Shown here piece after piece: positions 1-64,000 of a DNA stretch of 64,000 nucleotides. The notes under the pieces are model-generated. The model worked only from the letters and a program-made list of their open reading frames with translations, had not been told where the DNA came from and ran no database searches. The stretch lies in assembly GCA_013152475.1 (NCBI GenBank), contig JAADGH010000078.1:1-64000 (forward strand). Reading direction: 5' to 3'. The stretch's first letter is position 1, and the number at the start of each line of letters is the position of its first letter. Made by a program: the position numbers and the translations under genes. This DNA is from Planctomycetota bacterium (GTDB lineage: Bacteria; Planctomycetota; Brocadiia; JAADGH01).

Positions 1-330
1 CGTCATGGCCGCAAGCTTTTCCCAGGTTATGCCCTGGGGCAGCTTCACCCGCACGCCTTCCTGCACCGCCTTGCCCCGCGACATGGCGCAGTCCCGGGCG
101 GGACGGTCGCTCAGGTCGTAGCGCTCCTTCAGCAGGTCCATCTGCCGCTTCATTACCTCGGGCTTCGCCGCCGCCATCCGCTTCATGGTCGCATCGAAGT
201 CCTCCTTGATGACGACCGGCGCATAGCTCGATCGTTTCTTCATCTCCTGAGCCTGCGCAAATTGCCATAACACCAGCGTAACGGCTGCCACGCCCAGTGC
301 GGCCAAAACACATCTCCACGCTGCTCTCAT
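1..330 (-). CDS. c-type cytochrome-like protein, N-terminal part (runs off the window)
   Basis: The first 110 codons are present; the gene continues past the left edge, so no stop and no haem motif are visible. The start lies behind a good Shine-Dalgarno (aggaggg, read on the minus strand). Residues 5-23 form a hydrophobic export signal ending in FAQAQ. After it come a Lys/Met-rich helix and the segment LKERYDLSDRP, followed by SRGKAVQEGVRVKLPQG. I recall this N-terminal pattern from a family of large exported c-type cytochromes often mislabelled cytochrome B6. It is the last visible gene of the redox operon, 48 bp downstream of the superoxide reductase remnant. The family assignment rests on resemblance of the N-terminus only. 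Confidence 0.5.
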   Translation of the reverse strand, partial: MRAAWRCVLAALGVAAVTLVLWQFAQAQEMKKRSSYAPVVIKEDFDATMKRMAAAKPEVMKRQMDLLKERYDLSDRPARDCAMSRGKAVQEGVRVKLPQGITWEKLAAMT

Positions 331-378
331 GCCCGTCCCTCCTTTTCTGGTTTGGGATTTACCTTCTTCAAACGATAA

Positions 379-793
379 TCATCCGGTCTTGACCTCGGCA
401 CGGTTCTTCCAGATGCCGTGCAGATTGCACTCCTCCACCACGGTCAGCGTCCCCGGCTTCTTCGGTGTCAGCTTCACCGTCACGCAGGGGGCCATCGCCT
501 TCGGCGAAAGCGTCGTGCGAGAGAGCTTCTTGCCGTCGAAGTAGACGTCGATCCACATGATGTGATGTTCCTCCGTCATGGGGTGCATCCCCAACGACCA
601 CATTCACCTCGACCGGTTCGCCGGGCTTCACCGTGATCTTCGGCACGTGCTTCTTCTCCATCATCGTCATCTGATTCGGGTCCTTCGCCGTCTGCCCCTC
701 GATCTCACCGGCCCGGGCCGGGCGGCCCGCAACAGTCAGCGCAATCGATGCACCCGTCGCGCCCAGAAAAATCCTGCGAGTCAGCTTTCCCAT
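379..793 (-). pseudogene. superoxide reductase (neelaredoxin type) with a one-base frameshift
   Basis: Two overlapping reading frames together spell one class II superoxide reductase, which reduces superoxide to peroxide at a His4Cys iron centre. The first frame starts at 793 with a Tat-type signal (RRIFLGATGA) and runs through KKHVPKITVKPGEPVEVNV. The second carries MHPMTEEHHIMWID and the C-terminal CNLHGIW, which supply the iron-binding His and Cys residues. The frames join at a run of four G residues (plus-strand C589-592). Removing one base restores V-G-M-H-P-M. The gene is therefore either a recent pseudogene or a homopolymer error in the assembly. The twin-arginine signal implies an exported protein. 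It lies in the redox operon, 48 bp after the multihaem cytochrome, which fits an oxygen-protection role. Confidence 0.75.
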
Positions 794-841
794 TCTGTCC
801 TCCTTCCCTCGCGCAAGGAACAATGTGGGGGCAGGCCCCAC

Positions 842-2287
842 CTACCTCTCAACAGCAATCTCCCCCTCGGTCTTCACCATGTCGATGATCGGAAGCGTCG
901 GGGCCTTGTCCTTCATCACCGCGTTCAGCACCTCCTGCGGCGCGGAACGATAGCGCAGCACAGCATGGACCTTGATCGGCCCGGCGGCGTCCGGCGGTAC
1001 AACCAAGGAGATCTTCTCGATCCGGCGCCCCTTGGGCGGAATGCGGTAATCGGTGATCAGCCGTGTCGCCTTGGCAACATTCGCCACCGGTTTGCCGTCC
1101 GGCCCGCCGAGGACGGCGTGATACATCACGGCGTTTTCGTCCACCTTGCCCTGTGCATCGACGGCGCCGGACTCGAAAATCTTCTTGCCCTTCGCATCGG
1201 TTACGACCATGTGCAGCCACATCTGCCTTACCTCGGTCAGGCCCGTGGGCAGGTAGTGCCCGGCGCCGGCGTTTGTGACCTTGATCTTGATCTCGGCAAG
1301 CTGCCCCCGTTGGATCGCCTTGGGGGAGATGAGCTCCAGCGTGGCGGCATGTTTCAGTCGTTCAATCGCCATCTCCGAATGGGCCTTGCTGCCCATCAAC
1401 GCCGGCAGACCGGCATTCGCGCCTACGAAATAGTGGGTGAAGATATGCGGCCGTTCCGGCCCCATGTCGCACGCCTGGCCGGGGTGGTCGGGCCGGTCGG
1501 TCATACCCGTGGCCGGCACACCCGGCTTCTGGCGCATGTGGCAGTCCTGGCAGTGGACGGTGGTCTTCGGGTCGCCGGTGTGATAGGGACCCTCGCGCCA
1601 CTCGGTGTAGGTCCGTTCAATGCCGAGGCCGCTCACTACATGGCTCACCTCATGGCACATGCCGCAGAACTCCGACCGGGTGTGGAGCTCGGACCGGGCC
1701 GTATCATGGAAAGGCGACCGGGAATCCTCGAACTGCGCCCGCTTGATCCCCGGCTTGTTCGGGCCCTTCCCGGGCTGGACGATATACGAGGCGTTGCCGA
1801 TGCCGGCGGATGCCTCGACGGAATGGCAGAAGTCGCACGAGATGCCGAGCTTGCCGACCTTTCGCACCTTCGAAAAATCGCCATCGGTTGTCTTGAGCTG
1901 GCCGGTCACGTAGGCCACGGGCGCGTGACACCGGACGCATCTCTGGGCGTCGGCCTTGGCGTAGTCGGTGGTGGCCTCGCGCACGAAGAGCTTGGCGACC
2001 GACTGCCAGATCGGATCGGCGAAGGCCTGGTTGTGGACCGAGCCTTTCCATTGTTCATAGATGGATCCGTGGCAGCTCCCGCAAGTCTTCGGGCTGAGGA
2101 ACTGCTTGATGGAGAATTCCCCGGCCTTCGTCACCTCGGCGCCGGGGATCAGGTTCTCCGGCAGGTCGCCGCCCGGGACCGACTGGGAGAGACATGCCCT
2201 CGCCCCGAAGAGGAGAACCGCCGCAGCAATAAATATATAATTACGAATCTTTGTTGATCCTCTCGTAAATGGCAATCTGCTCCTCAA
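842..2287 (-). CDS. exported multihaem cytochrome c (cytochrome c554-like)
   Basis: This is a 481-residue protein with an N-terminal hydrophobic export segment (IFIAAAVLLFGA) and five CxxCH haem motifs: CGSCH, CVRCH, CDFCH, CGMCH and CQDCH. All lie in the first half, with extra His residues available as distal ligands. This arrangement fits the cytochrome c554/multihaem family of periplasmic electron carriers. The C-terminal half has no haem motif and contains GHYLPTG, then a beta-rich segment, as in cytochromes of this type that end in an immunoglobulin-like domain. The partner or substrate cannot be read from the sequence. The chosen start overlaps the upstream Cys-rich gene by 47 bp; a later start is possible. 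It is part of the sigma-54-preceded redox operon. Confidence 0.8.
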   Translation of the reverse strand: MRSRLPFTRGSTKIRNYIFIAAAVLLFGARACLSQSVPGGDLPENLIPGAEVTKAGEFSIKQFLSPKTCGSCHGSIYEQWKGSVHNQAFADPIWQSVAKLFVREATTDYAKADAQRCVRCHAPVAYVTGQLKTTDGDFSKVRKVGKLGISCDFCHSVEASAGIGNASYIVQPGKGPNKPGIKRAQFEDSRSPFHDTARSELHTRSEFCGMCHEVSHVVSGLGIERTYTEWREGPYHTGDPKTTVHCQDCHMRQKPGVPATGMTDRPDHPGQACDMGPERPHIFTHYFVGANAGLPALMGSKAHSEMAIERLKHAATLELISPKAIQRGQLAEIKIKVTNAGAGHYLPTGLTEVRQMWLHMVVTDAKGKKIFESGAVDAQGKVDENAVMYHAVLGGPDGKPVANVAKATRLITDYRIPPKGRRIEKISLVVPPDAAGPIKVHAVLRYRSAPQEVLNAVMKDKAPTLPIIDMVKTEGEIAVER

Positions 2288-2432
2288 AGCTCATGTTAGA
2301 GTATTTCGATCCGGTGGCGCGGCATACATCGCAGCGCGAGTCGCTGCACCACTGGCACATCTCGCAGTCTTTGCAGCGATGCTTTGCTGATTTTGGATTT
2401 TGGATTTTGGATTTTCGATTTCTACTGCCCAT
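2241..2432 (-). CDS. small Cys-rich putative metal-binding protein
   Basis: A 63-residue protein with six closely spaced cysteines, C-x2-C-x2-C-x2-C-x4-C-x2-C (HRCKDCEMCQWC then RCDVC), followed by a helical tail MSFEEQIAIYERIN. The Cys pattern suggests an Fe-S cluster or zinc site, but I do not recognise the family. The N-terminal residues KSKIQNPKS are encoded by the TTTTGGA heptad repeats around 2390-2420, so the true start is uncertain. It lies between a rubrerythrin-like gene and the multihaem cytochrome on the same strand, and its end overlaps the cytochrome start. Confidence 0.5.
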   Translation of the reverse strand: MGSRNRKSKIQNPKSAKHRCKDCEMCQWCSDSRCDVCRATGSKYSNMSFEEQIAIYERINKDS

Positions 2433-2485
2433 GTTGCCTTTTCATCCAATCAATCCAAAATCCCCAATCCAAAATCCAAAATTTT
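2390..2485. repeat. short AT-rich heptad repeats (TTTTGGA) in inverted orientation
   Basis: Positions 2390-2421 hold consecutive units of TTTTGGA ending in TTTTCGATTT. Positions 2446-2485 hold the complementary series CCAAAATCC, so the two arms could pair into a hairpin. A third partial copy lies at about 3007-3025. They sit in the gaps of the redox operon, and the first arm is read into the N-terminus of the small Cys-rich protein. No function is known; they resemble low-complexity heptads common between genes of some uncultured lineages. Confidence 0.6.
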
Positions 2486-2988
2486 CACGCTCCCCCGTCG
2501 AGGATCGGGCAGTCCTCGGCGGTGAACCATGAATAGTTGTGTTCGAGATACTCGTGAAGGTCCTGGAGGACTTTGAAGTGCTCGTTCTCCTCGCCCGCCA
2601 GCCACTCAAAGAGCTCCTTGCCCTTGGGGCCGCTCACCGTCTCGGCGTTTTCCTTGTACCTGTGGTAGCCCTTCCGCTCGAACTCGAGGGCGATCTTGAT
2701 GGCTTCCACATCGCCGGGGTCGGCCTTCAACCGTTCCTTGATGTCCTTGCCCGCCTCCTGGAAGACGGTCCGGATTCGCCCTCGGAACGATCCCGCCGGC
2801 GCCTTCCAGTCTTCCCCCATACGTTCCTTCAGCGCCTTCAGGTGTTTCTGTTCCTCCTTGACAAGCGACTCGAAGAGCGCCCTGCCCAGGTTGTTCTTCG
2901 CATTTTTCGCCGCGTTGCGGTACATCTCCATCCCATCGGTCTCCGTCTTGATGCCGGTCGCCAGTGCGCGATCAAATTCCTCGCTCAT
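2485..2988 (-). CDS. rubrerythrin-like ferritin-fold di-iron protein
   Basis: A 167-residue protein with two ferritin-like helix pairs. Candidate iron ligands are seen in ETDGMEMY, VKEEQKHLKAL, EFERKGYHRY and AGEENEHFKVL, i.e. the repeated E...ExxH pattern of rubrerythrins. There is no C-terminal rubredoxin domain, so it is of the ferritin-like-only type that relies on a separate electron donor. A stand-alone rubredoxin is encoded 1.3 kb upstream in the same operon. The likely role is peroxide reduction or iron handling in the cytoplasm. Its start has a clear Shine-Dalgarno (gggaggg). The tail after residue 150 (WFTAEDCPILDGG) is an extension I cannot assign. Confidence 0.85.
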   Translation of the reverse strand: MSEEFDRALATGIKTETDGMEMYRNAAKNAKNNLGRALFESLVKEEQKHLKALKERMGEDWKAPAGSFRGRIRTVFQEAGKDIKERLKADPGDVEAIKIALEFERKGYHRYKENAETVSGPKGKELFEWLAGEENEHFKVLQDLHEYLEHNYSWFTAEDCPILDGGA

Positions 2989-3102
2989 GCTATTCTCTCC
3001 CTCCCGTTTTGGATTTTCGATTTCGGTATTTGAGGCGCGGCGTTTCCAGCGTGACCTTGGTCCCAGGCGGAACGGATACCGTCAACCCGACATTGCCCCC
3101 AA

Positions 3103-3555
3103 TCAGTTTTCTTTAAGGATCACGTCGTCGTAGAGCTTTTCGAGCTGCAGCTTGTGCTTTGCTTCCTCCCCGGCCAGCATGTCGAAGGTCTTTTTCACGG
3201 ATGCGTCGGACGTGCCGGCGGCGGCCTGCTCGTAGAATCGCTTCGCCTTGTCCTCGCGCTTCATGGCATAGATCATAATCTCCTGGGGGGAGGAGTCGTC
3301 CGAGATGAGGCGGTCCTCCAGAAAATCGCTGATGCGGAGGTCCTGGATGTGCTGGGGCTGCCAGTCCTTCAGGACTGCCGCATCGAAGTCCTCCAGCAGG
3401 GCCTTATGCTTCAGCTCCTCCTCGGCGAGGTCCGCCAGCATGGTCTTGGCGCCGGGGTCCTTCACTTTTCCGGCCGCCTTTTTGTAGAACCAATGGGCCT
3501 CATTCTCCTTGTTCGCGGCCAGTTCCAGGATCCCGGCGGCGGTTTCGTTTGCCAT
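3103..3555 (-). CDS. rubrerythrin-like ferritin-fold di-iron protein (second copy)
   Basis: A 150-residue protein of the same ferritin-like group as its downstream neighbour. Two repeats carry the di-iron signature: ENEAHWFY with AEEELKHKALL, and REDKAKRFY with AGEEAKHKLQL. No rubredoxin domain is present. It probably reduces peroxide with electrons from the rubredoxin and ferredoxin encoded upstream. The 115 bp between the two rubrerythrin genes hold no other reading frame and include one TTTTGGATTTTCG unit. Having two diverged copies side by side suggests a tandem duplication followed by specialisation. Confidence 0.85.
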   Translation of the reverse strand: MANETAAGILELAANKENEAHWFYKKAAGKVKDPGAKTMLADLAEEELKHKALLEDFDAAVLKDWQPQHIQDLRISDFLEDRLISDDSSPQEIMIYAMKREDKAKRFYEQAAAGTSDASVKKTFDMLAGEEAKHKLQLEKLYDDVILKEN

Positions 3556-3588
3556 GGTTTTCTCCCGTTGTCAAAAAGAAAAAGGGGG

Positions 3589-4248
3589 TCAGGCCTGGAC
3601 CTCCTCCTTGAACCGGTTCAAACCGATCCGATCGATAATCACGCCCAGACGTTCTTTCTTCTCGCACAGCCTCTTGTCGGCCCCGATGATCCGTTCGACC
3701 ATCGCCAGGGCCTCGTCGTCGTTCAACCCTTCGCAGAGGACATCGCCCAGCCTCGGCTTCCGACCCACGCAACCCCCGACGTAGATCCGCCAGCCGTCCT
3801 TCGCGCCGACGAGGCCGATGTCCCGGACGGGCGCGTCGGTGCAGTGATTGGAGCAGCCGCTAATGCCGATTTTGAGCTTGTTCGGCAGGCTCATGCCGTG
3901 GTATTTCTCATCGAGCTTCATCCCCATGCCCAGGCTGTCCTGCAGGCCCAGGCGACAAAAGGCCGTGCCGGGGCAGGCCTTGACGCTGCGGATGCACAGG
4001 CCCACGGCGGCGCCGGGCTTCATGCCGAGGTCGGCCCAGACCGCGTCGATGTCTTCCTCCTTGACGCCGACCAGAGCAAGCCGCTCGGCGGCGGTAAACT
4101 TCATCGCCTTCACTTCGTATTTTTCGGCCACGTCCGCGATGGTCCGCAATTGGTCGGGCGTCACCACCCCGCAGGGCAGGTGGGCGGCAATGGCGTAGGT
4201 TTCCTTGTCCTTCTGAAGAATCGCGCCCTTTTCACCGTCTTTCAACAT
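3589..4248 (-). CDS. small sulfite/nitrite reductase-like sirohaem-[4Fe-4S] protein
   Basis: A 219-residue protein with the single-copy nitrite/sulfite reductase fold. An N-terminal ferredoxin-like half (LPCGVVTPDQLRTIADVAE) is followed by the cluster motif CPGTAFC (C-x5-C) and then CSNHC (C-x3-C). These four cysteines hold the coupled [4Fe-4S]-sirohaem centre. At about 220 residues it is far shorter than assimilatory sulfite reductase and matches the small assimilatory-type sulfite reductases of anaerobes. The reaction could be sulfite reduction to sulfide, but activity and substrate cannot be read from sequence. It sits 27 bp downstream of rubredoxin, a plausible electron donor. Confidence 0.8.
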   Translation of the reverse strand: MLKDGEKGAILQKDKETYAIAAHLPCGVVTPDQLRTIADVAEKYEVKAMKFTAAERLALVGVKEEDIDAVWADLGMKPGAAVGLCIRSVKACPGTAFCRLGLQDSLGMGMKLDEKYHGMSLPNKLKIGISGCSNHCTDAPVRDIGLVGAKDGWRIYVGGCVGRKPRLGDVLCEGLNDDEALAMVERIIGADKRLCEKKERLGVIIDRIGLNRFKEEVQA

Positions 4249-4275
4249 AGCTTTGCCTCGTGTCAGTCTGACCTG

Positions 4276-4440
4276 TTACTCTTCCACCTTCTCGAACTCA
4301 TCCTTGTCTGCGCCGCAGGCCGGGCAGGTCCAGTCGTCGGGGAGATTTTCAAATGCCGTGCCGGGCTGAACGTCATTGTCCGCGTCGCCCTCGGAAGGAT
4401 CGTAAATGTATCCGCATACCGTACATTCATACTTTGCCAT
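4276..4440 (-). CDS. rubredoxin
   Basis: A 54-residue protein ([15 protein letters not shown] near the start) with the two rubredoxin knuckles CTVCGY and CPACGA. These four cysteines bind one iron. Acidic residues and aromatic Tyr and Trp at the usual places (YIYDP, DDWTCP) complete the family pattern, and the length is typical. It is a small cytoplasmic electron carrier and in this operon the obvious donor for the rubrerythrins and for superoxide reductase. It follows the ferredoxin gene by 32 bp. A ggagg-type ribosome site (rich in aggagg, read on the minus strand) precedes the start. Confidence 0.97.
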
Positions 4441-4472
4441 GGGCCTTGTTCCTCCTCTTTCTGTAGAGTTAC

Positions 4473-4664
4473 CTATTCCTCAACGATCTTGATGGCCTCT
4501 ACAGGACAATCCTCCGCTGCCTGGCGGGCGTCCTCTTTGAGGTCTTCGGGGACCACGTCCACAATCACCGCCGCGGTCTCCTCACCCAACTCGAACACAT
4601 CCGGGCAGGTATCTGCACAGAGGCCGCAGCCCGTACACTCCTCCTGATCCACATCCACCTTCAT
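4473..4664 (-). CDS. single-cluster [4Fe-4S] ferredoxin
   Basis: A 63-residue ferredoxin with the ligand set C-x2-C-x2-C-x3-C-P beginning at Cys10 ([12 protein letters not shown]) and then CPVEAI as the far motif. Only one cluster can be bound because the second half lacks the three-Cys motif, as in Desulfovibrio and Thermotoga type monocluster ferredoxins. The start follows AAAGGAGA. This is the first gene of the redox operon and lies about 110 bp downstream of the predicted sigma-54 start site. It is a likely low-potential donor for the sulfite-reductase-like protein. Confidence 0.95.
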
Positions 4665-4782
4665 CGAAGTTCTCCTTTTTCTCTTGGCCCAAAGGGCCCT
4701 GTGGGAACCCATGTGACAACAATGCGCGAAACAGGCACGGAAAGTCCCTTCCTCTTCCCCCCAAAGGCCCGTCACGCATTGC

Positions 4783-4798
4783 GCAAGAAGCGTGCCAA
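4783..4798 (-). promoter_or_regulatory. sigma-54 (-24/-12) promoter of the redox operon
   Basis: Read on the minus strand the site is TTGGCACGCTTCTTGC. This matches the sigma-54 consensus TGGCACG-N4-TTGC at all conserved positions, including GG and GC ten bases apart. It points into the ferredoxin-led redox operon. An NtrC-family sigma-54 activator is encoded within 1.5 kb on the other side, which makes a functional link plausible. Confidence 0.75.
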
Positions 4799-4906
4799 AT
4801 ATCCGAAGGACGGCCCCCCGGTCGCGTGTGGAGGAGAACAAGGCCCTCCAAGCCTGAATTTTGACTCTTTTGCCATTTTCGGATTTTACGCGGCCACCGA
4901 GTCGCC

Positions 4907-4922
4907 GTCAAGAGGCTTTGAC
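4907..4922. promoter_or_regulatory. palindrome GTCAA-N6-TTGAC, candidate activator site
   Basis: A perfect 5-bp inverted repeat with a 6-bp spacer. It lies about 115 bp upstream of the sigma-54 promoter and about 55-65 bp upstream of the sigma-70 promoter of the histidine kinase gene. The distance and symmetry fit an enhancer site for the neighbouring NtrC-type regulator. This is an inference; only one such palindrome was seen. Confidence 0.3.
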
Positions 4923-4973
4923 AGGATTTGTCCACGGTTTTTTACAGCGCCGAGACAATCCGGCCCGAGGCGG

Positions 4974-5002
4974 TTGATTTCCTGATCTGTTTCAGATACA
5001 AT
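4974..5002 (+). promoter_or_regulatory. sigma-70 promoter of the two-component operon
   Basis: TTGATT (4974-4979), a 17-bp spacer, and TACAAT (4997-5002). Transcription would begin near 5009. This supports the histidine kinase start at 5037 over the earlier ATG at 5016, which would leave almost no leader. Confidence 0.6.
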
Positions 5003-5036
5003 CCACTCCATCCGAATGGCTGTTCAGGAGACAGAC

Positions 5037-6221
5037 ATGCCCGATCACGAAAAAGCGCCCGCTTTTGTTGATGCGGCCCGGGGGGAAGCACAACGGACGG
5101 AGCTCTTCCTCCAATCCGTCCTCGACAGCCTCAAAGACCGGGTCAATATCGTTGATGAGAACTACAACATTATCTACGCCAACGCGGCCCTTGCGCAGAG
5201 CTGTGGCAAGTCCCGGGACAAACTCATCGGGGAGACATGCTACGAGCTGTACTGGGGAAATGAGCGCCCCTGCGAGGTCTGCGTGACGCCGGAGACCTTC
5301 CGAACCGGCATGCCTCAGCATACGGCCCACTGGGAGACGGCCGATGACGGCAGTGAACTTTACATCGAGCATTATACCTTCCCCATCGTGGAAAAGGGGA
5401 AAGTAAAATACGTGATCGAGTGCCTCCGCGACGCCACCCACCGGAAAAACCAGGAGCACAAGGCGCGCGAGCAGGCCCTGGAGCTGGGGAAGCGCCTGAA
5501 CCAGCTTCGCCATGCCTACAAAGAGCGCCAGCTCATCCGGGAGCAGCTCCTGCACGCGGAGCGCATGGCCTCCATCGGCCAGATGGCGTCGAGCATGGCT
5601 CACGAGCTGGATACCCCGCTCAGCACGATGTCGGGGTACTGCGAGATGCTGATCGAAAGCATCGCCGACGACGCCGACCGCGCCAAAGTGCAGTCCATCG
5701 CCGAGCAGGCGGAACGGTGCCAGAAGATCATCCGCAACGCCCTCGACTACGCGCGGGGCCCCACCGCCACCCCGGAACCGGCGGACGTCAACAAGATCAT
5801 CACGGACACCATCGCCTTGATGGACTATACAACGAGGGTGGCGCGTGTGAAGGTGGTCACGGAGTTTGCCGACGGCCTGCCCACGCCGGCCATGGACAGC
5901 GAGAAGATGCAGCAGGTCTTCCTCAATCTCATCCGCAACGCCTGTGACGCGATGCCGGACGGAGGCGAGATCCACATCACCACCCGGCGGGACGGGGATT
6001 CCATCCGAATCGTCGTGCGCGACACAGGAGAGGGAATCCCCGAAGCCGACCGGGACCGGATATTCGAGCCGTTTTACACCACAAAAGGACCGGGCAAGGG
6101 CACGGGCCTCGGGCTGTCGATCTGCCAGTCGATCGTAAGGGAGTGCGGCGGAGAGATCGCCGCACGCAATGCAGAGGGACCGGGCGCCGAGTTTGTGATC
6201 ACGATACCCCTGCCCGACTGA
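5037..6221 (+). CDS. PAS-domain sensor histidine kinase
   Basis: A 394-residue soluble kinase: no membrane segment, so the signal is probably cytoplasmic. A PAS domain (about residues 23-135) carries a C-x2-C pair (NERPCEVC), a feature of a PAS subgroup that may sense redox state or hold metal. A coiled linker follows. The HisKA dimer helix has phospho-acceptor His189 in MAHELDTPL. The ATPase domain shows the N box (NLIRNACDAM), G1 (DTGEGIP) and G2 (GKGTGLGLS). The start at 5037 has AGGAG six bases upstream; an earlier in-frame ATG lies at 5016. It is 15 bp upstream of its sigma-54 response regulator, an NtrB/NtrC-like pair. It is divergent from the redox operon, so oxygen or redox stress is its likely signal. 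Confidence 0.92.
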   Translation: MPDHEKAPAFVDAARGEAQRTELFLQSVLDSLKDRVNIVDENYNIIYANAALAQSCGKSRDKLIGETCYELYWGNERPCEVCVTPETFRTGMPQHTAHWETADDGSELYIEHYTFPIVEKGKVKYVIECLRDATHRKNQEHKAREQALELGKRLNQLRHAYKERQLIREQLLHAERMASIGQMASSMAHELDTPLSTMSGYCEMLIESIADDADRAKVQSIAEQAERCQKIIRNALDYARGPTATPEPADVNKIITDTIALMDYTTRVARVKVVTEFADGLPTPAMDSEKMQQVFLNLIRNACDAMPDGGEIHITTRRDGDSIRIVVRDTGEGIPEADRDRIFEPFYTTKGPGKGTGLGLSICQSIVRECGGEIAARNAEGPGAEFVITIPLPD

Positions 6222-6236
6222 CTTGCCGGGAGCGCT

Positions 6237-7592
6237 ATGGAAATGAAGGGAAAGATTCTCGTTGTGGACGACGACGCAGCACTCGGCAAGATGTGCGAGG
6301 AGGCGTTCACGAAGCGAGGCTACGAAGCCAAGGCGGTGACCAGCGCGGCGGAGGCGCTGGAGGCGCTGCAGGGCCCCGATGAATACCGGGTGGTCCTCAC
6401 CGACCTCGTCATGCCCACCATGGGCGGGATCGACCTCATGAAGCGGGCTCAAGAGATCAACGAGCCGCTCGATTTCATCGTCATGACCAGCTACGGCACC
6501 ATCGACAACGCCGTCGAGGCCATGAAACTCGGCGCCGCCGACTACATCACCAAGCCCTTCAAGCTCGACGTCCTCGTCATGGCCGTGGATCGGCTCCTCG
6601 AGGTGCAGGATCTCGAGAGCGAAGTCGTTCGCCTCCGGTCGGAACTCGAAGGGCGCTTCCGATTCGAGAACATCATCGGCCAAAGTCCCAAGATGCAGCA
6701 GGTCTATGACCTGATCGAAAGCGTCAGCGAGACCGACGCCAATGTCCTTATCCAGGGAGAGACAGGGACCGGAAAAGAACTCGTCGCCCGCGCCATCCAC
6801 TACAACAGTCACCGGAAGGACAAACCCTTCGTCAAGGTGGACTGCGCCGCCCTGACCGAAACGCTCCTCGAAAGCGAACTCTTCGGACACGTGAAAGGAT
6901 CGTTTACCGGCGCCATCCGCGACCGAGACGGCCGCTTTCGGACAGCCGACAAGGGGACCATCTTTCTCGACGAGATCGGAAACGTACCGATCACCATCCA
7001 GACCAAGCTGCTTCGCGTCGTCCAAGACAGCCAGTTCGAGCCGGTCGGCGGCGACGAAACGATCGCCGTGGACGTCCGTGTCATTGCCGCCACGAACGCG
7101 GACCTTGGCATGCATGTCAAGCAAGACAAATTCCGGAGCGACCTGTTCTACCGGCTCAACGTCATCACCATACAGCTTCCTCCCCTGCGCGAAAAGAAAG
7201 AGGACATCCCCGCCCTCGTGGCCAAATTCCTGGTCCAATACCGGGAGAAGAACAATCGCCCCATCACCTCCATCTCGCGCCCGGCGCTCCACAAGCTCAT
7301 GTCCTACGACTGGCCGGGCAATGTCCGGGAGCTGGAGAACATGATCGAGCGCGCGGTCATCCTCTGCAAAGGGGACACCATCGAGCCCCAGGACCTGTCT
7401 CTGCCCCATGATGTGGATCTGCCGGACATGCGGGAGAAGACCCTCGACGACGCGATAGACGAGGTCGAGAAGCGGATTATCCTCGACACCCTCCAGACCC
7501 ACGACGGCAACAAAATCAAGGCCGCGAAGGCCCTCGGCATCTCCCGCGCCAGCCTCTACAACAAGCTGAAGAAGCACGACATCGGCAAATGA
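6237..7592 (+). CDS. NtrC-family sigma-54-dependent response regulator
   Basis: A 451-residue three-domain activator. The receiver (1-120) has phospho-acceptor Asp56 (LTDLVMP), acidic DDD at 11-13 and Lys106 (TKPF). The AAA+ domain has Walker A GETGTGK (174-180), the sigma-54 contact loop as GSFTGA (221-226, an accepted variant of GAFTGA), Walker B TIFLDEIG, and the arginine-rich NVRELEN segment. The C-terminal Fis-type helix-turn-helix is KAAKALGISRASLYNKL. It should be phosphorylated by the adjacent kinase and open sigma-54 promoters. The nearest such promoter is at 4783-4798, facing the redox operon. The gene follows the kinase by 15 bp. Confidence 0.95.
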   Translation: MEMKGKILVVDDDAALGKMCEEAFTKRGYEAKAVTSAAEALEALQGPDEYRVVLTDLVMPTMGGIDLMKRAQEINEPLDFIVMTSYGTIDNAVEAMKLGAADYITKPFKLDVLVMAVDRLLEVQDLESEVVRLRSELEGRFRFENIIGQSPKMQQVYDLIESVSETDANVLIQGETGTGKELVARAIHYNSHRKDKPFVKVDCAALTETLLESELFGHVKGSFTGAIRDRDGRFRTADKGTIFLDEIGNVPITIQTKLLRVVQDSQFEPVGGDETIAVDVRVIAATNADLGMHVKQDKFRSDLFYRLNVITIQLPPLREKKEDIPALVAKFLVQYREKNNRPITSISRPALHKLMSYDWPGNVRELENMIERAVILCKGDTIEPQDLSLPHDVDLPDMREKTLDDAIDEVEKRIILDTLQTHDGNKIKAAKALGISRASLYNKLKKHDIGK

Positions 7593-7757
7593 ACTTGCCT
7601 CGTTGCGTCCATTGTGTGGGACGGGCTGCTCGCAACCCGTGTTGCGGTGCAGAGATGAGGTCCCTCCTGAGAATCTGTGCGTGAAAAGGCCAAGGAGACA
7701 AGGACTGTTACTTTCGCAACCATGAAACTCCCGAAGGCGAAGAGGGAAGGAGAAACC

Positions 7758-10700
7758 ATGAAAACCATGACCCGGCGGCAGCAATGGCAAACCCTACTTC
7801 AGGGCCGCAGGCGAATACATCACATGATGGAAAGATACACTGCCGCAATGACAGGCATCCTCATCCTGCTTACGGCACAGACCCTGCTGGCCCAGTTCCC
7901 GGTCGACGTGGCGACGCCGGGCTTCCGGGTTACGGTGGACGAGGGAGGATGGGTCCGGGTGTGGTATCGCGGCGTGCCGATTGTCACGGGCGAGAACTTC
8001 GACGTCTCGAAGCCGGGATGGAAGGGCAAGGTGTTTCCCGTGTGGACGTCACGCTGGGCGCCTCCCTATCGCGTTCGCATCGAGCGGCGCGAGGATGCCC
8101 GGACCATTGTGTTGACAGGGGACTGGAAGGGCGCGGCGTCCAACACGATCACCGTCGAGGTGCAGCCGGACCGCGTCCGGATCGAGAACCGCTACCGCAT
8201 CGCCGCCTCGAAAGAGGTCGGATACGTGATGACCGACTGTTTCCTAAGCCGAGACCTTCTCGACGGATGCCCCTACGAGGATGACGCCGGACACAAGGGA
8301 ACGCTCCGGGCGGCAGGCGGAGAGGGCATCCCCAATAGCGACCTCCATCGCGCGATCCTGACGACGCGGTTCGGCACGCTCACCATCGACATGTCCCATG
8401 AGCACACGGTCGGGGGGAAGAAGGGATCGCTGGGATGGGAGCTCCGGAACGTCTGCGACCGGACATGGGGGACAGAGGACCGGCGCTCCTTCAGCGTGCT
8501 GAACCTCCTCACGGTCAAGGAACCGGCCCTCATCGAAGGGCGAAGCGAATACGTCTTCACCTTCGATCCGGCCCCCGCGCTGGAGAAGGAGCTGGCCCAC
8601 CGGCGGGAAAGGCAGGAGACCGAGCGCCAGGCCCTGACCGCCGCACGGGAGAAGAAGCTTGCCGAGCGCCGCGCCCGCATCCAGGCGGCGGGCGGCATCG
8701 TCGTTGTGCCCCAGCCGCAGCGCATGGAACGGCTCGACGGCGAGTTTGTCGTAACGGACCAGACATGGATCGTCGTCGGGGATAGCGCCACGGACGTGGA
8801 CCGACGCGCGGCCGAGTTGCTCGCGGAAGAGCTTCGCGATTACCACCGAACCACCGTACCGGTCATCGGCCACAGCCAGGCGAAGGAAGGTGACGGACTC
8901 ATCGTCCTCGGCCGGTCCGACATCAACCCACTGGCGAAGTCCCTTCTCGCGGAATGGGGTCAACAGGTGACACAGAAGGACCCCGGGCCGGAGGGATACG
9001 TGTTGGAAGTTCGTCCGGGAAAGGTCATAGTGGCCGGGTCCGACGCGCGCGGCACATGGTACGGCGTGCAGGCGCTGGTGCAGCTTCTTCGGTGGCGGGA
9101 CGATCGCCTGACGATCCCCTGTGTCCGCATCCGCGACTGGCCTGCGTTCCGCAAGCGCGCAATGATGCTCACGCTCGGCGTACAGGAGCAGAAGCCCTTC
9201 CTCCTGACGACCCTCCGGCGCGCGCTGGCCCGTGTGCGGCTCAACATGGTCTTCATCGGCGGGGCGAGCCTGGGACGTGTCCAGTGGCCGAGCCATCCGG
9301 AGGTCGCCAGCGACCGGGCCTTCACCCCCGAGGACATCCGCGAGCTGGCCGACTTCGCCCGGGCGAACTTCATCGAACCCGTCCCCCACGTCCAGGGCTT
9401 CGGCCACACGGGCAACCTCTACAAGGTTCGCCCCGACCTGCTGATCGACAAGGAGCGATACAGCGCCTTCGACATTACCAACCCCAAGGCCCGGCAGTAT
9501 ATCTTCGACCTCTACAGCGACGCCATCAAGGCCTTCCGGCCGAAGCGGTATTTCCACGTCGGCTTCGACGAGGCGAAGGGCCTGGACAAGATCGCCAAGA
9601 CGCACAACGTGGCCGAGGTCGTCGCCGCGCACATCACCGCCGTCAGCAACTGGCTCGCAAAACGCAATCTCCGCATGGTCATGTGGGCGGACATGCTGCT
9701 CGACCGCGACACCTTCGGGAAGAGCTCCGCCGCCAACAGCAACAACCCATCCTACGGCAACGTCGAGACCGCGCCGGCGCTGGATCGAATCCCGAAGTCC
9801 GTCATCCTGGCCAACTGGTACTACGGCGGCGCCGAGGAGCACCCCGCGCTGAAATATCTCGCCGAGCGAGGCTTCACCGTCTTTCCCACCACATGGTTCA
9901 GCCCCCAGAACAACTTCAACTTCATCCGAAGCGCCCACCGGGACCAGCTCGATTGGGTATCGGGCAGCAGTTGGATGTACTGCGGGGCCACGAACCCCGG
10001 CATGATGAGCCTGCTCACGGGCGAGTATGCCTGGACCCCCGAGACGCCGACGCTGGAGGAACTGAACTACGAACCGACGGAGCTGCTGGCCACGTGGGTC
10101 AAGCCACCCCGGCCGTCGGATGTGCCGTGTGAGCAGACCCCCATCGACATTCGCGGCGCGATCAACCGCTGCGCCGCCGACGACGTGCCCGGCGATAATA
10201 CCGGCTGGCTCGACCTCGGCGCCGAGCACGACCTGTCCGCCGTGCCCTCGGGGCGAAAGCAGATGAAGCGGTATATCTTCGACCTCGTACCGCGCGGCAA
10301 GGGCGTAGGGTGCGTCCTCGTGCGCGGGCCGAAGTCGATGCTGCGCAACGTGCCTACGGCGGTGGAGGTGCCCGTGGGGCGCACGTGCGATTCACTTGTC
10401 TTCCTGCACACGGCGCACATCTACCAATACGGACCCCGGACATTGGGAAACTACACCATCGAGTACGAGGACGGTGAGACGGTGAGTGTCCCCGTTCGCA
10501 ACACCATCAACACCGGCCCTTGGCTGCGCGCGAAATACAAGCGGCACTTCGGCGACGAGCGGGCGAGCGGGTACTACATCGAGACCGAGCGCGCCTGGGT
10601 GGGCTACACTCTTGCGGGCGAAGAGGTGGACCTCGTCGCCTTCGAGTGGACCAACCCCCGGCCCGATGCGATGATTGCAAAGGTCAAGATCGAAGCGACC

Positions 10701-10796
10701 GATTCCCGCCGCGAGGTCGCCCTGGCCGTCTTCGCGGTGACGGCGGTGCGCATGAAGCCGCGCGCGGAGACGCCGCATGGAAGAGCGGCGGAGTGA
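7758..10796 (+). CDS. exported GH20-like beta-N-acetylhexosaminidase
   Basis: A protein of about 1012 residues. The start at 7758 has AAGGAG seven bases upstream and gives a long basic n-region, a hydrophobic signal (MTGILILLTAQTLLA) and AQFP at the cut. The N-terminal 270 residues are beta-rich and unassigned. The middle matches the GH20 N-domain (GIVVVPQPQRMERL; SDARGTWYGVQALVQLL) and then the TIM barrel (RDWPAFRKRAMML). The catalytic pair is Asp604-Glu605 in HVGFDEA. Enzymes of this type remove N-acetylhexosamine from glycans by substrate-assisted hydrolysis. The last 230 residues look like a beta-sandwich carbohydrate-binding module. Relatives with other sugar specificity are possible. 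No operon partner is evident; the 165 bp upstream hold no gene. Confidence 0.75.
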   Translation: MKTMTRRQQWQTLLQGRRRIHHMMERYTAAMTGILILLTAQTLLAQFPVDVATPGFRVTVDEGGWVRVWYRGVPIVTGENFDVSKPGWKGKVFPVWTSRWAPPYRVRIERREDARTIVLTGDWKGAASNTITVEVQPDRVRIENRYRIAASKEVGYVMTDCFLSRDLLDGCPYEDDAGHKGTLRAAGGEGIPNSDLHRAILTTRFGTLTIDMSHEHTVGGKKGSLGWELRNVCDRTWGTEDRRSFSVLNLLTVKEPALIEGRSEYVFTFDPAPALEKELAHRRERQETERQALTAAREKKLAERRARIQAAGGIVVVPQPQRMERLDGEFVVTDQTWIVVGDSATDVDRRAAELLAEELRDYHRTTVPVIGHSQAKEGDGLIVLGRSDINPLAKSLLAEWGQQVTQKDPGPEGYVLEVRPGKVIVAGSDARGTWYGVQALVQLLRWRDDRLTIPCVRIRDWPAFRKRAMMLTLGVQEQKPFLLTTLRRALARVRLNMVFIGGASLGRVQWPSHPEVASDRAFTPEDIRELADFARANFIEPVPHVQGFGHTGNLYKVRPDLLIDKERYSAFDITNPKARQYIFDLYSDAIKAFRPKRYFHVGFDEAKGLDKIAKTHNVAEVVAAHITAVSNWLAKRNLRMVMWADMLLDRDTFGKSSAANSNNPSYGNVETAPALDRIPKSVILANWYYGGAEEHPALKYLAERGFTVFPTTWFSPQNNFNFIRSAHRDQLDWVSGSSWMYCGATNPGMMSLLTGEYAWTPETPTLEELNYEPTELLATWVKPPRPSDVPCEQTPIDIRGAINRCAADDVPGDNTGWLDLGAEHDLSAVPSGRKQMKRYIFDLVPRGKGVGCVLVRGPKSMLRNVPTAVEVPVGRTCDSLVFLHTAHIYQYGPRTLGNYTIEYEDGETVSVPVRNTINTGPWLRAKYKRHFGDERASGYYIETERAWVGYTLAGEEVDLVAFEWTNPRPDAMIAKVKIEATDSRREVALAVFAVTAVRMKPRAETPHGRAAE

Positions 10797-10888
10797 ACCA
10801 TTAAATCTTCTCGGCAATCACGGCGCCGTGTGCACTTTCTCTCCCGCGTCCTGATGGGCCTCCCGTTTGAGACCGGGTGAGGACCATC

Positions 10889-10916
10889 TTGATTTCGCCT
10901 GACAAGATGGTATAAA
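10889..10916 (+). promoter_or_regulatory. sigma-70 promoter of the RND efflux genes
   Basis: TTGATT (10889-10894), a 16-bp spacer and TATAAA (10911-10916). It is placed about 80 bp upstream of the adaptor start. A single site for both efflux genes is likely, as the pump gene has no comparable promoter of its own. Confidence 0.5.
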
Positions 10917-10993
10917 ATCCCCGGCAATGTGAAGAGATTTGCATGTTACCTACTTGTCCGGCTCGGCAGGGCCATTGTCGCAAGGAACCGGCC

Positions 10994-12163
10994 ATGAACG
11001 CAAACACGCACAGGATAGCGCAGCCTCTATGGGCCATGCTCTCGGCCCTCGTCATTCTTGGGGGGTGTGGCCGGCCGCCGGCAACGGAAGCGCCCCCGCC
11101 GCCGGAGGTCACCGTGGCCAGGCCGATCCGGAAGGATATCGTCACGTACGACGAGTTTACGGGGCGAACCGCCGCCATCGAATCGGTGGAGGTGAGGGCC
11201 CGCGTTCGGGGATTTCTCCAGAGCATCAAATTCAAGGAAAGCGCCGAGGTGAAGAAGGGGGACCTGCTTTTTGTCATCGACCCGTCCGAATTCGAGGCGC
11301 AGCGCGACAAGGCGAAGGCGCAGCTGGCCTCCTGCGAAGCGGAACTGGTCAAGGCCCAGATGGACCTTGATCGCGCCAAGTATTCCGCGAAGCAAGGCGT
11401 CGCCTCGAAACAGGACCTGACGGACTCTACTGCGGCTCGCGACATGGCCAAGGCGGCTGTGAAGTCGGCCCAAGCCGCCCTGCGGGAAGCGGAGCTGCAG
11501 CTCGGGTACACACAAATCCATTCCCCCATCGACGGCCGGGCCGGCCGGGCCATCGTGACGGTGGGCAACCTTGTGGGCGCGAGCGAGAACACGCTGCTGA
11601 CAACGGTGGTGAAGATGAACCCGATCTATGTCTATTTCGACGTCAGCGAGAACCTCCTGCTCCGGGCGCTGGAGAAACGCCCGATGCGGGAACGGCGAGA
11701 CCCCGACCAGATCGCCTTCCTCGGGCTGAGTCATCAGAAGGACTTTCCGTTCAAGGGCGAGCTGGACTACATCGACAATACCGTCGATCCCACCACGGGC
11801 ACCATCGAGGTCCGCGGCCTGTTTCCGAACGACAAAGAAAAGCTCTTCCCCGGCCTGTTTGCCCGCGTCCGTGTTCCCTGGGAGACCGTGAAGAATGCCG
11901 TGCTGGTGAAGGAGTGCGCCATCGGATCGGACCTCGGTGGCAAGTACGTGCTGACGGTGAACGACAAGAACGTGGTCGAGCATCGTCCGGTGGAGGTGGG
12001 TTCGCAGGTGGGAGACATGCGTGTGATCAAGAGCGGGTTGAGGCCTGAGGAGCGGTACATCGTGGAGGGCCTGCAGCGCGCACGCCCGGGCCTGCCGGTG
12101 ACCCCGAAAACGATGCCTGCCGAAGCGCCGCCGGAAGGCGGAGAAAAAGGCGCCAAGGGGTAG
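10994..12163 (+). CDS. RND efflux periplasmic adaptor lipoprotein (MexA/AcrA type)
   Basis: A 389-residue membrane-fusion protein. A lipoprotein signal ends in ILGGC with acylated Cys25, then a Pro-rich linker. The lipoyl-like half-motifs (VRARVRGFLQSI and YTQIHSPIDGRAGR) flank a long alpha-hairpin rich in Ala, Lys and Glu (residues about 100-170). The beta-barrel and membrane-proximal domains follow (DPTTGTIEVRGLFPN; LFPGLFARVRVPW). It would link the inner-membrane pump to an outer-membrane channel; no TolC homologue is in the window. The start at 10994 follows AAGGA. The pump gene begins 179 bp downstream, separated by a palindromic repeat. Confidence 0.93.
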   Translation: MNANTHRIAQPLWAMLSALVILGGCGRPPATEAPPPPEVTVARPIRKDIVTYDEFTGRTAAIESVEVRARVRGFLQSIKFKESAEVKKGDLLFVIDPSEFEAQRDKAKAQLASCEAELVKAQMDLDRAKYSAKQGVASKQDLTDSTAARDMAKAAVKSAQAALREAELQLGYTQIHSPIDGRAGRAIVTVGNLVGASENTLLTTVVKMNPIYVYFDVSENLLLRALEKRPMRERRDPDQIAFLGLSHQKDFPFKGELDYIDNTVDPTTGTIEVRGLFPNDKEKLFPGLFARVRVPWETVKNAVLVKECAIGSDLGGKYVLTVNDKNVVEHRPVEVGSQVGDMRVIKSGLRPEERYIVEGLQRARPGLPVTPKTMPAEAPPEGGEKGAKG

Positions 12164-12188
12164 CCCGTGCGGCCCGTCGAATTGAGGG

Positions 12189-12316
12189 AACCATTTAGCC
12201 AAGTGTTGTCACTCCCGCGAAAGCGGAAATCCAGGCCCTCGACCACTCGTGGATTCCCGCGTACGCGGGAATGACGAGAGGCCGAATATCGGGTCGCCAC
12301 ACTTGGCTAAAGGGTT
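12189..12316. repeat. 128-bp palindromic REP/MITE-like element
   Basis: The ends are near-perfect inverted copies: AACCATTTAGCCAAGTG (12189-12205) and CACTTGGCTAAAGGGTT (12300-12316). Inside are two inverted copies of a bacterial interspersed palindrome, one around CTCCCGCGAAAGCGG (12212-12226) and one TTCCCGCGTACGCGGGAA (about 12253-12270). It has no reading frame. It sits between the efflux adaptor and pump genes, so it is transcribed with them and would form a strong RNA hairpin. The sequence AACCATTTAGCCAA occurs again at 21569. Confidence 0.75.
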
Positions 12317-12342
12317 ACGAATCGAAAATCAGGAGCACATAG

Positions 12343-15300
12343 TTGTCTCGCTTCTTCATCAATCGTCCCATTTTTGCCTCGGTTATTTCGATCGTGATTG
12401 TGCTCGTCGGCGCGATCACGATACCGACCCTGCCCGTGGAGAACGTGCCGAACGTCACCCCCCCGACCGTCCAGGTCTCGGCATCCTATCCCGGCGCCAA
12501 CGCGCAGGTGGTGGCGGAGACCGTGACGACGCCGATCGAGGAGCAGATCAACGGCGTCGATGGGATGATGTATATGTCCTCCAAGAGCTCCAACGACGGC
12601 TCCATGAATCTGACGGTCACGTTCGAGGTGGGCACGGATATCGACATGGCCACCGTTCTGGTTCAGAATCGTGCGGCCCGCGCCCAGCCGAAACTGCCGG
12701 AGGACGTGAAGCGCGAAGGGGTGACTGTGGAAAAGCAGTCCACAGAGATTACCCTGATGGTCAACCTGATCTCCCCCAAGAGAACCTTCAACGAAATCTA
12801 CCTCAGCAACTACGCCACGATGCGCATCAAAGACGTGCTGACCCGCGTCCCCGGCGTGGGCAACGTGCGCATCTTCGGGGCCATGGACTACAGCATGCGG
12901 ATCTGGCTCGACCCGGACAAACTGGCTGCGCGCGACCTCACCACCCTGGATGTCGTGAGCGCCATCGAGGAGCAGAATGTTCAGGTCGCCGCCGGCCAGA
13001 TCGGCGCCGAGCCCGCCCCGAAGGGCCAGGTCTTCCAGTACACCGTGAAGGCCGCCGGCCGGCTGGTCGAGGTGAGTCAGTTCGAGAACATCATCGTCAA
13101 GGTCGGCAAGGACGGACGGACGGTCCGGGTGAAGGATGTCGCCCGGGTCGAGCTGGGTTCGCAGGACTACTCGGGCTACGTGGAGTTTGATGGGTCGCCC
13201 TCGGTGGCCATCGCCGTCTATCAGCAGCCGGGGGCCAACGCCCTCTCGGTCGCCGGGAAGGTCCAGGAGGAGATGGGGCGCTTGGCGAAGGGCTTCCCCG
13301 AGGACATGCAATACGCCATCGCCTTCAACCCGACCCGGTTCATCACGGCGTCGATCCGCGAGGTGGTTCAAACCCTGTTGGTGGCGGTGATGCTGGTCGT
13401 CCTGATTACCTACATTTTCCTTCAGGACTGGCGGACCACGATGATTCCGTCGATCACCATACCCGTCTCGCTCGTCGGCACCTTTGCCGTGATGATGGCG
13501 CTCGGGCTGTCCATCAATACCCTGACCCTCTTCGGCCTGGTGCTGGCGATCGGGATTGTGGTGGACGACTCCATTGTGGTGGTCGAGAACACGATGCGGA
13601 TCCTCGACGAGACGCACCTCCCCGCGAAGGAAGCCACCATCAAGGCCATGCAGCAGGTCACCGGCCCGGTGATCGCCACGACCATGGTCCTGCTGGCCGT
13701 GTTCGTGCCGACGGCGATGATGCCCGGCATCACCGGCCGGCTCTACCAGCAGTTCGCCCTGACCATCTCGACGGCGACGGTCTTCTCGTCCATCAACGCG
13801 CTCACCCTCTCCCCCGCGTTGTGCGGTCTCCTCCTGCGGCCCACACCGGAAAGGCGCGTTTGGTTCTTTCGCGGCTTCAACTGGCTCTTCGATCACAGCA
13901 CGAACGGCTACATGCGGCTGGTCACGCTCATGGTGCGCCGCACCGTGGTGGTCATGCTCGTGTTTGCGGCGCTGCTCGGCTTGACGTGGGTGAACCTGAA
14001 GGCGATCCCGTCGGGCTTTCTGCCCGACGAGGACCAGGGCTACTTCTTCGTCAACGTCCTGCTTCCCGAGGGCGCGTCGCTCCAGCGGACAAGGAAGGTC
14101 CTGGATCGTGCCGGAAAGATTCTCAAGACGACCCCCGGCGTCGCCCACGTGATCACCGTCGGGGGCTACTCCATACTCGAAGGGATCAGCTCCCCGAACA
14201 CGGGCTGCTTTTTTGTGCCACTCGATCCGTGGGACGAGCGCCCCGGCCGGGAGCTGCATCTGGAGGGCATTGTCGGCAGCGTGCAGAGGCGCCTGGCCGG
14301 GATCGAGGAGGCCTGGGCCTTCGCCTTCGGGCCGCCGCCGATCATGGGACTGGGCTCCGCCACGGGGTTCGAGTTCCAGTTGCAGGACCGCGGCGGGGCG
14401 GGGGTGGTCCTCCTGGAGACCGTCGCCAACGACCTGGCCCACGCCGCCACGGCCGATCCCGTGCTGGCGCGCATGAACAATAGCTTCCGCGCCAACGTGC
14501 CGCAGTTCTATCTCGATGTGGACCGCGTGAGGGCCAAGAAGTACGGCGTGCCTCTCAACTCGGTCTTCGGCACACTGCAGGCCTTCCTCGGCTCGCTCTA
14601 CGTCAACGACTTTACCCTCTTCGGCTACAACTACCGCGTGATCGTCCAGGCGGACAGCCCCTACCGCTGCCGGGTGGACGATATCAACCGGCTTCAGGTG
14701 CGCAACCACGATGGACGCATGATCCCGCTCCGTTCCCTGCTCACCGTCCAGGATACCGTTGGCCCACAGACCGTTACCCGATACAATCTGTATCCATCGG
14801 CCTCCATCACAGGACAAACCGCGCCCGGGTACAGCTCCGGACAGGGGATCGCCGAGATGGAGCGGCTGGCCAGGCAGACGCTGCCGCCCTCGATGGGTTA
14901 CGAATGGACAGGGGTAGCCTATGAACAGGTCAAGGCGGGGAACCTTGCGCCGCTCATCTTCCTGCTGGCGCTGGTGTTCGTGTTTCTCTTTCTCGCCGCG
15001 CAGTACGAGAGCTGGTCCACCCCTTTGGCCGTGATCCTGTCCGTGCCGGTGGCCGTCCTCGGCGCGCTCTTGGCCACATGGATACGGTCGCTGGATAACA
15101 ACATCTACACGCAGATCGGGCTGGTTCTGCTGATCGGTCTGGCCAGCAAGTATGCAATCCTGATCGTGGAGTTTGCAAAGCAGCGCCACGAGCAGGGTCG
15201 ATCCATCCCCGACGCCGCCATCGAGGCGTCGCGCCTTCGGTTTCGGCCCCTGCTGATGACGGCCTTTTCCTTCGTCTTCGGTGTCATGCCCCTGGTCATT

Positions 15301-15483
15301 GCCAGCGGCGCCGGGGCCTCCGCCCGGCGCTCCCTCGGCACCGCCGTCTTCGCCGGGACCCTCTTTGCCGCCATCCTCGGGGTGCTCTTTGTCCCTGTCC
15401 TCTACGTTGTGGTCCAGAAGTTGAGTGAGCGCGTGCGCGGCGTCGGCAAGCCGGAGGCCAAGCCCGAGCCCCCTGCAAACTGA
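12343..15483 (+). CDS. RND efflux pump, hydrophobe/amphiphile family (AcrB/MexB type)
   Basis: A 1046-residue inner-membrane proton antiporter of usual AcrB length. The N-terminus is typical (SRFFINRPIFASVISIVIVLVGA, shown in part). Two sets of membrane helices flank two large periplasmic loops. The proton-relay aspartates are Asp408-Asp409 in GIVVDDSIVVVEN. A Lys in the second half (LASKYAILIVEFAK) matches the relay lysine. It starts with TTG, supported by AGGAG at 12331-12335 and no better ATG nearby. It works with the lipoprotein adaptor upstream to expel lipophilic drugs or metabolites. The glycine/proline-rich porter motifs and length give no sign of truncation. Confidence 0.97.
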   Translation: MSRFFINRPIFASVISIVIVLVGAITIPTLPVENVPNVTPPTVQVSASYPGANAQVVAETVTTPIEEQINGVDGMMYMSSKSSNDGSMNLTVTFEVGTDIDMATVLVQNRAARAQPKLPEDVKREGVTVEKQSTEITLMVNLISPKRTFNEIYLSNYATMRIKDVLTRVPGVGNVRIFGAMDYSMRIWLDPDKLAARDLTTLDVVSAIEEQNVQVAAGQIGAEPAPKGQVFQYTVKAAGRLVEVSQFENIIVKVGKDGRTVRVKDVARVELGSQDYSGYVEFDGSPSVAIAVYQQPGANALSVAGKVQEEMGRLAKGFPEDMQYAIAFNPTRFITASIREVVQTLLVAVMLVVLITYIFLQDWRTTMIPSITIPVSLVGTFAVMMALGLSINTLTLFGLVLAIGIVVDDSIVVVENTMRILDETHLPAKEATIKAMQQVTGPVIATTMVLLAVFVPTAMMPGITGRLYQQFALTISTATVFSSINALTLSPALCGLLLRPTPERRVWFFRGFNWLFDHSTNGYMRLVTLMVRRTVVVMLVFAALLGLTWVNLKAIPSGFLPDEDQGYFFVNVLLPEGASLQRTRKVLDRAGKILKTTPGVAHVITVGGYSILEGISSPNTGCFFVPLDPWDERPGRELHLEGIVGSVQRRLAGIEEAWAFAFGPPPIMGLGSATGFEFQLQDRGGAGVVLLETVANDLAHAATADPVLARMNNSFRANVPQFYLDVDRVRAKKYGVPLNSVFGTLQAFLGSLYVNDFTLFGYNYRVIVQADSPYRCRVDDINRLQVRNHDGRMIPLRSLLTVQDTVGPQTVTRYNLYPSASITGQTAPGYSSGQGIAEMERLARQTLPPSMGYEWTGVAYEQVKAGNLAPLIFLLALVFVFLFLAAQYESWSTPLAVILSVPVAVLGALLATWIRSLDNNIYTQIGLVLLIGLASKYAILIVEFAKQRHEQGRSIPDAAIEASRLRFRPLLMTAFSFVFGVMPLVIASGAGASARRSLGTAVFAGTLFAAILGVLFVPVLYVVVQKLSERVRGVGKPEAKPEPPAN

Positions 15484-15643
15484 AACGTGATGGGGAAAGC
15501 CAGGGACCCTCGACAGAGAACTGTCTTGCTGTGCCGCGTCGCGGCGTCGGAATATCTTTCATTTCAGCCGGTCCCTGCATATGCCACGGTATGGATTCCT
15601 GAAGAGGAACGTTTCGAGAGGGGAATTGGGCAATGGATTTTCG

Positions 15644-15673
15644 TTGAACGTACCAGACCGGATATGCTATAGT
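15644..15673 (+). promoter_or_regulatory. sigma-70 promoter upstream of the fluoride riboswitch
   Basis: TTGAAC (15644-15649), an 18-bp spacer and TATAGT (15668-15673). Transcription would start near 15680, about 14 bases before the aptamer. The placement is ideal for riboswitch-controlled transcription. Confidence 0.55.
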
Positions 15674-15693
15674 CTGTGTGAGAGGGCGTAGAG

Positions 15694-15770
15694 AGGGGAT
15701 GGAGTCCCCCCATGTCAAGTGTCCGAAACTCGGGCTGATGACTCCTGCCGCAAAGCCAGTCGGCAGGAGT
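15694..15770 (+). promoter_or_regulatory. fluoride riboswitch (crcB motif) with expression platform
   Basis: The aptamer spans 15694-15750. GGGGATGGAGTCCCC holds the GGGG/CCCC stem, and GGAGTC pairs with GACTCC in the hallmark CTGATGACTCCTGC (15735-15748). The middle hairpin is CCGA-AAC-TCGG. This matches the Bacillus cereus and Thermotoga fluoride riboswitches in layout and conserved bases. ACTCCTGCCG (15741-15750) pairs perfectly with CGGCAGGAGT (15761-15770). CGGCAGG (15761-15767) can instead pair with CCTGCCG (15791-15797), which would break the terminator. These are mutually exclusive folds, as expected for a transcriptional switch. Confidence 0.88.
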
Positions 15771-15788
15771 TGATAATCCGTATGTTGA

Positions 15789-15813
15789 GCCCTGCCGAAA
15801 GGCGGGTTTTTTT
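15789..15813 (+). terminator. intrinsic terminator of the fluoride riboswitch
   Basis: CCTGCC-GAAA-GGCGGG (one G-U pair in the stem) followed by seven T residues (15807-15813). It lies 40 bp upstream of the TPR gene, and its left arm overlaps the alternative pairing partner of the riboswitch. Confidence 0.8.
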
Positions 15814-15852
15814 ATTGCCTCGGCGCCCGGACGGAAGCTGGAGCTGAAAGAC

Positions 15853-16185
15853 ATGGGATTGGGGAAAAAGAAGCGCGTAAAGGACAAAGAAGAGCGCCGG
15901 GAAGATGCGCTTCGACCAAGTTCGTATCTTGGGTACAACCATGATGCGCTTGCGGTCTACTTTGTCGGCTGCAAGGCTTACGCACCTGCCGAATCCGAGT
16001 TTCGGCGCGCGATCTGGCTCAATCCGTTCGAGGCCAAGTTCAAGGCCCATCTTGCCCTTTGCCTTCTTGAACAGAACCGTGTGGCCGAGGCCCGGGACTG
16101 GATCGCGCAGGCCACGGAGCAATCGCCGGATGACGAGGAGTGTCGGCGAATCCGCAAACTGGTCCAAGCCGGAAAGGCGGTTTAA
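15853..16185 (+). CDS. small TPR-like protein under fluoride riboswitch control
   Basis: A 110-residue soluble protein. A basic, charged N-terminus (GLGKKKRVKDKEERRED) is followed by two TPR-like helix pairs: NHDALAVYFVGCKAYAPAES with FRRAIWLNPFEAKFKAHLAL, and LEQNRVAEARDWIAQATEQ with DDEECRRIRKLV. TPR repeats mediate protein contacts. No signal or membrane segment is seen. It is the first gene after the fluoride riboswitch and terminator, so fluoride should raise its expression. Fluoride switches normally control CrcB/Fluc exporters or eriC-type antiporters, and this is neither. No transporter follows in the same direction within the next gene. Confidence 0.7.
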   Translation: MGLGKKKRVKDKEERREDALRPSSYLGYNHDALAVYFVGCKAYAPAESEFRRAIWLNPFEAKFKAHLALCLLEQNRVAEARDWIAQATEQSPDDEECRRIRKLVQAGKAV

Positions 16186-16362
16186 AGAATGCGCCGAGAA
16201 TATGCCGCGATATGCGATGAAGCACGACGCCGTCCGACGGGCCCTTGTCAATTCAGGATGCCTACTTTCGGGCGATCGTGCATATTGTAGGGGGGAAAGA
16301 CGCCGATCTTCCTCAGGAAGGAACACCGGGGGAGGATGCGTTCGATCAAGTAGGCGGGAGCC

Positions 16363-17046
16363 ATGAATCGTAGGTCGGAAAAACACATGCCCTATTTCCA
16401 CGTGCTTGAGGCGCTGCAGAAGGCACAGGGATGTCCCCTTTGTCATCTCGAATACGAGGGCGTTCGCCGGTGTCTGGACGGTCTTCTCTACGAATCCGTC
16501 AACGATCCGGATGTCCGCGCCAAGCTTGTTCAGTCCAGGGGGTACTGTTGTCGCCATGCCCATCTCCTTCTTTCTCTCGAGAGTGGTCTGGGGACCGCCA
16601 TATTGTACCAAGACCAGGTGAAACTCTTCATGGAGTTCATCGCCGGGATGTCGCGCAACACGCACCGGTTTCATCGGCGCAAACCGAGCGATGGGTGGAA
16701 CGACCGCGCTCTGTGCCCTGCCTGCCGACTGCAGATGCAGGAGCGGGACCTATCCGTCTCGGTGCTCATGGAATGGCTGCACGACGAGGAGATGCGCCGC
16801 GCCTTTGAGGCGTCTGCGGTTCTTTGCGCCCCCCATTTCCTTATCCTGCTGGATGCCGTGCAGGCGCACGACCTGCGCGATTATGTGATTGCTACACAAC
16901 AAGAAAAACTGGCGGATCTCCTGTACGACCTTGGAGAGTTCTGCAGAAAGCATGACTATCGTTTTGCGCGCGAGCGTTTTGGAAAGGAACGCGATTCGTG
17001 GAGGCGAGCTGTCCTGGCGATGGTTGGCCGGGACGAGCTGTTTTGA
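16363..17046 (+). CDS. DUF6062-type Cys/His-rich protein
   Basis: A 227-residue protein with paired metal-binding motifs. The first half has CPLCHLE, then GYCCRHAHLL; the second half has CPACRLQ, then CAPHFL. The CPLCxLE ... RGYCxRH pattern is what I recall as the DUF6062 family; its biochemical role is unknown to me. The four Cys/His clusters suggest zinc or Fe-S binding. There are no membrane helices. The start at 16363 follows a gggag site. It is 177 bp downstream of the fluoride-controlled TPR gene on the same strand and could be co-transcribed with it, which would place it in the fluoride response. Confidence 0.65.
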   Translation: MNRRSEKHMPYFHVLEALQKAQGCPLCHLEYEGVRRCLDGLLYESVNDPDVRAKLVQSRGYCCRHAHLLLSLESGLGTAILYQDQVKLFMEFIAGMSRNTHRFHRRKPSDGWNDRALCPACRLQMQERDLSVSVLMEWLHDEEMRRAFEASAVLCAPHFLILLDAVQAHDLRDYVIATQQEKLADLLYDLGEFCRKHDYRFARERFGKERDSWRRAVLAMVGRDELF

Positions 17047-17093
17047 CATTGCACGACCTGGAGCTCCATCGTTTCCTCCGGGACGGCGCGGCA

Positions 17094-17906
17094 TCACTCC
17101 GCGACGCAGGTGAAGATGCGGTAGTGGAGCCAGGAGGAGAAGCCGTCCTCCATGTGATCGAAGACGCCGGGGAGCGCCCCGAAGCGGGACGTCACGTCAT
17201 CGCGTATGGCCGCCACGTCCGCATCGCTCAGGTGATAGCGGTCAGCCAGGTCCGCGGAGGTCAAGTGGATCGGCGGGGCGGTCTCGATCTTCGTGGCGGT
17301 CCATCCCTCCTCCTGGAGGATCACGGTCATCTCGTCGACCGTGGTATACCACTTGTCACTTTTCATCATTGCGTAGATGCGATCCAGGCACTCGGCGCCG
17401 CGCGGGTCCTCGAAGCAGGCGCTTTGATGCACGAAGGCCTCGCCGGGGTTCATCTGTTCCCTCAGATGCCGGAGCAGCGTGCGCGATCCCTCGTGGCCGA
17501 AGTAGTGGAGGAGAGACCGCAAGGTGAACATCAGCCGGTCGTCCTCGCGGGGGCAGAGGTTGGCCCGTGTCACATCGGCGACGGAATACGCCAGGTCCAT
17601 GATGTGCGGATCGCGATCCTGGGAAAGTTGTCGCAGCGAAATGTCCACGTCTTCCATCCGCACCCCGTTGCAGGGAGCCTGCGCGAGGACACGGTGGAGA
17701 ATTAACCCCGTCCCGCCGCCCAGGTCGGCGAGAACAGTGGGAGAGCAGTCCTTCATGGCCCGGCAGATGGCGTCGACCATGGGCTGCGCCACGGCCGGAT
17801 CGCCGAAGTAGCCATCGTGGACCGTGTTCCATCGCGAGCCTTGAACACCGGCCTCCCGTTCGACGGATTTCTCTTCGTTATTTATCTTCCCGGCTCCATC
17901 TGGCAT
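17094..17906 (-). CDS. class I SAM-dependent methyltransferase
   Basis: A 270-residue cytoplasmic protein with the Rossmann methyltransferase motif I LADLGGGTGLIL (residues about 60-71), acidic motif II (MEDVDISLRQL) and the post-I region NPGEAFVHQSACFE. No catalytic residue reveals the substrate; the fold is like small-molecule O- or C-methyltransferases. It is convergent with the DUF6062 gene (48 bp apart) and divergent from lexA. Confidence 0.75.
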   Translation of the reverse strand: MPDGAGKINNEEKSVEREAGVQGSRWNTVHDGYFGDPAVAQPMVDAICRAMKDCSPTVLADLGGGTGLILHRVLAQAPCNGVRMEDVDISLRQLSQDRDPHIMDLAYSVADVTRANLCPREDDRLMFTLRSLLHYFGHEGSRTLLRHLREQMNPGEAFVHQSACFEDPRGAECLDRIYAMMKSDKWYTTVDEMTVILQEEGWTATKIETAPPIHLTSADLADRYHLSDADVAAIRDDVTSRFGALPGVFDHMEDGFSSWLHYRIFTCVAE

Positions 17907-18107
17907 ACATGACCCTCCAAGTCAGCCGCACCAAGAGTAACGTACCCTGCTTGCCGGATCAATCAGAAAACCGGAGTCCGCTTCTCGATAGGCTTCTCCT
18001 TTCATCCATACCGCTCGCACGATCCGATACACGTGACGCCGCGCCACCTTCGCGCTGTGCCTCTCCCGGCGTAGGCGCGCATACCGGATATTTTTTTCAT
18101 TTTTTTC

Positions 18108-18136
18108 TTGACGTTAGGGAAATGTTAGGGTATCCT
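18108..18136 (+). promoter_or_regulatory. lexA promoter with direct-repeat operator candidate
   Basis: TTGACG (18108-18113), a 17-bp spacer and TATCCT (18131-18136). Inside the spacer are two copies of GTTAGGG (18113-18119, 18124-18130), i.e. GTTA-N7-GTTA. A direct repeat with exactly this spacing is known for LexA boxes of alphaproteobacteria (GTTC-N7-GTTC). LexA autoregulation at this site is therefore likely but inferred. Confidence 0.6.
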
Positions 18137-18183
18137 ATTTTACAGTAGCGGAGCAAAATTTGGCAAGTTGTAGGAGGTGAAGC

Positions 18184-18297
18184 ATGGCGTTTTGGGACCT
18201 GTTCATGGCGGTCTTTGTGGGTGGAAGCGGCGGCGCGGTGTTGGCCTATATCGTTCAAACCCCGCGCGAGAAGCGGATGGGCCTGTTCGGGATATAG
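18184..18297 (+). CDS. 37-residue hydrophobic leader protein of lexA
   Basis: A very short frame, MAFWDLFMAVFV... ending MGLFGI, with an excellent ribosome site (TAGGAGG, 7-8 bp spacing). Residues 1-25 are hydrophobic with a small-residue GGSGGA centre, so it could be a single-span membrane peptide or a translational leader. Its stop lies two bases before the lexA start, so lexA translation is probably coupled to it. I do not recognise a family. Its position suggests SOS control; a role as a damage-induced toxin-like peptide is only a speculation. Confidence 0.5.
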   Translation: MAFWDLFMAVFVGGSGGAVLAYIVQTPREKRMGLFGI

Positions 18298-18299
18298 GA

Positions 18300-18887
18300 A
18301 TGCACCTGACACCGAAACAACTCCAGATCGTGAATTTCGTCCGGTCCTATCGCGAGCAGTACGGCTACTCGCCGACGCTCGATGAGATCGGAAACTACCT
18401 CGGCGTGAGCAAGATCACCGTCTTCGAGCACATCGGCGCCCTGGAGAAAAAGGGGGCCGTCTCGCGAACCCCACACGAAGCGCGGTCCATCGAGGTGGTC
18501 GAGGCCGAGGTGGGCAGTCGGGAGTTTCCGCTGCTGGGCTACATCGCTGCGGGCCGGCCGATTGAGGCCGTCGAGACGCCCGATACCCTTGATCTTTCCG
18601 AGGCGCTTGTCGGCAGGAAGGACTGTTACATCCTGCAGGTCAAGGGCGATTCCATGATCGACGAGCAGATCCGCGACGGCGATTACGTGATTGTGGAAAA
18701 GCGAAACACCGCCCACAATGGCGAGACCGTGGTCGCCCTCATTGATGGCGAGGATGTCACGCTGAAGAAATTTTATAGGGAGAAAGATCGCATCCGCCTT
18801 CAGCCCGCCAACGAAACCATGGAGCCGATCTACGTCAAAAACGTGGAGATCCGCGGCGTGGTGGTGGGTGTGATGCGGAAATATTGA
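18300..18887 (+). CDS. lexA: LexA repressor
   Basis: A 195-residue SOS repressor and self-cleaving protease. The winged helix-turn-helix (residues 1-65) begins HLTPKQLQIVNFV and has the recognition segment GYSPTLDEIGNYLGVSK. The protease domain carries the Ala84-Gly85 scissile bond in YIAAGRP. The catalytic pair is Ser118 (KGDSMID) and Lys156 (VTLKKF). All elements are intact and the length is normal. The start at 18300 overlaps nothing but follows the leader peptide stop by two bases. A promoter with a GTTA-N7-GTTA repeat lies upstream, consistent with autoregulation. Confidence 0.96.
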   Translation: MHLTPKQLQIVNFVRSYREQYGYSPTLDEIGNYLGVSKITVFEHIGALEKKGAVSRTPHEARSIEVVEAEVGSREFPLLGYIAAGRPIEAVETPDTLDLSEALVGRKDCYILQVKGDSMIDEQIRDGDYVIVEKRNTAHNGETVVALIDGEDVTLKKFYREKDRIRLQPANETMEPIYVKNVEIRGVVVGVMRKY

Positions 18888-18903
18888 ACACTATATTTTG
18901 TAG

Positions 18904-18923
18904 TCGCAGGCCCCAGCCTGCGA
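18904..18923 (+). terminator. hairpin after lexA
   Basis: TCGCAGGC-CCCA-GCCTGCGA, a perfect 8-bp stem just downstream of the lexA stop, followed by TCTTTGG. The T-tract is weak, so it may be an intergenic hairpin rather than an efficient terminator. Confidence 0.4.
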
Positions 18924-18951
18924 TCTTTGGGACATAATTCGTGTGGGGTTT

Positions 18952-19358
18952 TCACCCCCACGCCACCACCCCGCCGGCGTCGAGCATTGCCCGCTTGCGC
19001 TCCGTACGGCTCAATCGCCTGCGCCAGAGCCTCGGGCGAATCCGATTCACCGCCTCCCTCGATGCGAACAGATGCGCTTGCGAAAACCGCCGCGTACGAT
19101 CCCCCGCCGCCGGGTCGGGAATCCGCTCAGCGCCCGGCGCGTCCATGAACTTTTATCATTGCGGCGAAGCTCGATGTCATCCAGGCATGTCCACCCGGTC
19201 AGGATGTTGTAGGCGATGTTCAGCACAGGGTCGGATTCGTGATAGGGCCGGCCTTGTTCGGGCCATGGTGTTCGTTCCAGTCGCTTCGCCAGATTTCGCT
19301 TGCGCTTTCGGAGGGTCCTGGCATCGTTTCTGTTCAATGGAGGGATGTCAAATGTCAC
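18952..19358 (-). pseudogene. IS1380-family transposase remnant
   Basis: Two minus-strand frames join into the N-terminal part of an IS1380 (DDE group 1) transposase. The first, from about 19358, reads LPYHES-like RPYHESDPVLNIAYNILTGW and CLDDIELRRNDK. After a one-base shift near 19146 the second reads GAERIPDP, TRRFSQAHLF and REAVNRIRPRLW, ending AMLDAGGVVAWG at a stop. The order and wording of these motifs follow intact IS1380 transposases closely. The catalytic DDE core is missing and further substitutions are present, so it is long dead. No terminal inverted repeats could be identified. It marks 18.9-19.5 kb as a former insertion site. Confidence 0.65.
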
Positions 19359-19582
19359 GCGAATGCGGAAATTTAGGATGGAGAACCGTGAACGCTGAAT
19401 CTTGAACCCTGAACCAACAGATGTCTCGTGCGAAGGCCCGTGGGGGCGCATTTCCGTGGTTCACTGAACGTATCTCATAAAAGTGCAATACTTTACGCCT
19501 CGTATTTTTACAGCGTGTCGTAACATATGATCTGATAATAAGTTAGGATTATTTTTCGCGCTTTCGAAAGGTTCTGAATCGT

Positions 19583-19602
19583 TGTGGATAGATTGTGGAT
19601 AA
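19583..19602 (+). other. two DnaA-box-like repeats
   Basis: TGTGGATAG (19583-19591) and TGTGGATAA (19594-19602) lie 11 bp apart in the same orientation. The second is a perfect DnaA box (complement TTATCCACA) and the first has one mismatch. An AT-rich stretch precedes them (19530-19560). They lie just ahead of the GemA-like gene. They could regulate it or be part of an old replication site. Confidence 0.35.
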
Positions 19603-19648
19603 AAATGTCGGACCTGCGGGATATACTGAAGTGAAGGAGGCGCGGAAA

Positions 19649-20086
19649 ATGAAGTGGAGTATCGGACAACAACGCAAATACCGGGCGCAGGTCCGCGAGC
19701 TGGGCCTCGATGATGAGGCGCGACGGGCGCTCCTGTCGGCCCTGACGGGCAAGTGCTCGACGACGGAGCTGGACAGCCGGGAGATGGCTGATGTGATCCG
19801 CGAGCAGGCCCGCCGTTTGGGCCATAGGGCCACGCAGGACGACATGATCCACGGACTGGAGAGGGCGCTGGGCTGGTACGGCCAGCCGGCCCGCCTGAAG
19901 GGCTTCATCCGCCGCCAGACCCATGGGCGGAAGCATGAGTTGTCGGCGCTGACCCCGCGCGAGAAGAGCGCATTGATCGAGGCGCTGAAGGGCGTGCGGG
20001 AGCACCGCCGCCAGGGGGTGAAGCGGGACCGGCGGCAGAGGCAACTGAGCCTTATTCCCGGCCCACCGGCTTCATTCAAAAGATGA
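19649..20086 (+). CDS. GemA-like (Mu gp16) phage-derived protein
   Basis: A 145-residue basic protein. The first 60 residues (QQRKYRAQVRELGLDDEARR, then LLSALTGKCSTTELDSREM) follow the pattern of the Mu GemA/gp16 regulatory family, in which a helix ending LGLDD is followed by TGK-S-ELT-E. The C-terminal half is Arg/Lys-rich (LTPREKSALIEALKG; VREHRRQGVKRDRRQ), suggesting nucleic-acid contact. The start at 19649 is fixed by AAGGAGG eight bases upstream. No other Mu-like genes are nearby, so it is an isolated relic or domesticated copy, beside a dead transposase. Confidence 0.5.
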   Translation: MKWSIGQQRKYRAQVRELGLDDEARRALLSALTGKCSTTELDSREMADVIREQARRLGHRATQDDMIHGLERALGWYGQPARLKGFIRRQTHGRKHELSALTPREKSALIEALKGVREHRRQGVKRDRRQRQLSLIPGPPASFKR

Positions 20087-20135
20087 GTTTGTCGAAGCGC
20101 TCGCGGGTGGGGTAGGACTCTTGGTCGTAGAGGGG

Positions 20136-20726
20136 CTACCCAGCCGGCGCTTCCTGTTCGTTCGGCTTGGCTGGCTTGCTTTCTTCCGGGAGGGCGAGGA
20201 CCGATTCGGTAAGTGGGTCGTGTCGCTCGGCGAAATTGAAGTCGTATCGCTTCATCTCTTCGATGGTCTGCCCCCTGGACCACCCGCACCTTCGCCTTCG
20301 GTAGAGCGCGACCATTGCGCCCGTGCGGGTCTGCCCTTCGGAGCAGTGGACGAGAATGGGGTAGTTATCGGGATTGTCAATAAGGTTCAGGAATGCCTTG
20401 GCGTATTTTTCGCTGAGCGGCTCCGTATGGCTCATGGGGAGGGTTGCCAGGCGCAGCCCGCGCTTCTTGATGTATTCTTCCTCGCGATTGGAGCGGAGGT
20501 TGACGACCGTCTTGATACCATACCGATCCACGATCTCGTCGAACTGCGCTTCCGTGGGCTGGCCGGAGCGGTAGAGCACGCCCTCCTTAACGACGCCGAA
20601 CTGACGAAGGCGAGTCTGCCTGTATGCTCTCCATCCGCCAAACGCGATGCCTGCAAGACACAGCGCCGCAATGCCATACACCTTGCGGCGCGTTCCCGAC
20701 CGGCTCTTCTCCACTGCGGAACACAT
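20136..20726 (-). CDS. membrane-anchored cysteine phosphatase (dual-specificity/Siw14-like)
   Basis: A 196-residue protein with one N-terminal membrane span (VYGIAALCLAGIAFGGW, about residues 17-33). The phosphatase fold follows with VLYRSGQPTEAQFDEI, IKTVVNLRS and the P-loop HCSEGQTRTG (Cys128, Arg134; C-x5-R). Such enzymes dephosphorylate Tyr, Ser/Thr, inositol phosphates or lipids; the substrate is unknown. Topology is probably periplasmic. The internal start at 20726 avoids a low-complexity Arg-rich extension. It follows the zinc-ribbon TPR gene on the same strand by 80 bp. Confidence 0.8.
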   Translation of the reverse strand: MCSAVEKSRSGTRRKVYGIAALCLAGIAFGGWRAYRQTRLRQFGVVKEGVLYRSGQPTEAQFDEIVDRYGIKTVVNLRSNREEEYIKKRGLRLATLPMSHTEPLSEKYAKAFLNLIDNPDNYPILVHCSEGQTRTGAMVALYRRRRCGWSRGQTIEEMKRYDFNFAERHDPLTESVLALPEESKPAKPNEQEAPAG

Positions 20727-20805
20727 CAGTATCTTGTCCTTCTCAGGAATGCGTGCGTTGCCGGAGGGTCTGTTGGGCGGACTTCTCCACCCGGCCTGCG
20801 GTTTC

Positions 20806-21486
20806 TCACTCCGACACCGGCCCCACGTCGGACGCGTCCTTCTTCGGTGCGTTCGGGTCCACCGCGACGCCAAAGGTGGGATCGATCTGTCGCATGATGT
20901 CGTCGTGCAGCATTTGGGCAAGCTTCTCGTCTTCCTTCTTCAACGCGGCGCAGATTTTCTTTGCCTTCTTGATATTATCCTGGCGCAGGTACAGCACACC
21001 CATTCGCTCCAGGGCCTTGGGATAGCCGGGTTTCACCTCGCGCGCCTTCTCAAACTTCTTCTGGGCCTCCTCAAAATCTCCCTTTTCGAGCGCCATATTT
21101 CCGAGGCCGATGTAAGCGTCGGCATAGTTCGGGTCCTTCTCCACGACCTTTTTCAGTAGCGCTTCGGCCTCGAAGAACTGGCGCTTTTGGATATGCCACA
21201 TGGCTTTTTTATAGATGGCGTCCGCCGCCCCCGTTTTCTTGGAGTAGTAGACGATCCCGCCGACGGCAAGCAGGAGAAACACGACGCTGCCCATGATCAG
21301 CGGCGCCACGCTGACCTTCGGCCCGCGGTACTTCCACCGCCGCGTTTCCTCCTCGACCATCGCCTGCTCCCCCGGTTTGGGGACGGTCAACATCGCGCCG
21401 CAGCCGGGGCACTTGCCCTTCTGACCGGCCATGGTATCGGGGACGTTCAACACCTTGCCGCAAGAACACTCAATTCGTATCGGCAT
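20806..21486 (-). CDS. zinc-ribbon, single-span membrane TPR protein
   Basis: A 226-residue protein. An N-terminal zinc ribbon (CSCGKVLNV ... CPGCGAML) is followed by one membrane helix (VAPLIMGSVVFLLLAVGGIV, residues about 60-80). About three TPR repeats follow (AEALLKKVVEKDPNYADAYI, LGNMALEKGDFEEAQKKFEK, LERMGVLYLRQDNIKKA). The zinc ribbon resembles the prokaryotic MJ0042-type motif often found before kinase or TPR domains in Planctomycetota. Probable scaffold; function unknown. Confidence 0.7.
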   Translation of the reverse strand: MPIRIECSCGKVLNVPDTMAGQKGKCPGCGAMLTVPKPGEQAMVEEETRRWKYRGPKVSVAPLIMGSVVFLLLAVGGIVYYSKKTGAADAIYKKAMWHIQKRQFFEAEALLKKVVEKDPNYADAYIGLGNMALEKGDFEEAQKKFEKAREVKPGYPKALERMGVLYLRQDNIKKAKKICAALKKEDEKLAQMLHDDIMRQIDPTFGVAVDPNAPKKDASDVGPVSE

Positions 21487-21568
21487 GGCAGTCGCTCCTC
21501 AGAACCATATTCCCTAACGCGGTCTCGACCCGCAACCGCGGGCGCACACTGCCCGCTTCACGGGATGT

Positions 21569-21588
21569 AACCATTTAGCCAAATGGTT
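21569..21588. repeat. palindrome AACCATTTAGCCAAATGGTT
   Basis: A near-perfect 20-bp palindrome (AACCATTT/AAATGGTT). Its first 14 bases, AACCATTTAGCCAA, are identical to the end of the element at 12189-12316. It could be a solo terminus of the same family. It lies 83 bp upstream of the zinc-ribbon TPR gene. Confidence 0.5.
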
Positions 21589-21846
21589 GCTACGGAATTA
21601 CCCGTGAAAACCCCACTCCTATTTTCGCACAAAGGCCGATGCCAAATCAACCGAATAATCAACTGAGGAGTTTCCCCATGGTTCATGGGGGGGAGTTCGA
21701 AGGGGAGGCGGTGTTGGACGGGTTAGGTCTGCTTCAGCCAGATCAAGACGTGCACCCCCTTTATCCAGGCGAGTATTACCTCTCGGGCGGCGACAGCTAC
21801 GGCCAGCCTTGCGCCCGCCTGACCAATGGCGCCGTGTTTGCTCACC

Positions 21847-21957
21847 GATGTCGATCAAGGAGACCAGGCTGATCCCGTCCGGCGGTGGCTGGTTGTCAAT
21901 CTGCACACCGGCGATTTCGAGATGCCTGGGATAGATGCCGGAGGGTGTCCATCGACC
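21847..21957 (-). pseudogene. decayed sulfatase C-terminal fragment
   Basis: On the minus strand this 110-bp stretch reads SGIYPRHLEIAGVQIDNQ then PPPDGISLVSLID. That is the wording of the late region of planctomycete sulfatases (YPTLVELAGV..DNQP.DGISL..LI.G). No start, no catalytic motif and no continuation in frame are seen. It begins directly beyond the HEAT-protein stop. The rest of 21590-21850 holds no recognisable gene. Confidence 0.4.
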
Positions 21958-24185
21958 TACCTCCTGCGGGCCTTGGTCTGCGCTTGCTTCAGCAGCACGT
22001 CGATCCGCTTTTTCAGATGGGCGTTTGCCGTGGTCTGCGCCGCCTTTTTCAGGGGGGCCAGCACCGTGGCGGCGTTCTTGCTCAGGGCCCTCCGGCCGTG
22101 CGTCAGTTTCTGCGCTATGGACAGGATCGCCGCGCACGCCTCCTCCTTCGTGGCCGAATTGTCCAGGTACGGCATGACGATAGCAAAGGCATCGGGGCTG
22201 GCGATGCCGCCCAGCGCGCCGAGGAGGAGCTTCTTCTCCTCGTCACGTTGGACCAGCGTTTCGGCCTGCTTGCAGAGGGTCAGCCGACGATCCCGGAGCA
22301 GGCGGCTGTTGCCCGCCAGACCGATGTAGCTGCGCAGGCAGAGTAGTTTGTCCTTTGCGTCGGCCGAGTTCTTGGCCAAATCGAGCAGCACGGGCGCCGC
22401 GTCGGCGGTCTGCCACTTGCCCAGGGCGCGGATGGCGGTCGCATGGACGCCTGCATTCGGATCATCGATGGCCCCCCGCACCGCCTGCAGGGCCGACGGA
22501 CCGCCGACGGCCGTCAAGACGTGCAGGAGGGCGATCTTCTGCTCCGGCGCGGCCTTCGCCATGCGCTCGATAACCTGCTGAGCGCACCGGCCGGGGTTCT
22601 CATCCCGTGCGGCAACCGCGCTCAGGGCGCTCTCGGCCGCACTCATGTCCTTCCGGTCCTTGGCGCTCATCAGACAATCGAGCAATGGCGCGATCTCGGC
22701 CGAACCGCCAAGTTGCTCCAGCGTTTTCAGGGCCGCGAGGCGGACCTCCTGGTTCGGATCGGCGGCGGCCTTCAGCAGCTTGGGGATGACAGGCTTCATC
22801 CGGCGACTTGCGACCAGCCCGATGGCGATGATACGTCGGCCGGTGTCCGCGCCGTCGAGCATGGCGACGATAGCGTCATCGGTTTTTTTGCCGGGCAATG
22901 TCGCCAGGCTGCCCTGTGCAGCGCGAACGATGTCGGCGTCCGGATCGCCCGTCAGCGCAATGAGGGGCTGCACCGCACCGGCATTGCCCATCTCGGGCAG
23001 CAGGCCGATGGCGGTGAGCCGAACGTCTTTTTCGCCGCTCTTGGCCGAAGCAAGGAAGGCGGGCAGGGCCGTCTGGTCGCCGCGCTTGCTCAAGGCCCGG
23101 AGGAGCATCATCTGCCTGTCCGCCGGCAGCTTGCCCAGCTCCGCCGTCAGGGCCTGGGTGACGTCCTTGCCGGGGAGTTCGAGAGCGACCCGGAGGCCGA
23201 TGTCGAAGCACGTTGGATCGGCGCTGCGGAGTTGCTCTACCAGCAACGCCGCACCGTTGGGACCGCGGGCGAGAATCGCGCCGCGCACTGCGGCAGCACG
23301 GATGGGCTTGGGCGCTTCCGAGGCCCGCACCTTGTCGTAGATCGCCTGGGCGTCTTTCGCCTTGCCCTGCGAGCGGAGGGCATCGGCGCAGCGCAGCAGG
23401 CCATCGTAGAGAGCTGGCTGCGTTGCCTTCGGGGCGCCGTCCACGGCCTGCTTCAGGGCCGTGGCGGCATCCGGTGTCGCGATTCGTCCCAGGGCGCCTG
23501 CGGCGGCCGATGCGACCTGAGCATCGGAGTCGCGCAGGAGCTGGGTTAGCGCCTCGACGGCCTTGGCATCGCGCCGGACGCCAATCGAATTGATCACACC
23601 GACGAGCAGGTTGCCCTTGACCTGCCCCAGGGCATTGCGAAAGGCATCGTCCACGGCGGGATCGGGGTTCGTCTGCAGGGCGTAGCGGGCCATGTGCGAG
23701 AGCTTCTCATCGGTCAGGAGACCCGCTATCACGGGGATGGCCTCCTTGTTGCCTGTTATCGCGAGCTGGCGGAGGGCATCGGACTTCTTCTCCAGGGGCG
23801 CATCCGACTGCAGGATGGGGATGAGCTTGGCCGCCGACTGCCACGGGGGAATAGGAGGGATCTCCAGATGTCCGCCCTCTCTCACGACGATGACCTGCGG
23901 CTTGCCGTCCACGGCGTATTCCACACGCAGCCGCTTGACGCGCCCAGGGGTGGGGTCGCCTCCGAGGTCTTTGTTGGTCACTCTAATGGACAGCGTGCCA
24001 TCCTTGACCATGGCCTTGACCTTCTCGGTCACATCGGCTTTTCCCGATCCGTCAACGGCCTCATAGACGGCGGATCGAATTTCGAACCCCGTTGCGGACG
24101 CTTTGGCGTCCTGGCCGATGCACGGTAACGCTGCGGCGAGTGCCAGGACGGCCGTGATTGCGAGAATGTGTCTTGACTTATGCAC
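21957..24185 (-). CDS. exported HEAT-repeat protein
   Basis: A 742-residue protein with a signal peptide (residues 1-24, ILAITAVLALAAALPCIG). A beta-rich region about residues 30-125 follows (FEIRSAVYEAVDGSGKADV; IRVTNKDLGGD). From about residue 130 to the end there are some fourteen HEAT/PBS-lyase-type repeats, e.g. KEAIPVIAGLLTDEKLSHMARYA and VQPLIALTGDPDADIVRAA. The C-terminus is basic (KKRIDVLLKQAQTKARRR). HEAT arrays bind proteins; this one would act in the periplasm. The next gene upstream on the same strand is a Gfo/Idh/MocA protein 21 bp away, so the two form an operon. Confidence 0.75.
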   Translation of the reverse strand: MHKSRHILAITAVLALAAALPCIGQDAKASATGFEIRSAVYEAVDGSGKADVTEKVKAMVKDGTLSIRVTNKDLGGDPTPGRVKRLRVEYAVDGKPQVIVVREGGHLEIPPIPPWQSAAKLIPILQSDAPLEKKSDALRQLAITGNKEAIPVIAGLLTDEKLSHMARYALQTNPDPAVDDAFRNALGQVKGNLLVGVINSIGVRRDAKAVEALTQLLRDSDAQVASAAAGALGRIATPDAATALKQAVDGAPKATQPALYDGLLRCADALRSQGKAKDAQAIYDKVRASEAPKPIRAAAVRGAILARGPNGAALLVEQLRSADPTCFDIGLRVALELPGKDVTQALTAELGKLPADRQMMLLRALSKRGDQTALPAFLASAKSGEKDVRLTAIGLLPEMGNAGAVQPLIALTGDPDADIVRAAQGSLATLPGKKTDDAIVAMLDGADTGRRIIAIGLVASRRMKPVIPKLLKAAADPNQEVRLAALKTLEQLGGSAEIAPLLDCLMSAKDRKDMSAAESALSAVAARDENPGRCAQQVIERMAKAAPEQKIALLHVLTAVGGPSALQAVRGAIDDPNAGVHATAIRALGKWQTADAAPVLLDLAKNSADAKDKLLCLRSYIGLAGNSRLLRDRRLTLCKQAETLVQRDEEKKLLLGALGGIASPDAFAIVMPYLDNSATKEEACAAILSIAQKLTHGRRALSKNAATVLAPLKKAAQTTANAHLKKRIDVLLKQAQTKARRR

Positions 24186-24206
24186 GGCGTTTCCTCCTTC
24201 TGAGTC

Positions 24207-25502
24207 CTATATCTGCCACGGCTGCCGCATGGCGCGGGAGAGGAAGCGATTGGCTTCCGGGTCGTTGATGAACTCCTCCTTCACCGGGTCCCACTTCAGG
24301 TTGCGTTCCAGCCACAGGCAGATGTTGGCCGCGTGGCAGGTGGTCATGGATCGGTGGGCCACCTCCGCGTTGGATACGGTCCGCCGCCGGGTCTTGACGC
24401 AGTTGAAGAAGTCGCGGACGTGGTTCAGCGGGCGCTGGGTCTGGGCCTGGTAGTCGCGCACCAGCTTCGGGCACTCCTGGAGCAGCGATGCGGGGGTGAC
24501 CTCGGGCTTCTCATAGCCGTCGGCCACAGAAACCGAGCCCTCAGTGCCCTCGAACGTGACGCCGCACGAGCCGTGCCAGCCTTTGCGCTGGAGGATCATC
24601 TTGACGCCATTGGCATAGCGAATCACCATGCCCTCGCCCTCCTTGTTGCCCGGATACTCATACTCGATGCCGGACGTGTCGTCCGAGTCGAGGGCCATCT
24701 GGCATTGGTTGATGGTATGGCTGCCCCATTCGCCGATGTCGCCGGAATGGAAGTCGTAGTAGCCGCGCCAGCCGCCCCTCACGTAGGCCGAGTTGTAGGG
24801 GCGCCAGGGGCAGGGCCCGAGCCAGAGGTCCCAGTCTATCTCGTCCTTTGGCGGCAGCGGCTCGGCGGGCCGCCAGTCGAACTTCGGGACGGGTGTCCAA
24901 CTGGCCAAGTGCGCCCGGACGGTGTGCAGCTTGCCCAGGTAGCCCAGGCGGGCGAGCTGCGTGGCAGCGACGAATTTCCCTTCGCTTCGGCGTTGCGTGC
25001 CCGTCTGGAAGACGCGGCCATATCGCCGTTCCGTGTCTCGCAGGGCCTGTCCCTCGGCGATGGTCATCGTGCCGGGCTTCTCGCAATACATGTCCTTGCC
25101 CGCTTTCATGGCCAGGACCGATGCCAGGGCGTGCCAGCGGTCGCCGGTGGCGATGAGCAGGGCGTCGATGTCGTCCCGCGCGGCGAGGAACTCGCGCAGG
25201 TCGATGAACATGGCGCAGTCCTTGCTGCCATACCGGCTGTCCACCAGGCTCTTGACGTACTCGCGGCGGGACTTTCGGATGTCGCAGATCGCCACGAAGT
25301 GCATATCCTTTTCGCCGAGCATCCAGTTCAGGTCGCTTGCGCCGCGGTTGCCGATGCCGATGGCGCCCATGACGATGCGTTCGCTCGGCGCGACGGCGCC
25401 GTCCTTGCCCAAGGCGGTGGACGGCACGATGGCCGGCGCCGCCAGCGCCGCCGCCGCGGCGGCGGTGCGTTTGATCAGCTCTCGTCTCGTCAGTTTCTTC
25501 AT
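24207..25502 (-). CDS. Tat-exported Gfo/Idh/MocA oxidoreductase
   Basis: A 431-residue protein with a twin-arginine signal (KKLTRRELIKRTAAAAAAL). The NAD(P)-binding Rossmann start is VMGAIGIGNRG, and the EKP motif is YCEKPGTMTI. The C-terminal alpha/beta domain has DFHSGDIGEWGSHTINQ and the conserved H region. Family members oxidise or isomerise sugars and inositols using bound NAD(P). The Tat signal implies folding with cofactor in the cytoplasm before export, as is common for this group in Planctomycetota. It has its own promoter at 25544-25571 and is followed by the HEAT gene. Confidence 0.87.
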   Translation of the reverse strand: MKKLTRRELIKRTAAAAAALAAPAIVPSTALGKDGAVAPSERIVMGAIGIGNRGASDLNWMLGEKDMHFVAICDIRKSRREYVKSLVDSRYGSKDCAMFIDLREFLAARDDIDALLIATGDRWHALASVLAMKAGKDMYCEKPGTMTIAEGQALRDTERRYGRVFQTGTQRRSEGKFVAATQLARLGYLGKLHTVRAHLASWTPVPKFDWRPAEPLPPKDEIDWDLWLGPCPWRPYNSAYVRGGWRGYYDFHSGDIGEWGSHTINQCQMALDSDDTSGIEYEYPGNKEGEGMVIRYANGVKMILQRKGWHGSCGVTFEGTEGSVSVADGYEKPEVTPASLLQECPKLVRDYQAQTQRPLNHVRDFFNCVKTRRRTVSNAEVAHRSMTTCHAANICLWLERNLKWDPVKEEFINDPEANRFLSRAMRQPWQI

Positions 25503-25543
25503 ACGACTCCTCCTTTCGGCGAGATTATGTCATCCGTGGAGCT

Positions 25544-25571
25544 ATGATAGCACAAGCCGAAGGCAAGTCAA
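25544..25571 (-). promoter_or_regulatory. sigma-70 promoter of the oxidoreductase/HEAT operon
   Basis: On the minus strand TTGACT (25566-25571), a 16-bp spacer and TATCAT (25544-25549). It is 40 bp upstream of the oxidoreductase start codon. Confidence 0.55.
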
Positions 25572-25658
25572 TAGGAGGGCTGTAATCGAGGAGCCAAGGC
25601 TTCTTTTCTACGTGCTGAGGGCAACCCGGCGTTTCCATCATGCGCCGGGCGCAGAGAA

Positions 25659-25746
25659 GGGAAAAGGGCGCTGGCCGTTCCCTCTGCGGGCCTCAACGGC
25701 CAAGGTGGGGGACACCCGCTTCGTAGGGCAGCGCCCATGTCTTATG
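25659..25746 (-). ncRNA. candidate small structured RNA with its own promoter and end hairpin
   Basis: A minus-strand promoter, TTGACC (25777-25782)-N18-TATAGT (25753-25758), would start an RNA near 25746. The transcript can close as GGGCGCTG (25729-25736) with CAGCGCCC (25666-25673). Inner helices are GGTG/CACC (25704-25716) and GCCGTT/AACGGC (25674-25700). The closing stem is followed by TTTT (25662-25665), like an intrinsic terminator. No reading frame of note is present. A second hairpin (CCCGGCG/CGCCGGG) lies beyond the putative end. It falls between divergent mRNA promoters and belongs to neither leader. The GCGGGTGTCCCCCACCTTG stretch is reminiscent of 6S RNA, but the length is too short to claim that. 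Confidence 0.4.
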
Positions 25747-25810
25747 TCTTAAACTATACCAAAAGTGCCAGGGGCAGGTCAAGAAAAAATATTGAGTCAA
25801 GTGGCTGCTC

Positions 25811-25839
25811 TTGATCGTCCCTTGCTGTGATGCTATAAT
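25811..25839 (+). promoter_or_regulatory. sigma-70 promoter of the sulfatase/SdhB/aspartase genes
   Basis: TTGATC (25811-25816), a 17-bp spacer and the consensus TATAAT (25834-25839). The start codon of the sulfatase-like gene lies 89 bp downstream. The 5' leader (25847-25927) shows no obvious structure. Confidence 0.65.
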
Positions 25840-25927
25840 CCCCTCCAGGGATGCGACGGAAAAAGGACATCCTGCGCGCCGGTTTCACTGCACAGATTGA
25901 GGCACTTGTAGAAGAGGAGAACGCATA

Positions 25928-27367
25928 GTGAGGAATATCATTCTGCTCATTACGGACACCTACCGCTATGACAACCTCGGCAATCGAGCCGAGCGCCCCG
26001 TGCGGTCGCCGTATCTGGACAGGTTCATCGCCGAGCGCGCGACGGAGGTGCACGGGAGTTATGTTGGCAGCTTCCCCACGATCCCCCATCGGACCGACGT
26101 CGCCACCGGCGTATGCGGCTGGCCGCATTACGGCTGGCAGGCAATCGAACTGAGCAGTCCGAACCACATCGCCGCCATGCTCGGCCAGGCCGGCTATGCC
26201 ACGCAACTCCTCTGCGACTGCCCCCATCTCTTCAAGGCGCGGTTCAATGAAAAATTCGACGCCGCCTACCAGAACCGCGGCCAGGAGGCCGACCGCCCGC
26301 TGCTGCGCCTGAACGAGGAGATCGTGAACGTCATGCCGGATGAGAAGACCCGCACGCGTCCTCGTTTCCGCGATCACACACTGGTGGATGTTCACCGCTG
26401 GGTCAATCACTATTCCACCTCCGAATTCGACAAGTTCCCCGCCAAGACCGGCATGCTCACCATGAAGTGGCTCGAAGAGAATCACAACGCCGGCCCGTTC
26501 TTCCTGTGGGTGGACTTCTTCGACCCCCACGAGCCCTGGGACGCGCCGGAGTACCTCGTCAAGCGCTACGACCCGGACTACACCGGCACCCCCATGCTCC
26601 ACCCGAACTACGGCCCGGCCTCGGCCTTCACCGATGCGGAGCTGAAAAACCTGTGGGCCCACTACGCCGCCGAGTCGGAGCTGGTGGACAGGTGGCTGGG
26701 GCGCGTGCTGGAGAAGATCGACGACCTGGGCCTCTGGGACGACTCCATCGTCCTCGTCACCGCGGACCACGGCATGTCCGTCGGCGAGCACGAGCGTACG
26801 GGCAAGTCGAACATCCACGACACCGACCCCCGCTACTGGCCCATCTACCCGGAGATCGGCCACACGCCGTGCCTCGTCGCCGGGGGTGACGTACCGAAAC
26901 GACAGAGCCTGGACCTGTTTGTCTCGCCCATGGACCTCCTGCCGACGATGGCCGAGCTGGCCGGGGCGAAGGTCAATCCGCCGAAGCCCTTTGACGGCAA
27001 GTCCTTCGCAAAGGCGATTCTCAACGGAGAGGCGAAACACCGCGACTATGTGGTGAGCGGCTGCTGCGTCCGCAGCAAGGAGGGCAAGCGCCCCCGCAAG
27101 GCCGTGACGCCGTTCCTCGTGACGAGGGAGTGGGGCTATGCGCCGGTGGGCGCGTACGGCCGCCGCGAGCTCTACGACATGACCAAAGACCCCCTGGCAG
27201 CGAACGACATCGCCGCCGAGAACGAGGGCGTCGTGGCCGAGATGCACGAGCTATTCCTCAGCCATCTGCGCGAGCACGGCGCGAGCGAGGAGTTCATGGC
27301 CCTCTGGGGCGACGCCAAGGAGGGCGCGGGCGAGTGGGCCATCGACTATCCGGACAAGACCGTCTGA
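25928..27367 (+). CDS. cytoplasmic sulfatase-superfamily hydrolase with Thr at the nucleophile site
   Basis: A 479-residue alkaline-phosphatase-superfamily enzyme with no signal peptide. The metal-binding start is LLITDTYRYD, and the C-terminal metal site is VTADHGMSVGEH. The position that holds Cys or Ser in sulfatases (C/S-x-P-x-R) reads Thr51-Ile-Pro-His-Arg55. It therefore cannot be matured to formylglycine. Thr nucleophiles occur in phosphodiesterase/phosphonoacetate-hydrolase branches of the fold, so phosphoester or other substrates are likely. GTG start with AGAGGAG upstream. The next gene starts 12 bp downstream, so the three genes 25.9-29.5 kb may be one operon. Confidence 0.82.
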   Translation: MRNIILLITDTYRYDNLGNRAERPVRSPYLDRFIAERATEVHGSYVGSFPTIPHRTDVATGVCGWPHYGWQAIELSSPNHIAAMLGQAGYATQLLCDCPHLFKARFNEKFDAAYQNRGQEADRPLLRLNEEIVNVMPDEKTRTRPRFRDHTLVDVHRWVNHYSTSEFDKFPAKTGMLTMKWLEENHNAGPFFLWVDFFDPHEPWDAPEYLVKRYDPDYTGTPMLHPNYGPASAFTDAELKNLWAHYAAESELVDRWLGRVLEKIDDLGLWDDSIVLVTADHGMSVGEHERTGKSNIHDTDPRYWPIYPEIGHTPCLVAGGDVPKRQSLDLFVSPMDLLPTMAELAGAKVNPPKPFDGKSFAKAILNGEAKHRDYVVSGCCVRSKEGKRPRKAVTPFLVTREWGYAPVGAYGRRELYDMTKDPLAANDIAAENEGVVAEMHELFLSHLREHGASEEFMALWGDAKEGAGEWAIDYPDKTV

Positions 27368-27378
27368 GGGGCGTGCGA

Positions 27379-28104
27379 ATGAACGTCGCACTCAATATCC
27401 AACGCTGCAACCCGGAGACCGACAGCGACCCGCACTGGCAGGAATACGTCCTGTCGGTCGAGCCGGGCATGGTGGTCCTGAGCGCTCTGCACGAAATTCA
27501 TGACCACCAGGACGGCACGCTGGCCTACCGCTACGCCTGCCGCGGGGCGATCTGCGGGTCGTGCGCCATGCGGATCAACGGCACGGCCCGGCTGGCGTGC
27601 AAGACCCAGATCAAGGAGATCGCCGACGACGGCGATACGATCACCGTCGAGCCGCTCCTGAACGAACCCGTGATCAAGGACCTGGTCGTCGATCAGGGGC
27701 CGTTCTTTGCCGAGGTGCGCAAGGCGATGCCGTGGCTCGTTGAGAAAGGCAAGCGCGAACCGGACCAGCCCCTCGACTATGGCGCAGACATGTCGAAGCA
27801 GGAGCTGGACCAGTGGGAACGGTCCGCCTACTGCATCAAGTGCCAGGCGTGCTTCTCCGGTTGTCCGAAGCGGCTGGAGGACCCGAGCTTCATCGGCCCG
27901 GAGGCGTGTGTGGACATTTACAAGCACACTTATGACCCCCGGGAAGCCAAGCGCGAGGAGCGCCTCGCCCGAGCAGGCGAGAAGGGCGGCGTGTTCGATT
28001 GCGACAAACACGGCGTTTGTGTGAAGGTTTGCCCGAAAGACATTCGGCCCATGCGGGCAATCACGTTTCTGCAGCGGCGGATTGAGAAGGGAAAGAAACA
28101 GTGA
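27379..28104 (+). CDS. succinate dehydrogenase/fumarate reductase iron-sulfur subunit
   Basis: A 241-residue SdhB/FrdB-type protein. The plant-type [2Fe-2S] domain has CRGAICGSC with a later Cys (LACKTQ). The bacterial ferredoxin domain has C-x2-C-x2-C-x3-CP (CIKCQACFSGCPK) and the second set CDKHGVCVKVCPKD. This gives the usual chain of three clusters carrying electrons between FAD and the membrane. No flavoprotein or membrane-anchor subunit gene is adjacent. It overlaps the following aspartase/fumarase by 4 bp, linking it to fumarate chemistry. Direction (fumarate reduction or succinate oxidation) is not decidable here. Confidence 0.88.
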   Translation: MNVALNIQRCNPETDSDPHWQEYVLSVEPGMVVLSALHEIHDHQDGTLAYRYACRGAICGSCAMRINGTARLACKTQIKEIADDGDTITVEPLLNEPVIKDLVVDQGPFFAEVRKAMPWLVEKGKREPDQPLDYGADMSKQELDQWERSAYCIKCQACFSGCPKRLEDPSFIGPEACVDIYKHTYDPREAKREERLARAGEKGGVFDCDKHGVCVKVCPKDIRPMRAITFLQRRIEKGKKQ

Positions 28105-29489
28105 CACAGATGAGGACGGAGAAAGACTTCCTCGGCGAGCGGGAGGTCCCCGCAGACGTGTACTGGGGTGTGCAGACGTCTCGCGCGGTGGAGAATTTCC
28201 CGATCAGCGGATTGAAAGCTCACCCGGAGTTCGTCCGGGCCATGGCCTTCATCAAGAAAGCGGCGGCCACCGAAAATGCCGGCGCGGATCGTCTCGACCG
28301 GAAGCTGGCCGATGCTATTGTAAAGGCAGCCGAGGAGGTGATCGGCGGCAAGCACATGGGCCAGTTCGTCGTCGATGTCTATCAGGCCGGCGCCGGCACG
28401 AGCTTCCACATGAACATGAACGAGGTCCTGGCCAACCGCGCGGCCGAGCTCCTGGGGGGGAAGCGCGGGGCGTATGATATCGTTCATCCCAACGACCACG
28501 TGAACATGGGACAATCCACCAACGACGTCTTTCCCACCTCGATGCGGATCGCGGCGCTGATGCTGCTGAGCAGGCTTCTGCCGGTGCTGGACGAACTGGC
28601 CGATGCCTTCGCCGACAAGGCCGATGAGTTCAAGGCGGTCGTCAAGTCCGGGCGCACGCACCTGCAGGACGCGACGCCGATCACCCTCGGACAGGAGTTC
28701 GGGGGCTATGCCGATGCGATCCGGCGGTGCAGGCGGCATCTCGAGTCGAGCGCCGATCATCTGCGCGATCTGGGCATCGGCGGCAGCGCCGTGGGCACGG
28801 GCGTGATGACGCACCCCGGCTATCGGCAGAATGTGGTGAAGAAGCTGGGCGAACTTCTGGGCATCGAGCTGAGGCCCTCGCCGAATACCTTTGAGGCAAT
28901 GCAGTCCAACGCGCCGTTCGCCATGGTCTCCAGCGCACTGAAGACGCTGGCCCTGGAACTGATCCGGATTGCGAACGACCTGCGCCTTCTGTCCTCCGGG
29001 CCGAAGACCGGTCTCGGCGAGATCGATCTGCCGACCACGCAGCCTGGGTCGTCCATCATGCCGGGGAAAGTAAACCCGGTCATGGCCGAGGTCCTCGACA
29101 TGGTTTGTTTCCAGGTGGTGGGCAACGACCTGACCATCGCCCTGGCCGTGCAGGCGGGGCAGATGGAGCTCAACGTGATGATGCCGGTGATCCACTTCAA
29201 CCTGCTTCAGTCGATCGAAGTCCTCACCAACTGCCTGCGGGCCTTCATCGACCGCTGTGCAACGGGCATTACGGCGAATGCGGATCTGTGCCGGCAACAC
29301 GCGATGAAGAGCGTCGGCCTCGCCACATTGCTCCGCCCGGTCATCGGCTATCATGCGTCCGCCGAAGTGGCCCAGGAGGCGGTGGAAACGGGGAAATCCA
29401 TCGGCGAGCTGGCTATCGAAAAGGGCTTGCTCACAAAGGAGCAAGTGGACGAGCTGCTGCGGCCCGAGAAGCTGTCGCCGGACCGATAA
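28101..29489 (+). CDS. aspartate ammonia-lyase / class II fumarase family lyase
   Basis: A 462-residue member of the aspartase-fumarase superfamily. The catalytic loop is GSSIMPGKVNPV. The N-terminus (FLGEREVPADVYWGVQTSRA then VENFPISG) and the segments GNDLTIALAVQAGQMELNVM and GITAN follow aspartases more closely than FumC. The likely reaction is aspartate to fumarate plus ammonia; fumarase activity remains possible. GTG start overlapping the SdhB/FrdB stop; an ATG nine bases later is an alternative. The coupling suggests fumarate made here feeds fumarate reduction. It ends one base before the convergent E2 gene. Confidence 0.8.
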   Translation: MTQMRTEKDFLGEREVPADVYWGVQTSRAVENFPISGLKAHPEFVRAMAFIKKAAATENAGADRLDRKLADAIVKAAEEVIGGKHMGQFVVDVYQAGAGTSFHMNMNEVLANRAAELLGGKRGAYDIVHPNDHVNMGQSTNDVFPTSMRIAALMLLSRLLPVLDELADAFADKADEFKAVVKSGRTHLQDATPITLGQEFGGYADAIRRCRRHLESSADHLRDLGIGGSAVGTGVMTHPGYRQNVVKKLGELLGIELRPSPNTFEAMQSNAPFAMVSSALKTLALELIRIANDLRLLSSGPKTGLGEIDLPTTQPGSSIMPGKVNPVMAEVLDMVCFQVVGNDLTIALAVQAGQMELNVMMPVIHFNLLQSIEVLTNCLRAFIDRCATGITANADLCRQHAMKSVGLATLLRPVIGYHASAEVAQEAVETGKSIGELAIEKGLLTKEQVDELLRPEKLSPDR

Positions 29490-30824
29490 TCAACCCATGC
29501 CGAATTCCGCCGCTTCCAGGACCTGCCGTATCTTCTGGAGGAACTTGATCGACGTCTCGCCGTCCACGATTCGGTGATCGTAGGAGAGGCAGAGGTTCAT
29601 CATCGAGCGGATGACGATCCCCCCGTCCACCACGACCGGGACCTCCTCGATAGTCTCGATCGCGAGGATGGCCGCCTCGGGCTGGTTGATGATCGGCGTG
29701 GAAAGGACCGCGCCAAACCCCCCGGGATTCGTGATCGTAAATGTACCGCCCTGGATCTCCTCCGGGGAGAGTTTTCTTGATCGCGCCCGCGCCGCCAGGT
29801 CCTGCAATCTCTGAGCGAGCTCCTTGATCGACAGCCCGTCGGCATCGCGCAGCACCGGAACGACTAGGCCCTTTTCCTCCAGCGACACGGCGACGCCCAG
29901 GTTGATTCGTTTGTGCAGGAGGATGGCGTCGTCCCCCCAGGACGAGTTGACGTAGGGGAATTCCTTCAGGGCCATCGCGGTGGCCTTGAGGATGAACGGC
30001 ATGTAGGTGAGCTTGATGCCCTTTTTCTGATAGGCCTCCTTGTGCTTCTTGCGGAGCGTCACCACCTCGGTCATATCGACCTTCGCGACGGTGGTCACAT
30101 GCGCCGCCTCATGCCTGCTCCGCACAAGACGCTCCGCGATGCGCCTGCGGATCTTGTCGAGGGGAACGACCTCGTCATCCGGCCCGTCGGCCCGCGGCTC
30201 CTCCTTCTCAACCGGAGCTTCGGGCCTCGCGGGTCCCGGTTTCTCCGGCTCGGCCTGTTCGATTTCGTTCTTGTGCTCCTCGATGTAGGTCAGGACATCT
30301 TCGCGTGTGATGCGCCCGTCTGTTCCTGTGCCGTTGATCGCGGATGGATCGAGATCGTGCGCCCGCAGCAGACGGCGAACGATGGGGGTGAGGCGCATAC
30401 CGCCCTTCTTCGTCTTGACGGGCAGCGGGGGGGCGGTTTCCCTGGCCGCGCGAACGGTCTTTGTCTCCTGGGTCTCCGCCTTCGGCTTTTTCGGGACGGG
30501 TTTCGGCGCCTCCTTCTTCGGGAGGGTGGTGCTGGCGGTGCGGGCCGGAGACCGGGGAATTTCCATGGATACCTCGCCCTCCGTCCTCTCGACCTCCAGC
30601 ACGGCAATGGGGCCGCCGACCTCGACCACGTCCTCGATGCCGGCGAGGATCTTCTTCAGCGTGCCTGACGCAGGGGCGGGGACCTCGACGGTGGCCTTGT
30701 CGGTCTCGACCTCGACGAGAGACTCATCCCGTTCGATAGTTTCCCCCTCCTGCTTCAGCCAGACGGTGATCTTCCCCTCGGCGATCGACTCGCCAAGCTG
30801 CGGCATGATGATGTTCATGTCCAT
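29490..30824 (-). CDS. 2-oxoacid dehydrogenase E2 (dihydrolipoamide acyltransferase)
   Basis: A 444-residue E2 core protein. One N-terminal lipoyl domain carries Lys43 in ETDKATVE. A Pro/Lys-rich linker follows, then the E1/E3-binding domain (about 144-181, RLTPIVRRLLRAHDLDP). The catalytic domain ends with SYDHRIVDGE (His417, Asp421). It transfers the acyl group from E1 to CoA. The E1 subunits are encoded directly upstream (22 bp). No E3 (dihydrolipoamide dehydrogenase) gene lies in the window. Confidence 0.93.
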   Translation of the reverse strand: MDMNIIMPQLGESIAEGKITVWLKQEGETIERDESLVEVETDKATVEVPAPASGTLKKILAGIEDVVEVGGPIAVLEVERTEGEVSMEIPRSPARTASTTLPKKEAPKPVPKKPKAETQETKTVRAARETAPPLPVKTKKGGMRLTPIVRRLLRAHDLDPSAINGTGTDGRITREDVLTYIEEHKNEIEQAEPEKPGPARPEAPVEKEEPRADGPDDEVVPLDKIRRRIAERLVRSRHEAAHVTTVAKVDMTEVVTLRKKHKEAYQKKGIKLTYMPFILKATAMALKEFPYVNSSWGDDAILLHKRINLGVAVSLEEKGLVVPVLRDADGLSIKELAQRLQDLAARARSRKLSPEEIQGGTFTITNPGGFGAVLSTPIINQPEAAILAIETIEEVPVVVDGGIVIRSMMNLCLSYDHRIVDGETSIKFLQKIRQVLEAAEFGMG

Positions 30825-30846
30825 TGCAGTGCTCCCTGTGCCCCCG

Positions 30847-31842
30847 TCAATATGCGGCTAATCTGCGGGCGGCTTCGGCGATCTTCTCCACCGTCGGCAG
30901 GTAAAATTCCTCCAGTGGCGGACTGAACGGGACCGGGATGTTGAGGCTGGCCACGCGCAGGATCGGCCCGTCCAGGTGCTCGAACATCTCCTCAGCCAGC
31001 ATCGCCGCGATCTCCGCGCCGACCCCGCCGCGCTCCCAGTCCTCGTGGGTGATGAGTACCTTACTCGTCTTCTCCACGGACTGGAGGACGGTTTCCTTGT
31101 CCAGAGGACAGAGACTGCGGAGGTCGATCACCTCGCAGTCGACGCCGTCGGCGGCCAGTTGGTCCGCGGCGGCCATGGCGTGCACGGTCTGAGCGCCGTA
31201 GGTGATGATACTCAGGTCCCTGCCCTCTCGGCGAAGGTCTGCCTTGCCGAGGGGGACGATGTAGTCATCCGCCGGCAGCTCCTGCTTCAGCCGCCGATAG
31301 AGGTATTTGTATTCGAAATAGAGCACCGGGTCGTCGTCGCGGATTGCCGCCTTGAGGAGCCCCTTCGCATCGTATGGCGTGGACGGGCAGACGATCTTGA
31401 GGCCGGGGGTGTGGAAGAACCAGCCCTCGGGGTTCTGCGAGTGATACATGCTGCCGTGGATGTTGCCGCCGGAGGGCATGCGAATCACCCACGGCGCGGA
31501 CACCTTGCCCGCCATGCGGTAGCGCAGGGTCGCCGCCTGGTTCACGACCTGGTCGAAGGCGCAGGAGATGAAGTCGGCGAACTGCATCTCCGCAACCGGT
31601 CTCATACCGAGCATGGCCGCGCCCGTGGCCGCGCCGGCGATGAGGGCCTCGCTGATGGGCGTGTCGATCACGCGCTGCTCTCCGAACTCCTCGAACAGGC
31701 CCTTCGTTACTCCAAATGCCCCTCCATAGGCGCCGACATCCTCGCCGATGATGAAGACGGACTTGTCCCGCGCCATCTCCTCGGCCAGGGCCTGGCGGAT
31801 GGCTTCAAGGTACGTCACTTCCCTTTCGTTTTTCTTCGCCAT
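30847..31842 (-). CDS. 2-oxoacid (pyruvate) dehydrogenase E1 beta subunit
   Basis: A 331-residue transketolase-like subunit. Seen: FIIGEDVGAYGGAFGVTKGL, RVIDTPISEALIAGAATGAA, MPSGGNIHGSMYHSQNPEGW, and GGVGAEIAAMLAEEMFEHLD at the C-terminal domain. The EDV Glu and GAATGAA region contact thiamine diphosphate. Pyruvate, acetoin or branched-chain acids are possible substrates; the neighbouring citrate synthase favours pyruvate. It starts five bases after the E1 alpha stop. Confidence 0.92.
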   Translation of the reverse strand: MAKKNEREVTYLEAIRQALAEEMARDKSVFIIGEDVGAYGGAFGVTKGLFEEFGEQRVIDTPISEALIAGAATGAAMLGMRPVAEMQFADFISCAFDQVVNQAATLRYRMAGKVSAPWVIRMPSGGNIHGSMYHSQNPEGWFFHTPGLKIVCPSTPYDAKGLLKAAIRDDDPVLYFEYKYLYRRLKQELPADDYIVPLGKADLRREGRDLSIITYGAQTVHAMAAADQLAADGVDCEVIDLRSLCPLDKETVLQSVEKTSKVLITHEDWERGGVGAEIAAMLAEEMFEHLDGPILRVASLNIPVPFSPPLEEFYLPTVEKIAEAARRLAAY

Positions 31843-31847
31843 TTGGA

Positions 31848-32837
31848 TCACGTATCCGCGAAAACGCCCTCGGATGCCTCCTCCGGTTCGGGGAAGGGGC
31901 TTTTCTCTGCGAACTCGAGGGCCGCGTCGATCTCGGCGTTTACCTGGTCCAGGTATCGCTGCGCAACGTTGTCGGTCAAGAGGTCCTTCTCGCGCAGGTA
32001 GGCCTGGTATCTCGGGATCGGGTCGCGGCTCTTCCACTCCAGGTATTCCTCCGTCTCGCGATAGGAGGCGTCGTCGTGCTCGGAGTGGCCGTGCCAGCGG
32101 TAGGTCTGGCACTCGATGAGCGACGGCCCCAGCCAGTGGCGCGCGCGCTCGACGCACCGCGCCATGAGGTGGCGGATCTCCAGGATGTCGTTGCCGCCCA
32201 CCGAGTGTGTCGGCAGGCCGTATCCCGACGACCGCTCGGCGACATTGGCCACGGCCATCTGCTTCTCGATGGGGGTGGAGTAGGCGTACTGGTTGTTCTC
32301 CACCACAAAAATGACCGGCAGGCGCTGCACGGCGGCGAAGTTGACCGCCTCGTGAAAGTCGCCTCGGCTTGTACCGCCGTCGCCGATGTAGGCCACGGCG
32401 ACATGGTTCGTGAGCTTCAGTTTGAAGGCCAGGGCCGCGCCGCAGGCAAGCGGAAGCGACGACCCCAGCATGCTGGTCGAACCGTAGATACCGAGCTCCG
32501 GGTCGCCGCCGTGGAGGTAGTCGGCCTTGCCCCTCGACATGCCGGTGGTCTTGCCCATGATCTGGGCGAGCAGGACCTTGGGATCGACGCCGCGGGTGAG
32601 GACGACGCCTATGTCGCGGTGCAGCGGAAAGACGGCGTCCCCGGGCAACAGGTCGAAGCACGTGCCGAGGGAGACGGCCTCCTGGCCGATGCCGGAGAAG
32701 ATGCCGCCGAGGATCTTGCCTTGTTTGTAGAGCGCGGCCAGGCGCTCCTCGAAGCGGCGGCAGAGGAGCATGCAGTAGTAGATCTCCAGCAGGACTTCCG
32801 GCGAGATATCGAGTTTCGGTTCCTTCGGCTGCATCAT
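31848..32837 (-). CDS. 2-oxoacid (pyruvate) dehydrogenase E1 alpha subunit
   Basis: A 329-residue E1 alpha. The thiamine diphosphate motif is GDGGTSRGDFHEAVNF ... NN (VVENN). SRGKADYLHGGD and YRWHGHSEHDDASYRE match the family, with the phospho-loop-like segment present. Starts at 32837 and overlaps the desulforedoxin stop as ATGA, so translation is coupled. Together with E1 beta and E2 it forms most of the complex that makes acetyl-CoA, which citrate synthase, encoded just upstream, would consume. Confidence 0.92.
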   Translation of the reverse strand: MMQPKEPKLDISPEVLLEIYYCMLLCRRFEERLAALYKQGKILGGIFSGIGQEAVSLGTCFDLLPGDAVFPLHRDIGVVLTRGVDPKVLLAQIMGKTTGMSRGKADYLHGGDPELGIYGSTSMLGSSLPLACGAALAFKLKLTNHVAVAYIGDGGTSRGDFHEAVNFAAVQRLPVIFVVENNQYAYSTPIEKQMAVANVAERSSGYGLPTHSVGGNDILEIRHLMARCVERARHWLGPSLIECQTYRWHGHSEHDDASYRETEEYLEWKSRDPIPRYQAYLREKDLLTDNVAQRYLDQVNAEIDAALEFAEKSPFPEPEEASEGVFADT

Positions 32838-32983
32838 TCCGATTCTTCCGACTTGTCCTCATCGGCCTCTTCGACCGGGACCATCGCTTCCCCACAGCAA
32901 TACAGCGCCCCCGGCCCCGGCCTCACCACCCGTACCTCCTGGCCGCAGACGTTGCAGTGGAAAAGCTGGTTCATTGCGTTCAT
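32834..32983 (-). CDS. desulforedoxin-like mini-protein
   Basis: A 49-residue protein with the desulforedoxin iron site: CNVCGQEV and CCGEAM. Those four Cys, with the last two adjacent, give the distorted Fe(Cys)4 centre of desulforedoxin and of the N-domain of desulfoferrodoxin. The tail is acidic (EEADEDKSEESE). A GGAGG site precedes the start. It lies between citrate synthase and E1 alpha and overlaps the latter by 4 bp. A link to electron transfer or to protection of the oxygen-sensitive dehydrogenase is an inference. Confidence 0.85.
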   Translation of the reverse strand: MNAMNQLFHCNVCGQEVRVVRPGPGALYCCGEAMVPVEEADEDKSEESE

Positions 32984-33026
32984 TTTGGACTCCCTCCGTC
33001 CTGCGGGTTCCTGACGGGCACGTTTC

Positions 33027-34169
33027 TCACCGTTTGTCGATGTCGGCAAACGCCCTCGCCTCCGGCCCGACGTAGAGGCATTTGGGTCGATAGATACGAT
33101 TGTCGCTGCGCTGTTCCAGGATGTGGGCAAGCCAGCCGGAGACCCGGGCAGCCGCAAAGATGGGCGTGAAAAGGATCGGCGGAATGCCAAGCAGGAGGTA
33201 CACCGCGCCGGAGAAGAAATCGACGTTCGGATAGATCGGCTTGCCCTTCTCCTCCATGACCCTGCGGAAAACGGTTTGAACTTCTTTCAGTATCCCGTAA
33301 TAGTGGAAATCGTTCTTCTTCTCCGAAAGCTGCTTAAGGAACCCCTCCATCACCACCGCGCGCGGGTCCATGGCCTTGTAGACCCGGTGGCCCATGCCCA
33401 TGATTTTTTCCTTTTGCGAAAGGGCGTTGTCGAGGTAGGCCCTCACGTTCTCTTTGCCGCCGATCTTGTCGGCCATGGCGATCACCCGCTCGTTCGCCCC
33501 CCCGTGCAGCGATCCGAAGAGCGACCCGATGGCGCTGGAGATGCTGCAATAGCATGTGCTGAGCGTCGAGGCCACGACGCGCGCCGTGAAGGTCGACGCA
33601 TTGAACCCGTGCTCGGCATGGAGGAGGAGACACTTGTCCATGATCTCGCCCTCCAGCGCGTCGGGGGCCTCGCCGTGCATCATGTAGAGGAAGTTCGCGC
33701 CGTGGGAAAGGTCCGCACGCGGCTTGACATAGTCCCCCCCCTCTGCGAAGCGTTGGTACGTCGCGATGACGCTGGCCAACTGCACGACCTGGTGGAGGGT
33801 GTTCCGGCAGTTGCAGGTTTCGCCGTGCTGGATCACGTGCTCCACATAGGCGCTGAGGTAGGCAATAACGGACTGGAGGAGTTGCATGGGGTGGGCGGCC
33901 TTGGGAAAATTGCGGATCATGTCGAGAATGGGCGGGGCGAGGTCGCGGCCGGCGCGCATCCTCTGAGAAAATCCAGACCGCTCCTGCTCGGTCGGCAGCG
34001 CGCCGTAGAGGAGAAGATAGGTCACTTCCTCGAACGAGCAGTTCTGGACGAGATCCTCGATGGAATAGCCCCGGTAATAGAGTTTTCCGTTCGCCCCGTC
34101 GATCTTGCAGATGCTGCTCTCGGCGGCAATAACGCCTTCCAAGCCCTTTGCATAGGTCCCGTTGCTCAC
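33027..34169 (-). CDS. gltA: citrate synthase
   Basis: A 380-residue citrate synthase of the short bacterial/archaeal type II-like length. Catalytic residues appear in GSLHGGANERV (His), GMGHRVYKAMDPRA (His), and the later Asp region NVDFFSGAVYLLLG. It condenses acetyl-CoA with oxaloacetate. A 2-methylcitrate synthase activity is possible for such short forms, but the downstream pyruvate dehydrogenase genes favour citrate. It leads the operon gltA, desulforedoxin, E1 alpha, E1 beta, E2, and has a promoter at 34249-34278. Confidence 0.93.
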   Translation of the reverse strand: MSNGTYAKGLEGVIAAESSICKIDGANGKLYYRGYSIEDLVQNCSFEEVTYLLLYGALPTEQERSGFSQRMRAGRDLAPPILDMIRNFPKAAHPMQLLQSVIAYLSAYVEHVIQHGETCNCRNTLHQVVQLASVIATYQRFAEGGDYVKPRADLSHGANFLYMMHGEAPDALEGEIMDKCLLLHAEHGFNASTFTARVVASTLSTCYCSISSAIGSLFGSLHGGANERVIAMADKIGGKENVRAYLDNALSQKEKIMGMGHRVYKAMDPRAVVMEGFLKQLSEKKNDFHYYGILKEVQTVFRRVMEEKGKPIYPNVDFFSGAVYLLLGIPPILFTPIFAAARVSGWLAHILEQRSDNRIYRPKCLYVGPEARAFADIDKR

Positions 34170-34248
34170 GGCTGTTCTCCACCAATTCCACCCCCGTCAG
34201 GACAGACGGCTGGACGCGGCGCCCGTGCGCCTGTCTGATTTCTTGGTG

Positions 34249-34278
34249 ATTATATGCAGGATCGGAGAAGGACTTCAA
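34249..34278 (-). promoter_or_regulatory. sigma-70 promoter of the gltA operon
   Basis: On the minus strand TTGAAG (34273-34278), an 18-bp spacer and TATAAT (34249-34254). It is back to back with the nqr promoter, 48 bp away. Confidence 0.6.
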
Positions 34279-34325
34279 GAGAAAAGGCGGCCGCCGTATT
34301 CTACAGATTGTGAGGGACGTAGTTG

Positions 34326-34355
34326 TTGACTGTGGAAAGCCGGATGGTGTACAAT
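34326..34355 (+). promoter_or_regulatory. sigma-70 promoter of the nqr operon
   Basis: TTGACT (34326-34331), an 18-bp spacer and TACAAT (34350-34355). Transcription near 34362 excludes the earlier in-frame start at 34323 and supports 34410 for nqrB. Confidence 0.6.
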
Positions 34356-34409
34356 TCACCCTCATCTTTTTTCATAGGGCCTATCATCCTCTCTGGGGAG
34401 TGCGGCAGG

Positions 34410-35411
34410 ATGCCTGAGGAGAAGAAAGGGCAGTCCAAATCGGTTGCCGGGAAACCGAAGTGGATTCAATGGCAGCGACCGATGATTAACGTGTTGGTTG
34501 CTGCTGCACCGCCCCTCCTCGGTTCGGTGTACTTCTTCGGCCTGCGGTCGCTTCTTGTCCTGGCCGTCTGCAATGGGGTCGGCTTTGTCGTGGAATGGCT
34601 TTTTGTCCGCCAGCGGGGGAAGCCCGTCACGTCGGCCGTGTTCGTGACGGCCACGCTCTACAGCCTGATCCTCCCCCCGCAAACGCCGCTTCTGATCGCC
34701 GTGGTCGGGATTGTGGTGGCGGTGTTGTTCGGCAAAATGGTCTTCGGCGGGTTCGGTGCCAACGTATTCAATCCCGCGCTGGTGGGGCGATGTTTTGTTT
34801 ATGTGAATTTTCCCAAGCACATCACATCGGACTGGGCCGACCCGTTCACCGGCGGCCTGGGCGGCTTCCTCCACTGGGGCCGCGCCGATGCCTTCACGGG
34901 CGCCACGCCGCTGGACCAGTTCAAGTCGGCCGGGCAACTCGAGTCGATAAAGGACCTCTTTTTCGGGAACATCGGCGGTTCCTTCGGTGAGACGTCCGCG
35001 TTGCTCATTCTCATCGGCGCAGCGTATCTCCTCTACCGGAAAACCGCCAACTGGCGGATCATGGTCTCTGTGGCGGGCAGCGCATTCGCCTTCAGCGCGA
35101 TCCTGCACTATGCCGGGGTCAAGCAAATTCCACCGCCGCACTGGACGATCCTCGCCGGGGGCCTCCTGTTCGGGGCCGTCTACATGGCCACCGATCCGAT
35201 CAGCGCCGCCCGGACACCGGAGGGCATGTTCCTCTATGGCTCGCTGATCGGTATGGTGACGGTGGTCATTCGTGCGTTCTCGGGGTTCTCGGGGGGGATG
35301 AATTTCGCCATCCTGCTGGGCAATATGTTCGCTCCGATTACGGACTACGCCGTGAAGGCGGTAAAGGAGAAACGCAAGGTCGCCGCCGGGGCCGGGAGCG
35401 AGCCGGGATGA
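34410..35411 (+). CDS. nqrB: Na+-NQR subunit B (NqrB/RnfD family)
   Basis: A 333-residue polytopic membrane protein with about nine helices. The covalent FMN site is FTGATP with Thr166. Other family segments are FGANVFNPALVGR, GAVYMATDPISA and GMNFAILLGNM. It carries electrons from NqrF/NqrE flavins toward quinone and takes part in sodium pumping. It is shorter than typical NqrB (about 410) and nearer to RnfD, but an NqrF follows, so the complex is NQR. The start at 34410 has GGGGAG nine bases upstream. First gene of nqrBCDEF; no nqrA is present. Confidence 0.9.
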   Translation: MPEEKKGQSKSVAGKPKWIQWQRPMINVLVAAAPPLLGSVYFFGLRSLLVLAVCNGVGFVVEWLFVRQRGKPVTSAVFVTATLYSLILPPQTPLLIAVVGIVVAVLFGKMVFGGFGANVFNPALVGRCFVYVNFPKHITSDWADPFTGGLGGFLHWGRADAFTGATPLDQFKSAGQLESIKDLFFGNIGGSFGETSALLILIGAAYLLYRKTANWRIMVSVAGSAFAFSAILHYAGVKQIPPPHWTILAGGLLFGAVYMATDPISAARTPEGMFLYGSLIGMVTVVIRAFSGFSGGMNFAILLGNMFAPITDYAVKAVKEKRKVAAGAGSEPG

Positions 35412-36040
35412 AAGAGAAGGCCTACATCATCGGCTATATGGCGGTCGTGGCCGCCGTGTTCACAACAGGCGTCACGTTTGCCAAGATCGCCACGCAAGAG
35501 CAGGTGCGGCTGAACGCGGAGGTGCGCTTTCAGCGAGTCGTTCTTCGGGTGCTGGGCCTGACCGAGGGCGGGCGCCTGTCCAAGAAGGAGGTCGGAGATC
35601 TTTTCAGGCGGCGGGTGACAGAGAAAAACGTGCAGGACCTGACCGTCTATACCGGATACACCGACGATGAAAAAAGGCAGGTCATCGGCTACGCCTTCCC
35701 CATCGGCGGCATGGGCCTCTGGAGCAAGATCGAGGGCATGCTGGCCCTTGGCCCCGACCTCGACACGATCATCGGGATCGACTTCACGAGACAGGGCGAG
35801 ACCCCGGGTCTCGGGGCGCGCATTACGGAGGAGTGGTTCAAGAGTCAATTCGAGGGCAAGTCCGTCACATCGAGGGGCAAGGGCGGTGAATACATTCGCT
35901 TTGTCAGTTCCGACAAGCCCCTCGACAAGCACGAGGTCCACGGCATTACCGGGGCGACGATAACCACCAAGGGCGTCGAGAGCTTTCTGAACCGGGACAT
36001 CGAACGAATCCGCGCGACGATGAAGAAAGGCGCTCCATGA
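35408..36040 (+). CDS. nqrC: Na+-NQR subunit C (NqrC/RnfG family)
   Basis: A 210-residue protein with one N-terminal membrane helix (IIGYMAVVAAVFTTGVTFA) and a periplasmic flavin domain. The covalent FMN threonine is Thr184 in HGITGATITTKGV. FPIGGMGLWSKIEGMLAL and GETPGLGARITEEWF are family hallmarks. It overlaps nqrB and nqrD by ATGA junctions, so translation is coupled. Confidence 0.93.
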   Translation: MKEKAYIIGYMAVVAAVFTTGVTFAKIATQEQVRLNAEVRFQRVVLRVLGLTEGGRLSKKEVGDLFRRRVTEKNVQDLTVYTGYTDDEKRQVIGYAFPIGGMGLWSKIEGMLALGPDLDTIIGIDFTRQGETPGLGARITEEWFKSQFEGKSVTSRGKGGEYIRFVSSDKPLDKHEVHGITGATITTKGVESFLNRDIERIRATMKKGAP

Positions 36041-36660
36041 AGATCCGGAACACGCAGAGCTACGGCGCGCTCCTCCGAGGGCTCTGGGAGGAAAACCCCG
36101 TCTTCCGCCAGGTGCTCGGCATCTGTTCCACGCTGGCGGTGACGAACTACCTGCTCAACACGGCGATCATGTGTGCGGGGCTGGTGTTCACGCTCTGCGC
36201 ATCGTGCGTCACGGTCTCGCTTCTGCGAAACTACACCCCCGTGCGCGTCCGCATGATGGTCCAGACGCTCATCATCGCGTCGTATGTCGTCATCGTGGAC
36301 ATCGTCATCAAGGCGAAGCTCCCGGAGATCAGCGAGCAGCTCGGCCCCTACGTCGGACTCATCATCACCAACTGCATCGTCATGGGCCGCTGCGAGAGTT
36401 TCGCCCGCAGCAACCGTCCTCTGCTCAGCTTCTGGGACGCCCTGGGGAACTCGTTGGGGTATTCCGGTGTGCTGATGGTTATCGCGTTTTTCCGCGAGCT
36501 CCTCGGGTTTCGCTCGCTTTTCGGCTACCCCGTCCTGGGCGACTGGTTCCTGCCGTGGACGGTGATGGTGATGGCGCCGGGAGCGTTCTTCATGCTCGGC
36601 ATCCTGGTGTGGCTGGCCCGATACCATTCCGAGCCCCAAATCAAGGAAGGAGGCAACTGA
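36037..36660 (+). CDS. nqrD: Na+-NQR subunit D (NqrD/RnfE family)
   Basis: A 207-residue membrane protein with six helices. Key segments are NPVFRQVLGICSTLAVTNYL, VIVDIVIKAKLPEISEQLGP, and the Cys-bearing loop LIITNCIVMGRCESFA, which in NQR/RNF sits at the membrane FeS site shared with the E/A subunit. PGAFFMLGILVWL near the end also matches. Starts by ATGA overlap with nqrC; nqrE begins one base after its stop. Confidence 0.93.
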   Translation: MKIRNTQSYGALLRGLWEENPVFRQVLGICSTLAVTNYLLNTAIMCAGLVFTLCASCVTVSLLRNYTPVRVRMMVQTLIIASYVVIVDIVIKAKLPEISEQLGPYVGLIITNCIVMGRCESFARSNRPLLSFWDALGNSLGYSGVLMVIAFFRELLGFRSLFGYPVLGDWFLPWTVMVMAPGAFFMLGILVWLARYHSEPQIKEGGN

Positions 36661-36661
36661 C

Positions 36662-37291
36662 ATGACACCCGGCCAGAGCCTGTTCGTCATCTTCTTCGCC
36701 GCAGCACTCACGAACAACATCCTCCTGGTTTACTTCCTGGGCATGTGTCCCTTCCTCGGGTGCTCGCGCGAGGTGAAGACGGCCCTCGGCCTGGGCGGCG
36801 CGGTGATCTTCGTCATCACGTGCACGTCCGGCCTGAACTGGCTCGTCTATCACTTCTTCCTCGAAAAGGGCGCGCTTACATGGCTCCTCGGGAGCGCGGC
36901 GGAGGGTCTGGACCTCGCGTACCTTCGGTTCATCATCTTTATCGTCGTCATCGCCGCGTTCGTGCAATTCGTGGAAATCGTCATCGAGCGCGTGTCCATG
37001 CGGCTGTATTACGCCCTCGGCGTGTTTCTGCCGTTGATCACAGTGAACTGCGCCATCCTGGGCGTGTCGCTGTTCATGGTCATTCGACAGTACACCTTCC
37101 TGAGCGCCATCGCCTACGGCGCCGGCAGCGGCGTCGGGTGGGCGCTGGCAATCGTCACCATGGCCGGTATCCGCGAGCGCATGAAACGTTCGCAGGTTCC
37201 GAAGGGCCTGGAAGGTCCTGGAATCACCCTCATCATCGCCGGCATCATGGCGCTGGCGTTCATGGGATTCAGCGGAATGATTGCTCTGTAG
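36662..37291 (+). CDS. nqrE: Na+-NQR subunit E (NqrE/RnfA family)
   Basis: A 209-residue membrane protein with six helices and inverted topology to NqrD. Seen: NNILLVYFLGMCPFLGCSRE and PLITVNCAILGVSLFMV, both with the conserved Cys that hold the intramembrane FeS cluster with NqrD. ERVSMRLYYALGVFLPL and KGLEGPGITLIIAGIMALAF complete the match. It belongs to the nqrBCDEF operon. Confidence 0.93.
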   Translation: MTPGQSLFVIFFAAALTNNILLVYFLGMCPFLGCSREVKTALGLGGAVIFVITCTSGLNWLVYHFFLEKGALTWLLGSAAEGLDLAYLRFIIFIVVIAAFVQFVEIVIERVSMRLYYALGVFLPLITVNCAILGVSLFMVIRQYTFLSAIAYGAGSGVGWALAIVTMAGIRERMKRSQVPKGLEGPGITLIIAGIMALAFMGFSGMIAL

Positions 37292-37300
37292 GGGAATGCT

Positions 37301-38398
37301 TTGGAACTCATCGTCGCCGTTGCTCTGACTTGCATACTCTCCGCAGTCCTTGCGCTGCTGGTCCTCGTTGCCGATGCCGTCCTCCTCGATTACGGCGAGT
37401 GCACCCTCACGCTCAACAAGGACAAAGAGATCAAGCTGGAGGGCGGCGGGTCGCTCTTGGCCGCGCTGATGGACAACAAGATCTTCATCCCCTCCGCCTG
37501 CGGCGGCCGGGGGAGCTGCGGCCTCTGCAAGGTGAAAATCCACAAGGGCGGAGGCGAGGTCCTCCCCACCGAAGAGCCCTATCTGACCGTGGACGAGGTC
37601 AAGGACAATATCCGCCTTTCCTGTCAGATCAAGATCAGAAACGATCTGGACATCGAGATCCCCGAGGAGCTTCTGTCGGTCAAGGAATACCAAACCACCG
37701 TCGAGAAACTGACCGACCTGAACCACGACACGAAGTATGTCCGCCTCAGGCTGGCCGAGGGCGATGAAATCGACTTCAGGGCCGGCCAGTTCATCCAGTT
37801 CCAGGCGCCTCCCTATGGGAGCAACCCCGATCCGGTCTACCGCGCCTACTCGATCGCCTCGCCACCCGGCGACAAGACGCACGTGGACCTCATCATCCGC
37901 CTGGTCCCCAAGGGGATCTGCACAACATACGTGTTTGAGGTCCTGCAAGAGGGGGACAAGGTGACCATCAATGGACCCCATGGGAAGTTCTGCCTGACCG
38001 GCTCGAGCGAAGAGCTGGTATTCATCGCCGGCGGCAGCGGCATCGCCCCCATCCTGTCCATACTCGCCGACATGAGGGAGAAGGGCATCGACCGCAAGGC
38101 CCGGTTCTTCTACGGGGTAAGCACTCTCCGCGACCTCTATCTCTTCGACGAAGCCAAGAAGTTCGAGGGCGAGTTGCCCGGATTCGAGTATATTCCATCC
38201 ATTGCCCGCCTGGCCCCCGACGAGGCGTGGGACGGAGAAACGGGCCTCGTCACAGACGTTCTGGATCGCCACATCAAGGAAGGCCAAGTCAAGGAGGCCT
38301 ACCTCTGTGGGAGCCCCGGCATGATCGACGCATCGGCCGAGGTGCTGCATCGCAAGGGCATCAAGGATAACTCGATTTTCTATGACAAGTTTTCGTAG
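37301..38398 (+). CDS. nqrF: Na+-NQR subunit F, NADH dehydrogenase
   Basis: A 365-residue NADH-oxidising entry subunit. One N-terminal helix (residues 2-27) is followed by a [2Fe-2S] domain with Cys67, Cys73, Cys76 and Cys108 (SACGGRGSCGLC; LSCQ). The FAD domain has YRAYSIAS, and the NADH domain has IAGGSGIAPILSIL and LCGSPGMI. TTG start ten bases after the nqrE stop. It is the subunit that separates NQR from RNF, so the operon encodes NQR. Confidence 0.95.
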   Translation: MELIVAVALTCILSAVLALLVLVADAVLLDYGECTLTLNKDKEIKLEGGGSLLAALMDNKIFIPSACGGRGSCGLCKVKIHKGGGEVLPTEEPYLTVDEVKDNIRLSCQIKIRNDLDIEIPEELLSVKEYQTTVEKLTDLNHDTKYVRLRLAEGDEIDFRAGQFIQFQAPPYGSNPDPVYRAYSIASPPGDKTHVDLIIRLVPKGICTTYVFEVLQEGDKVTINGPHGKFCLTGSSEELVFIAGGSGIAPILSILADMREKGIDRKARFFYGVSTLRDLYLFDEAKKFEGELPGFEYIPSIARLAPDEAWDGETGLVTDVLDRHIKEGQVKEAYLCGSPGMIDASAEVLHRKGIKDNSIFYDKFS

Positions 38399-38407
38399 GA
38401 TCGAACC

Positions 38408-38869
38408 ATGAAGCAGGACCCACTCCTGGACCTTGTGGAGAAACGCATGCAAACGGGGATCATCAGCCGGGATGGCTTTCTCGGCGGCGACAAACGCCGT
38501 CTCATCGAGATTCTCATGGCCGACGAGGCCGAGATGAACCGCCTTGGCATAGACCACCAACAGATCGCCGAGACGCTGCAACACCTTCTCGACGCAGGCA
38601 AGCCCGGTCTCGGCACGGAAGTGGAGGTGGACGGCAAGTTCCTCGTCAACGTCGAGACGGTGCGCGGCAAGCTCCCCTGCCCCTGGCCCGGTGACGGACT
38701 CTTTCCCAAGACCAATGTGCGCGTGAAGAGAATCGATACCGGCGAGGAGATCGTCTACACCGCAATGGGGGTTCATCTCATCCGAAAGCACGGGTTCTAT
38801 GAAGGCAAGGGATCCTACTTCCGGCTGGAGCCGGCGAAGCTGAAGGAATTCCTTGACATCCAAGAGTAG
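38408..38869 (+). CDS. uncharacterised protein at the end of the nqr operon
   Basis: A 153-residue soluble protein, mixed alpha then beta. The N-terminal half is helical and charged (LLDLVEKRMQTGIISRDGFL; DKRRLIEILMADEAEMNRL). The second half is beta-rich (VEVDGKFLVNVETVRGKLP; NVRVKRIDTGEEIVYTAMGV). It has no Cys motif, signal or membrane helix. It begins nine bases after nqrF, so it is part of the operon. I do not recognise the family. A role in NQR assembly or flavin attachment is possible but unsupported. Confidence 0.7.
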   Translation: MKQDPLLDLVEKRMQTGIISRDGFLGGDKRRLIEILMADEAEMNRLGIDHQQIAETLQHLLDAGKPGLGTEVEVDGKFLVNVETVRGKLPCPWPGDGLFPKTNVRVKRIDTGEEIVYTAMGVHLIRKHGFYEGKGSYFRLEPAKLKEFLDIQE

Positions 38870-39381
38870 CCCACCCCACGGCACGGATCCCTATCAGGAC
38901 TTTCCCCATGACCTGAGCACGATCTGTCCTAACCCATGTTGATAGTATCGGTTGCTATGTTTGCTTCGCGGGACCCACATGTTGTCATCTCTGAAAGCGC
39001 GCCGTATGTCGAGTAGCGCGCCCCTTTCTTTAAAGAACTCTTTGACCCGGGGGAGAACTGAACCATTCTGCCCCAGGAGTGCGCTTTCATACCATCATTG
39101 CAAGGAGCGATTTTCGCGTCAGCGAGTATCTCAACGAAGCCATCTCGCGCGCTCGATTACCATCGATCCGCCAGATTGCTTCGTCGTCACGCGAAGCGCG
39201 TGACTCCTCACGATGACCCCTCGTGGATTCTGCAAGCCGGGTTTCGCAAGCCAAATGGCCGGCAGTGGTTACGCCTAATCCCGTCCGCACTCTGGGGAAA
39301 GTCCTGCAGGCGTCGAGCCGGGGGCGAATCGGGCGGCGTTTTGGCTCCGTGGCCACAATGCCTTTTTCTCTAAAAAAAAAC
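38870..39381. other. gene-free stretch between the nqr operon and the RiPP cassette
   Basis: No frame with a ribosome site or recognisable motif is present. It contains the palindromic repeat at 39092-39218 and ends at the promoter of the RiPP cassette. The boundary may mark the edge of an inserted block. Confidence 0.5.
39092..39218. repeat. dispersed palindromic repeat (REP-like, GCAATGA/TCATTGC family)
   Basis: The left arm starts CATCATTGCAAGGAGCGA and the right arm reads AGATTGCTTCGTCG ... TGACTCCTCACGATGACC. The arms are complementary over much of their length (AAGGAGC / GACTCCT; CAACGAAGCCATCTCG against AGATTGCTTCGTCG). This layout is the common bacterial interspersed element that flanks genes as a long hairpin. 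It lies 160 bp upstream of the RiPP promoter and is slightly degraded. Confidence 0.6.
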
Positions 39382-39410
39382 TTGACACCGTTCCGAGAAT
39401 GTGTTTAGAT
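39382..39410 (+). promoter_or_regulatory. strong sigma-70 promoter of the RiPP cassette
   Basis: Consensus TTGACA (39382-39387), a 17-bp spacer and TTAGAT (39405-39410), preceded by an A-tract of nine (39372-39380) like an UP element. The predicted start near 39417 leaves a leader of about 80 bases before the first precursor gene. No other comparable promoter was seen before the radical SAM gene, so one transcript probably covers 39.4-42.4 kb. Confidence 0.75.
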
Positions 39411-39495
39411 TCGTCATCTTTGGACGAATGGTACGCCATTGGCATGACGGCGCACCGCCGGCATTCCCAGTCCTTCATGAGACGAGAAACATCGC

Positions 39496-39669
39496 ATGCA
39501 GAAGAAAAGCCACGCGAGCGTTTACCGAAAACCGAGGATTGTCAGTGAAAAGGTCTTTGAGCAGGCGGCCCTGGCTTGTTCAGGACAGGATATGGGAACC
39601 CCCGCTGTGGTAACGGCGCGCGAAGCACTGAAGAACAACGGACAGGTTTGTCAGTACGCCCATTCATAG
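39496..39669 (+). CDS. RiPP precursor peptide 1
   Basis: A 57-residue peptide. The leader is YRKPRIVSEKVFEQAALAC (residues 10-28). The core is SGQDMGTPAVVTAREALKN (29-47), then NGQVCQYAHS. It has two Cys only (28 and 52), the second five residues before the C-terminus. First of six tandem paralogues that share the leader motif Y-x-x-P-x-[VIL]-x-[ST]-[EG]-[KR]-[VI]-FEQAAL-[AS]-C. Its core is almost the same as that of peptide 2 (differing at Q/Y, D/N, T/S, A/S, A/G, V/I) but unlike the others. It is presumably modified by the radical SAM enzyme downstream. The ribosome site is weak (GACGAG). Confidence 0.8.
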   Translation: MQKKSHASVYRKPRIVSEKVFEQAALACSGQDMGTPAVVTAREALKNNGQVCQYAHS

Positions 39670-39740
39670 GGCGGGTGGATTCTTGGGATTCGCCCGAAGT
39701 TGTGTCTGTTCTGGGTACATTGCGGCTGTGTTGTGGTAGC

Positions 39741-39914
39741 ATGAACAAGGAAACCGGCAAGAAAACCTACAGAAAACCAAGGTTGACGAGCGAAAAGATC
39801 TTCGAGCAGGCGGCCTTGGCGTGTTCGGGGTACAACATGGGGAGCCCTTCTGTGGTGACGGGCCGCGAAGCGCTGAAGAACAACGGGCAGATCTGTCAGT
39901 ACGCCCATTCGTGA
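39741..39914 (+). CDS. RiPP precursor peptide 2
   Basis: A 57-residue peptide. The leader is YRKPRLTSEKIFEQAALAC (10-28), and the core is SGYNMGSPSVVTGREALKN then NGQICQYAHS. Only conservative changes separate it from peptide 1, including an identical length and C-terminus, so the two arose by recent duplication. Cys28 and Cys52 are kept. No clear Shine-Dalgarno is seen; translation may be coupled or leaderless-like. 71 bp separate it from peptide 1. Confidence 0.8.
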   Translation: MNKETGKKTYRKPRLTSEKIFEQAALACSGYNMGSPSVVTGREALKNNGQICQYAHS

Positions 39915-40009
39915 CGGGCAAAGGGTTCTACTGTGCATCGTAGATGATCCGGGGGGAAGGTGATTTGGGCATCCTAATGATCTGCGAGATGGCAAATGGG
40001 GATATGCGA

Positions 40010-40195
40010 ATGAGAAAATCAGGTGGCAAGAAGCCCTACTTGACACCCAAGATCACAAGCGAGAAGGTGTTTGAGCAAGCAGCGCTTTCTTGCGTTGTGG
40101 CGGCGATTGTCACAGGAAATCCGCCTGTTCACGTGAACTCGGACAATCTCAAGATCAGCTACGGTTCTTCTGGCTGTGGCTACACGAGTTCCTGA
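40010..40195 (+). CDS. RiPP precursor peptide 3
   Basis: A 61-residue peptide (start at 40010 chosen to match the paralogues; in-frame ATGs occur upstream at 39977, 39989 and 40004). The leader is YLTPKITSEKVFEQAALSC (10-28). The core is VVAAIVTGNPPVHVNSDNL (29-47) then KISYGSSGCGYTSS. Cys28 and Cys56. It is the longest core of the set. The tail SSGCGYTSS is the type found in peptides 4-6 (C-G-[YF]-x-S-S). Confidence 0.82.
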   Translation: MRKSGGKKPYLTPKITSEKVFEQAALSCVVAAIVTGNPPVHVNSDNLKISYGSSGCGYTSS

Positions 40196-40245
40196 TGCAG
40201 ACGTGAGTGTCCAAAGCCCCCGTTCGAGGACTGGAGCACTAAAGT

Positions 40246-40419
40246 ATGAGAGAAGCGAGCAACAAGAGGCGCTATCTAAGACCCACGATCGTCAGTGAGA
40301 AGGTGTTTGAGCAGGCGGCACTGTCGTGCGTGGTGAGGGATATCAATTCGGCCACCACCACTCTCACTACGCTCAAGGTATCCTTGACCGGGTCGGGATG
40401 TGGCTACAGCAGCTCCTGA
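40246..40419 (+). CDS. RiPP precursor peptide 4
   Basis: A 57-residue peptide. The leader is YLRPTIVSEKVFEQAALSC (10-28). The core is VVRDINSATTTLTTLKVSL (29-47) then TGSGCGYSSS. Cys28 and Cys52. The core is rich in Thr and Ser. It shares the VV start with peptide 3, but the rest has diverged. 50 bp separate it from peptide 3. Confidence 0.83.
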   Translation: MREASNKRRYLRPTIVSEKVFEQAALSCVVRDINSATTTLTTLKVSLTGSGCGYSSS

Positions 40420-40493
40420 ACCATCATCGCCAGAGTTCCGGGAGTATCGGTAGGCTTATCGGCGATTGTCAGAAAAAACCTGGAGAACATGGT

Positions 40494-40658
40494 GTGAGAG
40501 AGCGAAACAACAAGAAACCCTATGCCAGGCCTACAGTCGTTACGGGAAGAGTGTTTGAACAGGCGGCGTTGGCTTGCACCCACGTTGCTTTTCTTGATCC
40601 CCCGGTAAACACTGCCCTGAAACACACCAATGTGTCTTGTGGGTTCACCAGCTCGTAG
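40494..40658 (+). CDS. RiPP precursor peptide 5
   Basis: A 54-residue peptide starting with GTG, with GGAG eight bases upstream. The leader is YARPTVVTGRVFEQAALAC (10-28). The core is THVAFLDPPVNTALKHTNV (29-47), then SCGFTSS. Cys28 and Cys49. Phe replaces Tyr in the C-G-[YF] ending. The leader varies at SEK to TGR, the only copy without that Glu. Confidence 0.8.
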   Translation: MRERNNKKPYARPTVVTGRVFEQAALACTHVAFLDPPVNTALKHTNVSCGFTSS

Positions 40659-40768
40659 GCCCTTGTTCCCTTGGGAAAACGCTGGCGCACCTTGGTCGGG
40701 CCGGGGGGTTCGCATTACGTTCTTGGGTTTTCGTCTTGATGCCGACAAGAGAGGCGAGAAAGTATGCC

Positions 40769-40921
40769 ATGAGTGGTACGAAAAGGAAGTACAGAAAGCC
40801 GAGAGTCGCCAGCGAGAGGGTCTTCGAGCAAGCGGCCTTGGCGTGCAGCTACGTTGCATTCGCAAATGTCATGCAGCACATGAAGTCCGAGCAGCAGACA
40901 TGCGGGTACAACAGTTCTTGA
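40769..40921 (+). CDS. RiPP precursor peptide 6
   Basis: A 50-residue peptide, the shortest. The leader is YRKPRVASERVFEQAALAC (7-25). The core is SYVAFANVMQHMKSEQQT (26-43), then CGYNSS. Cys25 and Cys45. Last precursor before the radical SAM gene, whose start codon lies 24 bp downstream, so precursor and enzyme are clearly in one operon. Confidence 0.82.
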   Translation: MSGTKRKYRKPRVASERVFEQAALACSYVAFANVMQHMKSEQQTCGYNSS

Positions 40922-40945
40922 GGATGGGCGCCTGTCCAGCGGGTT

Positions 40946-42085
40946 ATGGAAGCAGTACATGACGATGCCCCGCAAAACAATCCTGCCGCCGCGGCGGATG
41001 GCTCCCGGCTGATCCGCCAGGCCCAACGCCGAGCCGTCAAGAACGGCCGGGCCTTCGACGTGGTCGTCGAACTCACCCACCGATGTAACGTTGCCTGCCG
41101 CCACTGCTACATCCTTCCCGGCGCCCAAGAGCTGTCTCTACAGCAATGGGATGGAGTCCTCGCGCAAATGGCCGATCACGGCGTCTTTGTCCTCACCGTC
41201 ACCGGCGGGGAACCGACGCTCTATCCGGGCTTCTTCGATTTCATCGAACTCACAACGCGCTACAGCTTCGCCATTCGCCTCTTCAGCAACCTAACCACAC
41301 TGTCGGAGGTGGAGATAGATCGACTTCGCGAGGCCAACATCCTCGCGGTGGAGGCCACGATCCATTCCGCAGACCCCCAGGCCCACGACCATTTTTGCCG
41401 CTCGCCGGGCGCCTTCGAGAAGACCATTTCGACGCTGAAGCTCATGAAGGAGAAGGGATTTCCCCTCACCATCAAGACCACCTGGAGCCGGTGCAACCAC
41501 AAGGACCCCGAACGCGTGTTCCAGTTTGCCAGGGAACTGGGGATTCTTTTGAGAACGTCTCCCTCCATGACGCCGCGGCGGGACATGTCCACCAACCATT
41601 TTGACTGGCGCCTCTCGGACGACGAGCTGTTCGACGTGTTCATGGAGATCATCCGCATCACCGGCAGCAAGGAAAAATACAGCTCCTGCGACTCCTACCA
41701 ACTGCCCCCGGACGACTCGCGCTTTTGCGGCGCAGGCGTAGCAACGCTGCGCGTCGGTCCCTCGGGCAAGGTGTATCCGTGCGTCGAGATCCAGGCGTGC
41801 GTTGGCGATCTCACCGAGCAGTCCTTCGACGACATCTGGTACAATGCACCCATGCTCAAGGAGCTCCGCCGGCTTCGGGTGACCGATGCGAAGGAATGCG
41901 TGGCCTGTGCGGATCGGAAGTTCTGCGCTCGATGCCTGGGACAGGCCTACAACGAGGGAGCGGGGCTCTGCGGACCGGCGCAGGACGCCTGTCGAATCGC
42001 GAGAGTGAACCGCCGCATCTTCGAGGTGCTGAGCGAAGGCCAGGAAGCAACCGTGGAAACAAGCGGGAGACCCGAACGACAATGA
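40946..42085 (+). CDS. radical SAM/SPASM peptide maturase
   Basis: A 379-residue radical SAM enzyme. The cluster motif is Cys47-x3-Cys51-x2-Cys54 (THRCNVACRHCY), and the SAM-contact GGEP is TVTGGEPTLYP. The C-terminal SPASM domain supplies ligands for auxiliary [4Fe-4S] clusters: C261, C279, C285, C318, C321, C327, C330, C342 and C349 (e.g. CVACADRKFCARC). Such enzymes install thioether or C-C crosslinks or epimerise residues in short ribosomal peptides. Substrates here should be the six precursors directly upstream. The gene overlaps the PqqD-like gene by ATGA. The ribosome site is poor. Confidence 0.93.
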   Translation: MEAVHDDAPQNNPAAAADGSRLIRQAQRRAVKNGRAFDVVVELTHRCNVACRHCYILPGAQELSLQQWDGVLAQMADHGVFVLTVTGGEPTLYPGFFDFIELTTRYSFAIRLFSNLTTLSEVEIDRLREANILAVEATIHSADPQAHDHFCRSPGAFEKTISTLKLMKEKGFPLTIKTTWSRCNHKDPERVFQFARELGILLRTSPSMTPRRDMSTNHFDWRLSDDELFDVFMEIIRITGSKEKYSSCDSYQLPPDDSRFCGAGVATLRVGPSGKVYPCVEIQACVGDLTEQSFDDIWYNAPMLKELRRLRVTDAKECVACADRKFCARCLGQAYNEGAGLCGPAQDACRIARVNRRIFEVLSEGQEATVETSGRPERQ

Positions 42086-42375
42086 TTACCACCGACACAA
42101 CCATCCGCCGGACCTCGAACGCCGCCAGCCGGGACATCGCCGGCGAGGTCATCATCCTCTCCGCAAAGGACAGCATGCTTCACACGCTCGACGAAGTAGG
42201 CAGCGCCATCTGGAACCTGCTCGATGGACCTCGAAAAGTCGAGGAGATCGTGAACGGTCTCCTCGATCAATATGACGTCGAGCAAGGCGCGCTCCAAAAG
42301 GACGTCATCGAGTTTCTGGGGGAGCTGATGGACCGGAAACTTGTGGAAGTCTGCCCTTCTGAGCCGAACGCGTAA
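42082..42375 (+). CDS. PqqD-like RiPP recognition element protein
   Basis: A 97-residue winged-helix protein of the PqqD family: DIAGEVIILSAKDSMLHTLDEVG, of which DEVGSAIWNLLDGPRKVEEI is the hallmark, then VEQGALQKDVIEFLGELMDR. PqqD-type domains bind precursor leaders and present them to the radical SAM enzyme. It overlaps the maturase by ATGA, giving a stable pairing in expression. No protease or transporter gene follows; the next gene is convergent at 54 bp. Confidence 0.9.
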   Translation: MITTDTTIRRTSNAASRDIAGEVIILSAKDSMLHTLDEVGSAIWNLLDGPRKVEEIVNGLLDQYDVEQGALQKDVIEFLGELMDRKLVEVCPSEPNA

Positions 42376-42428
42376 GGGCCCCATGCCTCTGCAGGATATG
42401 CGTCGCCAAGAACGGCGACCGTGATGAG

Positions 42429-44678
42429 CTACCGCGCCTTCCGCTGCGGGGCGGTGGTATCCTGCGCGCAGCGAAACCCGATAAGACTGCTCTTCGTGTC
42501 CGGGTCGATCCCCCGCCGACATGCGGTTCGGATCTCATCCTTCGGGCTAAACCAGTTTCCGCCGCGCACCACACGACGCATCCCGAAATTGGGCCCCGTG
42601 GGATTGTGACTCTCGGCCCTCTTGTAGTAATCCGGCTCAAACCAATCGGCGCACCACTCCGACACGTTGCCTCCCATACCCCGCACGCCGAAGGCGGAGA
42701 CATCATCCTGGGACGAGCCCACGGGGGTGGTGTTCCCCCCGGCGGAGCAGATCACCTCTCGACTCGAACCGAACAGCCACACCGGCGTCCAGCGTTGGAC
42801 ATCGTTTTCCGGGCACCCGAGATCGTAGATACAGTTACAGCGGAGCAAATCGAACTCATTGCCCCACGGATATACACGCTTCACCTCGTTCTTGCTGTCC
42901 CACGAGCTCGCCTTCTCCCACTCCGCCTCCGTGGGCAACCGCTTCCCCGCCCACTGGCAGTAGGCCCTCGCATCCTCCCAGCTCACACCGGTCACGGGGT
43001 GGTCGCCCTTGCCCTCGGGGTAGGCGCCATTCTCCCAGTATTGGGGAGCGGGGTACTTCGCGGCCCGGACGAAACGGAGGTACTGTTCATTGGTCACCTC
43101 GTTGAGGTCGATCAGGAAGGCATCGAGCACAATCTCCCTCTGAGGGCCGGCGTCCGGCACATTCTTGTCGCCCAGCAGAAACCGCCCCGCCGAAACCAGA
43201 ACCATACCCTTCGGGACGCTCGGGAGGACGGGCTTCGGTCCTGGCGGAGCGACCTTGCCGGGCGCAGGTTTCGGGGGTTCCGGTAGAGGCGTGGCAATCG
43301 GCTTCACGGCCGCCGGTGTTGGCTTCGGCCTCGCCGGGCTCGGCCTCAAGACCGGATCGGGGCCTGGACGCGGGGCGGGCGGCCCGACGGCAACCGGGAC
43401 GGGGCGCTCCGCATGGTCCGGGCGGACATGGGGCGACGGCCCCGGCGTCGGCTCGCCCGGGCCTTCATCGGGTTTGGTCGCCGGCTCATCCTTTCCCTGG
43501 TCATCGGGCGCCTTGTCTGGGCCGTTCTTCACCCAGGTGACCGCCTCTTGCACCTCGGGCCGGTTCAGCAGATAGTAAATCCCCACCGCGCTTGTCACGA
43601 GCACAAGCGCGCAGGCAACAAGGCGGGCGAGCTGTCCCAGGAATCGGAGCCGGTCCCGGGTTCGCACGCGCCCCAGATCTATAATGACCTCCTCGCAGTT
43701 CTGGTAGCGGTGTGCAGGGTCCTTGGCCGTCATCTTGTTGATGATCCGGCAGACCGAGTCCGGCACACTTGGGTCGTACTGCTTCGGCGACGGCATGGCC
43801 TGGTTCTTGTGCTGATACATGACGGACATCAGCGTCTTGCCGTCGAAGGGCTTGCGCCCGGTCACGGCCTCGAAGAACGTAATGCCGAGGGAATAGATGT
43901 CGCTGCGCGTGTCGGCCGTCTTGCCTTCGCACTGCTCTGGAGACATGTAGAACGGGGTGCCTACAATCTGCCCGGTTATCGTCAAGCCGGTCTCTTCGGT
44001 AATGGACTTGGCCAGGCCGAAATCGGAGATCATCACCCGTCCCTCGGCGTCGATCATGATGTTGTCCGGCTTCACATCGCGATGGATGACGCCGCGCTTG
44101 TGCGCGAAGGCAAGCCCCCGGGCCACTTCCGTGATGATGCGCACAGCCTCCTCGATCGTCAGGCGTTCCCCGCTCTTGAATACCTGGCCGAGAGTCTTTC
44201 CCTTAACCAGGGCCATCTCGATGAAGTGCAGACCGCGGTCCTCGCCGACAAAATGCACGGGGACCACGTTCGGATGATCGAGCTGCGCGGCCGCCTGAGC
44301 CTCGCGCCGGAACCGCTCGACAAACTTCGGGTCGCGCCTGGTGAGAACTTCCGGCAGGACCTTGAGCGCCACGGCCTTGTCCAGGCTCAGGTTCCTGGCC
44401 TGATAAACCGTCCCCATCCCCCCCTCGCCCAGCTTCTCCAGGATCTGGTAGTGGCCCAGCGTTTCCCCGATGAGGGAGTCCTCCGCCGGCCGGTTGTCCA
44501 CCACCGTCTTGGCCTCGCCAATGGGCGTGTGGCCGTCGGGGCCGACCGTGTCGTCATCCGGGCCCACAATCCGCGTTCTGTGCCCGCACTTGGGACAGAT
44601 GACCGAGTTCCCGCCATAGGTCGAGATCACCTCGATCAGTTCGTCACAATCGGGGTTTTCGCACGGGATATTGAGCAT
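42429..44678 (-). CDS. membrane Ser/Thr protein kinase fused to FGE-sulfatase-type domain
   Basis: A protein of about 749 residues. An N-terminal zinc ribbon (CENPDCDELIEV ... CPKCGHR) is followed by a Hanks-type kinase (LGEGGMGTVY, ALKVLPE, HRDVKPDN, DFGLAKS, SPEQ). After one membrane span (LVACALVLVTSAVGIYYLL) comes a long Pro-rich linker. A periplasmic formylglycine-generating-enzyme-like (SUMF1) domain ends the protein (VTGVSWEDARAYCQWAGKRL; GGNVSEWCADWF; VVRGGNWFS). The catalytic Cys pair of true FGE is not seen after GGNW, so this domain is more likely a ligand-binding sensor. An upstream TTG gives a longer version. It follows the histidine phosphatase by 10 bp. Confidence 0.87.
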   Translation of the reverse strand: MLNIPCENPDCDELIEVISTYGGNSVICPKCGHRTRIVGPDDDTVGPDGHTPIGEAKTVVDNRPAEDSLIGETLGHYQILEKLGEGGMGTVYQARNLSLDKAVALKVLPEVLTRRDPKFVERFRREAQAAAQLDHPNVVPVHFVGEDRGLHFIEMALVKGKTLGQVFKSGERLTIEEAVRIITEVARGLAFAHKRGVIHRDVKPDNIMIDAEGRVMISDFGLAKSITEETGLTITGQIVGTPFYMSPEQCEGKTADTRSDIYSLGITFFEAVTGRKPFDGKTLMSVMYQHKNQAMPSPKQYDPSVPDSVCRIINKMTAKDPAHRYQNCEEVIIDLGRVRTRDRLRFLGQLARLVACALVLVTSAVGIYYLLNRPEVQEAVTWVKNGPDKAPDDQGKDEPATKPDEGPGEPTPGPSPHVRPDHAERPVPVAVGPPAPRPGPDPVLRPSPARPKPTPAAVKPIATPLPEPPKPAPGKVAPPGPKPVLPSVPKGMVLVSAGRFLLGDKNVPDAGPQREIVLDAFLIDLNEVTNEQYLRFVRAAKYPAPQYWENGAYPEGKGDHPVTGVSWEDARAYCQWAGKRLPTEAEWEKASSWDSKNEVKRVYPWGNEFDLLRCNCIYDLGCPENDVQRWTPVWLFGSSREVICSAGGNTTPVGSSQDDVSAFGVRGMGGNVSEWCADWFEPDYYKRAESHNPTGPNFGMRRVVRGGNWFSPKDEIRTACRRGIDPDTKSSLIGFRCAQDTTAPQRKAR

Positions 44679-44688
44679 CTCATCGTCG

Positions 44689-45321
44689 CTAAAAATCCGC
44701 CGCCGCCTCGTCGCGCAGACCGGCAAGATGGCTTACATCATTTAGACGTGCGAGGATGGTTCGGTGTTTCGAGATGTCGAAGAGGGTCAGGCTGCACGTA
44801 TCGAGCCGCACACTCCAGAATTTCTCAACCCCGAGGCCGAGGAGACCCAGGATAACCACCTTGAGAACCACGCGGTGTGAGACCACCGCGACCTCGCCGT
44901 CATGCCGCGCAGCGACGTCGAGGATGGCTGGCAGTGATCGTTTCCTCACGTCCTCCAGGCCTTCTCCATTGGGGAACGTCACGCCCTCCGGCGTGGTCTC
45001 CCACTGGCGGAAAAGGTCCGGATACTCCTCGCGGACGACCGTCTCCGGTTCCCCTTGCCAGTCGCCGTAGTCGATGTCCGTCACCGCGTCGAGCGTTGCA
45101 AGCGTTATCTGGCGGCGCGCGGCGATCGGCGTCGCCGTTTGCACGCAGCGTTGAAGCGGACCGGTGTAGACGGCCTCAAGCGCACGGTCCTTCAGCGCCT
45201 CGCCGACCCGCTCTGCCTGCTTCAGCCCCCGGTCCCCGAGCGGAATATCGGCCCGTCCCCGGAAAATTTTGTCCCGGTTCCAGTCTGTTTCCCCATGTCG
45301 AATTAGGATGAGTGTCGCCAT
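44689..45321 (-). CDS. histidine phosphatase (phosphoglycerate mutase-like/CobC family)
   Basis: A 210-residue branch-1 histidine phosphatase. The phosphohistidine site is LIRHGETDWN, the second His is VVSHRVVLK, and the substrate-pocket Glu and Arg appear in GDWQGEP and TGPLQRC. Members dephosphorylate phosphoglycerate, alpha-ribazole phosphate or sugar phosphates; this one is not distinguishable. It starts six bases after the epimerase stop and precedes the kinase gene by 10 bp. Confidence 0.87.
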   Translation of the reverse strand: MATLILIRHGETDWNRDKIFRGRADIPLGDRGLKQAERVGEALKDRALEAVYTGPLQRCVQTATPIAARRQITLATLDAVTDIDYGDWQGEPETVVREEYPDLFRQWETTPEGVTFPNGEGLEDVRKRSLPAILDVAARHDGEVAVVSHRVVLKVVILGLLGLGVEKFWSVRLDTCSLTLFDISKHRTILARLNDVSHLAGLRDEAAADF

Positions 45322-45327
45322 GTTCCC

Positions 45328-46122
45328 TCAGAACTGCATGAAGTAGTCGAGCCACTTGGGCAGGCCGTTTTCGATCGGGACCTTGTCGCAGATTTCATAC
45401 TCCAGGGCGAAGTCCCCTTCGTAGCCAATGCCATTCAGGCTTTCGACCACCCAGCCCACATCAATATCCCCCTCGCCGAGCATCGTCCGCTCGAACTTGC
45501 CGTTCACCCACTTGCCGTCCTTCAGGTGCATGTGGGTGATGTAGTCCTTGAGAGCGCCAAACGCCTTCTTGTAATCTTGTTCGTTGTGCATTAGATTGCA
45601 CGGCTCGTACAGAGCGCCGAAGAACTTCGATCCGACCTTCTCGCACAGCTCCAGGCAGAGATCGGGAAAACCGGCGATGCTTCCCTTGTGGTTCTCCATG
45701 CCGAGGTACACGCCCCTCTGTTCGGCATGGGCGGCGCTCTTCTTGAAGTAGGGCACGATGTCGTCGATGACCGAGCCGTCCTCGCCCTTGCCCGGTGAGA
45801 CGCGGATCGACCGCACACCCATCTTCGCCGCCACGTCGATTGTCTGGAACATCTCCTTGAGGCCGTCCTCGCGTTCCTGCTCGGATTCGCTCGAAAACGC
45901 GCCGCCGGGGTACGTGCCGAGATTTGCGATCTTCACACCATACTTGCTGGCCGCGGCCATCCTTTGATCCGGGTCACATTCGCTGGGATCGGCCGAGAAG
46001 TGCGGCATCCGGCCCCATAGGTCCACCTTCTTGAAGCCGGCGTCGGCGACGACCTTCAGCGCATGTTCTGCGTCCTGTTCACGCAGGGGATAGCTGCACG
46101 TGGAGACGCGATTAAGGTCCAT
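45328..46122 (-). CDS. sugar phosphate isomerase/epimerase (AP-endonuclease-2-type TIM barrel)
   Basis: A 264-residue TIM-barrel protein. Metal-binding features are LGMENHKG (Glu, His), ALYEPCNLMH and THMHLKDG (His). These are the usual four-ligand pattern. The family isomerises or epimerises sugars and inosose. It is cytoplasmic (no signal). The reaction is not specified by its neighbours, which are haem proteins, a phosphatase and a kinase. It starts 33 bp after the HzsA-related gene. Confidence 0.8.
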   Translation of the reverse strand: MDLNRVSTCSYPLREQDAEHALKVVADAGFKKVDLWGRMPHFSADPSECDPDQRMAAASKYGVKIANLGTYPGGAFSSESEQEREDGLKEMFQTIDVAAKMGVRSIRVSPGKGEDGSVIDDIVPYFKKSAAHAEQRGVYLGMENHKGSIAGFPDLCLELCEKVGSKFFGALYEPCNLMHNEQDYKKAFGALKDYITHMHLKDGKWVNGKFERTMLGEGDIDVGWVVESLNGIGYEGDFALEYEICDKVPIENGLPKWLDYFMQF

Positions 46123-46155
46123 TTGTTCTCCTTCAGCGTTGGGCGAACCCGCCTG

Positions 46156-48504
46156 TTATTTCTTCTTCTGGATGAAATAATGGTCGAGGATATACTTTGT
46201 GATGATCGGCATCTCGTCCTTGTGGATCCATCCCTTGCGCTTCTTGTCCATGCGGTTGATGCTGACCAGCCACTCCTTCTCTGTCTTTTTCTTGTATTTG
46301 GCCCGGTTCAGGTATTCGTAGTCGTGGCATTCGGTGCAGCGGACTTCAAACGCCTTCTTGGGATCGGTGATCTCCTTCTTGACCATCGCAGCGGCTTCCT
46401 TGGCCATTTTCCTGCTCTGGTCGGCGTCATAACCGGGCAGGTCGTCCTCGGCGGGGATGTTGTCCCACTGCGCCCCGATGTCTACCCACTCGACGAAGAG
46501 CCTCTTCTCCGCCTCGGTGAGGGGCTTGTTGGGCGGCATCTGCGTCATGGGGCCTTTGTAGCAGCATCGCCGATCGGCGAAGGCAAGCTGCTTGCCATAG
46601 ATTCGCCAGATGAGCGGGCTGTGCCGCGCCGCGCTGGGGATGACCAGCTTGCCTACACGATACTTTCCCGCCTGGAGGAGGCTTTCGTAGGCCTGGTTAA
46701 ACAGGGCGGCGTTGATTTTGCGCCCGCGGCAGCCCTTGCGATGGAAGACAAGATCGAAGCCGGGACGCAGGTCCAGCCCCCCGGCCTGGGTCTTGGCGTC
46801 ATGGCAGCCCGCGATGCCGCACCTCTTCTCGATGATCGGCATGATGTCGCGCCGGAAATCCACCGTGCGCCGCTTCTCCTTCGGGGGGGCCACGAAGTGC
46901 GGCGGCTTGCGCATGGCCTGGCAGTCCAGATTCGGCAGGGCCGTCTCCCGGTTCTCATGGCACCCGATGCACAGTCGTTTCTCGCCGGGCCGGACCCAGA
47001 CCCACGTGAGCTGCGTCTCGATGGCGCAGTAGTTCTTATCGAGCGTCTGCAGGGACAGCACCGTGTCGGCGGGGACTTCAATGTGGAACGAACCGTCGGG
47101 CTCGACGGGTGCATAGCCGAGGATATTCTTCTGCTCAAAGTTGTTCCCGCCGTTGCTGCCGGAGCCAAAGCTCATCTGCAGGATGTCGATCACGATTCGC
47201 CGGTGCTTCTTCGGATCGGTGTCTTTGAAACCGAATCCCTCCATGACGCGGACGTACTTGATCTCCCCCGGTTTGGCAGGGGGCAGCTCACCGACGACGA
47301 CACGTTTGTCCTGCTTTGGGCGGTCGGAGAGGTAGGCGTTGGTGCAGAGGAACGTCCCGGTTTTCTTGCCCGGAATCACCATGCTGGGGATCACTGGGGG
47401 GGGCGTGCGCTTGTAAATGGCCAGGGCGTCGTAGTCCTGCGCGTTCGGATCGTCGAAGATCAGTTTGCCCGGGCGACCGGTCTTGAAGTCGAAGTAGTAG
47501 ATGCCCAGGTGCGGGTCCTCGGAGGGGTCCTCACGAAGCGGTCCTGTGGCATGGCCTGGAGAGAAGGAGCAGATCATCCCACCGTTGGGCAGCGGATAGG
47601 GCGAGGCATACCGGCCTGCCATGTTGTGGCCGTTGTAGATCTCGCCGGGGGTGAGGATTTTGCGCGAGTGAAGGGGCTTCTCCATGAGCACACTGCTCAG
47701 GCCGCCGCTATTGTAGTGGCGGTGGCCGGCGGTATCGACGTAGACGACACGGCCGTCGGTCAACTGCTCGGAATAGGACTTGGTGTTGTTGCCCTCCGTG
47801 TATCCGCGATGGTTGCCCATGAAGGGCATGAAGACGGTTCCGTCGGGATTGCATGTGGCCAGAGCGAATATGCCGGCGACGCCCTGGTGGTTGCCGTGGT
47901 GCTGCCAGCTCGTGAAGAGGAGCCTGCCGTCATTCAGGACGATTGTCGCCGTGTCGGAGCTGAGATTAAACGTGATGCGTTCCGCACCGGAGCCGTCGGG
48001 GTTGCAGGTATAGAGGACTTTCGTCGTGTCGCGATCGTACTCGTCTCGGAAGCCGGTCTTGTCAGAGCTGAAAACGATCTTTCCGTTGGGCAGGTAGTTG
48101 GGGTCGATGCAGTCGCCCATGTTCTTCGTGATCTGGCGCAGGCCCGTGCCATCGACATTCATCTCGTAAATATTGTATTTCTCGTTTCGGTCTTTGGTTT
48201 TCTTGGCGGCGAAGATGACCTTCTTGCCGTCATAAGACAGGTCGGGCTGGATGGCGGAGGCGAAATGCTTGCTCGTCAGGTCCGTTAGCTTGCCATCGGG
48301 CCGAGCGGGGATCAGCGTGCACAGCCGGGCCTCATCCGGACGCCGGACGACGCGGAACTGCTCCATGTGCAGCCGGCATCGGCCGTTGGGGTAATTGGGC
48401 ACCTGGCAGAACACAATGCCTTTGATTTCCTGCTTCGGCGCGGCATCACAAAGCAAAGGCAAGATAAACATGGCAGCGAAAAGTGGCAATATGCAGCGTC
48501 TCAT
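46156..48504 (-). CDS. exported HzsA-related haem protein with TolB-like propeller
   Basis: A 782-residue protein. A signal peptide (RRCILPLFAAMFILPLLCDA) is followed by an N-terminal TolB/WD-like propeller (NIYEMNVDGTGLRQITKNMG; LFSSDKTGFRDEYDRDT-like IVFSSDKTGFRDEYDR). The middle segment typical of hydrazine-synthase-alpha relatives ends in CIGCHENRETALPN. The C-terminus holds CGIAGCHDA (C-x3-CH) and CTECHDYEYL. The overall order follows what is annotated as HzsA-related in planctomycetes. There is no sign of the other hydrazine synthase subunits, so anammox chemistry should not be inferred. Start at 48504 follows GGAGGTGA. Confidence 0.75.
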   Translation of the reverse strand: MRRCILPLFAAMFILPLLCDAAPKQEIKGIVFCQVPNYPNGRCRLHMEQFRVVRRPDEARLCTLIPARPDGKLTDLTSKHFASAIQPDLSYDGKKVIFAAKKTKDRNEKYNIYEMNVDGTGLRQITKNMGDCIDPNYLPNGKIVFSSDKTGFRDEYDRDTTKVLYTCNPDGSGAERITFNLSSDTATIVLNDGRLLFTSWQHHGNHQGVAGIFALATCNPDGTVFMPFMGNHRGYTEGNNTKSYSEQLTDGRVVYVDTAGHRHYNSGGLSSVLMEKPLHSRKILTPGEIYNGHNMAGRYASPYPLPNGGMICSFSPGHATGPLREDPSEDPHLGIYYFDFKTGRPGKLIFDDPNAQDYDALAIYKRTPPPVIPSMVIPGKKTGTFLCTNAYLSDRPKQDKRVVVGELPPAKPGEIKYVRVMEGFGFKDTDPKKHRRIVIDILQMSFGSGSNGGNNFEQKNILGYAPVEPDGSFHIEVPADTVLSLQTLDKNYCAIETQLTWVWVRPGEKRLCIGCHENRETALPNLDCQAMRKPPHFVAPPKEKRRTVDFRRDIMPIIEKRCGIAGCHDAKTQAGGLDLRPGFDLVFHRKGCRGRKINAALFNQAYESLLQAGKYRVGKLVIPSAARHSPLIWRIYGKQLAFADRRCCYKGPMTQMPPNKPLTEAEKRLFVEWVDIGAQWDNIPAEDDLPGYDADQSRKMAKEAAAMVKKEITDPKKAFEVRCTECHDYEYLNRAKYKKKTEKEWLVSINRMDKKRKGWIHKDEMPIITKYILDHYFIQKKK

Positions 48505-48530
48505 CGGGTCACCTCCGGGTTCCACCCTCT

Positions 48531-50615
48531 TTATTTGTTGTCGGCCACGATGTCCACGTCGTACATCTTCCATTTGATCGCCACCGCGCTCAATGGCCAG
48601 TCGCCGGCGGCGCGGGGCAGCTTGACAAAGAGACAGTTCGGCCCTTTGTTCAGTCTTACGAATTTGTGGAGCCGGAGCGGGTAGTAGGCCCTCCGTCCGG
48701 GCCTCACCGCCTTCACCATCTCTCCATTGAGCCACACCTTTGCCCCGCCCTTCAGGGTCAAGACCAACTCCACCTCCCGGTCGGCGTCGCTATGCACCGT
48801 CGCCGTCGCGTACGCGATGCCCCATCCGGGGATGGCCTTGACGATGTTGATCTCCGGATAGTCCTCGATCTTCTTCCAGCCGATCTTCTGGCCCATGGAC
48901 TCGTAGCTCTTTTTTAGATCGGGAATGGGCTCCTTCTCCGGCGGATACTCGATGTCGTAGCCCAAATGGTATTTCGGCTTCTTGCTGGGGTTTGGGAAGG
49001 GGCCGACCACATGCCAGGGGCCGAAGGCGAGGGACGGCTGCTCCTCGTTCATGTCCTGGTAGCACACGCGGTACTTGCCCGGATAGAGCCGGGCCGTCTG
49101 GCCCTGGTAGCCCGTCACAAGATACTTCTCGGTCTCCAGGTTGTAGAGCTTCTGAGGGACGGTGGATACCAGGTTCTCCGGGGTCACCTGTTTGAACGTG
49201 AACAGCCCGGTGGGGATGGTGAATTCCTCACCGGCTTTCAGGTTGAAGTCCTTGGCAATATAGCCGGAGGGGAACCCGACCCGGATGGTGTATTCCCCCG
49301 GAGGCAATATCTCGACCTTCCCCGCCGGCGGTCTCTTGCAGCAGCGAGCCTTCTTATAGATCCAGTACTGTCGCTGCGAGTCCTTGCGCAGGCCCTTGGC
49401 GCTCATGCGGACCCGGGCCATGTTCTTGATCTTGTTCCACTGCTGCCGTGCGCGTTGGAGCAGCCCGGCGACGGACATGGCGCGGACGATCTTTGCCGCC
49501 ATGCCGTAGTTGCCCAGGCCCTGCTCGATCTTCATGAGAAGCGTGTTGTTTCCTTTCGCCAGCCGGACGAAGATGTGGTCGTTGTCCGGGTTCACTCCGC
49601 GTCGCACGGGATGGGTCCAGATAGGCTTGCCGTTCAGCCAGACCTTGCATCCGTCGTCGCTGCCGACGCGAAGCTCCACCACCTGGTTCTTGTCTGAGGG
49701 GATGGTCGCAAGGCCGTAAAACACGGCATTGCCGAACGGCCCCAACGATTTGTCAAGCTCGCGAACCTGTTGGCCGTTCATCTTTTGCCATTTGACCTTC
49801 GTTGGCTTGTCCCTCGCGGCAATGACGGCATCGCACAGACCGCAGAACGTCTTGCCTGCGGTGACGAAGGTCTGGTTTTTCGCGAACAGCTTGTTCGCTC
49901 GGGCCTGGACGGTTTTCATAATGTCGGCGAAGTAGGCGGCCGCGCCGACCGCGCCCTCGTTGGCGTTTGTCGTGCCGGGCTTGCAGGCCGTCTGGAGGAT
50001 CATCATGATGGATTTGATGTCGCTCAGGCTGTCGGCAAACTTTGTCATCTCCTCTTTGTTTTTCGGGTAGACCATCTTCACGCACGGCATGGCCTTCTTG
50101 CCGAAGTCCATGCCTTTGCCTCGGCACAGATTGTGGCACTCGGCGCAGCTCTGGGTCATCTTGGCCCAGGCCGCCTTGCAGGCCGCGGGGTCGCCCGGCT
50201 TGCCGTCGTAGGCGGCATCTAACGAGATCTCTTTCTCGGGGGGGTAGGGGATTTCCAGGCCCTTCCCCTCGTGGGGATTGGGGAACGGGCCGATGATCTG
50301 CCACTCATTGATGAGCGTGGAGTCTTCCTGCGAAGGGAGCTTGCTCTGGGCTTTCTCCAGGAGCTTGATGGCCTCGTCGAATTTCTGCCCGCGCATCAGG
50401 ATGCGGGCCGCGCCCGCCAGGGCGTAGGGGTTGTCCGGCTGTGCCTTCAGCACCTCCTTGAATGCTGCGTGCGCCTCGGCCCACTTCTGCTGCGTCATGC
50501 AGCGCGAGGCGCGGTTGAGTTCGTCGATGACCCCCGCCTCGTCCAACGCAAGACAGGCAAGGCAGGAGAGGAGAATCGAGAGAAGCAGAATTGTTCCGGC
50601 TGATCGGTAGCTCAA
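48531..50615 (-). CDS. exported TPR and haem-motif protein
   Basis: A 694-residue protein. The signal peptide is SAGTILLLSILLSCLACLA. Two TPR units (AEAHAAFKEVLKAQPDNPYA; AAGARILMRG-like LAGAARILMRGQKFDEAI) follow. Then comes one CxxCH (CAECH) with CGLCD later. Two beta-sandwich repeats share the unit W-x-[IV]-[IV]-GPFPNP...EYPPEKE and end in GLP-like VWLNG segments (KVWLNGKPI, KVWLNGEMV). The repeated layout suggests internal duplication. Function unknown. It lies between the HzsA-related and the propeller/di-haem genes, with gaps of only 26-30 bp. Confidence 0.7.
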   Translation of the reverse strand: MSYRSAGTILLLSILLSCLACLALDEAGVIDELNRASRCMTQQKWAEAHAAFKEVLKAQPDNPYALAGAARILMRGQKFDEAIKLLEKAQSKLPSQEDSTLINEWQIIGPFPNPHEGKGLEIPYPPEKEISLDAAYDGKPGDPAACKAAWAKMTQSCAECHNLCRGKGMDFGKKAMPCVKMVYPKNKEEMTKFADSLSDIKSIMMILQTACKPGTTNANEGAVGAAAYFADIMKTVQARANKLFAKNQTFVTAGKTFCGLCDAVIAARDKPTKVKWQKMNGQQVRELDKSLGPFGNAVFYGLATIPSDKNQVVELRVGSDDGCKVWLNGKPIWTHPVRRGVNPDNDHIFVRLAKGNNTLLMKIEQGLGNYGMAAKIVRAMSVAGLLQRARQQWNKIKNMARVRMSAKGLRKDSQRQYWIYKKARCCKRPPAGKVEILPPGEYTIRVGFPSGYIAKDFNLKAGEEFTIPTGLFTFKQVTPENLVSTVPQKLYNLETEKYLVTGYQGQTARLYPGKYRVCYQDMNEEQPSLAFGPWHVVGPFPNPSKKPKYHLGYDIEYPPEKEPIPDLKKSYESMGQKIGWKKIEDYPEINIVKAIPGWGIAYATATVHSDADREVELVLTLKGGAKVWLNGEMVKAVRPGRRAYYPLRLHKFVRLNKGPNCLFVKLPRAAGDWPLSAVAIKWKMYDVDIVADNK

Positions 50616-50645
50616 GGTGCAACCTCCGGGAGTCTGGGCCCCCTG

Positions 50646-52502
50646 TCACAGTGTCATCAGGAACGCAACGAGATCGTCGATCTCCTGTTTCGAGAGAGTC
50701 GACGTCGTCCCGTGCTGGTCGTCTTTATTGAACTTGGTGAGCACTTCTTTCAGCGTCGCCGCCCGGCCGTCGTGGAGGTACGGCGCTGTGCGATACATCT
50801 CCCGCAGCGTGGGTGTGTCGAATTCACGGTGCTCCTTGAAGTCCCGTTTCCCGTGGGTGCCCACGTCGAACATCTGCAGGTTCGTAAAGAGCGGCGGCGG
50901 GTGGCACACATTGCAGCCCGCCTTGCCGAATACCTTCTGGCCGCGTTTGGCCGCCTCGTCGAGAGAGCCGTCCGGTTTCCGGTGCCACGGGCTCGGAATG
51001 AATTTAACCGAACGCAGGTAGGCGGCCACCGCGTCCATTTCCTTCTTGGTGGGCTGGGCGAACTGGATGAACTTGAAGCCTTTCTCCACGGCCACCTCCA
51101 TGCTGGCGCGGACACCCAGCGCCATCACGGGCGGCGTCTGCCACGCCCCCACAAGGGACTTCGCGTTCTTCGGGTTCGTCATGCCGTCGTTGAGCAGGTC
51201 CCAATTCACACCATCGGCCCGCACCCCGGGATGGCAGCTTGTGCAGCTCAGCCATTGCTGAAAGCAATACGTGGCGCTGTTGAAGAGGAATTCTCCCTTG
51301 CGCTCGACGGTCATCTCGAGCGGCGGCCCCACGCGAATCTTTGCCTTGATCTTACACGTCTTCGGGTCGAGGGCCGTAACGGTGTCGGAGAAGTAGTTGG
51401 CCACATACACCGTCCCGTCCGAGGGCGACACGGCGATGCCCTTCGGCCCGAGGCCGCCGCAGTCCACTCTCTTGATGACGCCGTCTCTCCCCCACAAGAA
51501 CCCCAGGTTCACATGGGCATAGGCCAGGCGCTCGGGCTTCGTGTCCTTGATGAGCTCGTGCAGCCTGGGCAGGTCGATGACCGACAGCTTGTGGATGCCT
51601 CGGTTCGTAATGAACAGTGTGTTCCCGTCCTTCGAGATGGCCACGCCGTATGGGTTGGCCGCCCCGGAGCTCACGTTGTCGAGGAGGACGGTGACGATCT
51701 TCTCGTTCGGGTCCTGAAGGGGAATAATGGTCAACGCGTTCGTCTGAATCCAGCCCTGCTGGAGCTGCGAGGGGGTGATGTTGAAGTTCGGGCGATGGTG
51801 CACCGTGTAGGCGTATTTGCCGTCGGCGGAGATTGTGATGCCTCTCCCCATAAGCATGGTGCCGGGCGACCGCTTCTCGCCCACGACCTTGCGGCTTGCC
51901 GTATCAATGACGGAAACGACAGCCGTCAGCTTCGGGTTCGTGGCCGGTTGATCGGAGAAGAAGTTGTTTACGAGGAGCGTCTTGCCGTCGGGGGTGATGG
52001 CCAGGAACGAGGGGGCGCGCACCACCTTGATGCGGCCGACTTCCTTGCGCTGGGCCACGTCGATGACCGACACATCATTCGAGATGAAGTTGGCCGAGTA
52101 GAGCGTCTTGCCGTCGGGCGACAGGCACAGCCCCGTCGGCTCATACCCGCACTTCACCGTGGCGGTCACCTTTCCGGCGGCGGGATCGACAAAGCTGATC
52201 GAATGGCCCCGCGTATCGGCCACGAACACCGTCTTGCCGTCCGGGCTGACCACGACGCCGGTGGGATACTGTCCCACGGGAATTTCTTTCGTCACCGTTT
52301 TCGATCCGGCGTCGATTACGGACAGGGAGTCCGCCGTCTGGTTCGTGACATAGACGAACTTGCCGTCCGGAGAACAGGCAACGCCGACGGGCGACTTGTA
52401 TGCGGGCTGCGGCCTTGGCGGCGCGCTGTTCGCCATCCTGCCGAGCGCGGCACAAAGAAGGAAAAACGTGAAGGATCGTGCGATGACTCTCATCCGCCTC
52501 AT
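50646..52502 (-). CDS. beta-propeller fused to di-haem cytochrome c peroxidase/MauG-like domain
   Basis: A 618-residue protein. The signal peptide is SFTFFLLCAALGRMANSA. A seven-bladed YVTN propeller follows (residues about 35-385, with repeats SPDGKFVYVTNQ, SPDGKTVFVADT, SPDGKTLYSAN, ISADGKYAYTVH, ISKDGNTLFIT). Then comes a haem domain with CTSCHPG and CNVCHPPPLF, and the TPTLREMYRTAPYLHDGR segment of the cytochrome c peroxidase family. It would act in the periplasm as an electron carrier or oxidoreductase; no substrate is indicated. First of the haem-protein run. Confidence 0.82.
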   Translation of the reverse strand: MRRMRVIARSFTFFLLCAALGRMANSAPPRPQPAYKSPVGVACSPDGKFVYVTNQTADSLSVIDAGSKTVTKEIPVGQYPTGVVVSPDGKTVFVADTRGHSISFVDPAAGKVTATVKCGYEPTGLCLSPDGKTLYSANFISNDVSVIDVAQRKEVGRIKVVRAPSFLAITPDGKTLLVNNFFSDQPATNPKLTAVVSVIDTASRKVVGEKRSPGTMLMGRGITISADGKYAYTVHHRPNFNITPSQLQQGWIQTNALTIIPLQDPNEKIVTVLLDNVSSGAANPYGVAISKDGNTLFITNRGIHKLSVIDLPRLHELIKDTKPERLAYAHVNLGFLWGRDGVIKRVDCGGLGPKGIAVSPSDGTVYVANYFSDTVTALDPKTCKIKAKIRVGPPLEMTVERKGEFLFNSATYCFQQWLSCTSCHPGVRADGVNWDLLNDGMTNPKNAKSLVGAWQTPPVMALGVRASMEVAVEKGFKFIQFAQPTKKEMDAVAAYLRSVKFIPSPWHRKPDGSLDEAAKRGQKVFGKAGCNVCHPPPLFTNLQMFDVGTHGKRDFKEHREFDTPTLREMYRTAPYLHDGRAATLKEVLTKFNKDDQHGTTSTLSKQEIDDLVAFLMTL

Positions 52503-52587
52503 TTGCGACCTCCTGGGGGGTCAACGTGCGACTGTTCTCGCCCATTGCGGGCGGCGCCCAAAGTTGGGTCCGGCAGGGATTCGATCC

Positions 52588-53793
52588 CTACTTCTTTGCG
52601 ATGGCCACCCCTTCGATCTCGACGAGCAGCTCGGGCCGGCACACGTCGGCGACGGCGTAGATCGTGGGCAGCTCGCCGAGTCGTTTCTCACAGATGGCTC
52701 GGGTTTTCTCGTAGTCCCCCTTGTTTTTGATGTAGACGCGCGCCAGAGCGAGGTCCTTGAGTGTTGCGCCCAGGCCCGGCATGCCGTATCTCTGAAAATT
52801 GCCCGCCGAGATCAGGGCCTCGATGTTATCGAGGGTCTGATTCGTCTGACCCTCCACGTCGCCGATGAACTTCGTTTCCGAGTTCACAATGCTTGCCGTA
52901 CCGGAGATGAGTACGGTAGCGCATCCCCCTACGACCACCGCCATTGCGCGGCAGAACTTCGGGCTTTTCGGACTGTATGTCGTTTCGTAGTCGAAGGCAG
53001 CGGTCTGCTGCGGGTTCTCCATGGGGAGGAGGGTCACGTCCTCTCTATCCGTGGCCAATGCGACAGATCCCATAAGCACATCGGCGCCCTCTGTGCCGAT
53101 GCCGGTGCTTGCGGGATACACTACGCCTTTGAAACTCGACGGCACGTGGTCTCTGAGAAATAGTATTTTTTCGTAGAAATCCGTGCGCGCACGGTTGAGT
53201 TCCTTGTAGCGCTGCGTGTCGCCTTCGGGCCCGACGATGTCCCCCAGGTACAGCCAGGTGCGGATGACCTGCTCGTATCGAAAGCCCTGGCTCGCGAGGA
53301 TGCTCCGCATCCTCTCGAACGCGTTGAGCGAGCGATCGTAGACCTTCGTCCCATCGGTCTGCGGCACCACTCGCGCGCAATGCGCCCAGGCGATCTCGTC
53401 ATGCTTCACAACTACCAGGTTGTCGGAGTATCGATGGATCTCGACACCCTCGCCAACCCGCCCCACGCCCCACGCCTCAATCTCGACGTCCTTTCCCCCG
53501 CAGGGCGGCTGCACAATATAGCTCGTGGCGGGCAGGGCCTCGCCATAGAAGTCTTCTATGATCTTCCTGCATTCTTCGCGTTGGTTGATGTCTCGGATGA
53601 AGACGGCTTGCCGAACAATCGTGCCGAAGGCGGTCTCGTCTCGGATGACCGATTCGATGGTCTGGAGCGCGTCGTGAGACTGGTCGAGGAACGTGCCCCC
53701 CGCCCTGGGGACCGCGCTTGCGAACACATGCTTGACCTGGTTGAGATCAACAACGGAGTAGCCCACCCCATCCGAGGAGACTTTTCTTATCAT
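52588..53793 (-). CDS. RidA/YjgF-like protein (double-domain, chorismatase-type)
   Basis: A 401-residue protein with a RidA-like fold. RFRYEQVIRTWLYLGDIVGP-like FRYEQVIRTWLYLGDI in the middle and TLKDLALARVYIKNKGDYEK, EKRLGELPTIYAVADVCRPE and LLVEIEGVAIAK at the end are the RidA signature. The longer N-terminal half resembles the enlarged FkbO/Hyg5-like relatives. The start at 53793 follows AGGA seven bases upstream; a GTG at 53850 is less likely. RidA proteins hydrolyse reactive imines; the fused form may have another substrate. Confidence 0.68.
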   Translation of the reverse strand: MIRKVSSDGVGYSVVDLNQVKHVFASAVPRAGGTFLDQSHDALQTIESVIRDETAFGTIVRQAVFIRDINQREECRKIIEDFYGEALPATSYIVQPPCGGKDVEIEAWGVGRVGEGVEIHRYSDNLVVVKHDEIAWAHCARVVPQTDGTKVYDRSLNAFERMRSILASQGFRYEQVIRTWLYLGDIVGPEGDTQRYKELNRARTDFYEKILFLRDHVPSSFKGVVYPASTGIGTEGADVLMGSVALATDREDVTLLPMENPQQTAAFDYETTYSPKSPKFCRAMAVVVGGCATVLISGTASIVNSETKFIGDVEGQTNQTLDNIEALISAGNFQRYGMPGLGATLKDLALARVYIKNKGDYEKTRAICEKRLGELPTIYAVADVCRPELLVEIEGVAIAKK

Positions 53794-53902
53794 ACGCGTA
53801 TCCTGCAGGGTTGTTCGACAGCCACCTTCGCCGGAGACGAAGTAGCGCACCGCGCTGATGCGCCAATCACATGGGTTTTGCTGTCCACAGGCAGCCCTCG
53901 AA

Positions 53903-54508
53903 TCAGGGAGTTCGCTGCTGAATCTTGCCGGTCTCCAGAATCGTGATCGTTTCCTCTGCCGCGCCTTTCAAGTCGAGATCCCTCTGCTTCTTGCTGAACG
54001 CCTTCAGCGGCTTAACGGCGGATTTGTCGCCGATTCGCTGCAGCGCGAATATCGCCGCCCTCTGCACGTTCTTGTCCTTGTCTTTCAGCATCTTCACGAT
54101 GGGGGCGAGGGCGGATTGCTCCTTGAGAAGCCCCAGCGCCTCAACCGCGCCTTGGCGGACCTTGGGGGCCTTGTCCGTGAGAAGCCCCTTCAACGGTTCG
54201 ACGCCCTTTTTCGCCCCCAGCATGCCAAGCCCCGCGGCGGCGGCGCGACGGACGATGGCGTCCTCATCGTTCAGCGCATGGATGAGTATCGAGGCGGAAC
54301 CCAGGTCTTTCTTCTCAACAAGTTCGTGGATCGCCTGGGCCTTCACCCACGGGTCGGACGCCGTCTCGATGGTTTTCTTGAGGCGGCCAATTTCCTTCTG
54401 CGGCTTGGCGATTTTCACGTAATAGTACATCATCCCGCCGATGAAGACGAGTGCGGCCGCCGCCACGGCCATTCGCGAACCCCATGATGATGCGCCTTCT
54501 GCACTCAT
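53903..54508 (-). CDS. single-span membrane HEAT-repeat protein
   Basis: A 201-residue protein. A transmembrane helix (MAVAAAALVFIGGMMYYYV, about residues 13-31) is followed by about four HEAT repeats (DPWVKAQAIHELVEKK; EDAIVRRAAAAGLGMLG; PKVRQGAVEALGLLKEQ; KNVQRAAIFALQRIGDK). It is a probable membrane-anchored scaffold facing the periplasm. 88 bp separate it from the beta-helix gene. Confidence 0.72.
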   Translation of the reverse strand: MSAEGASSWGSRMAVAAAALVFIGGMMYYYVKIAKPQKEIGRLKKTIETASDPWVKAQAIHELVEKKDLGSASILIHALNDEDAIVRRAAAAGLGMLGAKKGVEPLKGLLTDKAPKVRQGAVEALGLLKEQSALAPIVKMLKDKDKNVQRAAIFALQRIGDKSAVKPLKAFSKKQRDLDLKGAAEETITILETGKIQQRTP

Positions 54509-54596
54509 GATGCGCGATCCCTCCGCTGGCTATTCTCTCGAACAAACGCACCCATACAACTAAGAATGTAACCCCTATGCGCACACGTGTCAAGCA

Positions 54597-56024
54597 TCAA
54601 TCGGCTTTCTTCTTTCCGGGAGGCCCCGCCTTTTCATTCTTGAGGACATGATCAAGACGCCTCAATCCCGACTGGTCCCAGGACACACCGAGATCGGTCC
54701 CGTCACTCGCCTTGCCCCTGGCAGGGCTATCGGGCAGAAGGCGAAAATCGGCATCGTCGTCCACAAGTTGCGGGGGATCGTGAATCGAGTGTATGTCATG
54801 TCCCGTTGCGTTCCGCCATGTCTCCATGACGTTGTATTGCTTGGCCCCCCAGTAGCCCATAAAGTCCGTGCCATCGATCAGGTTGTAATCGCACACGGCC
54901 CTCTTGACCGTGGGGCCGAAGGAAAGGGCCGCCTTGCCGCACCGGACGAGGATGTTGTTCATCACGGTGACCCCGTCCGACCGCTCCACGCGAATCAGCG
55001 CCTTGTAGGCGGTGGAAACCGTATTGTGCAGGATCATGGAATTGTCCGAGAGTGAGACCTTGATCCCCTCTTCTCCACGGGCGATATTGACGATATTATT
55101 TACGAGAATCGTCCCGGGCGAGCGTGCGATCTTTATGCCCCAGAACTCGCTGCTCACGGCCACGTTGTCAATGATAACCGACTGCGGCCCCTGCTCCACG
55201 GCGATCCCCACGCGATTGTCGCCGCACACATTGGCCAGAATGGCCACATTCGCGGAGGTCGCCCGTATCCCGAAATTGCTGTGTTCGGCCAGGTTTTCCG
55301 CAACGATGGCCCGCTCGCATCCGCCGCTGATCGATAGGGCCGTATCCTTGGCCCTGGAACAGCTAATGCCTTGCACAATAAGCCCCGGGGCCGAGAGGGC
55401 CCGTATGCAAAAGGCCTGACGGTTCGCCACGTCGATAATCGGTTTCGCATCCTTCGCGGCGCGGAGAAGGATGTTCTTCTTGCCCCGAATGACGACGGTC
55501 TCGTTGTACGTGCCGCTGTCGGCGATCTCGATGACGTCGCCATCGGACGCGGCCTTCACCGCCTCGCCGATGGTCTTATGGCCCCCGCCGTCCTGACGCA
55601 CGACAAGCACCTTGCCCTTGATCCCCTTTCTCGCCACCGCGATGAGCTTGCTGATCTGCTCCGTGCTGTCCGGCGGAGGGAAGGGCACAGGCGCCTTTAC
55701 CACCGGCGGCGGCGCGACCACCGCCGGAGCAGAAGGCGGCGGGGAGGGCGGCGTGGGCTCAGGTGGGCTTACGGGCTCTACGGCAGCCGGCTCGACGGGA
55801 CCGGGAGCGGGACGGGACGGCTCGTGAAGTTTTTTCTGAATCCACGGGATGAGATAAACCACCCCGAGGAAGAGCAGCAGGGCGTGGAACGACAGAAAAA
55901 CCACCGTCGGCAGCCACGATCGCCTCTGCCCTCGCTGGCGGCGTTCGCGGTCCCGCTTCTGCTCCAAGTTCTCCGACGAATGGTCGGGTTCCGGGCCTTG
56001 ATTATCCTTTTTGTACGGCAGCAT
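54597..56024 (-). CDS. membrane-anchored right-handed beta-helix protein
   Basis: A protein of about 475 residues with start at 56024, or 495 with 56084. A basic N-terminus (KRDRERRQRGQRRSW), one membrane span (LPTVVFLSFHALLLFLGVVYL) and a long Pro-rich linker (residues about 75-140) come first. The rest is a parallel beta-helix with DGDVIEIADSGTYNETVVI, NSMILHNTVSTAYK and VTVMNNILVRC, as in PL6-like or carbohydrate-binding solenoids. No catalytic residues can be named. It would face the periplasm. The minus-strand gene ends 88 bp before the HEAT gene. Confidence 0.68.
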   Translation of the reverse strand: MLPYKKDNQGPEPDHSSENLEQKRDRERRQRGQRRSWLPTVVFLSFHALLLFLGVVYLIPWIQKKLHEPSRPAPGPVEPAAVEPVSPPEPTPPSPPPSAPAVVAPPPVVKAPVPFPPPDSTEQISKLIAVARKGIKGKVLVVRQDGGGHKTIGEAVKAASDGDVIEIADSGTYNETVVIRGKKNILLRAAKDAKPIIDVANRQAFCIRALSAPGLIVQGISCSRAKDTALSISGGCERAIVAENLAEHSNFGIRATSANVAILANVCGDNRVGIAVEQGPQSVIIDNVAVSSEFWGIKIARSPGTILVNNIVNIARGEEGIKVSLSDNSMILHNTVSTAYKALIRVERSDGVTVMNNILVRCGKAALSFGPTVKRAVCDYNLIDGTDFMGYWGAKQYNVMETWRNATGHDIHSIHDPPQLVDDDADFRLLPDSPARGKASDGTDLGVSWDQSGLRRLDHVLKNEKAGPPGKKKAD

Positions 56025-56099
56025 CCCAGTCCATATACAGTACCGAAGCTCTCCAAATGATGATACCACATGGACCTGCGCCATTCAACACGATAATGC

Positions 56100-56128
56100 T
56101 TGAACTGCCCGCGCGCAACCAGTATAAA
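56100..56128 (+). promoter_or_regulatory. sigma-70 promoter of the MDR dehydrogenase gene
   Basis: TTGAAC (56100-56105), a 17-bp spacer and TATAAA (56123-56128), 38 bp before the start codon. This is one of the clearest promoters in the window. Confidence 0.65.
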
Positions 56129-56165
56129 ATCCAGTCGTTTCACATCATAGCGAAAGGAGCAAGAG

Positions 56166-57185
56166 ATGAAAGGACGCCGCATCGCTGTCGTTGCCCAGCG
56201 CAATGCCGTCGTGGAGGAATTCGATGTCCCGACTGTTCTGGACCGGGACGAGGTCCTGCTGCGCGTGCACTACTCACTCATCAGTCCGGGGACAGAACTG
56301 GGGGGATACAACGCCGCACACCGCAAGGCCCCGAGCAACCCCGGCTATACCGCCGTCGGGCAGGTGGCCGAGGTGGGAGAAAAGCAGGCCCCGTCATTGA
56401 AGGGCAGGATCGCCTACGTCTTCCCCGCCATCGACGACTCCAGCCACTGTCACGCCACGCATAAGGTCGTAAAGCCGGGCGGTCTCGTGCTGCCCATCCC
56501 CGAAGGGCTCGACCCGAAGGCGGCGTGTTTCGCCCGCATCGTCAACATCGCCCTCACCCCCTACCGCAATGCAGAGCCTAAACTGACGGGCAGCGTTCTC
56601 GTTATCGGCCTGGGACTCGTCGGCAACATGATCGGCCAGGTGGGGCGCATTCTCGGATTTCGGACCCTCGGCATGGACCTCGACGCCGCGCGCCGCAGCC
56701 GCGCCGAAGAAGCGGGGTTCGATGTGGTCATCGACCCACAGGCAGGGGACCCCGTACAGGCGGTAAAGCAGGCGACCGACGGGCAGGGGGCGAACCTGAC
56801 CGTGAACGCCACGGGGCACGCCGCCGCGTTCATGCTGTCCCTCCAGGCTGCCGCGGCGGGAGGAGAGGTATCCACCCTCGGCGGCGCACGCCATGGCGCC
56901 ACCGCCGAGCTTCAACAGGTCATCAAGGAGATCCACACCCGCCACCTGACCGTCCGCGGCGGATGGGAAATGCTCCTGCCCGTGACCACCTCTCCCGCGT
57001 CAAAAGTGGCTTCGACCGAGGTGAACCTCCGCGATGCCTTTCGCTGGCTCGCGAATGGCTCGGTGCGCCTCGACCCGATCTGGACGCACACCGTCAAGCC
57101 GGAGGAGTTCAAGGGCGCCTACGACGCGCTGAACAACCTGGACAAGGGCTATCTCGGTGTTGTGGTGGACTGGACGGGAGAGTAG
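56166..57185 (+). CDS. medium-chain (MDR) alcohol/polyol dehydrogenase-like oxidoreductase
   Basis: A 339-residue MDR-family protein. The N-terminal catalytic domain has PGTELGGYNAAHRK and SSHCHATHKVVKPGG. The Rossmann domain has VIGLGLVGNMIGQVGRILGF, with the acidic loop (MDLDAARRS) preferring NAD(H). The usual Cys/Glu ligand set of zinc alcohol dehydrogenases is not complete, so it may be a zinc-free or sugar-acting branch. Start has AAAGGAGC eight bases upstream. Its own promoter is at 56100-56128. No partner gene; a stable hairpin terminator for the opposite gene follows. Confidence 0.82.
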   Translation: MKGRRIAVVAQRNAVVEEFDVPTVLDRDEVLLRVHYSLISPGTELGGYNAAHRKAPSNPGYTAVGQVAEVGEKQAPSLKGRIAYVFPAIDDSSHCHATHKVVKPGGLVLPIPEGLDPKAACFARIVNIALTPYRNAEPKLTGSVLVIGLGLVGNMIGQVGRILGFRTLGMDLDAARRSRAEEAGFDVVIDPQAGDPVQAVKQATDGQGANLTVNATGHAAAFMLSLQAAAAGGEVSTLGGARHGATAELQQVIKEIHTRHLTVRGGWEMLLPVTTSPASKVASTEVNLRDAFRWLANGSVRLDPIWTHTVKPEEFKGAYDALNNLDKGYLGVVVDWTGE

Positions 57186-57240
57186 CCCATCGGGGATCCG
57201 GCACAGACTGAGTTGACCCGTTGACCCCGGAAGGAAGGTT

Positions 57241-57275
57241 AAAGCAAAGAGGCGCAGGCCGAAGCCCGCGCCTCT
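57241..57275 (-). terminator. intrinsic terminator of the outer-membrane barrel gene
   Basis: Read on the minus strand: GAGGCGCGGGC-TTCG-GCCTGCGCCTC, an 11-bp stem with one G-U and a stable TTCG loop, then TTTGCTTT. It lies just after the barrel-protein stop. The plus-strand MDR gene ends 56 bp away, so it may act on both. Confidence 0.78.
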
Positions 57276-57300
57276 CGCCTTGGCTTGTGTCGCGAACGGA

Positions 57301-58197
57301 TTAGAAGTTGAACGACACGAACCCGCAGTACGTGCCGAAATCCGTCTTCTTGCCGCCGGTGGTCCAGTTGTATCGGCCGTCAAAGCCGACGCCGATCAGC
57401 TCGTTGATCTGGACCTCCACGCCGCCGCCGAAGTTCACGCCCCATTCCAGGTCGACGTTGCCGGCGGGATAGCCGCGCGTGTCCAGTTGCGGAACGGCGG
57501 GCATCTGGCCCATCACGTAGTTATTGTCCACGTCCATGGCGAAGGTATACATGCCCAGGCCGCCGGCCATGTAGGGCTTGATCCTCCCGAGGGTCTCGAT
57601 CCGGTACTTGGCGCCGAGAATGAGGGACAGCGTATCGACGTCCACATTCACACCCTCGCGGTGGAGGAAGTCATTGTTGCCGCTGCCTGGTGGGATGCCC
57701 CCGAGTGCTGTTCCGATGGGACCCAGTGTCGGGTCCAGGTCGTACTTCCGGTCCTGACGGCTGAACGTGGCCATGATGTGGCCCGACAGCCGGTTGCCCA
57801 GGATTGGGTCCTTCGCAAGAATGACCGGATCGTAAAAACCGCCCATCAGAAACCCTCCCCCCTGCTTGTAAACGCTGCTTTGGCCGCCGAAGAGCAGCCC
57901 GAACTCGCCGCGCGGGACCGGCGCCGCCGCCGCCTTCTCGACCTCCGTGATGCTGTCGATCTTGGCATTGATCGACGCAATCTTGTCCGTCTGCCCTTCC
58001 AGGGCCTTGATCTTCGCCGACTGGGCGGCAATGACCCTGTCCTTCTCCGCAACCGTCTTCTTCAGGTTCTGAATCTCATTCGTGTTCTTCTGAATGAGCG
58101 ACTTCAGCTCCTGGAGAGTCTTGGCGACATCCTGTGCCACTACGTTGCTTCCCGCGATGGCCAACAGCGCCAGACACACGATCACCCGCTTCTTCAT
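57301..58197 (-). CDS. outer-membrane beta-barrel protein with coiled-coil neck
   Basis: A 298-residue protein. The signal peptide is KKRVIVCLALLAIAGSNVVA, and the start at 58197 is preceded by GGAGG. A coiled coil (KTLQELKSLIQKNTNEIQNL, residues about 28-70) is followed by a beta-barrel with alternating aromatic strands (FGLLFGGQSSVYKQGGGFLM; YTFAMDVDNNYVMGQM). The last residues FVSFNF end in Phe, the BAM recognition signal. Function unknown: porin-like or structural. It has its own terminator. Confidence 0.8.
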   Translation of the reverse strand: MKKRVIVCLALLAIAGSNVVAQDVAKTLQELKSLIQKNTNEIQNLKKTVAEKDRVIAAQSAKIKALEGQTDKIASINAKIDSITEVEKAAAAPVPRGEFGLLFGGQSSVYKQGGGFLMGGFYDPVILAKDPILGNRLSGHIMATFSRQDRKYDLDPTLGPIGTALGGIPPGSGNNDFLHREGVNVDVDTLSLILGAKYRIETLGRIKPYMAGGLGMYTFAMDVDNNYVMGQMPAVPQLDTRGYPAGNVDLEWGVNFGGGVEVQINELIGVGFDGRYNWTTGGKKTDFGTYCGFVSFNF

Positions 58198-58469
58198 TCG
58201 TTCCTCCAAGGGAAAAGAACACTTGGCCAGAGACAATAGGCTACCCGTGCGATTCCTGCCTCAACGAATAGCAAACAAGTGATCTGAAGGGATTCATGGT
58301 TGATTTGCACCAAACCAAGATTCGGATTTGTAAAAAGGGAGTATACCACAAGATCGCCGGATGTCAAGCGAAAAATACCGGGACTTTCCCCTTGCCATCA
58401 CCCGCTGACACGCCTACAATTTTCCACAACGCTGCTCGGACGAACAATTTCCACCGAGGAATCAGAAAC

Positions 58470-60773
58470 GTGGAGTATCGCATTGACGAAACGCTGGATA
58501 CGGAGGTTCTGGTGATCGGCTCCGGCACGGCCGGGGTGTGTGCCGCCATCCAGGCCGCGCGCGACGGGTGCAAGACAGTGCTCATCGAGAAAGACGATGT
58601 GCTCGGCGGCAACTCGGGACCGAACCTCGGCGTGCATGTCTCCGGCGCCGACTGCTTCCATCCCTATGCCTCCGAGACCGGCGTGATCGGTGAACTGGAA
58701 GAGGAGATGGCCTGGCGCGCGGCGAAGATGTACACCCACGGCTTTCACTACAACACCTGCCGCATGTGGGAGACGATCCTCCAGGAGAAGATGGAGGAGG
58801 CCGGCGTCACCGTCCTCAAGCGCCACCTCGGCAAGCGGGCCGTGGTGGACGGGCAGCGGATCGTCGGCGCGATTGTCGAGGACCTCGCGCGCTTCAAGAC
58901 GAAGCAGATCAACATCTCCCACTTCCTCATCGAGGCATCGGGCGACGGGCATGTCGCGGCGGACGCCGGCGCGTCGTTCATGATGGGGCGCGATGCGAAG
59001 TCGAAGTTCAACGAGCGCAGCGCCCCCGAGGAGGCGGACAGCCTGACCATGGGCACGAGCATGACGTGCATCGCCGTGAAGACGCCGCGGCCGGTACCCT
59101 TCATCCCACCGCCGGGCTGCCCGGACATCCCGGGCAAGCTGTGGCACCCCGACGACGATCTGAACTTCATGTGGCCCACGGAGCACGGCGGGCAGAAGGA
59201 GCTGCCGAGCATCGAGGCCGATGACAAGATCTATGAAGGACTCCTCAAACAGATTTACGGTTTCTGGAACCACGTCAAGAACGTGTCGTGCGTGGAGGGG
59301 GCGAAGAACTGGGAGCTGATCTGGGTGAGCCCCAAGGCCGGCAAGCGCGAGAGCCGGCGCTTCATCGGCGACCTCGTCCTGACGCAGACCGACGTCGAGA
59401 CGCCGACCGAGTTCGAGGACAGCGTGGCCTACGGCGGCTACGCGGTGGACGTGCACGAGCCGCAGCCGGACGGCCGGAGCAAGGTGGTGTTCTACTCCAT
59501 CCCGCCGCTCTACAACATCCCCTATCGGTCCCTCTACTCGAGGGACATCGACAACCTCTTTCTCGCGGGCCGGCTCATCAGCGTCACCCGCCTCGCCCTC
59601 GGGACCACGCGGTTGATGAAGACAGGCGGGGCCATCGGCCAGGCGGTGGGCCTTGCCGCAGGGATGTGCAAGCGTCTCGGCTGCACGCCGCGGCAGCTCT
59701 ACGAGAAACACGCATCGGACCTGCAGCAGGAGCTGCTCAAGCGCGATGGGACGGTCCTCTATCTGCAGAACGCCGACCCGAACGACCTCGCGCGCACGGC
59801 GACCGTCACCGCCACAAGCGAGGAGCACTTCGAGTGCACAAGGGCGACGGACGCCCTGCCGCTCGACGCGCCCATGCGGGGGATTATGCTCCTTGATTGG
59901 CCGGAGAAGCTGAACAAAGTATCGCTCCACCTCAGAAACGACAGCGGCGCGGCGCAGACCGTGGAGCTGGTCGTCTCCCGCGACGACCGGGAGGAGACCT
60001 ACGGCCCGAAGGACGAACCGGCGAAGCACATCCGCACGCGCGCTCGACTGACGACGCTGCGCAACTCGTACGTCACGGGTCAATTCTCCGCGATTGCGAA
60101 AGCGCAGGCGGAGGTCGCCGCCGGGTTCGAGGGGTGGGTGGAGTTTGCGTTCGATTCGGCGCCCCTGCCGGAGCGCGACCGCAACGCCGTCGAGCCGAAG
60201 CTGCTGCTCTCGGTCGGGGCGGCCGAGGGTGTGTCGTGGGGGCGGGATGACTCGCCCAACGAGATTCTGTTCCGGTGCGAGTCGGCGGATGGAGATAAGA
60301 TCACCCTGCACCCGGAGGGCCATCTGTTCAAGATCGCTCCTCGCCCTCCCTTTGGTGAGGCCGCGAACGTGATCAACGGCTACAACCGTCGGATCGGCGC
60401 AGCGCCGGTGAACCTGTGGATCAGCAGGCGCGACGAGGCGATGCCGCAGAGCATCACGCTCGATCTCTGCGAGCCGAAGGACGTCGCCCGCGTGCAGATC
60501 ACCTTCGATGCCATGCACGAGGACTACACGCAGATGCCGGCCAACTGCGACAGGCGCGTGTCGGAGATGCTGGTGCGCGACTACGATGTGGAGGTCCATG
60601 AAGGCGGGGCATGGCGGGGCATCATATCCGTCCGGGACAACTACAGCCGTTTTCGCGTTCACGAATGTGCTCCCGCTCGTACGGGCAAGGTGCGTGTCGT
60701 TGTCAAGAGAGTATGGGACGAGGAGCAGTGGGCCGCGCGAATCCACGAAGTGAGAATCTACGGAAAGGAGTGA
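58470..60773 (+). CDS. FAD-dependent oxidoreductase (FAD_oxidored family)
   Basis: A 767-residue protein, GTG start at 58470 with GAGGA upstream. The FAD-binding motif is VLVIGSGTAGVCAAIQAA, with EKDDVLGGNSGPN as the second contact and DIDNLFLAGRLISVT near 370. After about residue 460 there is a long C-terminal part, probably a beta-sandwich (KVSLHLRNDSGAAQTVELVV; KVRVVVKRVWDEEQWAAR). It is cytoplasmic: no signal. The enzyme type is common in Planctomycetota and Verrucomicrobiota, with unknown sugar or polyol substrates. Confidence 0.78.
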   Translation: MEYRIDETLDTEVLVIGSGTAGVCAAIQAARDGCKTVLIEKDDVLGGNSGPNLGVHVSGADCFHPYASETGVIGELEEEMAWRAAKMYTHGFHYNTCRMWETILQEKMEEAGVTVLKRHLGKRAVVDGQRIVGAIVEDLARFKTKQINISHFLIEASGDGHVAADAGASFMMGRDAKSKFNERSAPEEADSLTMGTSMTCIAVKTPRPVPFIPPPGCPDIPGKLWHPDDDLNFMWPTEHGGQKELPSIEADDKIYEGLLKQIYGFWNHVKNVSCVEGAKNWELIWVSPKAGKRESRRFIGDLVLTQTDVETPTEFEDSVAYGGYAVDVHEPQPDGRSKVVFYSIPPLYNIPYRSLYSRDIDNLFLAGRLISVTRLALGTTRLMKTGGAIGQAVGLAAGMCKRLGCTPRQLYEKHASDLQQELLKRDGTVLYLQNADPNDLARTATVTATSEEHFECTRATDALPLDAPMRGIMLLDWPEKLNKVSLHLRNDSGAAQTVELVVSRDDREETYGPKDEPAKHIRTRARLTTLRNSYVTGQFSAIAKAQAEVAAGFEGWVEFAFDSAPLPERDRNAVEPKLLLSVGAAEGVSWGRDDSPNEILFRCESADGDKITLHPEGHLFKIAPRPPFGEAANVINGYNRRIGAAPVNLWISRRDEAMPQSITLDLCEPKDVARVQITFDAMHEDYTQMPANCDRRVSEMLVRDYDVEVHEGGAWRGIISVRDNYSRFRVHECAPARTGKVRVVVKRVWDEEQWAARIHEVRIYGKE

Positions 60774-60776
60774 CCC

Positions 60777-61496
60777 ATGCCTGACTGGATACCGTTCCTC
60801 TTTATCGGCGGCATCATTGCCGTTGCTCTCGTGATTGTCGTTGCGGTTATCCTCTACGAAAAAAAGCGCCGCGAGCGCCTGGGCGAGATCGCCATGCAGA
60901 TGGGCCTGGAGTTCAGCGCCGCCGATCCCTTCAATATCCCGGTCAGTTACGCTGCATTCCATCGACTCAATACCGGACATAGCCGCAAGGCGAAGAACGT
61001 GATGCACGGCGAACTGGGGGGCGTGCCGCTTAAGATCTTCGACTACAAGTACGTTACCGGCGGCGGGAAGAACAGCAGCACGCACAATCTCAGCATCGTC
61101 CTGGCCGATATGGACTATGTGTTCGACTACGTCGGCATCCGGTCCGAGGGCTTCTTCGACCGGCTGGCGGGAATGGTGGGATACACCGATACAGAAATCG
61201 GCAACCCGGAGTTCGACGCGGCCTTCCGGATCGATGCCCAGGACCCCGACTTTGCCAAGCAACTGCTCCAGACCAGCCTGACGGACTTTCTGCTCCAGTC
61301 ACAGGAGACGGGGTTCAAGGTCGAGTTCGTTGGCAACAGTGTGATGGTTCATCGGGACCGGCGTCTGAAGCCGGACGATTTGGGCAACCTGGTGAAGTTT
61401 ACGCTGGAGCTCCTCCGGCACCTGCCGGCGGACCTGCCCCGACGAGGCGGCCACCAGCCCCCCGGTGCGCCGCCCGGCGACGAGGGCGGGAGTTGA
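60777..61496 (+). CDS. membrane protein with DUF3137-like domain
   Basis: A 239-residue protein. One N-terminal helix (PFLFIGGIIAVALVIVVAVI, residues 5-24) and then a soluble domain with GLEFSAADPF, LKIFDYKYVTGGGKNSSTHN and AFRIDAQDPDFAKQLLQTSL. I relate it to DUF3137-like domains with moderate confidence. It starts three bases after the FAD oxidoreductase stop, so they are co-expressed. Function unknown. Confidence 0.6.
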   Translation: MPDWIPFLFIGGIIAVALVIVVAVILYEKKRRERLGEIAMQMGLEFSAADPFNIPVSYAAFHRLNTGHSRKAKNVMHGELGGVPLKIFDYKYVTGGGKNSSTHNLSIVLADMDYVFDYVGIRSEGFFDRLAGMVGYTDTEIGNPEFDAAFRIDAQDPDFAKQLLQTSLTDFLLQSQETGFKVEFVGNSVMVHRDRRLKPDDLGNLVKFTLELLRHLPADLPRRGGHQPPGAPPGDEGGS

Positions 61497-61613
61497 ACGC
61501 GGGCACGCGGTGCAAGGCTGTTGCGTGCTTTCATCGCCCCCGAAGCCGCGGGAGGGAGAATCAGGTATGGACGTCTCCAGACTTATTGCCGGCGATCATT
61601 AACCGAATGTTCT

Positions 61614-61641
61614 TTGCACTTGGCATTTCGTTTGCTATAAT
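61614..61641 (+). promoter_or_regulatory. promoter region of the MTA phosphorylase gene (overlapping sigma-70 and sigma-54-like)
   Basis: A sigma-70-like TTGCAC (61614-61619), 16-bp spacer and TATAAT (61636-61641) overlaps the sigma-54-like TTGGCATTTCGTTTGCT (61620-61636), where GG and GC are ten bases apart. Only one may be used. The first base of TATAAT is the T after the sigma-54-like GC. Confidence 0.45.
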
Positions 61642-61694
61642 CACCTCGGCGATTGGGCAATGGATTTGGAGAATTGCGAACACGCGGTACAGAG

Positions 61695-62588
61695 ATGGAT
61701 GATGTAAAGCTTGCGGTAATCGGCGGAAGCGGGGCGTATACGCTCCTGAAACGGAAGGCGCTGGTGGGAGAGGAGATGCCCGCTCGCGAGACGCCCTTCG
61801 GCATGTCTCAACCGATGTCCCGCATCGAGGCGGAGGGCGCGCCTTTCCTGTTTCTCTCGCGCCACGGTCAAAGGCGTTACACGATTGCGGCGCCGTTTGT
61901 GAACTACCGCGCCAACATCTATGCGCTCAAGGATCTCGGTGTGGAGCACATCGTCTCGTGGTCCGGGCCGGGAACGATGAACGAAAAATTCCTTCTGGCG
62001 CAGTTCGTTGTAATCGAAGACGTGATCGACGAGACGCGCAACCGAACGGGTACCTTTTTTGAAAACAATGGCTTGGGATTCATCCGGCAGAATCCCGTTT
62101 TCTGCCCCACCCTCCGGTCCGTTCTGATGGAGACGCTCCAGGAGCTGAACTGGCAGTTCGCCGAGGGCGGCACATATGTGTGCACCGAAGGGCCGCGGCT
62201 CGAAACCCCCGCGGAGATTCGAAAGATGAGGGCCTATGGCGGCGACCTGGTCGGCATGACCCTCTGCCCGGAGGTCTTCCTCGCCCGGGAACTGGAGATG
62301 TGCTACGCCGCGATCTGCTATGTATCGAACTACGCCGAAGGCGTCGTGGCGCGCGACTACCGCGCGGGCGAGCTTTTCGAGGGTCTCCTCACACGGGACG
62401 AGATGGAGAAGGTGGAGGAGTCCGTTGCAAAATTTCCCGGCATCATACAGGACTTGGCGCGGCGGCTGAATGGGACGGAGTTCAAGTGCAACTGCCGCAA
62501 GTCCATGGAGCGATATCGCGTTCGCGGCGACATCGGAACGAACTGGCGCGAATGGTTCAGACCCTCATCCTCCGCGCAAAACACCTGA
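61695..62588 (+). CDS. 5'-methylthioadenosine phosphorylase-like purine nucleoside phosphorylase
   Basis: A 297-residue nucleoside phosphorylase. The N-terminus is KLAVIGGSGAYTLLK, the phosphate site SRHGQRRYTIA, the substrate loop TYVCTEGPRLETPAEIR, and DLVGMTLCPEVFLARELEM with NYAEG near the C-terminus. These match MTAP/PNP-II enzymes that split 5'-methylthioadenosine with phosphate (methionine salvage). The C-terminal tail is longer than usual. It overlaps the amidohydrolase by 37 bp, implying coupling. No clear Shine-Dalgarno. Confidence 0.85.
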   Translation: MDDVKLAVIGGSGAYTLLKRKALVGEEMPARETPFGMSQPMSRIEAEGAPFLFLSRHGQRRYTIAAPFVNYRANIYALKDLGVEHIVSWSGPGTMNEKFLLAQFVVIEDVIDETRNRTGTFFENNGLGFIRQNPVFCPTLRSVLMETLQELNWQFAEGGTYVCTEGPRLETPAEIRKMRAYGGDLVGMTLCPEVFLARELEMCYAAICYVSNYAEGVVARDYRAGELFEGLLTRDEMEKVEESVAKFPGIIQDLARRLNGTEFKCNCRKSMERYRVRGDIGTNWREWFRPSSSAQNT

Positions 62589-63820
62589 TCCTCGATCCGC
62601 AGGAGCACATCGAGAACGGCGCCGTGGCCGTCTGCGGAAGCAAGATCGCCTGCGTCGGGACGCATTCCTATGTCAGGCGTCACGTTTCCGGCGCTACACG
62701 TGACCTTGGCGATACGGTTATCCTTCCCGGGCTGATCAACGCCCATACACATCTGGAACTTACTGATCTTTGCGGCAAGATCGAGAAGACCGATCACTTC
62801 CTGGATTGGCTGAAACAGGTGGGCCGGTTTGTCGTCGCATGGAAGCTGGAGGACGGCTTGTTTCCTCGCCGGGGACGTTTTTGCCAATCCGCGAAAAACG
62901 GAATTGCGAAAAGTGTTGCCGCCGGAACGACCACCGCCGCCGACATATCCAACAGCGGCGCGACATTCCATCTCCTGCGCTATGGTCCGTTACGGTCGGT
63001 CGTTTTCCAGGAAACCATCGACCTCCGGGCAAGGAATATCCGGCGCAAGGTCGGGCGTATTCGAAGACGGCTCCGGCGAATCCCTAACACTCCGCTGCTT
63101 ACAAGGGGAATTGCGCCCCATGCGCCCTACAGCGCGTCCCTGGAGATGTACCGCCGAAGCGCGCTCCTTGCCACCGAACTGAATATGCCGCTGGCCACCC
63201 ATGCCCATGAGACCCGGGAAGAAATCGAGGCATTTGAACAAGACGCAGGCGAGTTTCGACATATCATGGACTACTTCATCAGGTCTCGCTTTGCCCAACG
63301 ACCGCGGTGCAGGCCCATCGCTGCGCTGGACGGGCTTGGCGTCATCACGAGCCGCACGCTGCTCGCCCACTGCAATTATCTGGATCGATCGGATATTGCC
63401 ATCCTCAACGACCGCAGGCCCAGCGTCGTCTTCTGCCCTCGCAGCCATGCCTACTTCGGCCACGACAGACATCCCTTCCGGGATCTGCTCGACCGTGGCA
63501 TCAACGTCGCTCTCGGCACAGACAGCTTGGCGAGCTGCGACTCCCTCAGCATGTTGGACGAAATGCGGTTCCTTGTGACCAGCCGAAAGGACGTATCGCC
63601 CAGTGAGGTTCTGGCTATGGTTACGACAAACGGCGCGCGAGCGCTGGGATTGTCTCGCAAGATCGGCCGCCTCACCAGAGGAGCAGAGGCCGACATCACA
63701 GTTGTAGCTATCCCGGAGCCATGCGCCTCCCCCTACGAGGCGATTCTTGCGCCCACTGTTGCCAACAGACTCACGATGATCCGGGGCCGCTTGGCTTACC
63801 ACGCCCCCGACCGCGCTTGA
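62552..63820 (+). CDS. amidohydrolase, MTA/SAH deaminase-like
   Basis: A 422-residue metal-dependent amidohydrolase. The first His pair is NAHTHLEL (IN-HTH), then HAHETREE, the third His is LLAHCNYLD, and the last Asp is GTDSLASCDSLSML. That residue set is the signature of the SAH/MTA deaminase and related N-ribosyl-deaminase enzymes. Start at 62552 inside the phosphorylase gene. Together with the phosphorylase it suggests purine-nucleoside or aminofutalosine handling. An unusual Arg-rich insertion (RRKVGRIRRRLRRIPN) lies near residue 155. Confidence 0.78.
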   Translation: MVQTLILRAKHLILDPQEHIENGAVAVCGSKIACVGTHSYVRRHVSGATRDLGDTVILPGLINAHTHLELTDLCGKIEKTDHFLDWLKQVGRFVVAWKLEDGLFPRRGRFCQSAKNGIAKSVAAGTTTAADISNSGATFHLLRYGPLRSVVFQETIDLRARNIRRKVGRIRRRLRRIPNTPLLTRGIAPHAPYSASLEMYRRSALLATELNMPLATHAHETREEIEAFEQDAGEFRHIMDYFIRSRFAQRPRCRPIAALDGLGVITSRTLLAHCNYLDRSDIAILNDRRPSVVFCPRSHAYFGHDRHPFRDLLDRGINVALGTDSLASCDSLSMLDEMRFLVTSRKDVSPSEVLAMVTTNGARALGLSRKIGRLTRGAEADITVVAIPEPCASPYEAILAPTVANRLTMIRGRLAYHAPDRA

Positions 63821-64000
63821 GTGTGCTGGGGACAAGAGACATCCGAATCCGACATCCGTCTGCGCAAGAGGAGCTTATGTGAAAGTGGGCTGCTATAAGG
63901 TGAGGAGGCGAGGGCGAAAAGAAATAGAGAGCGGCACAAAGGGGCGGTATAGTTGTTTAGTCGGACAGTCGAGCAACTTGACCCATCCGGCTCCCTGTCG

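What the first reader, a model, noticed from the sequence alone, without database searches (positions are those of the whole stretch)
39382..42375. Apparently undescribed RiPP cassette: six tandem precursors, one radical SAM/SPASM maturase, one PqqD-like RRE
Six short peptides (50-61 residues) with a common leader and six different or paired cores are followed at 24 bp by a radical SAM/SPASM enzyme. That gene overlaps a PqqD-like protein. The arrangement precursor-maturase-RRE is the known logic of radical SAM RiPP pathways (PQQ, sactipeptide, ranthipeptide, spliceotide). I do not recognise the leader [Y-x-x-P ... VFEQAAL-[AS]-C] as any named family. One enzyme for six substrates implies tolerance toward core sequence, as in prochlorosin-like combinatorial systems. 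No exporter or protease is next to it.
Basis: partly seen in the sequence, partly recalled or inferred. Interest (0 to 1): 0.92.

Follow-up and report, generated by a model that had tools for sequence, protein, structure and literature searches.

The report
Six-precursor radical-enzyme modified peptide cassette
A bacterium carries six tandem genes for small peptides that one radical enzyme and one docking protein probably modify, and relatives of these peptides elsewhere share a fixed cysteine, a fixed last serine and, in seven operons, a kinase-like protein and a signal-peptidase-like protein, which points to a peptide natural product family that I did not find described.

Summary
In detail: six precursors (50-61 aa), a radical SAM/SPASM gene 24 bp downstream, a PqqD-like RRE overlapping it by 4 bp. 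FEQAAL[AS]C is under purifying selection (pS 0.84, pN 0.03). No NCBIfam or Pfam family covers the precursors. Relatives occur in 3 Endomicrobia MAGs and 11 other genomes of 392 drawn from the window's phylum, probably Planctomycetota. Of 28 precursors, 28 end in Ser; of 27 with readable YxxP, 27 have Cys at Tyr+18. Seven operons hold precursor, RRE, radical SAM/SPASM, kinase-like and archaeal-type signal-peptidase-like genes: the tool set of the 2026 LPP peptides plus a radical SAM enzyme, which that paper does not mention. The window lacks kinase and peptidase in cis; such genes lie on other contigs of its genome bin. Best reading: a radical-SAM RiPP family with LPP/lasso-type recognition, cut within AL[AS]C, with a two-Cys core and a last Ser probably phosphorylated in trans. 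Chemistry is untested. New variant of a known kind.

The parts
39382..39411 (+). sigma-70-like promoter site (TTGACA, 18 nt, TAGATT) ahead of the cassette
   Evidence: 10 of 12 consensus bases; not evidence of function by itself
39496..39669 (+). precursor A1, 57 aa, core predicted to begin at or just before the Cys of AL-A-C, ends CQYAHS
39741..39914 (+). precursor A2, 57 aa, 72% identical to A1, ends CQYAHS
40010..40195 (+). precursor A3, 61 aa (other in-frame ATG starts at 40004, 39989, 39977, 39944), ends CGYTSS
40246..40419 (+). precursor A4, 57 aa, ends CGYSSS
40494..40658 (+). precursor A5, 54 aa with a GTG start, ends CGFTSS
40769..40921 (+). precursor A6, 50 aa (another ATG at 40739), ends CGYNSS
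40946..42085 (+). radical SAM/SPASM maturase, 379 aa; CxxxCxxC at residues 47-54, SPASM cysteines 261, 279, 318, 321, 327, 330
   Evidence: Pfam; alignment of 15 sequences; nearest solved structure SkfB by sequence and by Foldseek
42082..42375 (+). PqqD-like RRE, 97 aa, lasso/LPP type, with Asp at the LppB D70 position

Best explanation
A multi-substrate RiPP cassette. [quoted passage not shown] INFERRED: the RRE binds Y-x-x-P as in lasso and LPP systems and presents the precursor; the radical SAM/SPASM enzyme modifies the core, most likely through one or both conserved Cys (thioether type), accepting all six cores and perhaps the two unlinked copies; an HprK-like kinase encoded elsewhere in the genome phosphorylates the invariant C-terminal Ser; a signal-peptidase-like enzyme, also in trans, cuts inside AL[AS]C, either at A-x-A/C (Cys first) or, by homology with LPP, two residues earlier (Cys third). 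Product: a family of 25-36 residue two-Cys peptides with a C-terminal phosphoserine.
For: Motif and selection. 28 of 28 precursors end in Ser, and 27 of 27 with readable YxxP have Cys at Tyr+18; the regular expression set no ending but did ask for a Cys 3-7 residues after the Glu of FE. Ser is 7% of core interiors. The seven terminal Ser codons checked use four codon types. 17 of the 25 regex-found precursors lie in a locus with a radical SAM gene; seven operons (L022, L023, L067, L068, L069, L102, L103) hold precursor, kinase, SpI-like, RRE and radical SAM. Own genome: kinase-profile hits on C12, C61, C157, SpI-like hits on C12 and C204. A second precursor family of this genome is split: C170 precursor + radical SAM, C12 precursor + kinase + SpI-like; in G213 and G345 matches to it lie beside RRE, radical SAM and kinase genes in one locus. 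RRE: best solved matches 9x90, 5v1u, 9x8z, Asp where LppB D70 holds the leader Tyr (PMC13381572 section 8). SpI-like: closest to Sec11 and archaeal signal peptidase. PadeK phosphorylates the C-terminal Ser of paeninodin (PMC9266682, passages). LPP: LppS cuts, LppK phosphorylates, and the modified Ser3 is also at Tyr+18 (PMC13381572 section 7; my count).
Against: No kinase or SpI-like hit at E<=0.01 on the window's contig C183; the trans role is inferred, and the genome is a bin with 6.9% estimated contamination, so other contigs could be foreign. The C12 kinase sits with a different precursor family. The C12 SpI-like protein has the Ser but by eye no Lys at the usual place (TGGD); the C204 one has both. 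The operon kinases are only weakly HprK-like by sequence (ScmC 5.6e-6, HprK_rel_B 1.7e-5; HPr kinase structure E 0.11). LppK modifies a Ser near the core start, not the last residue. Endomicrobia SpI-like proteins have Cys for Ser and lack the Lys. The maturase is 22-30% identical to the 14 aligned relatives, so its reaction cannot be read off. The model has pLDDT under 50 in 241-267 and 278-345. One unlinked copy (C71) has no YxxP in its open frame. Profiles used to find relatives contain the fixed residues themselves. No expression or mass data.
Confidence: 0.55

Rival explanations
1. A self-contained radical-SAM RiPP (thioether, sactipeptide/ranthipeptide-like, or another crosslink) without phosphorylation. 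The C-terminal Ser is kept for recognition by the maturase or for export, and the kinase/SpI of relatives is optional.
For: The window, L104 and L105 have precursor + RRE + radical SAM without a kinase in the stretch held. Nearest solved maturase is SkfB, a thioether-forming enzyme (title of a reference seen). Two or three Cys in 25 of 25 cores.
Against: Terminal Ser is as invariant in loci with the kinase as in those without; three kinase-profile hits exist in the genome; the split of the second precursor family over C170 and C12 suggests that this genome scatters such parts.
Confidence: 0.3
2. The cassette is a true LPP or lasso pathway, with the radical SAM gene a bystander.
For: RRE, YxxP leader, FE pair and the Tyr+18 residue resemble LPP (PMC13381572 section 6).
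Against: No kinase, SpI-like, NTP transferase, transporter or cyclase seen in cis; the radical SAM gene lies between precursors and RRE here and is in the operon in all seven full operons; the LPP paper has 0 uses of 'radical'.
Confidence: 0.05
3. Biosynthesis of a redox cofactor from a peptide (PQQ or mycofactocin logic).
For: Radical SAM/SPASM plus PqqD; the PqqE and mycofactocin models match at 93 bits each.
Against: Scores far below the curated cut-offs (381 and 265 bits); eight precursors with varied cores in one genome do not fit a single cofactor.
Confidence: 0.03
4. The small ORFs are not substrates; the maturase acts on another protein and the peptides are toxins, signals or lipoproteins.
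For: Eight of the 25 regex-found precursors lie in loci without a radical SAM gene in the stretch held.
Against: YxxP fits the RRE type; the leader shows no hydrophobic signal sequence (by eye); genome co-occurrence 10 of 12.
Confidence: 0.05

Closest known systems
LPP, linear polyphosphorylated peptides of Bacillota (Popov et al. 2026, PMC13381572; abstract and sections 6, 7, 8, 9, 12 read, other terms searched)
   Same: Discrete RRE, Y-x-x-P leader, an FE pair between it and the core, notable residue at Tyr+18; in related operons an HprK-like kinase and an archaeal-type SpI-like protein, in some a PF14907-type NTP transferase nearby.
   Different: A radical SAM/SPASM enzyme is present; Cys replaces Ser at Tyr+18; last residue is Ser in 28 of 28; found here in the window's phylum and in Endomicrobia; the window lacks kinase and peptidase in cis; six tandem precursors (LPP clusters have one to three).
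Paeninodin-type lasso peptides (PMC9266682 passages; PMC13381572)
   Same: RRE of the same type (NF033536 62 bits, cut-off 80; PDB 9x90 E 3e-12); C-terminal Ser is the kinase site there.
   Different: No B2 protease or lasso cyclase seen next to it (by eye); leader Tyr, not Trp; radical SAM enzyme present.
SkfB and other sactipeptide/ranthipeptide maturases
   Same: Radical SAM/SPASM; SkfB is the nearest solved structure by sequence (3.9e-21) and by Foldseek (7e-14).
   Different: 24% identity in the Foldseek alignment; curated SkfB, StsB and AlbA models far below cut-off (PapB for relatives); linkage unknown.
SynChlorMet cassette (NCBIfam ScmC, ScmD, ScmE, ScmF)
   Same: PqqD-like and radical SAM/SPASM proteins; ScmC is the best NCBIfam match of the two family kinases scanned (5.6e-6 and 4e-4).
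   Different: All matches far below cut-off; two radical SAM models there; 0 papers in the library name it.

Membership tests
radical SAM RiPP (general) | precursor with leader and variable core next to a radical SAM/SPASM enzyme and an RRE | tested here: met
radical SAM RiPP (general) | core carries a radical SAM-installed modification | not testable with these tools
   needs co-expression and MS
LPP (linear polyphosphorylated peptides) | RRE and Y-x-x-P leader | tested here: met
   binding itself not tested
LPP (linear polyphosphorylated peptides) | HprK-like kinase, SpI-like peptidase, NTP transferase and MsbA-like transporter in the cluster | tested here: not met
   kinase and SpI-like profiles hit other contigs only; NTP-transferase HMM gave no hit in the window; transporter looked for by eye only
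LPP (linear polyphosphorylated peptides) | precursor motif YxxPxVLxHQxIxFETxxS | tested here: not met
   window has YxxPx[IVL]..E..FEQAAL[AS]C in five of six, Gly for the first Glu in A5; FE is two residues earlier and Cys stands for Ser
paeninodin-type lasso peptide | B2 protease and lasso cyclase | tested here: inconclusive
   not seen among the ORFs next to the cassette (by eye); genome-wide search not done
paeninodin-type lasso peptide | C-terminal Ser phosphorylated by HprK-like kinase | tested here: inconclusive
   Ser present in 28 of 28; phosphorylation not tested; kinase only on other contigs
sactipeptide / ranthipeptide | Cys-to-carbon thioether in the core | not testable with these tools
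   two or three Cys in 25 of 25 cores; linkage unknown
PQQ / mycofactocin | maturase above the curated PqqE or mycofactocin cut-off | tested here: not met
   93 bits each against 381 and 265

The most novel reading that the evidence does not exclude
A RiPP class that joins two chemistries not found together in the papers I searched: radical SAM/SPASM modification of a core with two conserved cysteines and (poly)phosphorylation of its last Ser by an HprK-like kinase, released by a signal-peptidase-like protease, and run combinatorially in the window's bacterium, where one maturase-RRE pair serves eight scattered precursors and the kinase and protease act in trans.
Probability: 0.42. Interest if true: 0.82.

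Novelty: new variant of a known kind. Interest (0 to 1): 0.7.

Why it matters
It links the radical SAM RiPPs with the phosphorylated lasso/LPP peptides through a shared RRE motif, kinase and peptidase, in little-studied lineages (that few RiPPs are known from them is recalled, not searched in full). The fixed Cys at Tyr+18 and the fixed last Ser give direct, cheap tests of which residue each enzyme touches. Six natural cores for one enzyme make the cassette a ready substrate series for a possibly tolerant radical SAM maturase.

Tried and rejected
Named families for the precursors: none convincing in NCBIfam or Pfam for the six window peptides at E<=1, nor for three relatives in NCBIfam at E<=0.1; the weak rows (purine-nucleoside phosphorylase 0.03, adenoviral fibre 0.05, NapG 0.06) I take as chance. 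Rfam over 38800-42500: 0. tRNA in the window: 0.

Neighbours of the other PqqD genes of the genome (C11, C5, C22) and of a radical SAM hit on C156: no hit of my precursor pattern or kinase HMM in the stretches held.

Weak precursor hits at E 0.004-0.007 (G024, G121, G008): the G024 stretch was read and looks like housekeeping genes by eye; G121 and G008 were not followed. None is in the counts.

Counts: the regex found 25 precursors; it asks for a Cys 3-7 residues after the Glu of FE, so a Cys there is partly built in, its exact place and the ending are not. One search listed 25 rows, eight of them from the window's genome; C71 (no YxxP) and two in G200 escaped the regex and were read by hand, giving 28 with the three Endomicrobia copies. 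The genome-contig scan matched 29 stretches, of which 3 were confirmed by tblastn; the other 26 were not shown to me. Other peptides that end in Ser but lack the Cys-at-18 pattern (L041 and its copies L043, L059; L046; L050) or whose leader differs (L049) are left out.

AlphaFold model of the maturase: mean pLDDT 62.6 with four sequences; used only for the barrel half and the SkfB match.

Literature: 0 papers for SynChlorMet, 0 for radical SAM + PqqD + HPr kinase + precursor peptide, 0 for radical SAM + HprK + RiPP; 1 for Elusimicrobi + radical SAM + RiPP and 4 for Planctomycet + RiPP + radical SAM + precursor peptide, seen as listings only. Searches were seen as listings, apart from PMC13381572 (abstract, sections 6, 7, 8, 9, 12, term search), PMC9266682 (passages), PMC7470986 (term search, 0 hits) and PMC4289311 (passages). 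The library holds open-licence papers only, so absence there is weak.

Full report
THE OBSERVATION. The window (contig C183 of a 6.5 Mb, 250-contig genome bin, 95% complete, 6.9% contamination) holds six + strand ORFs with a common leader at 39496-40921, then a radical SAM/SPASM gene and a PqqD-like gene. Comparison of the six copies and the C158 copy shows selection on the peptide: in FEQAAL[AS]C synonymous sites differ at 0.84 and nonsynonymous at 0.03; the last six codons have pN/pS 0.39. The leader motif occurs in none of 50 shuffles. By eye A1/A2, A3/A4 and A5/A6 have similar cores.

SAME GENOME. A profile of the leader peptides finds eight copies, six here and one each on C158 and C71. 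C158 is a normal copy ending CGYHHS; no radical SAM hit was found on its 3.7 kb contig (L024). C71 keeps FEQAALAC and ends CGWHSS but has no YxxP in its open frame, so it may be decayed.

RELATIVES. A scan of the genome-contig collection (84,980 species) for FEQAAL[AS]C matched 29 stretches, of which three were confirmed, all Endomicrobia MAGs by record title. Each is a short operon of kinase-like protein, RRE, radical SAM/SPASM, precursor and signal-peptidase-like protein, and each of the three genomes has one such precursor. In the window's own phylum, 12 of 392 genomes drawn, the window's own among them, have precursors at E<=0.001 with a 15-row profile. The phylum is probably Planctomycetota and the class the anammox class: PF18582 (hydrazine synthase alpha) matches six of six other same-class genomes tested and neither of two outside the class. 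That naming is inference.

TWO FIXED RESIDUES. A regular expression that sets no ending, and asks for a Cys 3-7 residues after the Glu of FE, gave 25 precursors; three more were read by hand (C71, two in G200). All 28 end in Ser. All 27 with a readable YxxP have Cys exactly 18 residues after the Tyr. In the 25, the four residues ending in that Cys fit [ASG]-[LIV]-[ASG]-C in every case, cores run from 17 to 34 residues counted from the Cys, and each core has two (22) or three (3) cysteines. Ser makes up 7% of core interiors. The search profiles contain these residues, so very different relatives would be missed.

OPERONS. HMMs built here from family members (E<=1e-4) show precursor + kinase + SpI-like + RRE + radical SAM in seven loci (L022, L023, L102, L103, L067, L068, L069). 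L107 has kinase, precursor, RRE and a radical SAM gene cut by the contig end. L104, L105 and the window have precursors, RRE and radical SAM without a kinase or SpI-like hit (L104 also an NTP-transferase hit about 5 kb away). Eight of the 25 lie apart from any such gene in the stretch held. Ten of the 12 precursor genomes also have a maturase relative at E<=1e-25, against 33 of 392 overall; without the window's genome it is 9 of 11. I take the two scans to be the same draw of 392. Kinship among genomes is not corrected for.

PARTS IN TRANS. The kinase profile hits C61, C12 and C157 of the window's genome (E 3e-19, 5e-17, 3e-12), and the SpI-like profile C12 and C204; none lies on the window's contig. 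C204 also carries a PF14907 NTP transferase. On C12 the kinase (PF07475 E 6.8e-6, 26 bits, below the 33-bit cut-off) and the SpI-like gene stand next to another YxxP peptide that ends in Ser. Its relative, 50% identical, stands next to a radical SAM gene on C170. In G213 and G345 matches to this second family lie beside RRE, radical SAM and kinase genes; the G213 match holds a stop, the G345 match is weak (E 2e-4), and my pattern did not pick out a peptide in either; the SpI-like and NTP hits in G345 fall in overlapping ORFs. So this bin divides over contigs what relatives seem to keep together. That makes trans action in the window plausible, not shown; some contigs of the bin may be foreign. 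By eye the C12 SpI-like protein lacks the usual Lys while the C204 one has it.

THE RRE. The best NCBIfam model is the Bacillota lasso chaperone (62 bits, cut-off 80). The best solved structures are PbaB1 9x90, TbiB1 5v1u and LppB 9x8z. LppB D70 makes the hydrogen bond to the leader Tyr, and F74 packs on the Pro (PMC13381572, section 8). By my reading of the alignment, the window RRE has Asp and Phe at these places in QKDVIEFL, while PbaB1, which prefers Trp, has Gln there. By eye, 8 of 9 family RREs that I read have this Asp (window, L022, L023, L040, L041, L067, L068, L069; L038 has Glu).

COMPARISON WITH LPP. The LPP motif is YxxPxVLxHQxIxFETxxS; LppS cuts after the Thr, and LppK phosphorylates core Ser3 (PMC13381572, sections 6 and 7). 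Counting from the Tyr, that Ser is at +18, the place of the invariant Cys here. An LPP-like cut would leave L-A-C; an A-x-A signal-peptidase cut would leave the Cys first. The LPP paper has no use of 'radical', 'Planctomycet' or 'Elusimicrob'. In paeninodin the kinase modifies the C-terminal Ser (PMC9266682, passages). The family therefore looks like LPP machinery with a radical SAM step, and with the lasso-type phosphorylation site.

THE MATURASE. The best NCBIfam hits are heme-pathway and mycofactocin/PqqE models, all far below cut-off. The nearest solved structure is SkfB by sequence (E 3.9e-21) and by Foldseek (E 7e-14) on a model of middling quality. The radical SAM cysteines and the SPASM cysteines listed are invariant or nearly so in 15 aligned sequences. 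A thioether is my first guess, not a result.

VERDICT. A real RiPP-type cassette and part of a family that I did not find described in the searches listed. What it works like: LPP/lasso recognition plus radical SAM chemistry. What it is a member of: none of the named families tested; LPP membership fails on cluster content and motif.

Noticed in passing
L067:10170-10511, L068:10151-10525, L069:10135-10485 (Endomicrobia MAGs): The signal-peptidase-like protein has Cys in place of the usual catalytic Ser (GGCMRP) and lacks the Lys aligned in the other five relatives; possibly a cysteine-type variant or an inactive one.
   Followed up: partly
L074:7669-7842 (-) and L081:9708-9854 (-), same genome as the window: A second YxxP, Ser-ending precursor family (..EVLA.GCK...PPCW.A.C...GS), one copy beside a radical SAM gene, one beside kinase and SpI-like genes.
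   Followed up: partly
L001:1447-1602 (contig C71): An unlinked FEQAALAC copy without YxxP in its open frame, with a core like that of the C158 copy; may be decayed.
   Followed up: no
window 46954-47268 (-): A hydrazine synthase alpha domain (PF18582) match; the genome has 11 such matches against 1-2 in each of six same-class genomes tested.
   Followed up: no
window 42429-44726 (-): Ser/Thr protein kinase fused to an FGE-sulfatase domain, directly beside the cassette on the other strand.
   Followed up: no
L067:10537-11373, L068:11289-11993, L069:10490-11326 and downstream: The Endomicrobia operons are followed by an ExeA-like ATPase and, in L068 and L069, the start of a very large surface-type protein (names by eye).
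   Followed up: no
L041:215-3996: A same-class (anammox-type) genome has kinase, RRE, radical SAM, a Ser-ending YxxP peptide with CCC, SpI-like gene and then what looks like a polysaccharide export gene (last name by eye).
   Followed up: no
L108, L109, L110, L111 (genome G246): Three unlinked precursors with similar cores (CGKLPTG..., second Cys in DC, PNSTS end) on three contigs, a maturase relative on a fourth.
   Followed up: partly
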